A DNA stretch of 29,743 nt from the IMG/VR virus record IMGVR_UViG_3300027849_000043, positions 1 to 29,743 of that record, one strand, 5' to 3'. The position numbers and the translations under genes are program-made. Origin of the DNA: a virus. Within the stretch, counting starts at the first letter, position 1, and each line of letters opens with the position of its first letter. Shown here one piece after another: positions 1 to 29,743 of the stretch. The notes under the pieces are model-generated. The model searched no databases. It had not been told where the DNA came from and saw nothing but the letters and a program-made list of their open reading frames with translations.

Positions 1-206
1 GTTTCAGCGTTGATGACGCTCTATGTGAGTATGAGCGAGAGTTATTGAAAGAGATAGATATGGAAAGATGGACAACTGTGCCGATGACTCACATGATGGA
101 AGGAAATCAAGTAAGCCATGATGACAGCCACCCAAATCCATATGGACATAAATTAATATACAAACATATAAAGACAGAATTTTATAATAAGGGAATGAAA
201 CTATAA
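1..206 (+). CDS. SGNH/GDSL-type hydrolase, C-terminal part (5' end outside window)
   Basis: An open frame runs from the left edge (codons in phase with position 3) to a TAA at 204-206. The last 67 residues contain HDDSHPNPYGHKLIYKHI. The D-x-x-H arrangement followed by PxxxGH is the usual C-terminal block V of SGNH hydrolases, which supplies the catalytic Asp and His. The Ser block lies outside the window, so substrate and full length are unknown. The stop codon shares its last base with the ATG of the helicase gene, so the two are probably translationally coupled. A second protein with SGNH features is encoded at 19353-20426. In phages of this type such enzymes may trim acyl or acetyl groups on glycans, but that is inference. 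The family call rests on one block only. Confidence 0.55.
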   Translation, partial: FSVDDALCEYERELLKEIDMERWTTVPMTHMMEGNQVSHDDSHPNPYGHKLIYKHIKTEFYNKGMKL

Positions 207-1588
207 TGGATCAAATTCAAGATTACAACGAAGAAATACAACAGTTATTCCTTAACTTTTTAGTTACTGATCCAGAGTTATTTGTTAGGGTAAACGGTAT
301 TATTGAACCTTATATGTTTAATAAGAAGTTCCAAGCAACTGTTAAGTTCTTAAAAGACCATGCAACAGACTATAGTAGCATTCCTACTATTGACCAGATT
401 AGTGCTACAACTAATGTTGACTTAGAACGTATAGACGGAGTTAACGATAATCACGTTGATTGGTTCTTAGACAGTTTTGAAAGATTCTGTAGGCATAAAG
501 CATTAGAAAAAGCAATCCTTGAAAGCACGGACTTATTGGAATCTGCAGACTATGGTGCAGTAGAAAACTTAATTAAAGAAGCAAGCCAAGTAGGTCTAGT
601 AAAAGACTTGGGACTAGAGTATTTTGATAATCCTAAAGAACGTTTACAATACATCAAAAGCCAAGCAGGTGCAACAAGCACAGGTTGGAGAGATGTTGAC
701 AGAAAATTATATGGCGGCTTAAACAAGGGTGAGATTACAATCTTTGCTGGAGGCTCAGGCGCAGGTAAGAGTTTGTTCTTGCAGAACTTGGGTGTTAACT
801 GGGCATTAGCAGGACTTAATGTTGTATACATTAGTTTAGAGCTTAGTGAGCAACTTATTAGTATGCGTTTAGATGCAATGGTAAGTGGCTATGGCACTAG
901 AGAGATTATGAAGAACATGGATGATGTTGACCTTAAAGTGCGTATGAGAGGCAAAGGCGCAGGCAAGTTTAGGGTTAAACAAATGAGCAGTGGCGTTACA
1001 ACTAATGACGTTAGAGCATTTATAAGAGAGTACGAGATTAACTCAGACATAAAAGTCGATGTAGTTCTTGTAGATTACTTAGACTTAATGATGCCTATTA
1101 ATAGTAAGATTAGTGCTAACGATCAGTTTATCAAAGACAAGTTTGTATCTGAAGAATTGCGTAACTTAGCAATGGAGACAGGTGTAATATTAGTTACAGC
1201 ATCTCAGTTGAACAGGGGTGCAGTAGAAGAAATTGAATTTGATCACCACCATATTGCAGGTGGTATTAGTAAGATCCAAACAGCAGATAATGTTATCGGT
1301 ATCTTTACAAGTAATGCAATGAGAGAACGTGGTAGGTATCAAATACAGTTTATGAAAACACGTTCAAGTAGTGGTGTTGGTAGTAAGGTAGATTTGAAGT
1401 TTAATCCAGATACCTTAAGGGTAGAAGATTTAGACGAAGGTGATGAAGGCGCAATGAGTGTGCAGTCAAGCGGGTTATTAGAGCAACTTAGCAGGAATAA
1501 AAGTATCAAGGCAGACGAGCCAGAACAACAAGATACCATAAGCTCAGCATTAAACATGCGAGAGTTTATGAAAAAAAATGACCTGTAA
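206..1588 (+). CDS. 41: Replicative DNA helicase, DnaB/T4 gp41 family
   Basis: This 460-residue protein matches the size of T4 gp41 (about 475). The N-terminal half is helical, like the DnaB N-domain. The RecA-like core begins near residue 155. The Walker A motif GGSGAGKS lies at 182-189, with K188 and S189 contacting nucleotide. YISLELSE at 208-215 holds the catalytic Glu region, and the Walker B strand VDVVLVDYLDLM ends in D290. A Q-containing TASQLNRGA stretch near 330-340 corresponds to the DnaB H3 motif. The protein should form a hexamer that unwinds DNA 5' to 3' ahead of the phage polymerase and work with a primase encoded elsewhere. The ATG overlaps the previous stop codon by one base. 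A late-promoter-like box lies just after the stop, marking the change from replication to late genes. Confidence 0.95.
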   Translation: MDQIQDYNEEIQQLFLNFLVTDPELFVRVNGIIEPYMFNKKFQATVKFLKDHATDYSSIPTIDQISATTNVDLERIDGVNDNHVDWFLDSFERFCRHKALEKAILESTDLLESADYGAVENLIKEASQVGLVKDLGLEYFDNPKERLQYIKSQAGATSTGWRDVDRKLYGGLNKGEITIFAGGSGAGKSLFLQNLGVNWALAGLNVVYISLELSEQLISMRLDAMVSGYGTREIMKNMDDVDLKVRMRGKGAGKFRVKQMSSGVTTNDVRAFIREYEINSDIKVDVVLVDYLDLMMPINSKISANDQFIKDKFVSEELRNLAMETGVILVTASQLNRGAVEEIEFDHHHIAGGISKIQTADNVIGIFTSNAMRERGRYQIQFMKTRSSSGVGSKVDLKFNPDTLRVEDLDEGDEGAMSVQSSGLLEQLSRNKSIKADEPEQQDTISSALNMREFMKKNDL

Positions 1589-1590
1589 TT

Positions 1591-1599
1591 GATAAATAC
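1591..1599 (+). promoter_or_regulatory. Late-promoter-like box GATAAATAC
   Basis: GATAAATAC sits 3 bases after the helicase stop and 21 bases before the next ATG. T4 late promoters are defined by TATAAATA at the -10 position with no -35 element, read by gp55 with gp33 and gp45. Eight such boxes precede genes in this window, and the first base varies (G most often). The spacing leaves room for a short leader. Confidence 0.6.
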
Positions 1600-1620
1600 A
1601 GATACATAGGGAATTTAATT

Positions 1621-1878
1621 ATGTCACTAAAAAAGTCTAGAACAATCTTAGAAGAACTGCAACAGATTTCTGTTGATAGGGATAAACACCATATTTTAGA
1701 GAATAGGGTGGAAAATGTCGTGTCTGCTGTACAGAATTTAAAGATGATGTTGCGGGAAACATACAGTGAAGAAGATGCATTGGACTTAGAGCGTAGGCTC
1801 ATCAACAGTATTAAAAGTGGCGATTCAAAAAAATTCTCCAGGGGTATAAAAAAAGTACTCGAAAATAAAGAGAGTTAA
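1621..1878 (+). CDS. Small helical protein of unknown function
   Basis: This 85-residue protein is charged and predicted mostly helical, with heptad-like spacing (ILEELQQI near 9-16, then ENVVSAVQNLKMML near 30-43). A basic stretch IKSGDSKKFSRGIKKVL closes the protein. No catalytic motif, signal peptide or membrane segment is visible. A late-promoter-like box lies upstream, and the zinc-finger gene starts one base after its stop, so the two are likely co-transcribed. I do not recognise the family. Small helical proteins in this position of marine T4-like phages are usually annotated as conserved hypothetical. Confidence 0.75.
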   Translation: MSLKKSRTILEELQQISVDRDKHHILENRVENVVSAVQNLKMMLRETYSEEDALDLERRLINSIKSGDSKKFSRGIKKVLENKES

Positions 1879-1879
1879 A

Positions 1880-3256
1880 ATGAGAATTTTTCAAGTTACA
1901 GAAGCTGAAGGTGATAAGTGCGAAATATGTCGTGGTAGAGGAAAGATAGATTATCATTCCGAAGACGGTCCTAGCAAATGTCAAAAGTGTAACGGCAAAG
2001 GCGTCCAAGCATGGAAGCCAGAACCAGTTAACTGGGGAAATGATAAGGTCAAAGAAGACGAAGTCATTCAAGAGCTTACTCCAGGTGACAGAGGTGTAGA
2101 AAGAAACCGTAGATCAGCACCAGTTAAACCTAAGTTAAGTAATGCTGATATGGGCGCCAGAGATAACCGAGCTGTAGGAAAACAAAAAAGAACTCAAAAG
2201 GCAATTGACACGCAGGCTAGTAATAACCGAGTTAAGGCTACACAACAGGGTGATGTCGGCGGCTTTGCTAAACAACGAACTTTCAAAAATTCTTTAAAGA
2301 ATGCTATAGTGTCTGATCCCAATGGTGTGGTATATCAATATCAACCACAAGAACAACAAGCAAAAATGGAACAGAATCCAGAAAAAGAAGGTGAGATGCG
2401 ACCTGTGTTAGATGCAGAAGGACAACAGGTAACAGAACCAAATCCAAATGGAAGATATGCCTGGAGGGCAATCGAACTTAAAGGACCTGGTCAAAAAGTA
2501 CAACCGGGTGAGAAGAAAGCCTGGGAACCTGAAAAGGATATAATCACAGACTTACCTGGAACATATCCTTTAAAAGATACTGATGGTGTAGCACAAGACT
2601 TAATGGCAATTGCAAAAGGTGTTGAACCAACTACAGGCCTTGCACAATCTATGAAAGACAGAGCAACTAAGGCAATGGGCGGACCTTTAGCAACTAAAAC
2701 TATGCAAGATCCAGACGCAAGTACAGCCGCTAAGGTCGGTGGTATTGCAGGTGCGGCTCTTGGTAGATTAGCCTCTAAGGCAATTAAACGACCAACAGTA
2801 GCAGTAGCGAAACCAGATTTACCGACGCAAGGTAATCACATGAATGATATCAACATGCACCAAAAGGGCATGGTAGATCAAAGCAAAGAAGCAGGCGAAA
2901 GAATTAAACATGCACAAGAATTTTTAAACGTTTTGAAAAAGCATGATGTAAAATATGATGTTGACAAATATGTTCAAGCAATTACTCCTGCTATTAAACG
3001 ATCAGGCTTACAGAAAGCGGCTCCAGAATTTTATGGGCAGTTTGTAAAACAAGTCAGAGCAATGAGAACAGAGGCATATGAGTATGCTAATGAGCTATTA
3101 GAAGCGGCAGGTCTTACTTGGGAACAAGTAGGATATACAGTTAGTTTACACGAAGGTGCATCTGACGTAGTTTTCTTAACTCCGATTACAGCATTAACAG
3201 AGCTAACAGAACAGATTCAGTTGCAGGACCTTAAGAAACTAGCAGGCATGCAGTAG
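1880..3256 (+). CDS. DnaJ-type zinc-finger protein with capsid-targeting-like leader
   Basis: The 458-residue protein starts MRIFQVTEAEGDK and then carries two CxxCxGxG motifs, CEICRGRG (C14, C17) and CQKCNGKG (C34, C37). This is a half-size version of the DnaJ zinc centre, enough to bind one Zn. There is no J domain (no HPD), so it is not a DnaJ chaperone. Residues 50-230 are Gln/Asn/Lys-rich and look disordered. Residues 240-300 hold an Ala/Gly-rich segment (KVGGIAGAALGRLASKAI), and the last 150 residues are helical. The leader with V-T-E at 6-8 resembles other leaders in this region. The gene follows the 85-residue gene by one base and leads into the KxDG protein 10 bases later. A virion or scaffold role is inferred from context only. 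Confidence 0.7.
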   Translation: MRIFQVTEAEGDKCEICRGRGKIDYHSEDGPSKCQKCNGKGVQAWKPEPVNWGNDKVKEDEVIQELTPGDRGVERNRRSAPVKPKLSNADMGARDNRAVGKQKRTQKAIDTQASNNRVKATQQGDVGGFAKQRTFKNSLKNAIVSDPNGVVYQYQPQEQQAKMEQNPEKEGEMRPVLDAEGQQVTEPNPNGRYAWRAIELKGPGQKVQPGEKKAWEPEKDIITDLPGTYPLKDTDGVAQDLMAIAKGVEPTTGLAQSMKDRATKAMGGPLATKTMQDPDASTAAKVGGIAGAALGRLASKAIKRPTVAVAKPDLPTQGNHMNDINMHQKGMVDQSKEAGERIKHAQEFLNVLKKHDVKYDVDKYVQAITPAIKRSGLQKAAPEFYGQFVKQVRAMRTEAYEYANELLEAAGLTWEQVGYTVSLHEGASDVVFLTPITALTELTEQIQLQDLKKLAGMQ

Positions 3257-3266
3257 GGATTTATTT

Positions 3267-4574
3267 ATGAAGTTTTTAGAGATATCGAAACCGCTCGTAA
3301 CATCGATTCTAAGTGAAAGTATTTTACGAGAATCTAAAGACGGTAAGAACACTCACTTAGAACACTTAGAGGATAATATCTTTAACAAAGGATATACCGG
3401 CGCCAGAGAAGCAGTAGACTATCTATACAGTTTACATGATATGCTTGATGGTAACAGTAAAGCACCAATAAGTATGACAACTAAATGGGACGGCGCTCCG
3501 GCTATTGTAGCAGGAATAGATCCAGCTTCAGGCAAGTTCTTTGTGGGTACCAAAGGTGTATTTGCAAATAAGCCAAAACTAAACTTCACTGATAAAGACA
3601 TTGATACCTACCACGCTGACCCATCTCCAGAGAAGGATGCGAGTGGGTTAAGAACAAAAATGAAACTAGCACTTAAACACCTTAGCCGTTTGAACTGGAA
3701 TACAGTTGCTCAAGGTGACATGTTATTTGCTGGACAAGAAGATATTAGCACAGTTTCACTAGATGGCGAAGAACATATTGTATTCAAACCAAACACAATA
3801 GCGTATGCTGTTCCAAAGAACAGTGACCTTGCAAAGCAAATTTTAAGTGCAGGCTTTGGCATTGTGTGGCATACAGAATATGTTGGCGGCCCAACATTAG
3901 CAGATACGCAAGCCAAGTTTGGCTTCGATGCTAGTGTACTAGGCGACGGAGCACCAGCTGGAGTATGGCACAGAGATGCATTAATTAAAGATCTCAGCGG
4001 CACAGTTACAATGACTAAGCAACAGAGTACTGATATTATGGGTGCTATATCCGATGCAAACAGTTACTTAGGAAGCATCGATGCAGAAACATTTAGTTGG
4101 TTAGAAAAAGGTACAGACTTAATTGGTAAGAACTTTTTACAGCAATTAAAAGCACATGCAAACAATCAAGTCAGGCAAGGATCATTTGACGAGCCTACTA
4201 AATTTGCACAAGGTTTTGTACAAAAGTATATTGACTTTATGACTAAAGAAATAGCAAAAGTTAAAACTCAGAAAACTATAGATTCAAAAACAGAATTAAT
4301 GATACAAGGTGTTAAGTTTATTAAAGAACATGTGCCTGGTATCGTAGCAGTATACGACTTATACTTAAAGCTCATTGAAGCAAAAGTAAAAATAATTAAG
4401 AAGTTAGAAGAGATCAAGCAAATAGGGACCTTTGTACAAACAGAGAAAGGTTACGAAGTAACAGGAGAAGAGGGATTTGTTGCTGTAGACAGAATAGGCA
4501 ATGCTCTTAAACTAGTAGACCGATTAGAGTTTAGCAGATTAAACTTCGGGTCCGGTAAACCGGGTGGCAAGTAG
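3267..4574 (+). CDS. KxDG-containing protein, possible nucleotidyltransferase/ligase fold
   Basis: This 435-residue protein begins MKFLEISKPLVTSILSE and has L-x-E sites at residues 15-17 and 20-22. Residues 69-80 read SMTTKWDGAPAI. K73-W-D-G76 fits motif I (KxDG) of ATP-dependent DNA/RNA ligases and capping enzymes, where Lys takes up AMP or GMP. GTKGVFA follows at 94-100, QGDMLFAG at 149-156 may correspond to motif III, and IVFKPNTIAY at 171-180 to motif IV. I cannot identify a clear motif V. The C-terminal half (320-435) is Lys-rich and helical. Homologues in marine T4-like phages are generally uncharacterised. SD-like AGGGA lies 9 bases before the ATG. Its coding end overlaps the GTG start of the next gene by 11 bases. 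The nucleotidyltransferase assignment is tentative; it could be a catalytically dead relative or a chance motif. Confidence 0.6.
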   Translation: MKFLEISKPLVTSILSESILRESKDGKNTHLEHLEDNIFNKGYTGAREAVDYLYSLHDMLDGNSKAPISMTTKWDGAPAIVAGIDPASGKFFVGTKGVFANKPKLNFTDKDIDTYHADPSPEKDASGLRTKMKLALKHLSRLNWNTVAQGDMLFAGQEDISTVSLDGEEHIVFKPNTIAYAVPKNSDLAKQILSAGFGIVWHTEYVGGPTLADTQAKFGFDASVLGDGAPAGVWHRDALIKDLSGTVTMTKQQSTDIMGAISDANSYLGSIDAETFSWLEKGTDLIGKNFLQQLKAHANNQVRQGSFDEPTKFAQGFVQKYIDFMTKEIAKVKTQKTIDSKTELMIQGVKFIKEHVPGIVAVYDLYLKLIEAKVKIIKKLEEIKQIGTFVQTEKGYEVTGEEGFVAVDRIGNALKLVDRLEFSRLNFGSGKPGGK

Positions 4575-5616
4575 TAAACGTTTAGTATCATACTTCTTTT
4601 CTAGAGGTACAACTTGCGATAACACACTCATAAAACATGCTGTATTAAACAACACCTCATTAGATTGTGATGAAATTGTTTTCTTTTGGCCTCAAGAGAT
4701 AGGTCCCGATTGCGACAATTTTTTATTTCCAGACACTAAAGATGCTGGCCCTGAATTACTATGGGATAATATAACGTCATACTGCAAAGAGCGTTCAATT
4801 AAAATGCATTTGGTTGTAGGCAATCACTCTATAATAAGAAATCCTCTAATTGACCCGTATATAAAAGTAAGTCATTTCCCTACTTACTGGTTTACAATGA
4901 CTCATGCTCAATTAGATTACACTGACGCAGAAATAACCTACCCTTACATAATGATGAATTTTGCCGCTGACAACAGACCCCATAGAGTAAGTACTATGGA
5001 CTATTTGTGTAAACACGATATGTTAGATAATGGCGCATGGAGTTGGTGTGTTTCTAACCCAGAACTCGATGACCAATTTAAATGGTGGCATCCTAAATTA
5101 AGATACAGGTCACTGGACTTAGACGCAGGATTAAACCCATCTGGATTGGGCGGCATAGGACATAAGGAAGTACCTACACAATGGAATCAGTCTTGGATGC
5201 AAATTGTTTCTGAAACTTCATACATGGTTCCGTTTTTTACGGAAAAATCTGTACATGCTATTATGGGTAAGAAACCTTTCTTAATAGCAGGTTCTCAAAA
5301 ACAACATCAAGCGTTAAAAACAATGGGATTTGTGTTGTATGACGAACTGTTTGATTACTCATTTGACGATATAGAAGACTTAGACGAGCGTATGGAACAG
5401 TTAGTGTTGCAAGTTAAAAGATATTATCATAAAACCCCACATGAATTAAAGCAATTGAAAGAAAGCATACATGAAAAATTAGAACATAATCATAATAATA
5501 TGATAAATATAGTAAATGAAGAAAAGCAGATACCGTCCATTATGTTTGAAGACAAATCTTTTCTAGAGGCAATAGATGATATACGCACAATTAGAACAAT
5601 CCCTTACGCTAATTAA
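4564..5616 (+). CDS. Glycosyltransferase-like protein, GT10 (fucosyltransferase-type) C-domain
   Basis: This is a 350-residue protein with a GTG start inside the end of the preceding gene. The C-terminal half contains a segment at about 214-263 (VSETSYMVPFFTEKSVHAI, then MGKKPFLIAGSQKQ, then MGFVLYDELFD). This resembles the nucleotide-sugar-binding part of GT10 fucosyltransferases: an S/TE-x-hydrophobic run, then FxTEK, then a KPFLI/PF turn. A second gene at 15507-16790 has the same arrangement (ITEKVFKP, QKQPFMLLGP, MGYKTYDHLFD), so the two are distant paralogues. The N-terminal half has several Cys and Trp and no match I recognise. It probably transfers a sugar to a phage or host glycan; donor and acceptor are unknown. 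It shares 41 bases with the next gene. Confidence 0.6.
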   Translation: MASSKRLVSYFFSRGTTCDNTLIKHAVLNNTSLDCDEIVFFWPQEIGPDCDNFLFPDTKDAGPELLWDNITSYCKERSIKMHLVVGNHSIIRNPLIDPYIKVSHFPTYWFTMTHAQLDYTDAEITYPYIMMNFAADNRPHRVSTMDYLCKHDMLDNGAWSWCVSNPELDDQFKWWHPKLRYRSLDLDAGLNPSGLGGIGHKEVPTQWNQSWMQIVSETSYMVPFFTEKSVHAIMGKKPFLIAGSQKQHQALKTMGFVLYDELFDYSFDDIEDLDERMEQLVLQVKRYYHKTPHELKQLKESIHEKLEHNHNNMINIVNEEKQIPSIMFEDKSFLEAIDDIRTIRTIPYAN

Positions 5617-6331
5617 CAAAGAGCTAAGTGAAAGCAAGTTACTCAGAACAACTAGTAACTTTGGTATGCTCAGAGGCAGGTCTATTGCAGACTTACTGTA
5701 TTTGCAGACATTAGCATTGATTATGTTCAACCAGGATAAGAAGCAACGAGCATACTCTGTTGCGTATGCAAGGAAAACAACACAGTTTGGTCCTTATGCA
5801 TTATTTAGAACAACGACTACTGATATTTACATGCTGGCATTTGCATTAGACAACCCAGACTACCAAAGTTTAAATATTAAAGATAGAGAACAGAAGATAT
5901 TAAAGTCATTACAATTTCAGAACAGAAGACATTTTAATTTTGTAAAGAGAATGGCTGTGCGAGAACCAAATAGAAGTGAAACAACAGCATTCCTTGTACG
6001 ATTAGAAACACAATTAAAAGTGTCGAACTCATTATTCAAGCAATTAAGACGATTAATTATAGATTGGGCAGATTTAAAGTATGCACAGAGACAGTTTGTA
6101 GTATCTAAGTTAATGCAACAGCAACAAATATTACGAGGCAAAGCAAGTGATTCATTTGAACATTTAAATGCTATGGCCCGTGAGAAAGAATACACTGATG
6201 CACAAAAAACGCCTAAAAAGAGTGCGTATGTGGATACTAAACCTATCCCTAAAGCTAAAATTCAAGGAACAACAGGTTCAGGTATAGGCAAGATTGCTGG
6301 TTACTGGGCAAGCGGAAGGAAAAAAATATGA
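5576..6331 (+). CDS. Unknown protein, helical with basic C-terminus
   Basis: The 251-residue product starts 41 bases before the end of the glycosyltransferase gene, in another frame. ATG 5576 gives MIYAQLEQSL. Residues 1-200 are mostly helical and rich in Arg, Gln and Leu. A segment from about 65 to 85 (RKTTQFGPYALFRTTTTD) looks like a conserved loop. The tail from 210 on is Lys/Pro-rich and ends in ASGRKKI. No catalytic motif, signal peptide or membrane segment is visible. The stop overlaps the ATG of the next gene (ATGA), suggesting coupled translation. It may be a structural or assembly protein because of its neighbours. I do not recognise the family. Confidence 0.75.
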   Translation: MIYAQLEQSLTLINKELSESKLLRTTSNFGMLRGRSIADLLYLQTLALIMFNQDKKQRAYSVAYARKTTQFGPYALFRTTTTDIYMLAFALDNPDYQSLNIKDREQKILKSLQFQNRRHFNFVKRMAVREPNRSETTAFLVRLETQLKVSNSLFKQLRRLIIDWADLKYAQRQFVVSKLMQQQQILRGKASDSFEHLNAMAREKEYTDAQKTPKKSAYVDTKPIPKAKIQGTTGSGIGKIAGYWASGRKKI

Positions 6332-6819
6332 AAATTAACGAAATAGTAGAACCAAGTGGATCGAGACCACACAGAACTGACAGACCTGATCCCAAAGTTA
6401 TGAATGACTTCTTACAGAAATCAGCGGCAGTAGGTTCTCCGTCAGCAAAAGATCCTAACGTTATTGCAAAAGCTAGATCAATGTATGCCGCAGGCGGTTT
6501 AAGTGCCGACGAAGCATTTTCGATTGCTAAAGGTATTGTAAGGGCAGATAATAAAAGTGTAGGTGACGTAGACAAGGTCGCTGGCACACAAAAATTTAAT
6601 CCTATGGCAAAGCAAGCTCCAAAAGGTATTGCTAAAGGCTGGGATGATACAACTCATGGGCATTTAAGAAAAGATAAAGCAATGAAAAGCATTGGGCCCG
6701 ATGCTGAAACATCATATAGTAGAGCTAAAACCGGAAAAGGTAATTTTAAGTCAGGTGCAAACCTAGGCGGAAAGATCGGACAAAAGATTGCAGGCATAAT
6801 GAATACTAGGATGAAATAG
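6328..6819 (+). CDS. Small basic protein with capsid-targeting-like leader
   Basis: This is a 163-residue protein starting MKINEIVEPSGSRPHRTD. I6-V7-E8 fits the (L/I)-x-E cleavage rule of the T4 prohead protease gp21, and the leader is like those at 3267, 8484, 16799 and 18988. The rest is Lys/Gly/Ala-rich, with weak helical segments around 40-75 and a disordered, basic C-terminal half (KGIAKGWDDTTHGHLRKDK). No enzymatic motif is visible. ATG 6328 overlaps the preceding TGA. It is a candidate internal head protein, inferred from the leader and composition. Confidence 0.65.
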   Translation: MKINEIVEPSGSRPHRTDRPDPKVMNDFLQKSAAVGSPSAKDPNVIAKARSMYAAGGLSADEAFSIAKGIVRADNKSVGDVDKVAGTQKFNPMAKQAPKGIAKGWDDTTHGHLRKDKAMKSIGPDAETSYSRAKTGKGNFKSGANLGGKIGQKIAGIMNTRMK

Positions 6820-6851
6820 GCAATAATTAAAACTGTTTTTATGTCAAAAGG

Positions 6852-6860
6852 CATAAATAA
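6852..6860 (+). promoter_or_regulatory. Late-promoter-like box CATAAATAA
   Basis: CATAAATAA lies 30 bases before the ATG of the next gene. It is a one-base variant of the GATAAATA box seen elsewhere. A strong Shine-Dalgarno AGGAGA (6879-6884) follows, as expected for a highly expressed virion gene. Confidence 0.5.
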
Positions 6861-6890
6861 GCATAACAAATACATTTTAGGAGAATAAAA

Positions 6891-7259
6891 ATGGCACAAA
6901 CTCAAAACGCAGGAGCGGCAGTAACCGCAGGTCACTACAGTGGTCTACCTTTAGCAGGTATCCAAATTGATTTCGGCGCAGACGTTTCAGCTAAATTAGC
7001 TGTCGACGGCGTTGTAGACGTATTATTAAAAGCATTCGGCATCGAAGGCTTAACACCAGTAGCAGTTGGCACAGTCGACGCAACAGGTGGAGCAGGACAA
7101 GGACTTAGAGTTCTATTTGAAGGTACGCATGGTACTGACACATATGATGGAACTAATTCTGAGACTTTAGCGGCTCACTTAGAAGACGTTACGATTTCTT
7201 TAGGAACAGTTGACGGTGTTAACTTAGCATTAGCTACAGTTGCCGCTTTCGAACTATAA
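6891..7259 (+). CDS. Small beta-rich protein, probable virion component (first of three)
   Basis: The 122-residue product begins MAQTQNAGAAVTAGHYSG and is rich in Gly, Ala, Val and Thr, with short alternating hydrophobic strands. No Cys, signal peptide or membrane segment is visible. It has its own late-promoter-like box, a strong SD (AGGAGA) and a rho-independent terminator 25 bases after its stop. This is the layout of an abundant structural protein such as a head decoration or fibre-tip protein. The next gene shares the MAQT start and a similar size and composition, so the two may be diverged duplicates. The exact virion role is unknown. Confidence 0.75.
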   Translation: MAQTQNAGAAVTAGHYSGLPLAGIQIDFGADVSAKLAVDGVVDVLLKAFGIEGLTPVAVGTVDATGGAGQGLRVLFEGTHGTDTYDGTNSETLAAHLEDVTISLGTVDGVNLALATVAAFEL

Positions 7260-7280
7260 GATATCACTATAACTACAATT

Positions 7281-7310
7281 AAAAAGCACACTTCATGTGT
7301 GCTTTTTTTT
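7281..7310 (+). terminator. Rho-independent terminator
   Basis: Arms AGCACAC (7285-7291) and GTGTGCT (7297-7303) flank a 5-base loop TTCAT and are followed by a T run to 7310. AAAA at 7281-7284 can pair with the first T residues, so it might act in both directions. It follows the 6891 gene. Its core GCACAC/GTGTGC is shared with the terminator at 7739-7762. Confidence 0.92.
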
Positions 7311-7320
7311 GACTGAAATA

Positions 7321-7329
7321 GATAAATAA
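7321..7329 (+). promoter_or_regulatory. Late-promoter-like box GATAAATAA
   Basis: It lies directly after the terminator and 51 bases before the ATG at 7381. The terminator-promoter pair isolates the next gene as its own transcription unit. Confidence 0.65.
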
Positions 7330-7380
7330 ACGTAACAACAGTATGTCGATAGATATACTACCAAGTTTAGGAGAAATAAC

Positions 7381-7710
7381 ATGGCACAGACAAGAGTAAA
7401 CGGTGGAGTGGTAGAAGGACAACTATTAGTAGGTTCTTTAAGTCATTTCGTCATTGACGAAGTAGACGGAGTAGATGACATTAGTTCATTTGGTCACACA
7501 GCAGGCGTACCAAACAAAGGTGAAGCATTAGTAACAGCTTTAGCAACAATTTGTACACCAGTAATTATTACCTCAGTATCAGCAACAGTAATGCACGTTG
7601 CAGTAGAAGGTTCACCAACAGCGGCTAGAGTATTAGAAGCTATTCAACCTTCATTAACAGGTTCAGGCGCTAACGCAACTGCAACAGCAGGTGAATATAG
7701 AGTTGCTTAA
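7381..7710 (+). CDS. Small beta-rich protein, probable virion component (second of three)
   Basis: This is a 109-residue protein beginning MAQTRVNGGVVEGQLLVG, followed by short hydrophobic strands and a Gly/Ala/Thr-rich end (GSGANATATAGEYRVA). It has no Cys or membrane segment. SD AGGAGA lies at 7369-7374 and a late-promoter-like box at 7321-7329. A terminator follows 28 bases after the stop. Shared start residues, size and composition with the 6891 gene suggest duplication, although overall identity is low by eye. Strong expression signals favour a structural role. No function can be named. Confidence 0.75.
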   Translation: MAQTRVNGGVVEGQLLVGSLSHFVIDEVDGVDDISSFGHTAGVPNKGEALVTALATICTPVIITSVSATVMHVAVEGSPTAARVLEAIQPSLTGSGANATATAGEYRVA

Positions 7711-7738
7711 TTTTAACTAATTAAACAATTTTTAAAAG

Positions 7739-7762
7739 GCACACTTAGGTGTGCTTTTTTTT
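7739..7762 (+). terminator. Rho-independent terminator
   Basis: GCACAC (7739-7744), loop TTAG, GTGTGC (7749-7754), then eight T residues. The stem core is identical to that of the terminator at 7285-7303, but the loop differs. It ends the unit of the 7381 gene. Confidence 0.92.
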
Positions 7763-7797
7763 GAGTATCGTTCCGAGCTCGTATTTTTGACAATATA

Positions 7798-7806
7798 GAT
7801 AAATAC
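7798..7806 (+). promoter_or_regulatory. Late-promoter-like box GATAAATAC
   Basis: It lies 23 bases before ATG 7830 and after the 7739-7762 terminator. SD GGAGA is at 7819-7823. A TTGACA at 7787-7792 upstream has no -10 at a workable distance, so the late box is the better candidate. Confidence 0.65.
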
Positions 7807-7829
7807 TACAAATAGCACGGAGACACACA

Positions 7830-8234
7830 ATGCCAATGACAAGAACAGGCTCAATGGGAGCAGTAGAAGTACTAACTGGTAACATCGAATTCTTTACTTT
7901 GTTTACAAGTCTAGATATAACCGTAACAGGTGATTTTGCAGATGCTACACAAAAAGATTTTGAAAGTGTAGTACAAGTAATCGGACTTCGGGCAATGCCT
8001 ACAGTGATGAATAATCCTGTATTTTTAAATGGAGTCGGTGCAAACTTATTAGAAAACTACGGCGCACCAAGTATGACGGGGCAGGATACATTTTTTAAAT
8101 TTGCAACTGAACAGCCCGGCGCACACACACCATCAACATTAATAGACGAACTAGACCTTGTGGTACTAAATGCAGGGACTATTAATACTAAAACAGGTAT
8201 TAATATGGAATTTACTAAACAGGATTTATTGTAA
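7830..8234 (+). CDS. Small protein, probable virion component (third of three)
   Basis: The 134-residue product begins MPMTRTGSMGAVEVLTG. Alternating hydrophobic strands (FFTLFTSLDITVTG) suggest a beta-rich fold. No Cys or membrane segment is visible. It has a late-promoter-like box and an SD of its own. Unlike its two neighbours there is no terminator behind it. Its stop is one base from the next ATG, so it probably leads an operon that includes the membrane protein, the basic protein and the giant amidoligase gene. Function is unknown. Confidence 0.72.
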   Translation: MPMTRTGSMGAVEVLTGNIEFFTLFTSLDITVTGDFADATQKDFESVVQVIGLRAMPTVMNNPVFLNGVGANLLENYGAPSMTGQDTFFKFATEQPGAHTPSTLIDELDLVVLNAGTINTKTGINMEFTKQDLL

Positions 8235-8235
8235 A

Positions 8236-8484
8236 ATGGATGAGCGTAATCAACCACAGCCAGTAGAACAAGAAGTGTATGCACAAAAGGGTAACCTTGA
8301 GGCACACATTATTGCGGACATGCTCCGAATAGAGAGCATCACTACAGAATTAAGAGAATTCAAAGACGACACAAAACAAAGACTTAACAAACTAGAGAAT
8401 TGGCTTGTAGCAATAGTCGGTACAAGTTTTACAACACTTATTGCTGTTGTAATCGGTTTAGTTATTAACTTGTTTGGAAAGTAA
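8236..8484 (+). CDS. Small membrane protein, coiled coil plus C-terminal TM (XhlA/holin-like)
   Basis: I place the start at ATG 8236, directly after the previous TAA, giving 82 residues (MDERNQPQPVEQ). A longer frame reaching back to 8170 lies wholly within the preceding gene and has no supporting SD. Residues 20-55 form a charged helix with heptad spacing (IADMLRIESITTELREFK). Residues 56-80 form one hydrophobic segment (WLVAIVGTSFTTLIAVVIGL) that ends in LFGK. A short coiled coil plus one C-terminal membrane helix is the layout of XhlA-type haemolysin/holin accessory proteins, so a role in lysis is possible. T4 holin (gpT) is larger and has an N-terminal anchor, so this is not a T homologue. 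The last base of its TAA is the first base of the next ATG. Confidence 0.7.
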   Translation: MDERNQPQPVEQEVYAQKGNLEAHIIADMLRIESITTELREFKDDTKQRLNKLENWLVAIVGTSFTTLIAVVIGLVINLFGK

Positions 8485-8765
8485 TGAGATTAGCAGAACT
8501 AACAGAAGATACAATCACTGAAGCCAGGATGGTATGGCGTAGAAGTGGTAAGAAGATTAAACGTGCCGTTAGATGTACTAGTGGCAGACGTAAGGGCAGA
8601 GTAGTCAGTAATGTTTCTCAATGTTCAGCGCCAATCAATATGAAGAAGCGTATGACATTGAAAAAGACTAAAGCTCGTATGGGTGCAAGGCTTTCAAGAA
8701 AGTCGCAGAGAACAAAAAGACTTAACCCAGCAAGTCGAAGATTAAAAACATTAAACAGGCGATAA
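8484..8765 (+). CDS. Very basic small protein with capsid-targeting-like leader
   Basis: This is a 93-residue protein starting MRLAELTEDTITEARMVWRR. L6-T7-E8 fits the gp21 (L/I)-x-E rule. Everything after residue 15 is densely Arg/Lys (KKIKRAVRCTSGRRKGRVV, then KKRMTLKKTKARMGARLSRK), giving an extreme positive charge with two Cys (near C31 and C47). Composition is like histone tails or protamines, and T4 internal proteins are also small and basic. Packaging with the DNA, condensing it or protecting it on entry, is a reasonable inference. Similar small Arg-rich proteins occur in marine T4-like phages as conserved hypotheticals. The ATG overlaps the preceding stop. The giant gene follows after 3 bases. 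Confidence 0.75.
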   Translation: MRLAELTEDTITEARMVWRRSGKKIKRAVRCTSGRRKGRVVSNVSQCSAPINMKKRMTLKKTKARMGARLSRKSQRTKRLNPASRRLKTLNRR

Positions 8766-8768
8766 TAC

Positions 8769-11700
8769 ATGAAATTTACAGATGTTAGAACTTTAGAAAG
8801 TGTACTGGTAGAATATGGAATGAATTCAGGTTCAAGTACACCGACTAGTCAACAACAGACAGGGGCAACTGCAAAAGCAAATGCAACAAGCAATGCACCT
8901 AAGCCTAAAGTAGACAAAGGTAGTCCTACTGTAACTCCTGGCCTCGATGTTAAAGACGTAGAGCCTGAGAAAGTTGAACCAACATATACAAAAACTAAAG
9001 CCAAAGATATAGAAGTAGATGCTGAGTATCACGATGATAAAGGCGAAGTAGTAGGCAAAGTAATTAGTAAAGTTGGCAACTCCCCGAATCCAGACAAAGT
9101 TGTAGTACAAGATCCTAAGGGTGAGTATCAACTGGTCGAACCAGATGAAGAAGTACAAGTACTTAATGCTAGTAAACTATCTAAGTTAAGTAAGTCTAAT
9201 TCATCGCATCTTAAACTAAACAAAATAAAAACAGGCATGAAAAAACTTGTGCGTAAATTTAAGTTACGTGAACAAGGTGACGAGCAATTATTTGAAATCA
9301 ATTTTAACAAACCTGACATAGCCAAAGCGGCATTAGATGTAAACATTAAATGTGGGTTTGAAGCAGAAACAGTTTGGAATGACGTTGCTAATAGCTCTGA
9401 TGACGAAGACTGGTTAGATGACGAAAACTGGTACAACATCGAAGACTATGTGTACGAGCAAGAAGGTAGCAGAAGCGTAGAAGCAGTGCAAGAATCGTAT
9501 AGAGAGTGGATGTATGATAAAGCATACGAATACGAAAGCGAGATTATTCAACGTATGGTATCAGACCGTAAAGAAGATGAAGAATATATAGACGCTTTTG
9601 TTGACGATAAATTAGACATGGATGAAGTTGAAGAGTACAAAGAATCATTTTTAGCCAGTGTAGATGCTGATGACAGAGACGAGTTTGCAGATTGGGACCT
9701 TCAAGCATTTGCAAGACAGTATGCAGAAGAAGTAAAAGAAGATGAACTTATAGAATGGCTCGAAGAAAGCATTAGAGACAATGGTGAAGCAATGGAAGAA
9801 GCCGTTGAACAAGCAGAAGAAGAGTATCCTATAGACACATGGGCCAGCGATGAACACGGTAGCTGGCTGAGTGCATTAAGTTCGCTAGACATATATCTGC
9901 ATAACCCAAACAGTGGCGGCGGCGTAGAAGAAGTTGCCGCTGAACTAACACGTTGGACAGACAAGAGCAGTGAATTTAAAGAAGTAGAAGCAGGTGAATA
10001 TCACAGCGGCTACGGAGCAGACCAGACGTACTGGCGTGTAGAAGATGACAGTTCAATTGAATCAGACGGCGGCACTGGTGCAGAGCTTATTAGTCCGGTA
10101 TATGATTCACCTAGAGACATGCTACACGAAATGAAGAGCATGTTTGAGTGGATGTCCGGCGAAGGTGTTGAAACTAATAGAAGTTGTGGACTACATGTAA
10201 CAATGAGTTTAAACAGCGAGACTCCTCAAGAAGTAAACAAAGTAAAACTTGCTGTGTTATTAGGCGACAAGTATTTGTTAAGTACATTTGGCAGATCCAG
10301 TAACAGTTATGCCAAGAGTCAATACGATAATTTAAAGAAAGCCGCAGAGAAATTAAAGTCAAATCCAGAAGATATGAAGTCTATAGAAGGGATTGAGAGA
10401 ATAATCTCTAGCGGTATTAGTACTGGCAAGTTTAGTAGTATTAACTTCAAAACTGACAAAGACGGTACAACCGGTAACAACTTAATTGAATTTAGAATCG
10501 GTGGCGGTGATGATTATCACACTAATTTTGACATAGCCGCTAAAGCAGTTATACGTTATGCGGCTACAATGAGCTCGGCATACAGTGATCAAACACATAA
10601 TACCGATTATGCAAAAGCGTTATTTAAACTGATTAACAGTTTAGACGCAGTTGATCCAAAAGACGAAGAGCGTATCAAAGGCAGATTCGATGTTGAACTT
10701 CCTATAGTAGATACAATTAAACCATTTTTCTCAAAAGGCGGATATATTGATTCAATGGATCATGTTGCTGTAGCAGTTAACAACTTAACTCGTTACAGAA
10801 AGTTAATTAGTCCAGGCGCAGATGAGGCATGGAAAGAAGCAGTTAAGAAATGGGAAACAGAAACAGGTTCGAAGCATGTAGAAGAAGCTACTGACGGTGA
10901 ACCGATTACGGGTTATGCAAAACCTAGAAAATTAGCACCTAGCAAAGAAGCACCTGCATTTTTAAAGAAAGCACAAGAAGCCTTTGTAAATGCAATAGCA
11001 CAAGCTGGGTATGATTTAAGCCAAAATTTAAATAGAGGATCACTGAATGCAAAAGCAATTGGTGTATTCCGAAATACATTAAAAGACTTTGAACTTGATT
11101 ACAACAAACTTGATACTATGGTAAACGCTCAGGCTGACTATGTTACTAAAGACCGTGATATAGAACAACAAGCATTACTCAGTAGAATACAAAACGGTGT
11201 CAATAGATTGTTTAAAAAGGCAATTGTTACATTACCTGCATTCTTAACATCACCACAAGTTGAGAAAATTATAAAAGGGCTATGGCGAGCAAGCAACGGC
11301 GAAGCAACAACATCAGGCGAACAAGGTGACAAGTTCTTTAAAGCTATTGCTAAAGCAACAAATCAAGATGACGAGACAATTGCTTATGCATGGGATCAGC
11401 TTCCTAAACGAGAGTGGAAGGTTTTTTATAGGACGTTGGTTAACGGATCGTATAACTCCGCTGGTATTAACAAAGACGGCAGTTGGTTTAAAGTAGGCAA
11501 TCCTGTTAACGAAAAAGGTGTAGAACAACTAATAAAGCACTTGGACAGTTATGAAGACTATGACCACCCAGTTGCAGTAGGACATAATCCTAACGGCACT
11601 GGCGATGACGACTATACTGATAACGCATTAAGCAAGATGATAATTAAACTAAGAGCACGGTTTGATGAACTAACACGAATAAAAGAAACAAACCCTGCAA

Positions 11701-14525
11701 TGTACTACGACTCAGCCGCTGAAGTCAGTGAGTTAATAAAGGCAATGACTCCCAAGCTGACTACTAATCCAAACCACCCAATGACGGACTTTGATCCTGC
11801 ACTAAACGATATAGACCCTCATAGAGACTCAGATGACGGATTGGACTATTTTGGTATGACATATTCAACAACAGAAGAACTTATGAAAGTTGTTGCACTT
11901 ATTGACAACCAAGAAGCACCTGACCCATTTAGTAGTGAACCTATGTCTCGTGTCAGAGATCTAATGCAACAATATATAAGAGATGTATTTGACAGGCACT
12001 TTAGAGCTAAGAACCGATACGGCGCCGATGTGTTCGATGCAGGTAAGTTACCTGTATTGTTGAAGGCACGAACAGATGCAATATCTAACTTTATAAACGG
12101 TGTAGATAAAATATCACAGAAACTAGGATTTGATTCTGCTAACATTGATGTAGACAAGAAAACACAATTAATGCAGAAGCAAAAGAAGTTTATGGATAAG
12201 CATGGAGAGCAACGACTTGCAAAATTAAATGCTTGGTCGTATGGCGGAGAGGTATATTATGCAAAGAGTACAGTAGGATCCGCAAACAAATTAGCAAACA
12301 TGACAGACGAGGAAATTTCAAATGCGTTTGATATGAATGCGTCCATGCATAAGTCTAAGTACCGCGATGTGTTAGTAATGCCACATGCCCACAAATTTAC
12401 AGCCTTGCAGGCTCAGGAAATCTATGACAATGTTCAACGTTACGGCAGTAACTGGAGATACGATATATCAATAAGGATACTTGCAAAGTTCAAGATGGTG
12501 TACGAGATAGAATTTAAAGATTTAAACAGTAGATATGTTTCTTGGAAACAAGACCTTGCCTTAATAAAGTTGACAAAACAAAAGAGAGTTGCAATAACAG
12601 ATGAACTGGGTGACGGCAGAATAGGCGGAAAGCCATATGACTTCGCACCACTAATTCCACAACAGTATTTACAAGGCCCACACGGAGAACCGTTTGATTT
12701 AGGTTCAGCGGCGGCATGGGCCTCACAGAACCCAGAACTGTCTAAAAAAATAAAAGCAGAAGAGACCCCAATGAATAAAGAAAGTGCATTTGATAAATTT
12801 GATAAGTTGCCGTTGGAAGAGCAGATAAACATTATTAGTAAAATTAGCAAAGAAAAAATTGATAAAATTTACGAAGCATCAAAGGATATTCCTAGTGGAC
12901 AACACCTATGGAACGTGGCATATAAAGATGGTAGTAATAAAGAAGTAATGGCGTCAAGTCCATATGCTGTTTATCTACAATTAGCACCTGGGGTGCGCCA
13001 TCCGGAGAAGCAAAAGAAAGCATTGGGAATCAAAAGTATAAAAAAAGTGAGACAGCCTAATCGAAAGCCTAAAGGCTCGTTTGGATTTAGCAATAAAGGT
13101 TTTACTAAAGATCGAAGAGAACTTAAAAAAGCTAAAGATACAGAGTTTAAGAAAGACCCGGATTCATATGTACATGATAGAAATAGAGTTGGAGTTGAGG
13201 AAAATGTACCAGACTTTAAGCAAGTAGATACAATAAATGATTTACTAGCAGACCATTTTCCTGTAGGCGACCTTAAAAAGCAAATGTTGGCTTACCAAGC
13301 AATACCTGTTCCTGCAATGCTAGACAATTTTAGAAGGTTGCGAGCAGAGGCCGGCGACGATGCATGTGCGAGAAATATACTACAGATGTTTGTAGGTGTA
13401 TTACCAGATGCAACGAAAGCACAGATTAATTTATCTGAATGGAGCAAACAGCACGTTACTAAACTAATTAACGAGTATACTGACTTAGGTGTTGAAAAAG
13501 ATACTATTATTAAAACTATTAGCGGACTAGATGCCAGCAATGAGCAACATGCTAATATACTAGATAGAATTTACAAATTACTTAACAGTGACCATATTGG
13601 TAAAACGTTAGACAAAGCATTTAGTTTTCCATTAATGGACGAGCCACTATCAGATAAGCAAAAATTAAAAGTTATACAAGATGTAACAAGGATAATCGGC
13701 GGACTAGACAGTGACTATGGCACAATGAGCGGCTTCATAGCACGTTTAGAGAAACAAGGCACTGTAGTAAACATTAAAGAGTTAAACAAACCTATTAACA
13801 GTTTCCAAGCAGTGTTCGGAGATGATATATCTATATCAGCCTTTAGGGCATTAACATCATATGGTGTTGGTGTTAACCAAAAAGGTCCAGGTGAATATGG
13901 CTTGGCATGTTTAAGTAATCAGATTAGCCTTGCAGTAGGTGAAGGTGACTTGGAGATCAAGGGCATAGGCAAAGTAGAACTTAAAGCGGCTACTAGTAGC
14001 ACAGGCGGAAGAATTGGTTACGGCGGCGGAAGTCAAAAGGCTAAGAGAGCAGTTATCGACAAGTACGCAGAATACATTCCAACTATTATGTCATCCATTG
14101 GCGGACAAGGTGGAAGTTTAGGTTGGACTAAATTTATAAACGGTTTGAACGTAGACTTACCAGCAACTGATGTAAATAATCAGAAAGTAAGAAAAGCAAT
14201 AGCACAGGAACTATTCACAATGGATATGGAAGGCTATGCTGGCCCATTATGTGATGCTATAGCAACGCAGACGGATATAACCCAACTTGAAAATGTTTAC
14301 TTAACACAAAACTTCTTATGGTATAAGAACAGAGATGATTTTGACGGGCTATTGCTAATAAGTATACCTAATATGAAAACTGCAATGATTAAGAATGAAA
14401 AAGATTTGATTGCATTTAGACGTAGCGGACATTCAATGTCAACGTCAATTAGTGTTATACCAACACAAGCAGGCGCTGGTAGAGAGCAATGGGCTCAGTT
14501 AAGTCTTAACAAAGGTGTACTATAG
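8769..14525 (+). CDS. Giant protein with amidoligase domain and PD-(D/E)XK-like C-terminal motif
   Basis: The product is 1918 residues. It starts MKFTDVRTLESVLVEYG, with L13-V14-E15 as a possible prohead-protease site. Residues 20-170 are a disordered linker. Residues 192-600 match the putative amidoligase family (COOH-NH2 ligase superfamily): CGFEAET (195-201), an acidic insert 205-360, YWRVEDDSSIE (421-431), GAELISPV (437-444), SCGLHV (472-477) and LIEFRIGGG (572-580). Such enzymes join a carboxyl to an amine using ATP. Middle regions (610-1700) are not recognised. Near the C-terminus D1727, E1737 and K1739 (GDLEI, then VELKAA, then GGRIGYGGG) resemble the PD-(D/E)XK nuclease core. No membrane segment is visible. 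The stop overlaps the GTG of the superoxide dismutase gene by one base, so both are probably made together. The large size and leader suggest a virion-associated protein. Confidence 0.85.
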   Translation: MKFTDVRTLESVLVEYGMNSGSSTPTSQQQTGATAKANATSNAPKPKVDKGSPTVTPGLDVKDVEPEKVEPTYTKTKAKDIEVDAEYHDDKGEVVGKVISKVGNSPNPDKVVVQDPKGEYQLVEPDEEVQVLNASKLSKLSKSNSSHLKLNKIKTGMKKLVRKFKLREQGDEQLFEINFNKPDIAKAALDVNIKCGFEAETVWNDVANSSDDEDWLDDENWYNIEDYVYEQEGSRSVEAVQESYREWMYDKAYEYESEIIQRMVSDRKEDEEYIDAFVDDKLDMDEVEEYKESFLASVDADDRDEFADWDLQAFARQYAEEVKEDELIEWLEESIRDNGEAMEEAVEQAEEEYPIDTWASDEHGSWLSALSSLDIYLHNPNSGGGVEEVAAELTRWTDKSSEFKEVEAGEYHSGYGADQTYWRVEDDSSIESDGGTGAELISPVYDSPRDMLHEMKSMFEWMSGEGVETNRSCGLHVTMSLNSETPQEVNKVKLAVLLGDKYLLSTFGRSSNSYAKSQYDNLKKAAEKLKSNPEDMKSIEGIERIISSGISTGKFSSINFKTDKDGTTGNNLIEFRIGGGDDYHTNFDIAAKAVIRYAATMSSAYSDQTHNTDYAKALFKLINSLDAVDPKDEERIKGRFDVELPIVDTIKPFFSKGGYIDSMDHVAVAVNNLTRYRKLISPGADEAWKEAVKKWETETGSKHVEEATDGEPITGYAKPRKLAPSKEAPAFLKKAQEAFVNAIAQAGYDLSQNLNRGSLNAKAIGVFRNTLKDFELDYNKLDTMVNAQADYVTKDRDIEQQALLSRIQNGVNRLFKKAIVTLPAFLTSPQVEKIIKGLWRASNGEATTSGEQGDKFFKAIAKATNQDDETIAYAWDQLPKREWKVFYRTLVNGSYNSAGINKDGSWFKVGNPVNEKGVEQLIKHLDSYEDYDHPVAVGHNPNGTGDDDYTDNALSKMIIKLRARFDELTRIKETNPAMYYDSAAEVSELIKAMTPKLTTNPNHPMTDFDPALNDIDPHRDSDDGLDYFGMTYSTTEELMKVVALIDNQEAPDPFSSEPMSRVRDLMQQYIRDVFDRHFRAKNRYGADVFDAGKLPVLLKARTDAISNFINGVDKISQKLGFDSANIDVDKKTQLMQKQKKFMDKHGEQRLAKLNAWSYGGEVYYAKSTVGSANKLANMTDEEISNAFDMNASMHKSKYRDVLVMPHAHKFTALQAQEIYDNVQRYGSNWRYDISIRILAKFKMVYEIEFKDLNSRYVSWKQDLALIKLTKQKRVAITDELGDGRIGGKPYDFAPLIPQQYLQGPHGEPFDLGSAAAWASQNPELSKKIKAEETPMNKESAFDKFDKLPLEEQINIISKISKEKIDKIYEASKDIPSGQHLWNVAYKDGSNKEVMASSPYAVYLQLAPGVRHPEKQKKALGIKSIKKVRQPNRKPKGSFGFSNKGFTKDRRELKKAKDTEFKKDPDSYVHDRNRVGVEENVPDFKQVDTINDLLADHFPVGDLKKQMLAYQAIPVPAMLDNFRRLRAEAGDDACARNILQMFVGVLPDATKAQINLSEWSKQHVTKLINEYTDLGVEKDTIIKTISGLDASNEQHANILDRIYKLLNSDHIGKTLDKAFSFPLMDEPLSDKQKLKVIQDVTRIIGGLDSDYGTMSGFIARLEKQGTVVNIKELNKPINSFQAVFGDDISISAFRALTSYGVGVNQKGPGEYGLACLSNQISLAVGEGDLEIKGIGKVELKAATSSTGGRIGYGGGSQKAKRAVIDKYAEYIPTIMSSIGGQGGSLGWTKFINGLNVDLPATDVNNQKVRKAIAQELFTMDMEGYAGPLCDAIATQTDITQLENVYLTQNFLWYKNRDDFDGLLLISIPNMKTAMIKNEKDLIAFRRSGHSMSTSISVIPTQAGAGREQWAQLSLNKGVL

Positions 14526-15490
14526 TGAGAACGACAGACTTTACAAGTTGCCCTAGAACAAAAGCAAAGACGTGCGAGTGTGCTAGTGTTAGTACTATCC
14601 AGGAAGCACAAGAAACAGTTAAAGCAGTAGTGCAACTAGAACATGTTGAAGGCGACATTACTGGTGCAATAGTTATGAAGCAAGAACCTGATAGCCCTAC
14701 TATTATACGAGGTATAATTAAAGGACTTACTCCGGGTAAACATGGATTCCATGTACACGAATTTGGTGACCTAAGCGATGGTTGTGCAAGTGCTGGTGGA
14801 CATTACAATCCAGATAACAGTGAGCATGGCGGATTGTCTGACGGACACATCGGTGATTTAGGAAACATTGTTGCTAACGAGGACGGCATCGCAAAATTTA
14901 AGATTGTTGCTAGGCGTGTGGATTTAACTGGCGAGCGTAGTATTGTTGGCAGAGCAATAGTTATACATGCAGGCGAAGATGACTTAGGCACAGGCGGTGA
15001 CGATGAAAGTCTTAAGACAGGCAATGCTGGCGATAGATTAGCATGTGGTGTTGTACGATTGAGAAAGGGCATAGAAGAAAGTTATGTTAGACCAATACAC
15101 GAAAAGACTTTTGCTAGAAACGAGTTACCGCAAATTAATAGACAGCATATACAAGATTCCGACTTTAACTATAAAGAAGGCGAGATGACCATAGATAAGA
15201 TTAAGCCAGTACAGACTCAACGTGTAGATGGCTTGGCAAAGAAATCTCGAGATGTATTTTTAAACAATGAAGACAAACCGTTCATAGTAGACAAAAAGGG
15301 TTACTTGATTAATGGGCACCATAGATTTGATGCCGCAAATGTATTAGGTATTAAACGTGTAAAAACGATTATGATAGATGCAGACATTGAAGAAGTAATG
15401 CAAGTCTTTTCACATACCAGTAGTGAGCAACAAGTAATGGCAGAGAATTACTTTAAAGATTTACTTAAATCAAAACTCCTCAAAAAATAA
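14525..15490 (+). CDS. sodC: Cu/Zn superoxide dismutase fused to ParB-like domain
   Basis: This 321-residue protein starts at GTG 14525, with AAAGGTG 9-15 bases upstream as SD. Residues 32-180 are a complete Cu/Zn SOD domain: GFHVHEFGD (H76, H78 for Cu), AGGHYNPDNSEHGG (bridging H93, Zn H101), H108 and D111 for Zn, H148 for Cu, disulfide C87/C174 and R171 at the substrate channel. All metal ligands are present, so 2 O2- + 2 H+ to H2O2 + O2 should be catalysed. Residues 195-290 look like the ParB/Srx fold: IKPVQ, then KPFIVDKKGY, then INGHHRFDAANVLG (G264-R267). There is no signal peptide. The N-terminal 27 residues are Cys-containing and end with I25-Q26-E27, a possible prohead-protease site just before the SOD domain. 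It is coupled to the giant amidoligase gene. Cu/Zn SOD is rare in phages. Confidence 0.92.
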   Translation: MRTTDFTSCPRTKAKTCECASVSTIQEAQETVKAVVQLEHVEGDITGAIVMKQEPDSPTIIRGIIKGLTPGKHGFHVHEFGDLSDGCASAGGHYNPDNSEHGGLSDGHIGDLGNIVANEDGIAKFKIVARRVDLTGERSIVGRAIVIHAGEDDLGTGGDDESLKTGNAGDRLACGVVRLRKGIEESYVRPIHEKTFARNELPQINRQHIQDSDFNYKEGEMTIDKIKPVQTQRVDGLAKKSRDVFLNNEDKPFIVDKKGYLINGHHRFDAANVLGIKRVKTIMIDADIEEVMQVFSHTSSEQQVMAENYFKDLLKSKLLKK

Positions 15491-15493
15491 TAA

Positions 15494-15502
15494 TATAAAT
15501 AC
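15494..15502 (+). promoter_or_regulatory. Late promoter, perfect TATAAATAC box
   Basis: TATAAATAC is identical to the T4 late consensus. It ends only 4 bases before ATG 15507. In T4 transcription starts a few bases after this box, so the transcript would begin at or inside the start codon. Confidence 0.6.
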
Positions 15503-15506
15503 TGCT

Positions 15507-16790
15507 ATGCTTATAGCGGACATTAATAATCCATTTAGACAATTTATGCAAGACTGTGGACTTGATGTCACGCATGTACCTCCGACATCGAGAGATTCTG
15601 TGTTTGCAATGAGTGGCTGTTTTGAATGGACTCCACCTGCAGATAGGACCAGTCCTGTTACCATTGAGTTCCTGAAACGGAGTATCATGGACCCACTACT
15701 GTATGTAATCAGCTTAGATGGCTTTGATTCAGATGTGATATTTAATACATGGCAAGAGTATAACAGCGAACACACTCTAATACCTAAGTACATCACGAAC
15801 AATCCTTATGCAGTAGTTCTGTTTGAAAACGGTGCAGAAGGGCATTGTGACAAGCACATATTCGAGTTTATTCACCAAGTTAAGCAGTCTTACAAGCTCG
15901 CTACAGTGTTTTACGGCAATAGTTGTGTCAATATAGCAGATAAGTTTAAAACGTTTAATTACGACACATTTAAGGTGCTTTATACTAGAAACTATAAAGA
16001 AGACATAATGTTACAGCTAGATATTACTGCTGAATTCGACTTTAACACACCTAAAAAACATCTATTTAATTGTTTAAACAATGCTCCTAAGCCACATAGA
16101 GCGTTATTACTAGGCGCATTTATAAAAAACAGTTTGCAGGATAACATACTAAGTAGCCCAGATGTTCCCTTTGAAGAAGTTACACACAATACTATGGATT
16201 ACATTAGTAAGAACCTTAACAGCATTGCAGATATAAAGAAGGGTGTTAGTTATTTAGAAGCACTATCACAGCATTACCCTATAAAGTTTGATGACAGAGA
16301 TGCAGATGTTGTACACATGAAAGCAGTAAGTAACAGTAGTTCGTTTTATGCTAACATGTTCAATTGTGACATACAACTAGTAACTGAGTCTATGGTAGGC
16401 GACTGTTTATACATAACTGAGAAAGTTTTTAAGCCTGTAATACAAAAACAGCCGTTTATGTTGTTAGGCCCAACTAGAATGTATCAGCATTTACGACAAA
16501 TGGGATATAAAACATACGACCATTTGTTTGATGACATACAAATGTATGATACCGAAACAAATGTTATACACAAAATAGACATGCTAGTGGACAATCTAGA
16601 GACATTGCAAATGAAAAAGGATAATCCGAGTCTATGGCAGGACATAGTAGCACAAAGTAAAGAGTGCGCCGAACATAATTATACATTATTCCAAACTAAT
16701 TCATCATATATACTGGAAAACATTAAGACAGACTTAGATGGCTGGCTAAAAGTGTACACAGATTATGAGAAAATATTTAAAGAAAGATAA
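15507..16790 (+). CDS. Glycosyltransferase-like protein, GT10 (fucosyltransferase-type) C-domain
   Basis: This is a 427-residue protein. The C-terminal segment at 291-343 (LVTESMVGDCLYITEKVFKP, then QKQPFMLLGP, then MGYKTYDHLFDD) resembles the nucleotide-sugar binding half of GT10 fucosyltransferases. It parallels the segment at about 214-263 of the protein encoded at 4564-5616. The N-terminal half has Cys-rich loops and no motif I recognise. It may act on a glycan of the virion or of the infected host; donor and acceptor are unknown. A perfect late-promoter box lies 4 bases before the ATG, so transcripts may be leaderless or the start may be at a downstream Met (M14 at 15546). Its TAA overlaps the next late-promoter-like box. 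Confidence 0.62.
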   Translation: MLIADINNPFRQFMQDCGLDVTHVPPTSRDSVFAMSGCFEWTPPADRTSPVTIEFLKRSIMDPLLYVISLDGFDSDVIFNTWQEYNSEHTLIPKYITNNPYAVVLFENGAEGHCDKHIFEFIHQVKQSYKLATVFYGNSCVNIADKFKTFNYDTFKVLYTRNYKEDIMLQLDITAEFDFNTPKKHLFNCLNNAPKPHRALLLGAFIKNSLQDNILSSPDVPFEEVTHNTMDYISKNLNSIADIKKGVSYLEALSQHYPIKFDDRDADVVHMKAVSNSSSFYANMFNCDIQLVTESMVGDCLYITEKVFKPVIQKQPFMLLGPTRMYQHLRQMGYKTYDHLFDDIQMYDTETNVIHKIDMLVDNLETLQMKKDNPSLWQDIVAQSKECAEHNYTLFQTNSSYILENIKTDLDGWLKVYTDYEKIFKER

Positions 16791-16794
16791 ATAA
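16786..16794 (+). promoter_or_regulatory. Late-promoter-like box GATAAATAA overlapping a stop codon
   Basis: The box overlaps the TAA (16788-16790) of the glycosyltransferase gene and ends 4 bases before ATG 16799. This is the same 4-base spacing as the box at 15494-15502, so this is a second candidate for a leaderless late transcript. Confidence 0.5.
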
Positions 16795-16798
16795 CAGT

Positions 16799-16999
16799 AT
16801 GAAGATATCAGACATTGTATTAAACGAATTTGCATCAATGGGTGGCATGAGTGCCGGTGCAGTAGCTACTGTGGTAAAACCGATAGCTAATGATGCACAG
16901 CGTATAGCCCAACGTCCAAAGAAGCCTAAGAAAACTAAGTGGGCTCACAAAAAGCCAGGTCCCAAAGCTAAGAAAGAATCAAGTATCATAAAGAGATAG
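16799..16999 (+). CDS. Very basic small protein with capsid-targeting-like leader
   Basis: This is a 66-residue protein starting MKISDIVLNEFASMGG. L8-N9-E10 fits the gp21 (L/I)-x-E cleavage rule. After an Ala/Gly/Val-rich stretch, residues 39-60 are a run of Lys/Pro (AQRPKKPKKTKWAHKKPG) that resembles a DNA-binding tail or nuclear-signal-like cluster. There is no Cys and no membrane segment. Cleavage would leave a basic peptide of about 56 residues, as in processed T4 internal proteins. One base separates it from the next gene. Confidence 0.65.
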   Translation: MKISDIVLNEFASMGGMSAGAVATVVKPIANDAQRIAQRPKKPKKTKWAHKKPGPKAKKESSIIKR

Positions 17000-17000
17000 C

Positions 17001-17210
17001 ATGAAAGTATTAGCATCCAAAAACGGACCAACCGTAGTAAGTTCAAAAGAGTTTCACTTCTTTGACAAATTATCGCACGAAAAAGGTATATATGAGTACG
17101 AACTCAATGAAAATGAGTTATACACTGCCCAGCAATTAAGACAACGTGGACTAGTAATAAGAGTAAATGATAATGGCAAAGCAAAATACAAAGCAATCAA
17201 GCAAAGGTAA
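17001..17210 (+). CDS. Small unknown protein
   Basis: The 69-residue product begins MKVLASKNGPTVVSSKEFHF. It is a mix of strands and one helix (ELYTAQQLRQRGLVIRV), which could be a small winged-helix or HTH-like shape, although no clear family is seen. It has no visible leader of the LxE kind. It follows the basic 66-residue gene with one base between and shares its last 44 bases with the following gene, so these three are one transcript. Function unknown. Confidence 0.68.
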   Translation: MKVLASKNGPTVVSSKEFHFFDKLSHEKGIYEYELNENELYTAQQLRQRGLVIRVNDNGKAKYKAIKQR

Positions 17211-17631
17211 ATTAGACAACAAACAAGTTGCTAAGAAATTAGAAACAGCAACTAAAAATGTTCTGTCTAAAGGTATGTACTTCTCTGTGAAAAGAAATGA
17301 TGGATACTTTGATATTGTACTTGCTACTAATAGAACAGCAGTGTGTAAAAATGTGTACTTGCCTGAAACAGCAAGAACAATCGTAACAACATTAAACACT
17401 ACTGCTAAGAGAAAACTCTCCCCTACAATTAATATAATTAATTCTGCAATTCGACAGTATCAGGATGAAGTATCAAAGCATTATAATGATCTAATATTTT
17501 ATAAACATACAATGCGTACTACTGACGACAATGAAAAATTCTATGTTGTTGAGAGTAGAGCGGACATGTCTATGATGAAATTACGTGATTCTAAAGATCA
17601 TTTGCATTCGCATATACATACCTCCTATTAA
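17167..17631 (+). CDS. Unknown protein, possibly DNA- or assembly-related
   Basis: This is a 154-residue product. ATG 17167 and ATG 17173 are both possible starts (MIMAKQNTK). The start lies 44 bases inside the preceding gene, in another frame. The first 35 residues are Lys/Gln-rich. Residues 35-110 alternate strand and helix (YFDIVLATNRTAVCKNVYL), with a coil at 95-110 (AIRQYQDEVSKHYND). The last residues are His-rich (DHLHSHIHTSY), which could bind metal. No known family is recognised. It ends 78 bases before the next gene. Confidence 0.7.
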   Translation: MIMAKQNTKQSSKGKLDNKQVAKKLETATKNVLSKGMYFSVKRNDGYFDIVLATNRTAVCKNVYLPETARTIVTTLNTTAKRKLSPTINIINSAIRQYQDEVSKHYNDLIFYKHTMRTTDDNEKFYVVESRADMSMMKLRDSKDHLHSHIHTSY

Positions 17632-17667
17632 ACGGTTGATTTTTCAATACCCTTTTTTATAGTTTTT

Positions 17668-17676
17668 GATAAATAC
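17668..17676 (+). promoter_or_regulatory. Late-promoter-like box GATAAATAC
   Basis: It lies in the 77-base gap between the 17167 and 17709 genes, 32 bases before the ATG. The gap has no clear hairpin terminator. Confidence 0.62.
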
Positions 17677-17708
17677 AAATAACAATTTAACTTTTATCGG
17701 GAAAGAAC

Positions 17709-18986
17709 ATGAAAATTACAAATTTTAACCAAACGCCAAAGAAACGAATTAATCAAATTAATTCTTATCTTAAAGAGGCTCATGGTGTGCAAGTCAAAGG
17801 CTTACACAGCAAGACCAAACTTGAAACTATTAAAGAAAAAGCAGAACAAACTCTTATAAGATTACGAAACACAAATCGTAAGTTTAACTTAGATCCAGAA
17901 TACGCAAAGTTTTTAGGCGTAAGAGATGTTATCGAAGTTATGCTTTCTGAAGGCATGTATGCAGAAAGTCCTGCAATGCAAGAAATGAAATCAGGCATTG
18001 TATCCGAAGTTAAGGCTTTAATGGACGGCGGTTACACAATGGACGAAGCAAGTAAAGAGTGCATGAACAAATTCAGAAAGGACACCCGATATGCCCATGA
18101 TGACGAATTTGTACTGCCAATAGTACTTAAAGCGGCTAAAGACTACATGGAAGCATGTAGCTCAATGAGCGAAGAAGTTAAACAAGAGTTTCCAGAAACA
18201 GATATCAACGAATACTTATTCCAAGAGATGGCAAAAGAAGTTGGAATGGAAATAGACAACGTTGAAGCATTAAAGGCAATTGAAGAAAAACTAGGCATGT
18301 TTGCTGAAGTAAGTGGCAAGAGCAGAGAGTCTGTTGTAGGCTTCTTAAATGGTTTAGAAGAAGATGCAGTTGCAAACGGTATTCAAATGTTTGGTAAGAA
18401 AGTTGCAGAACAAAATAAATTTACAGGTGCTAGAAAAGATGCTATTGCACAAGGTAAAAAGTCTTTTGAAGTAGACGGAACAGAATTTGATATTACTGGC
18501 GATACTAAAGATGAAAAGAGTCAAGCAAAAGAAAGCATGTTCGATGACATCATCGGTGACATGATTTCAGAAGAAGTAGAAGTGGAACAAGCAGAAGTGG
18601 TTATGGCACTTAGAGCCTTAGCAGACGATGTACAAGACCACGTTGAAAGAATTGGCAGAATGATTAACGAAGACCTTCCTGCTATTGTAGATCAAATGAA
18701 AGCAGAGTTTGGCGCAGAACAGGCAGTTCAAATGAAATCTAATATGGAGCAAACGCTTCAATCAGTATTAGATGGAAACAAAGCAGGTAAAGACGGATTG
18801 GACAGCGTTATTGCTGGACTAACTGGACAGGGAACGGGCATGGTGGATGCACCAGCTGAACCTGGACTTGACACTGGACTTGAACAACCTGCATTAGGCG
18901 GCGAAGAAGAGCCTGCATTGGATAACGTACCTGCCGCGGCTGGCCCAGAAGATGAGCCACTAGGTAGAGCATCAGTAGAGATTTAA
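17709..18986 (+). CDS. Probable virion structural protein with acidic Pro/Ala-rich tail
   Basis: This is a 425-residue protein. The first 25 residues are basic (PKKRINQINSYLKEAHG) and contain L21-K22-E23. The body (25-340) is almost all helix with coiled-coil-like stretches and many Met. Residues 345-425 are Gly/Ala/Pro/Glu-rich and disordered, ending EDEPLGRASVEI. A similar acidic tail ending in LGRA-type sequence is, as I recall, found on virion proteins of marine T4-like phages, but I could not check this. A late-promoter-like box lies upstream. The next gene begins one base after its stop. A virion or prohead role fits; a specific T4 counterpart cannot be named. Confidence 0.72.
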   Translation: MKITNFNQTPKKRINQINSYLKEAHGVQVKGLHSKTKLETIKEKAEQTLIRLRNTNRKFNLDPEYAKFLGVRDVIEVMLSEGMYAESPAMQEMKSGIVSEVKALMDGGYTMDEASKECMNKFRKDTRYAHDDEFVLPIVLKAAKDYMEACSSMSEEVKQEFPETDINEYLFQEMAKEVGMEIDNVEALKAIEEKLGMFAEVSGKSRESVVGFLNGLEEDAVANGIQMFGKKVAEQNKFTGARKDAIAQGKKSFEVDGTEFDITGDTKDEKSQAKESMFDDIIGDMISEEVEVEQAEVVMALRALADDVQDHVERIGRMINEDLPAIVDQMKAEFGAEQAVQMKSNMEQTLQSVLDGNKAGKDGLDSVIAGLTGQGTGMVDAPAEPGLDTGLEQPALGGEEEPALDNVPAAAGPEDEPLGRASVEI

Positions 18987-18987
18987 C

Positions 18988-19332
18988 ATGAAGATTAACG
19001 AAGTATTACTCTTCGAACTATACTTCGACGACTTACAACTTGCTATTAAAGACAGAATTGTCCAGCAAGTTGGGTCCGACGTTAGTGAGATACCAACGGA
19101 AGAATTCCGTAAGAGCCTCGCAGACGACGGATTTTTGATGAGCACGGATGAACTCATCAAGGCGCTCAATGACATGGAAGTCATTGATAGTGCGGACGAG
19201 AATAGTATCGTGCCTAAAGGCAAAATTGCCAATGATGTAACTGACCCAGATGCAGAAGATCAAGGCGTTGATGTTGGTGCAATGGCAGATGACCAAGCAT
19301 TAGGTGCCGTAAAAGACAACCTCCCACAATAA
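18988..19332 (+). CDS. Small acidic protein with capsid-targeting-like leader
   Basis: The 114-residue product begins MKINEVLLFELYFDDLQL. L8-F9-E10 fits the (L/I)-x-E rule. The body is helical and acidic and the C-terminal third is disordered (DPDAEDQGVDVGAMADD). There are no Cys or membrane segments. Acidic composition and pairing with the previous gene (one-base gap) suggest a partner of that protein. It could be a core or scaffold component rather than packaged cargo. Function unknown. Confidence 0.68.
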   Translation: MKINEVLLFELYFDDLQLAIKDRIVQQVGSDVSEIPTEEFRKSLADDGFLMSTDELIKALNDMEVIDSADENSIVPKGKIANDVTDPDAEDQGVDVGAMADDQALGAVKDNLPQ

Positions 19333-19352
19333 GCATAAACTAAATATGTTTA

Positions 19353-20426
19353 ATGTCAACACAACTTAATAAGTTAGCAACTCCATTCGCCAGTATTAGG
19401 CAATTACCTTTTGATGAGTATGTAAAGAGATTTACAGCAGGTATCACTAGGATACATATTCACGATACATATTACGAACAAACGGATTTTGCACCCGGTA
19501 TATGGGACTTCTTTGAAGGTACCCAAACCACTGACAAGTACAATAACTCACTAATAGACCACAACAACATACCCGCAGTATATAAGCATCTATCTTTAGA
19601 CACACCCGGCAAGCCAGCACAGGTGTTAGCAATGACACACAATGATGTTGACTTAACGCCTGAGCAGAAAAAACAGAAAGAGCGAGTGTGGGACAAACTA
19701 CTAGATGTAGGAATGGACGATGAGGAATGGTTTGCATCTTTCCCTGATATCACTTACCGTATAAACAGTTTAGGTTTGCGTACTGACTTAGAAGTGGACG
19801 ACTTGGTACCTAATGAGTTTATTCCAGTGTTTGGTTGTAGTCACACATTTGGGTTAGGTATGCCAGCAGAGAACTTGTGGCATAACAAACTTAGTGAATC
19901 TCTTCCTATATTTAATGTAGGTATATGTGGTTCAGGTATAATGGATGTTTATTTGTTATTAACACAGTTATACAACGAGAAGCCGTTCAACAAAGCATAC
20001 GCAGTTATACCCCACAACGAACGTATGTCACAAGTTAGTAAGAAAGGCATTATCGAGGGCGGCGCCCATGCACAAGCGTCAGCATTCTTAAATGAGTTTA
20101 AAGGTGTAGATGACGGATATCCACTACAGACACAAAACATGATTTTGATTGTGGTACAAGAAGCATTAGAGCATTTTTGTAAAGCAAACAACATCGAACT
20201 AGTAATGTACTCTAACTTTACTGTTGGCGGACAACTAGATTATCATAAATGGGGACTACTTTGTCCTCCAATTTTTAGACCAGCAAAGGCTATTATACCT
20301 AAACTAGAAACAGTTAATCCTAAGAAGCACACAAAAGAGCAGATACTTGATTCTGTTGCCAGAGATAAGATACACTATGGTCACAATTGGCACCGCAAAA
20401 TCGCAGAGATATTGCAATGTCGTTAA
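19353..20426 (+). CDS. SGNH-type hydrolase
   Basis: This is a 357-residue protein. Block I is FGCSHTFGLG, with S163 as the likely nucleophile (GCSxT takes the place of GDS). Block II is GICGSGIMD (190-198), holding a Gly for the oxyanion hole. Block V is SVARDKIHYGHNWHRKIA, where D338 and H341 make the D-x-x-H pair. The first 150 residues are an unfamiliar N-terminal region with several aromatics. These enzymes are esterases or deacetylases, often on glycans or lipids. It shares the C-terminal D-x-x-H block with the partial gene at 1-206. The end overlaps the FeoA-like gene by 10 bases. The target is unknown; because two GT10-like enzymes lie nearby, glycan tailoring is one possibility. Confidence 0.75.
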   Translation: MSTQLNKLATPFASIRQLPFDEYVKRFTAGITRIHIHDTYYEQTDFAPGIWDFFEGTQTTDKYNNSLIDHNNIPAVYKHLSLDTPGKPAQVLAMTHNDVDLTPEQKKQKERVWDKLLDVGMDDEEWFASFPDITYRINSLGLRTDLEVDDLVPNEFIPVFGCSHTFGLGMPAENLWHNKLSESLPIFNVGICGSGIMDVYLLLTQLYNEKPFNKAYAVIPHNERMSQVSKKGIIEGGAHAQASAFLNEFKGVDDGYPLQTQNMILIVVQEALEHFCKANNIELVMYSNFTVGGQLDYHKWGLLCPPIFRPAKAIIPKLETVNPKKHTKEQILDSVARDKIHYGHNWHRKIAEILQCR

Positions 20427-20647
20427 CTTTAGCTGAATTAGGATGCAACAAGACAGCATACATACAAGCATTGCCTAATAATACACGAATGGCTACTCAG
20501 TTGCTAGAGCAAGGCTTTGCAGTTGGTACTAAGGTATCAGTGGCTAATATTGCACCCTTTGGAGGCCCACTTGCAGTTAGATTGCATAACACCAAAATAT
20601 CTATAGGAAAGGGCATAGCAACACAGATAATAGTCAAAAAAGGTTGA
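20417..20647 (+). CDS. feoA: FeoA-like protein
   Basis: I start at ATG 20417, inside the SGNH gene, giving 76 residues (MSLTLAELGCNKTAYIQ). A longer frame from 20387 lies wholly within the SGNH gene. The sequence has the FeoA pattern: a Leu-rich start (LTLAELG), then LLEQGFAVGTKVSVANIAPF (core G-x-x-x-G-T-x-V), GGPLAVRLH and a final strand ISIGKGIATQIIVKKG. FeoA is an SH3-like cytoplasmic protein needed with FeoB for Fe(II) uptake; the same fold is the C-terminal domain of DtxR-type repressors. No FeoB is present in this window. It might help host iron uptake during infection or act as a generic SH3-like partner. It precedes a sigma-70 promoter. Confidence 0.85.
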   Translation: MSLTLAELGCNKTAYIQALPNNTRMATQLLEQGFAVGTKVSVANIAPFGGPLAVRLHNTKISIGKGIATQIIVKKG

Positions 20648-20672
20648 CAAACACCATCAAAGGTGTTATAAT
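20644..20672 (+). promoter_or_regulatory. Sigma-70 promoter, consensus TTGACA-17-TATAAT
   Basis: TTGACA at 20644-20649 and TATAAT at 20667-20672 are separated by 17 bases, a perfect consensus. The spacer contains an inverted repeat AACACC/GGTGTT (20650-20655 and 20662-20667, 6-base loop) that reaches into the -10 hexamer, so an operator or a hairpin is possible. It drives the exonuclease gene 30 bases downstream. Confidence 0.85.
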
Positions 20673-20702
20673 AAGCACTTATAGGAAAATGGATAACATT
20701 AT

Positions 20703-21377
20703 ATGTTAATAGATAAGATTCAATATAAAACTTTAGAACGAATTACTACCAAAGAAGGTAGACGCTATGTGGGAGACGATAATGTCCCTGTACCTAGTGT
20801 GACCACTGTACTTGATAAAACATCTGACAAGACTGCCTTGATTGCATGGCGTAAACGTGTCGGTGATGCTGAAGCAAATAGAGTAAGTACCGAAAGTGCT
20901 GGCTTAGGAACTAAAGTGCATAATGCGTTAGAGAAGTTCATTCTAGAAGAAGACTACGAAATCAAAGGAAATAACTTTGTAAGTATACTTGCAAGGGATA
21001 TGACTAACCTAATGATTAACAAAGGCTTCGGTGATGTTAGCGAAGTATGGGGAACTGAGGTTGGCTTAATTGCTCCTGGGCTCTATGCTGGAACAACTGA
21101 CTGTGTAGGAATACATGGCGGCGAAGAAGCTATTATTGACTTTAAGACTAGTAAGAAAATTAAAAAAGAAGCGTGGGTTCAAGACTACTACTTACAGTGC
21201 TGTGCCTATGCACTAGCACACAATGAGATGTACGACACTAATATTAGAAAGTGTGTTATTCTTATGGTTAGTAGAGATGTTGAATTCAAACAATATACAA
21301 TCGAAGGTGACCAGTTTGACCATTATTGTGGTCTGTGGGCACAACGTTTAGAGCAATATTATCAGTCTATTCTATGA
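20703..21377 (+). CDS. RecB/Cas4-like PD-(D/E)XK exonuclease
   Basis: This is a 224-residue protein. The RecB/Cas4-like nuclease core is visible in order: H73 in GTKVHNAL, E119 in GTEVG, D133 in GTTDCVG, D146-F-K148 in IIDFKTSK and Q165 in LQCCAYA. This is a complete PD-(D/E)XK metal-dependent nuclease. Four Cys (C134, C166, C167 and C189) are present, but there is no obvious iron-sulfur cluster set as in Cas4. A perfect sigma-70 promoter upstream makes it an early gene. Likely roles are degradation of host DNA, recombination or end processing. The stop overlaps the next ATG (ATGA). Confidence 0.88.
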   Translation: MLIDKIQYKTLERITTKEGRRYVGDDNVPVPSVTTVLDKTSDKTALIAWRKRVGDAEANRVSTESAGLGTKVHNALEKFILEEDYEIKGNNFVSILARDMTNLMINKGFGDVSEVWGTEVGLIAPGLYAGTTDCVGIHGGEEAIIDFKTSKKIKKEAWVQDYYLQCCAYALAHNEMYDTNIRKCVILMVSRDVEFKQYTIEGDQFDHYCGLWAQRLEQYYQSIL

Positions 21378-22402
21378 AGCAAGTAGTATTAGTACAACAT
21401 GCTATAGGTGAAGTTGGGCTAGATAATTTTGGTGTTATCGACCTTGTATTACCTGAACTTAAAGACGGTGAATACTTAATAGAAAATATCTATTGCGGTA
21501 CAGATCCTTACATGCGTATTTCGATGAACCCAGGTGAAGTGTTTCCTAACTACCCGATGATAACTCTCAATGAAGGGATACCAGGCGAGTCAGTAGGCAG
21601 AGTTATAGAAAGCAAAAATGCAGACTTCCCAGTTCATACACACTTGTGGCATAAGAAGGGTTGGCGCACACATGCAATAGGTAATGGCGATACCGAACAT
21701 TTTAAGTTAACTCCTGGCACAGATATGGAAAAGTATCTAACGTTTTATAGCCTAGTAGGAAGAACAGCATACTATTCCTTAACTAAGGTATTAAAAGTTA
21801 ATGTTTCGGATACTGTTGGTGTAAGTGGAGCAACAGGTGGTGTTGGTAATATGGTTGTACAATTTGCAAATCTTATGGGCTGTACTGTATACGGACTTAC
21901 TAGCACACAGGAAAAAGCAGACTTAGTAAACGAGTTAGGCGGCACTGGTGTTGTCGTTCCTCGTAAAACACCTTTAATGAAAATGCGAGCTATTATATCA
22001 GGTGCGTGTGAGCCGTTCGATGCTTACCATGAGAATGTCGGCAACGATTATTTCTTTAGTGCTTTGCAGAATATGACTTACAGCGGCACAATGTCCTACT
22101 GTGGCGTAATGTCTTTGTATCAAAATATAGTGCCAAGCGGTGGACCTAACCTTTTTGCCCTAACAACAAAAGATATAACCATTCGTGGTTGCAATATGAC
22201 TAAAGACTTAGTGTATGGTTCCGAAGAATGGAAACAGCAATTTAATTGGACTGATGAATTCCACCAATTTATAAACGACCATATTGACGAGTTACAATGC
22301 GTTAATACTATGTACGAAGGCATCGAATCAATGCCACAACAGTTTGTAGATCATTTTACACCAAAAACTCCTCGTTCTGGTAAATCTTTGTGCAGGATAT
22401 GA
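21374..22402 (+). CDS. MDR-family NAD(P)H-dependent oxidoreductase (zinc-independent)
   Basis: I start at ATG 21374, which overlaps the upstream TGA, giving 342 residues; a longer frame from 21326 lies within the nuclease gene. CGTDPYMRISM (41-51) fits the VDPYMRGRM substrate-side signature of the leukotriene B4 dehydrogenase/curcumin reductase branch of MDR enzymes. SGATGGVGNMVVQFANLMGC (151-170) is the Rossmann nucleotide-binding turn (AxGxxG). GRTAYYSLTKVLKV (129-142) fits the catalytic-domain helix before the cofactor domain. The structural and catalytic zinc cysteines of alcohol dehydrogenases are absent. Enzymes of this branch reduce the C=C bond of alpha,beta-unsaturated carbonyls. It could detoxify reactive aldehydes or alter lipid metabolites in the host. 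It is transcribed from the same sigma-70 promoter as the nuclease. Confidence 0.85.
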   Translation: MKQVVLVQHAIGEVGLDNFGVIDLVLPELKDGEYLIENIYCGTDPYMRISMNPGEVFPNYPMITLNEGIPGESVGRVIESKNADFPVHTHLWHKKGWRTHAIGNGDTEHFKLTPGTDMEKYLTFYSLVGRTAYYSLTKVLKVNVSDTVGVSGATGGVGNMVVQFANLMGCTVYGLTSTQEKADLVNELGGTGVVVPRKTPLMKMRAIISGACEPFDAYHENVGNDYFFSALQNMTYSGTMSYCGVMSLYQNIVPSGGPNLFALTTKDITIRGCNMTKDLVYGSEEWKQQFNWTDEFHQFINDHIDELQCVNTMYEGIESMPQQFVDHFTPKTPRSGKSLCRI

Positions 22403-22421
22403 AACTAGAATTGCTCAAAGT

Positions 22422-22430
22422 GATAAATAC
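22422..22430 (+). promoter_or_regulatory. Late-promoter-like box GATAAATAC
   Basis: It lies 29 bases before the GTG start at 22460, in the 57-base gap after the oxidoreductase gene. SD GGAG is at 22448-22451. It opens the late fibre gene after the early pair upstream. Confidence 0.65.
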
Positions 22431-22459
22431 ATTTATAAGAACATATTGGAGTTTACATA

Positions 22460-23452
22460 GTGTCACATCAAGACAATGCAAATTTAAAAATTATTATCAG
22501 CAGAATCCAACAAAGGCGAGGATTAAAGCAGGATTTACCACATCCGCTTAGACCTGGCGAGATTGGCTTTGCTACAGATAGCAAACAAGTTTATATTGGC
22601 GCTGACACAAATGATGCCATCAGTGCAACATACAATAAGACTGTAACATTAGAAGGCACCCTGGGTGCTTCTGCTAGAACACTTAGTTTAGCAAACAGTC
22701 AGATTATTAAGTTCACAGTTCCGCATATTAGATACACGAAAGGCTCGGGAGAGTTTGACGGTGTAAGTAAATCTAAATCATGGAAAGCAAATACTACTTT
22801 AATTGGTACAGCCAACTTAACAAATGCCGCGGGCACCAGTCTAGCTAGAACTGTGTTTGACAGTATTGTAAGTGGTAATAACTCTATTAACCAAAACCAA
22901 ACAAGCAGATCCTTTACAGCAGATGATATCACAGTTTTACTTAACGGAGTAAAACAAGATGGTGATAGCAGTGGTACAGGTGCATTAGTAAATACAGCAT
23001 ATGATTACAACTTTGTAAGTGCTAATACTTCCACAGCGGATCATTCATTGTACTTAGGTTTTGCCCCACAAAATTCAGATGATGTTGCTATTACATATTA
23101 CGGCAACACACATGTTAACCACATTATATCAAATACAGTTATTGCAAGCGGAGCCGCTACAACTGGCTTCTATGCTAACATGAGTATTCCTGATTATAGA
23201 CATATTGACAGTAGTTTAGTAATGGTTAACCCACAAATCGGCACAGGCTTTATTGGCTTAGAAAAGAAACACATTGACGTAGTTACAGAAGGACTTGGTA
23301 TTGCAAATACTAGTAGTATTTCTGCCGCTAATGTTGTGTTTGTTAAAGACCCAGCAGACCCGAGTTTAATCACAGGCAGTGGCGCAAGCACAGTATATAG
23401 TGGTATCGGTAGAGTTACAGCAGGTACGCCAACAGCTGGAGTTGTTACTTGA
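22460..23452 (+). CDS. Fibre protein, N-terminal part (reading frame interrupted)
   Basis: GTG start 22460 with SD GGAG 8 bases upstream gives 330 residues before a TGA at 23450-23452. Residues 11-48 (SRIQQRRGLKQDLPHPLR, then PGEIGFATDSKQVYIGAD) match the repeat-like start common to phage tail or side fibres (I-x-x-RRG...L-x-x-GE-x-G-x-x-D-x-x-x-x-x-G). The remainder is beta-rich and Ser/Thr/Asn-rich. The sequence before the stop (SGIGRVTAGTPTAGVVT) reads on well into the next frame if one base is skipped (DTGQENLVFTALP). It is probably one gene of about 890 residues broken by a +1 change. Receptor recognition is the likely role. Confidence 0.8.
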   Translation: MSHQDNANLKIIISRIQQRRGLKQDLPHPLRPGEIGFATDSKQVYIGADTNDAISATYNKTVTLEGTLGASARTLSLANSQIIKFTVPHIRYTKGSGEFDGVSKSKSWKANTTLIGTANLTNAAGTSLARTVFDSIVSGNNSINQNQTSRSFTADDITVLLNGVKQDGDSSGTGALVNTAYDYNFVSANTSTADHSLYLGFAPQNSDDVAITYYGNTHVNHIISNTVIASGAATTGFYANMSIPDYRHIDSSLVMVNPQIGTGFIGLEKKHIDVVTEGLGIANTSSISAANVVFVKDPADPSLITGSGASTVYSGIGRVTAGTPTAGVVT

Positions 23453-25133
23453 TACTGGACAAGAAAACCTGGTGTTTACAGCATTACCAAATGCATCAGC
23501 AGGGTATAACGGCTATGTATGGACAGAAGGCGCAAGCCATATTGGTGTTATAGGCACAGCCTCACAAGCACCATCAAGAACTACATGGTACCATAATAAA
23601 CTTTTACCAATTTCTGCAAACAGCGTTGCTAATACATTTAGTGTAACACTTCCATCAAATACATGGTCAACAGGCAGAACTGTTACAGCCGCAGTTGATG
23701 CCTCTAGTACAGTTACACTTACTGCAAACGTTTCAGGTATTGTAATAGGCGACAAAGTTGAGTTTACAGGTAGCGCCACTTTGGTAGGAACAGAATATCC
23801 AGTAACCGGTGTGAACACTGGTACAGGTACATTTACAATTACAGAAGCAGGATTGACTGTTGGTATTACATCTGGATTGGACTTCTTTAACAGAGGACAA
23901 TCAAGTGGTGCAACTACTATACAGGTATTCAGTCCAGAACATGGTTTTGCGGCAAGCACTAGTACAGGTCTTAATATAACAGGCAGTGATACTACGGCAC
24001 AGATTGCAGATGCAACTTTTAGTTTAGCGGACACTGTTGTTACTAACAATACATTTTATATAGATTCTACTACCGAAGTAACAGGTAATGTTACGGGTAG
24101 CCTCACTCCAAACGTTTCAGCCGTAGTAGCTGATGACGAGTTAACTATTAAACCTGCTTACTTACTAGATATTTCCGGTGAGCCAACAGTTAACGGTGTG
24201 ATCTCATTGGTAAATGGTAAGAATCAATGGTTCGGTCTTAGTTTAAAGCCAGGAACAACTGATGAGATTTACATTACTAGTGATGATCAAACTCAGTACA
24301 GAATAATTAATGATCCACAAGATACTATAGATTCATTTGGTGAACTAGGTTTCACTAGTGGTTCACATGCAACAAGATCACTCAACACAGTTAAAGCAAA
24401 ATTAGAAGTTTGGTTAAATAAAATTCTAAATGACGAAGATGTAAACATAGTTAGCGGTGTGTATATAAACAGTAAATACAGCGATAGTGCAGATGTCCAG
24501 GCAATGGAAACTTGGAAAATTAATGTTGATACTACTAACGGTGAAGTTAACTTCGATAGCAGTGATGAAGCAGGCGCTTTTGCAGAACTAGTTAACAGAC
24601 TATACTTTAAAACTAACGATCCCGACAAACGAGGATTGGTAACAATTAAAACTAATATTGAGATGCTTACAACTCAATCATTAGAATCAGGACAATCAGA
24701 AACATTTTATTCACAACCACAGCAATTAACAATTGGCTCTGGTTCAGGTATTGCCCTTACAGACTTAGGCACAGACGCTACTGCTATTGACACATTGTTT
24801 ATTGACTATTCAATTGTCGGTCAGGCATTAGACTCTGCCAACAGTGCTGTAACTAGGTACTACAATCAAACTGGTACATTATTTTACAATGGTAATCCAC
24901 TCGCAGGCACAGACGCTACTGGCAATGTTGCTGGTGCAGTGACATTACAGGATGTATCTTCTTCAGCACACGACACAAACTTATCCACTGGTAACGCATA
25001 TTACTCAGGTCAGATTGTATTCTCAGGCGCCATGGCAAACGGTACAGTTTCTATAGCGGCAGATAACAATGTTACACCTCCTACTAGTAACGCAGTAATG
25101 AAATATGTTGTTCGTAAGTGGAAGTCTCAATAA
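23379..25133 (+). CDS. Fibre protein, C-terminal part (second reading frame)
   Basis: The frame is open from 23379, but no good start with SD is seen in the overlap. I regard it as the continuation of the 22460 gene from about 23451. From there 560 residues follow, beta-rich and full of Gly, Thr, Ser and Asn, with no Cys. Segments such as GLSLKPGTTDEIYITSDDQT and MAETWK-like turns fit a fibre shaft and tip. It ends 10 bases before the next gene. The joint product would be about 890 residues. It might instead be made as a separate protein by reinitiation at TTG 23442 or GTG 23471, but neither has a convincing SD. Confidence 0.72.
   Translation: MAQAQYIVVSVELQQVRQQLELLLDTGQENLVFTALPNASAGYNGYVWTEGASHIGVIGTASQAPSRTTWYHNKLLPISANSVANTFSVTLPSNTWSTGRTVTAAVDASSTVTLTANVSGIVIGDKVEFTGSATLVGTEYPVTGVNTGTGTFTITEAGLTVGITSGLDFFNRGQSSGATTIQVFSPEHGFAASTSTGLNITGSDTTAQIADATFSLADTVVTNNTFYIDSTTEVTGNVTGSLTPNVSAVVADDELTIKPAYLLDISGEPTVNGVISLVNGKNQWFGLSLKPGTTDEIYITSDDQTQYRIINDPQDTIDSFGELGFTSGSHATRSLNTVKAKLEVWLNKILNDEDVNIVSGVYINSKYSDSADVQAMETWKINVDTTNGEVNFDSSDEAGAFAELVNRLYFKTNDPDKRGLVTIKTNIEMLTTQSLESGQSETFYSQPQQLTIGSGSGIALTDLGTDATAIDTLFIDYSIVGQALDSANSAVTRYYNQTGTLFYNGNPLAGTDATGNVAGAVTLQDVSSSAHDTNLSTGNAYYSGQIVFSGAMANGTVSIAADNNVTPPTSNAVMKYVVRKWKSQ
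23438..23453 (+). other. Frame-change site (candidate +1 frameshift or indel)
   Basis: GGAGTTGTTACTTGAT: in the upstream frame ACT is followed by TGA at 23450. Skipping T23450 gives GAT and joins both fibre frames. UGA behind an SD-like GGAG recalls the prfB +1 site, but GGAG lies farther from the stop and the ACU tRNA re-pairs poorly with CUU. A simple indel is therefore at least as likely. Confidence 0.6.
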
Positions 25134-25143
25134 AGAATAGAGT

Positions 25144-25569
25144 ATGTTCGATAAAACTACCGATGTTGAAAAACGTCTGAAAGAGTTCAGGACTATCCGC
25201 CGCGAGTCGAATACCGAGGAAGATGTCTTAGAATACTTCTCCCAAATCAAAATACACAATAGGTACTTGGACTACTGGTCTCCTGCAGATTGGATGTCAC
25301 CATTTGATATTATTGAGAATGGATATTTTTGTACTACAGGGCTTTCTATACTGCTATACAATGTACTGGCGAATTTAAAGTTCATAGATCCTGCGGAAAC
25401 AGAGTGGAAAGTGATAAGTAATCATGTTACAGGAAAGGATGGAGCAATCTTTATATCCGATGGATTTGCATATAATCTGATCCCTGGTAACAAGGTATTA
25501 TTTGTGGATAACACAGACAAGTACATTATACTTCAGGACTTAAAAAACATAGAAGTTCCTATCATATAA
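25144..25569 (+). CDS. Unknown protein, possible Cys-His catalytic pair
   Basis: This is a 141-residue product starting MFDKTTDVEKRLKEFRTIRR. The first 40 residues are charged helix. The segment NGYFCTTGLSILLYNVLANL (C63) is followed by SNHV (H94) and by Asp at D106 and D122. A Cys at the start of a helix, then His and Asp on strands, is the order seen in transglutaminase-like cysteine peptidases, but the motif context is weak. No membrane segment or signal is visible. It sits between the fibre gene and the nrdA promoter and may be a fibre assembly factor or unrelated. Function unknown. Confidence 0.7.
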   Translation: MFDKTTDVEKRLKEFRTIRRESNTEEDVLEYFSQIKIHNRYLDYWSPADWMSPFDIIENGYFCTTGLSILLYNVLANLKFIDPAETEWKVISNHVTGKDGAIFISDGFAYNLIPGNKVLFVDNTDKYIILQDLKNIEVPII

Positions 25570-25571
25570 TC

Positions 25572-25599
25572 TTGACATTCAGTTGAAATATGCTATAAT
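25572..25599 (+). promoter_or_regulatory. Sigma-70 promoter with extended -10 upstream of nrdA
   Basis: TTGACA (25572-25577), a 16-base spacer and TATAAT (25594-25599). TG at 25591-25592 makes an extended -10. It lies 54 bases before the nrdA ATG and downstream of the late fibre unit, so nrdA and nrdB are likely early genes inserted among late ones. Confidence 0.85.
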
Positions 25600-25600
25600 A

Positions 25601-25645
25601 GGAACATAGATACAGAACATATATAACAGAGAACATATTTAACAG
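25601..25645 (+). repeat. Tandem 16-bp repeats in the nrdA leader
   Basis: AGAACATATATAACAG (25614-25629) is followed without gap by AGAACATATTTAACAG (25630-25645), with 15 of 16 bases identical. A third, degenerate copy GGAACATAGATACAG (25601-25615) lies before them. They fall just downstream of TATAAT and could be a protein-binding array or leader RNA structure. The last copy runs into the SD AGGA (25644-25647). Confidence 0.75.
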
Positions 25646-25653
25646 GATAAACA

Positions 25654-27945
25654 ATGCAGGTACAGAAGAGAGACGGGCAACTAGAAGACTTAAATATTGA
25701 TAAGTTACACAAGGTTGTTATGTATGCCGTTGAAGGCATAACAGGAGTTAGTGCGTCAGAAGTAGAGATTAACTCACATATCCAATTTTTCGATAGAATT
25801 TCATCAATCGATATACAAGAAACCCTTATTAAAAGTGCGGCAGACCTCATTAGTGAAGAGTCACCGAACTACCAATATGTGGGTGGCAGGCTTATTAATT
25901 ATCATTTAAGAAAGGAAGTTTACGGTACGTTTACTCCTCCTTGCTTATGCGACATTATTGATAAGAACATTGACATCGGGTTTTATGATAAAGAGTTTAC
26001 TGAGCTATATACTAAAGATGAAATAAATCAATTACAAGAATACATCGACCATGCTAGAGATGAGTATTTAACTTATGCGGCAATGGAACAATTCCGTGGT
26101 AAGTATCTAGTACAAAACAGAGCAACTGGTGAGATATTTGAAACACCACAAGTAGCATATATAATGATAGCGGCTACATTGTTCAGTAAGTATCCTGCAG
26201 AAACTAGAATGAGATATGTTAAAGCATATTACGATGCTATCAGTACTTTTAAAATATCTTTGCCTACGCCAGTTATGGCAGGTGTAAGAACACCGCAACG
26301 ACAGTTTAGTAGTTGTGTATTAATTGAGACAGATGATAGTTTAGACAGTATCAATGCAACAAGTAGTGCAGTGGTTAAGTATGTAAGTCAAAAAGCAGGC
26401 ATAGGCATTGGTGCAGGAAGCATTAGAGCAATTGGCTCAGCTATCAGAAGTGGAGATGCAACCCACACAGGAGTTATTCCATTCTTTAAACTATTCCAGT
26501 CAGCAGTTAAGTCATGCTCACAAGGTGGAGTAAGAGGTGGAGCGGCAACATTATATTATCCTATTTGGCATTTAGAAATCGAAGACATGCTTGTACTAAA
26601 GAACAACAAAGGTACAGAGGATAACAGAGTACGTCATATGGATTATGGTGTACAGTTTAACAAGTTAATGTATGAGCGACTTATTAGTGGCGGCAATATT
26701 ACATTGTTTAGTCCTAGCGATGTTCCTGGACTGTATGATGCATTCTTTGCAGACCAAGAAGAGTTTAAAGAGTTATACGAAGCGGCAGAAAAACGTACAG
26801 ACATACGTTTTAAAACTATTAAAGCAATTGATCTGTTCAGTAACTTTATGCAAGAAAGAAAAGATACAGGTAGAATTTACTTAATGAATGTGGACCATGC
26901 AAACACACATGGCTCTTTCATAGAAGACCTTGCACCTATTAGACAAAGCAACCTATGTTGTGAAATTAACTTACCCACTAAGCCGTTAACACATATTAAC
27001 GATGAAGAAGGTGAGATTAGTTTATGTACTTTAAGTGCAATTAACTGGGGTGCAATTAAGAAGCCAGCAGATTTTGAGAAAGTATGCGACTTGGCAGTTA
27101 GGGCATTGGATGAATTATTGGACTACCAGGAGTATCCAGTAATAGCCGCTGAACTAAGCACAATGAGTAGACGCCCACTAGGTGTTGGTATTATTAACTT
27201 TGCATATTGGTTAGCAAAGAATGACACAACATATCAAGATCCTAACTTAGAGTTAGTAGACGAATGGGCCGAAGCATGGAGTTATTACTTGATTAAAGCA
27301 AGTGCTAACCTAGCCATTGAGAAAGGCGTAATTAGTAAGAACATGGAAACAAAGTACGGACACGGTATTACACCTAACCAAACATACAAAACAGACGTTG
27401 ACGAATTAGTTAAGCATCAAGAACGTATGGACTGGAAAGGATTGCGTAAGCAACTTAAAGAAACTGGCATCCGTAACTCAACACTAATGGCACTTATGCC
27501 AGCAGAGACATCAGCACAGATTAGTAACAGCACAAACGGTATTGAACCGCCACGCAGTTACGTTAGTATTAAACAAAGTAAGCATGGCGTACTTAAACAA
27601 GTAGTGCCAGGCTATCCAAGACTTAAAAATAAGTACGACTTACTGTGGGATCAGAAGTCACCAGAAGGCTATTTGAAGATAATGGCTGTTCTACAAAAGT
27701 ACATTGACCAAGGCATTTCGGTAAATACATCTTACAACCCAGAACACTTTGAAGATGAGAAAGTACCGTTGTCTGTATTGCTACAACATCTTATTATGTT
27801 TTATAAATATGGTGGCAAGCAGTTATACTACAACAACACATACGATGGACAAGGCGAGATTGATATAAACAAAGATGACGAGCAACAATCGCTACCCACG
27901 ACTACTTTTGTAGATGATGAAGATTGTGAGAGTTGTAAAATATAA
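25654..27945 (+). CDS. nrdA: Ribonucleotide reductase class Ia, large subunit NrdA
   Basis: The 763-residue protein is close to E. coli NrdA (761). An ATP-cone domain opens the protein (MQVQKRDGQLEDLNIDKLHK), so activity-site allostery by ATP/dATP is likely. Active-site residues are present: C221 (QFSSCV), N433/C435/E437 in NLCCEINLP, C458 (ISLCTLSAI), the radical-transfer pair Y725-Y726 (KQLYYNN), and the redox pair C758/C761 in the tail (CESCKI). It reduces ribonucleoside diphosphates to dNDPs with NrdB for phage DNA synthesis. No intron or homing endonuclease interrupts it, although phage nrd genes often carry one. An SD AGGA precedes ATG 25654. The promoter and tandem repeats lie upstream and nrdB follows. 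Confidence 0.97.
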   Translation: MQVQKRDGQLEDLNIDKLHKVVMYAVEGITGVSASEVEINSHIQFFDRISSIDIQETLIKSAADLISEESPNYQYVGGRLINYHLRKEVYGTFTPPCLCDIIDKNIDIGFYDKEFTELYTKDEINQLQEYIDHARDEYLTYAAMEQFRGKYLVQNRATGEIFETPQVAYIMIAATLFSKYPAETRMRYVKAYYDAISTFKISLPTPVMAGVRTPQRQFSSCVLIETDDSLDSINATSSAVVKYVSQKAGIGIGAGSIRAIGSAIRSGDATHTGVIPFFKLFQSAVKSCSQGGVRGGAATLYYPIWHLEIEDMLVLKNNKGTEDNRVRHMDYGVQFNKLMYERLISGGNITLFSPSDVPGLYDAFFADQEEFKELYEAAEKRTDIRFKTIKAIDLFSNFMQERKDTGRIYLMNVDHANTHGSFIEDLAPIRQSNLCCEINLPTKPLTHINDEEGEISLCTLSAINWGAIKKPADFEKVCDLAVRALDELLDYQEYPVIAAELSTMSRRPLGVGIINFAYWLAKNDTTYQDPNLELVDEWAEAWSYYLIKASANLAIEKGVISKNMETKYGHGITPNQTYKTDVDELVKHQERMDWKGLRKQLKETGIRNSTLMALMPAETSAQISNSTNGIEPPRSYVSIKQSKHGVLKQVVPGYPRLKNKYDLLWDQKSPEGYLKIMAVLQKYIDQGISVNTSYNPEHFEDEKVPLSVLLQHLIMFYKYGGKQLYYNNTYDGQGEIDINKDDEQQSLPTTTFVDDEDCESCKI

Positions 27946-27993
27946 CCAAGAAGGAACTATGCTTTGCTAAAGCAAAAAAAGAAAAAGAGAAGA

Positions 27994-29091
27994 ATGAGCG
28001 TATTAGACATAAAAAATAAGGCAGACCACACTAAAGCAAAAATGTTTTTAGATTCACGCGGTACGCCAAACGTACAACGATTTGATGTTGTTAAATACAG
28101 ACAGTTTGAAAAGTTCACAGAGAAGCAACTAGGTTTCTTTTGGAGACCAGAGGAAGTTGACATTGTAAAAGATGCTAAAGACTTCAAAGACCTTACAGAC
28201 TTTGAAAGACATATTTTTACAAGTAATCTTAAAAGGCAAATAATACTAGACAGTGTGCAAGGACGTTCACCTAATCTTGCTTTCTTGCCTATAGTAGGAA
28301 TCCCAGAGTTAGAGACATGGATTGAAACTTGGGCATTCAGTGAAACAATTCACAGCAGAAGTTATACGCATATCATTAGAAATGTGTATCCAGATCCTAG
28401 TAAAGTATTTGATGAGATGCTTAACAATAAGCAAATAGCAGATTGTGCCGATAGTATTACATCAACATACGATGCACTTATAGAGTTTAATCATGCTCGA
28501 GAGCGTGGACTAGTTAGTTACAATGAATACGAGCATAAGAAAGCATTATGGTTATGTATTATGAGTGTTAACATTCTTGAAGGTGTACGTTTTTATGTAT
28601 CCTTTGCATGTAGTTGGGCATTTGCTGAACTCAAGAAAATGGAAGGCAACGCTAAGATTATCAAGTTTATTGCTAGAGATGAAAATGTGCATTTAGCTAG
28701 TACACAAACAATGTTAAAATTGTTGCCAGCAGATGACAAAGACTTTGCTAAGATTAAGGAAGAGACTAAAGACGAATGTAAGCAAATGTTCCTAGACGCT
28801 GTAGAGCAAGAAAAGGCATGGGCAGACTACTTGTTTAAAGATGGTAGTATCATCGGACTTAATGCAGAACTGTTAAAGCAGTATGTAGAGTTTATTGCAG
28901 GCAAACGTATGAGAGCGGCACAAATAGAAACAGATTTTAATACTGGTACAAACCCTCTACCTTGGACACAGAAGTGGATAAGCGGTGGCGAAGTACAAGT
29001 AGCACCACAAGAAACTGAAATCAGCAGTTACGTTATTGGCGGAACAAAGCAAGACGTAGACCAAGATTCATTCAAAGGATTTAGTTTATAA
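27994..29091 (+). CDS. nrdB: Ribonucleotide reductase class Ia, small subunit NrdB
   Basis: I choose ATG 27994, giving 365 residues (MSVLDIKNKADHTKAKMF), because it has an SD-like AGAGAAG just before it. The frame continues upstream to a TTG at 27964 with a Lys run that looks like leader. Di-iron ligands fit E. coli NrdB: D86 (IILDSVQG), E117 and H120 (FSETIHSRSYTH), a Glu in NILEGVRFY, and Glu/His in RDENVHLAST. Y124 carries the radical. The block from residue 85 to 130 is almost the same as the enterobacterial protein. The C-terminal tail should bind NrdA. The stop overlaps the ATG of the PAAR gene by one base. Confidence 0.97.
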   Translation: MSVLDIKNKADHTKAKMFLDSRGTPNVQRFDVVKYRQFEKFTEKQLGFFWRPEEVDIVKDAKDFKDLTDFERHIFTSNLKRQIILDSVQGRSPNLAFLPIVGIPELETWIETWAFSETIHSRSYTHIIRNVYPDPSKVFDEMLNNKQIADCADSITSTYDALIEFNHARERGLVSYNEYEHKKALWLCIMSVNILEGVRFYVSFACSWAFAELKKMEGNAKIIKFIARDENVHLASTQTMLKLLPADDKDFAKIKEETKDECKQMFLDAVEQEKAWADYLFKDGSIIGLNAELLKQYVEFIAGKRMRAAQIETDFNTGTNPLPWTQKWISGGEVQVAPQETEISSYVIGGTKQDVDQDSFKGFSL

Positions 29092-29354
29092 TGCCAGGGG
29101 TAACTAAGGTACTAGCCGATACAGCAGGTGGAACTAATTTAGGACCAGGTGCCCCTACCGTTATAACAGAAGGTCAAACAACGTCTGTTATAGGCGACAA
29201 ACAAGCACCGCATGGTTCAGCACCACATACAAGTGCAACAATAAACAGTGCAAGTAGCACAGTATTCGCTGAAGGTCAGCCAGTTACCAGAGAAGGCGAT
29301 ACTGCTACTTGCGGTCACACCAGTACAGGATCCGGAACCGTATTTGCAGGCTAA
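29091..29354 (+). CDS. PAAR-domain baseplate spike-tip protein
   Basis: This 87-residue protein has the PAAR layout: a short start (MPGVTKVL), VIGDKQAPHGSAPHTSATI with paired His, then VFAEGQPVTREGDTATCGHT with Cys-Gly-His, and a VFAG end. The His and Cys residues should bind an Fe or Zn at the tip of the cone, as in T4 gp5.4 (97 residues), which caps the gp5 needle. It sits after nrdB in one transcript: a structural gene behind a nucleotide gene. Confidence 0.9.
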   Translation: MPGVTKVLADTAGGTNLGPGAPTVITEGQTTSVIGDKQAPHGSAPHTSATINSASSTVFAEGQPVTREGDTATCGHTSTGSGTVFAG

Positions 29355-29382
29355 CCGACATTGCTTGTAGATAAGTATATGC

Positions 29383-29743
29383 ATGGTCCTAATACAATTT
29401 AAGAACACCATAGACACTGATACGTTACCAGTTAACGTAATTCAGTACCTCCGTCATTCCACATACTTACTTGATGTGCAACTTACAGACTATGAGCACA
29501 TCAACACTATTACTAGTGACTACGAAGTAGTAAGTATGCAAAGTAACGATGATTGTGCGTATATTGACGTCTTAGAGCGTCTTACAACGTCATACACGGT
29601 TATTCTAGCAGAGGATAAGCTAACACACCTAATAGAAAAATTAGACTTACTAGCAATGTCTGAACCACAGATTGTGTGTATTAGTTGGCAAATGGACAGG
29701 AATTACATAGTTGATTTTAGGATCACAGAGCTACTAAAAGCAG
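29383..29743 (+). CDS. Unknown protein, 5' part (continues past window)
   Basis: ATG 29383 opens a frame that stays open to the window end (120 codons): MVLIQFKNTIDTDTLPVN. It looks soluble with alternating strands and helices, and no motif is recognised. A degenerate late box GATAAGTAT (29371-29379) lies just upstream. An ATG at 29379 leads to a stop after 7 codons and is not the start. Because the previous gene is a spike tip, a baseplate or tail protein is possible but not shown. Confidence 0.65.
   Translation, partial: MVLIQFKNTIDTDTLPVNVIQYLRHSTYLLDVQLTDYEHINTITSDYEVVSMQSNDDCAYIDVLERLTTSYTVILAEDKLTHLIEKLDLLAMSEPQIVCISWQMDRNYIVDFRITELLKA

Follow-up and report, generated by a model that had tools for sequence, protein, structure and literature searches.

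A eukaryotic-type Cu/Zn superoxide dismutase as a probable head-cargo module of T4-like phages

The window, here meaning the whole stretch of 29,743 nucleotides that was analysed (IMG/VR virus record IMGVR_UViG_3300027849_000043), contains an open reading frame at 14525-15490 which was found to be real, with a GTG start and a one-base overlap with the stop of the upstream gene. Its product combines a short leader, a Cu/Zn superoxide dismutase (SOD) and a C-terminal ParB/Srx-like domain. The features of this gene and its neighbours are as follows.

3267-4574, plus strand: DUF6267 protein with a capsid-targeting-like N-terminus
8484-8765, plus strand: 93-aa basic protein with a capsid-targeting-like N-terminus (..TITE/A)
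8769-14525, plus strand: amidoligase-domain protein of 1918 aa with a capsid-targeting-like N-terminus (..LVE/Y)
14525-15490, plus strand: coding sequence for leader, Cu/Zn SOD, linker and ParB/Srx-like domain, 321 aa
14525-14605, plus strand: N-terminal leader with a capsid-targeting-like start, residues 1-27, before the SOD fold
14549-14581, plus strand: Cys motif C9-P-R-T12-K-A-K-T-C17-E-C19, its CxC like that of the copper chaperones CCS
14597-14605, plus strand: predicted prohead-protease site 1, I25-Q26-E27 / A28
14618-15064, plus strand: Cu/Zn SOD domain of eukaryotic (E-class) type, residues 32-180
15071-15079, plus strand: predicted prohead-protease site 2 (linker between SOD and ParB), I183-E184-E185 / S186
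15122-15424, plus strand: ParB/Srx-like domain, residues about 200-300
15311-15325, plus strand: NGHHR box of that domain, identical in all 15 C-domains aligned
16799-16999, plus strand: 66-aa basic protein with an LNE site
17709-18986, plus strand: protein of 425 aa whose residues 288-380 match a PHROG family of virion structural (head and packaging) proteins (E 7e-10)
18988-19332, plus strand: 114-aa protein with a capsid-targeting-like N-terminus

The original prediction of a complete Cu/Zn SOD with all ligands, the disulfide pair and the channel Arg was borne out by a Pfam match to Sod_Cu (PF00080, E 2.3e-46, residues 46-177 of the 321-aa protein) and by an alignment of 58 distinct viral relatives. 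In the numbering of the window, the Cu ligands are H76, H78, H93 and H148, the Zn ligands H93, H101, H108 and D111, the disulfide pair C87-C174 and the channel Arg R171. All ligands, C87 and R171 are kept in 58/58 relatives and C174 in 57, the remaining one (L042) being truncated. The alignment drew on 96 sources, among which L067 and L079 gave no frame, with the metal-site motif spelled otherwise; by eye, these two nevertheless show the Cys leader as well as an [IL]xE site. Three pairwise comparisons gave dN/dS values of 0.09-0.11 on the SOD part, indicating purifying selection. The fold model matched solved SODs with a Z score of 23.8 and an rmsd of 1.6 over 147 residues, aligning from residue 30-32 with most solved SODs among the matches listed, and its pLDDT is below 50 at residues 102-104 (zinc loop) and 157-165. 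The intact sites, the dN/dS of about 0.1 and the activity of a published protein with the same motif (see below) support an active enzyme, and the window SOD is predicted with near certainty to be catalytically active.

In a tree whose references held two eukaryotic rows only and left out classical periplasmic SodC, the 28 sampled viral SOD rows form one group (100/99), which joins the eukaryotic rows and a cyanobacterial MAG row (L117) at 100/88; by sequence, the window SOD thus groups with eukaryotic (E-class) rather than bacterial SODs. Copper chaperones CCS consist of an MxCxxC domain I, a SOD-like domain and a C-terminal CxC. The window protein does not have this architecture: the Pfam scan detected no heavy-metal domain and the sole CxC is N-terminal. 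The enzyme had also been taken to be rare in phages, which holds for named phages (matches in 8 of 50,697 records) but not for this group, as one scan of IMG/VR returned 285 relatives (the best 80 of the 285 were kept and read).

The C-terminal domain had been described as a ParB/Srx-like domain with a GHHR box, and the evidence for this is weak but real. Pfam ParBc_2 matched at E 0.01, below its cut-off, PHROG ParB families matched from E 3e-6, and the ParB nuclease 5k5d matched at E 1e-4. The ParB-type fold and G-x-x-R box place the domain in the ParB/Srx superfamily, at that same strength. Folded alone, it reached a pLDDT of 37.9, too low for a usable model, and its dN/dS was 0.08-0.10 in three pairwise comparisons. 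The 50 VIA-align matches listed were SODs only, and the ParB part was barely tested there. The arrangement of SOD followed by an NGHHR domain was present in 26 of 56 distinct relatives (the 58 minus the truncated L042 and L078, in which the search word is spelled differently), and an assembly error is ruled out because the fusion recurs in this way, though in one relative (G023) the SOD and a ParB-like protein are separate neighbouring genes, the latter starting like a targeting peptide. ParB is one of several fusion partners of the SOD among the relatives, including the DUF6267 domain in L076, and in 18 of the 58 the SOD stands alone behind a short leader.

Within the leader, C9, T12, C17 and C19 (C-x2-T-x4-C-x-C) are invariant in the alignment of all 58 relatives, while R11 is present in 48 and A14 in 38. 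When 103 matches to the corresponding DNA pattern were read, 100 ran into a SOD, one was cut by the end of the locus and two were chance matches. Capsid targeting was rejected as the sole role of the Cys leader because the leader is internal in several relatives, where it lies behind another targeting-like N-terminus and so is not itself the targeting peptide. Neither the leader nor the capsid-targeting-like N-termini around the SOD figured in the original prediction. A genome scan covering 84,980 species of bacteria and archaea returned 111 relatives (best 57%), of which 80 were kept; at these 80 loci the Cys leader was absent, with a CxC upstream of the SOD in five. Its absence there is weak evidence, as no more than 20 of the 58 viral cores contain the six search words of the scan (14 of the 52 outside the group of the window).

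It is known that the T4 prohead protease gp21 cuts after L/I-x-E (described in the relevant part of PMC9026906), a rule which the two sites flanking the SOD fit. An N-terminal propeptide with an L/I-x-E site, as in T4-type internal head proteins, is present as a sequence motif. At site 1, [ILV]xE was found in 58/58 relatives, 56 of them sharing one column and two (L013 and L017) lying one residue off. Behind the SOD, [LIV]xE was found in 25/26 ParB fusions and 5/7 other C-terminal fusions; the motif is short, and 679 of 3,023 background windows of 16 residues (22%) hold it. A prohead protease acting on the hydrophobic-x-E in the linker would separate the two parts, and the sequence suggests that the SOD and ParB parts are cut from each other in this way.

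Several neighbouring genes have capsid-targeting-like N-termini. The giant amidoligase-domain gene, already reported as adjoining the SOD, is present with a weak domain match (Pfam E 8e-5, just above the cut-off; PHROG 1e-8). In all 14 distinct amidoligase N-termini a hydrophobic residue lies two before the E, with the qualification that the pattern which found them itself demanded E-[YF]. Past its LNE site, the 66-aa protein has a weak likeness to the processed gp23 N-terminus of related phages (score 34; an unrelated match in the same scan scores 36). With a floor of 60 aa, capsid-targeting-like N-termini were counted on 7/30 genes of the window against 7/283 of contig G016, and with a floor of 80 aa on 6/28 against 5/250; the window had been read before the pattern was devised, and the SOD itself is among its seven. 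For 64 loci on contigs unread before the pattern was written, such N-termini were found on 37/295 genes within 4 kb of the SOD and on 13/271 farther away (p 0.0016), where related rows are not independent events. This replaces an earlier count which included contigs already read (45/318 near the SOD against 18/303 far from it, p 0.0008).

Both gp23 and gp21, of T4 type, were identified on 3 of 14 longer SOD-bearing contigs, and by eye the gp23 of these three has LQE, LAE or LSE ahead of its conserved body. Neither gene was found on the 15 nearest contigs, a search which is uninformative because these are fragments and the controls gave no signal either. A 94-aa gene of G017, lying 3.3 kb from the SOD, copies the gp23 junction (score 72, next 23).

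Judging from these sequences, the Cu/Zn SOD, active and of cytosolic (E-class) type, probably serves T4-like phages as a head-cargo module, cut from a precursor and ejected at infection. The protease-like sites, the contigs with gp21 and gp23, the copy of the gp23 junction in G017, the targeting-like N-termini, including that of the separate ParB-like gene in G023, and the virion-family neighbour at 17709-18986 support this reading. Counted against it are the context in G016, the shortness of the motif, the post hoc pattern, the relatedness of the rows, the internal position of the Cys leader in some relatives and the lack of gp21 and gp23 on the 15 nearest fragments. Packaging of the SOD into the head is likely, and we infer its cleavage, packaging, ejection and role in vivo as follows. 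The chain would run from a short capsid-targeting peptide through the CPRTKxxxCxC leader and the SOD to the ParB/Srx-like domain, and during head assembly the leader would direct it into the prohead core. A gp21-like prohead protease would then cut after IQE27 and IEE185, releasing a mature SOD with an N-terminus near that of human SOD1 and a free ParB-like part. The SOD would sit with the DNA inside the head, enter the cell at infection and remove superoxide early, while the ParB-like part may be a separate injected nuclease or NTPase.

The enzyme could instead be an ordinary auxiliary metabolic gene product, made in the infected cell against superoxide and never packaged, with incidental fusions. 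This is unlikely but has points in its favour, namely the intact catalytic residues, the many partnerless SODs, the absence of a signal peptide by eye, and G016, in which the SOD adjoins an Fe-S-carrier-like gene (named by eye) without an obvious head cluster. However, it leaves unexplained the hydrophobic-x-E on both sides, the targeting-like N-termini around the gene and the copy of the gp23 junction in G017. A true two-domain enzyme, in which SOD and ParB/Srx-like domain act jointly, for instance as a redox-protected nuclease or a redox switch, is improbable. Purifying selection on both halves and the co-occurrence in 26/56 rows agree with it, but many relatives have no ParB or other partners, G023 carries ParB as its own gene and a cleavage-like site lies within the linker; the idea of a functional fusion is weakened accordingly by the several partners and by the hydrophobic-x-E in 25/26 linkers. 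A non-catalytic fold with a purely structural or decoy role in the virion, for which poxvirus annotation gives a precedent (a poxvirus 'inactive Cu-Zn SOD-like virion protein' is among the BFVD structural neighbours), is very improbable given that ligands and channel Arg are kept in 58/58 relatives and that activity was shown for a protein described as carrying this motif (relevant part of PMC8382915).

Head cargo has several partial precedents. Chlorovirus PBCV-1 encodes a functional Cu/Zn SOD, A245R, which is a late gene product packaged in the virion; its host is a eukaryotic alga, however, and the portion of the source covering it mentions no Cys leader or protease bracket (PMC7019647). 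The T4 internal proteins IPI-III and Alt offer a second likeness, as the IP proteins have capsid-targeting propeptides of 10-19 N-terminal residues and gp21 cuts after L/I-x-E, but no SOD is among the proteins in the part of the source describing them and the window cargo is apparently cut on both sides (PMC9026906). Polyvalent proteins with DdrB-like ParB domains are likewise multi-domain, phage-encoded and likely packaged, with ParB-like DNase domains, according to the passages describing them (PMC5512222); the main text of that paper does not contain the word 'superoxide'. The SodC of prophages (Gifsy-2, Fels-1) and of bacteria shares with the window that a Cu/Zn SOD can be phage-borne, but is 30.6-34.4% identical in alignments that cover no more than 63% of the query, and some are annotated as precursors. 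Apart from PMC8382915 and a chlorovirus review, none of the titles and abstract starts among the literature matches listed describes such a SOD from a phage, from a marine source or packaged in a head; papers on prophage SodC were also present.

Among the closest described proteins are the Group 2 'proteobacterial' eukaryotic-like CuZnSODs, which have the signature CxRTxAxxCxC and a eukaryotic cysteine layout (relevant part of PMC8382915). The window motif fits this signature letter for letter. The Group 2 member RbCuZnSOD (OUV78940) is dismutase-active, and its stated 19.7 kDa would suit the SOD-only form of the viral family. It was assigned there to bacteria, through the MAG 'Rickettsiales bacterium TMED131', whereas here the motif lies on phage contigs; 'TMED131' occurs 0 times in the main text of PMC9531940. 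The window has Arg at the position of human Gly150, where Group 2 is described as having Thr or Val, and is thus a variant in the motif family rather than a strict Group 2 member. Across the 58 viral proteins this position is R in 29, T in 16, V in 10, E in 1 and unread in 2. As the Cys leader of the phage SODs is the Group 2 signature, Group 2 SODs are probably phage genes, a link drawn from the motif and the features given in that paper rather than from compared sequences. We also put forward, tentatively, that the leader (C-x7-C-x-C, CCS-like) may be a disposable propeptide which loads copper or forms the disulfide, with the SOD maturing in the cytoplasm of the host, no chaperone being needed, before a prohead protease excises it on both sides to give a packaged and injected enzyme, the Group 2 SODs being these phage genes in metagenome bins.

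If true, head cargo would, to our knowledge, be the first proposal of an injected antioxidant enzyme for a tailed phage. It would parallel the SOD that an algal virus packages in its virion, and a fused phage cargo would be serving as a cleavable precursor. The leader would also offer a natural way to test whether a SOD with a fused CxC peptide can do without the copper chaperone. One published group of 'bacterial' relatives of eukaryotic SOD1 would move to viruses, which bears on the route of the enzyme into eukaryotes. Groups 1, 2 and 3a have been offered as possible representatives of the early eukaryotic enzyme (relevant part of PMC8382915); if Group 2 is of phage origin, it would drop out of the argument for a bacterial ancestor, or else phages may have been a route along which SOD1-like enzymes travelled.

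The window (29.7 kb from an uncultivated virus record) was found to encode a DnaB-like helicase. Its best relatives among named phages belong to jumbo phages, PA5oct and Atu_ph07 among them. The gene under study has a GTG start, overlaps the stop of an upstream 1918-aa gene by 1 base and encodes 321 aa. It is listed here with other window genes.

14525-15490 (+), leader, Cu/Zn SOD, linker and ParB/Srx-like domain
3267-4574, DUF6267 protein (Pfam, 3e-97); this domain is fused to SOD in viral locus L076
6891-8234, three consecutive small look-alike proteins (MAQTQNAG.., MAQTRVNG.., MPMTRTGS..), by eye possibly repeated structural genes
21326-22402, zinc-type alcohol dehydrogenase/oxidoreductase (Pfam, 9e-22 and 1e-17)

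Residues 46-177 match Sod_Cu (Pfam, E 2.3e-46). Conservation was assessed in 58 distinct viral cores drawn from 94 of 96 sources, L067 and L079 giving no frame as the search word is spelled differently there. H76, H78, C87, H93, H101, H108, D111, H148, D152 and R171 are invariant, and C174 is kept in 57 cores, the remaining row being truncated. The C-terminal third matched ParB-like phage families (PHROG, from E 3e-6), and ParB nuclease structure 5k5d (profile comparison, E 1e-4), with free serine kinase as a marginal further match (E 0.05). By fold comparison it also matches ParB/sulfiredoxin models, and the NGHHR box is kept in all 15 aligned C-domains. The original prediction of a Cu/Zn SOD with its ligands, disulfide pair and channel Arg, joined to a GHHR ParB-like part, is upheld by the profile match and the invariant residues. 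In the structure model (mean pLDDT 80.8, two SOD loops poorly predicted), residues 32-180 superpose on a human SOD1 chain with an rmsd of 1.6 A for 147 residues (Z score 23.8). The dN/dS values of three pairs were 0.09-0.11 for SOD and 0.08-0.10 for ParB.

Ahead of the SOD lies a Cys leader in which C9, T12, C17 and C19 are invariant in all 58 cores and P10 is present in 55; CxC is known from domain III of CCS as a copper/disulfide motif (PMC6383938). A DNA pattern for the leader gave 104 matching stretches in IMG/VR. Of the 103 of these that were read, each with one match, 100 run in frame into SOD, 1 breaks off where the locus ends and 2 are chance. With a peptide pattern in 300 loci (redundant ones included), 198 of 205 matches lead into the standard SOD motif, the other seven being 1 cut, 4 variant SODs and 2 chance. 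Since the leader was found on no non-SOD protein among these stretches and loci, it belongs to the SOD.

Only 8 of 50,697 named phage records had any match, seven of them on SOD (30.6-34.4% identity); in the eighth, Klebsiella phage vB_KpnP_ZX1, a PLxRFG protein matches the ParB part. An IMG/VR profile scan gave 285 relatives, of which the best 80 are all at 61% or more. T4-type gp23 (major capsid protein) and gp21 (prohead protease) are both present in 3 of 14 longer SOD-bearing contigs, so that at least those three are T4-like phages. The 221-kb SOD-bearing phage contig G016 (IMGVR_UViG_3300022866_000322) also carries a permuted two-piece tmRNA (L309:2697-3042, tag ANENSYFEEFALAA; Rfam RF04321 E 5e-29, beta_tmRNA E 6e-43), a type which hints at a proteobacterial host.

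T4 gp21 is reported to cut after L/I-x-E, and T4 internal proteins to have targeting propeptides of 10-19 residues (PMC9026906). A motif of this type, [ILV]xE, precedes SOD in 58 of 58 cores; the chain left after the predicted cut would start at A28, 3 residues ahead of the position that several solved structures align with human SOD1 residue 1. Within 16 residues after SOD, [LIV]xE occurs in 25 of 26 ParB fusions, 5 of 7 other C-terminal fusions and 6 of 23 forms ending with SOD, compared with a background of 679 of 3,023 windows (22%), the rows being related and not independent trials. The three fusions lacking it (L086, L089, L090) have Met-x-E at that place. C-terminal partners are ParB, DUF6267 (L076), a GH19/endolysin-like part (L080; PHROG endolysin 2e-27, Pfam just under its cut-off), a further part of 466 aa (L093) and short tails. 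N-terminal partners include 5'-nucleotidase (L080) and an HD domain below cut-off (L058). A single protein, L080:8269-10266, joins 5'-nucleotidase, SOD and GH19/endolysin-like domains. In the 2404-aa protein L086:2968-10179 the SOD lies close to the C-terminus, and only families of the SOD region were found there (Pfam and PHROG, E 0.01). Of the 58 distinct SOD proteins, 14 (L003:8001-9491, L008, L041, L094 and others) carry a basic C-terminal tail that ends ..MYHWCANMK.. or MAHWCANMK, and a stretch resembling it is present in another reading frame of L320.

Neighbouring genes were searched for a T4-like targeting N-terminus plus [LIV]xE, a pattern written after reading the window. It was found in 7 of 30 window genes vs 7 of 283 G016 genes at a 60-aa floor (6 of 28 vs 5 of 250 at 80 aa). 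Among genes on 64 loci whose contigs had not been read when the pattern was fixed, 37 of 295 have it at up to 4 kb from SOD vs 13 of 271 farther away (p 0.0016); with limits of 3 kb and 5 kb, p is 0.002 and 2e-6. In contig G017, a 94-aa gene (L320:5778-6059) that lies 3.3 kb away from SOD repeats the gp23 pro/mature junction (score 72, next 23). Window gene 16799-16999 resembles the G016 junction more weakly (score 34), and its L323 relative scores 42, an unrelated match there reaching 36. Amidoligase N-termini have hydrophobic-x-E beside Tyr in 14 of 14 distinct cases, the search pattern itself requiring E before Y/F. In Atu_ph07 a distant amidoligase-domain protein lies near portal and prohead core genes. 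In contig G023, SOD and ParB-like protein are separate adjoining genes, each with a targeting-peptide-like start.

On this sequence evidence the SOD protein is most likely head cargo. The prohead protease would cut the precursor on both sides of SOD, the cargo would be ejected together with DNA, and early in infection SOD would act on superoxide. Once released, the ParB-like part could be an injected nuclease or NTPase, a type of role proposed for polyvalent proteins (PMC5512222). A viral SOD packaged in the virion is known from chlorovirus PBCV-1 (PMC7019647). Against this reading, the cleavage and targeting motifs are short, and the gene right behind SOD in G016 (L310:8683-9015), Fe-S-carrier-like as named by eye, would suit an ordinary metabolic role. 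The predicted SOD-ParB fusion is real but is probably a precursor rather than a working enzyme.

A tree built by maximum likelihood from 28 viral, 77 bacterial and 2 eukaryotic rows gathers the viral SODs in one group (100/99), with one cyanobacterial MAG and the eukaryotic rows as its neighbours (100/88). The published Group 2 'proteobacterial' SODs are described as having an N-terminal CxRTxAxxCxC, cysteines placed as in eukaryotic SODs, and Thr or Val at the position of Gly150; their member RbCuZnSOD, from MAG Rickettsiales bacterium TMED131, is active both as monomer and dimer (PMC8382915). That study counts Groups 1, 2 and 3a among the candidates to represent the early eukaryotic enzyme, and adds that Groups 1 and 2 may owe their position to transfer from a eukaryote. 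By this published description, the same N-terminal motif is found here on phage contigs. No phage-type SOD was seen among the 80 best relatives from 84,980 cellular species, in a search whose words are present in only 20 of 58 viral cores. It is therefore quite likely, as judged by published motif and features, that Group 2 is the phage family. Two points speak against this assignment: the authors of that study report that the GC content of SOD genes follows that of their genomes for its 34 proteins (PMC8382915), and the window protein has Arg, not Thr/Val, at the Gly150 position. What is new here is the proposed use of the SOD as head cargo, its Cys leader, and the likely move of a published 'bacterial' SOD group to phages.
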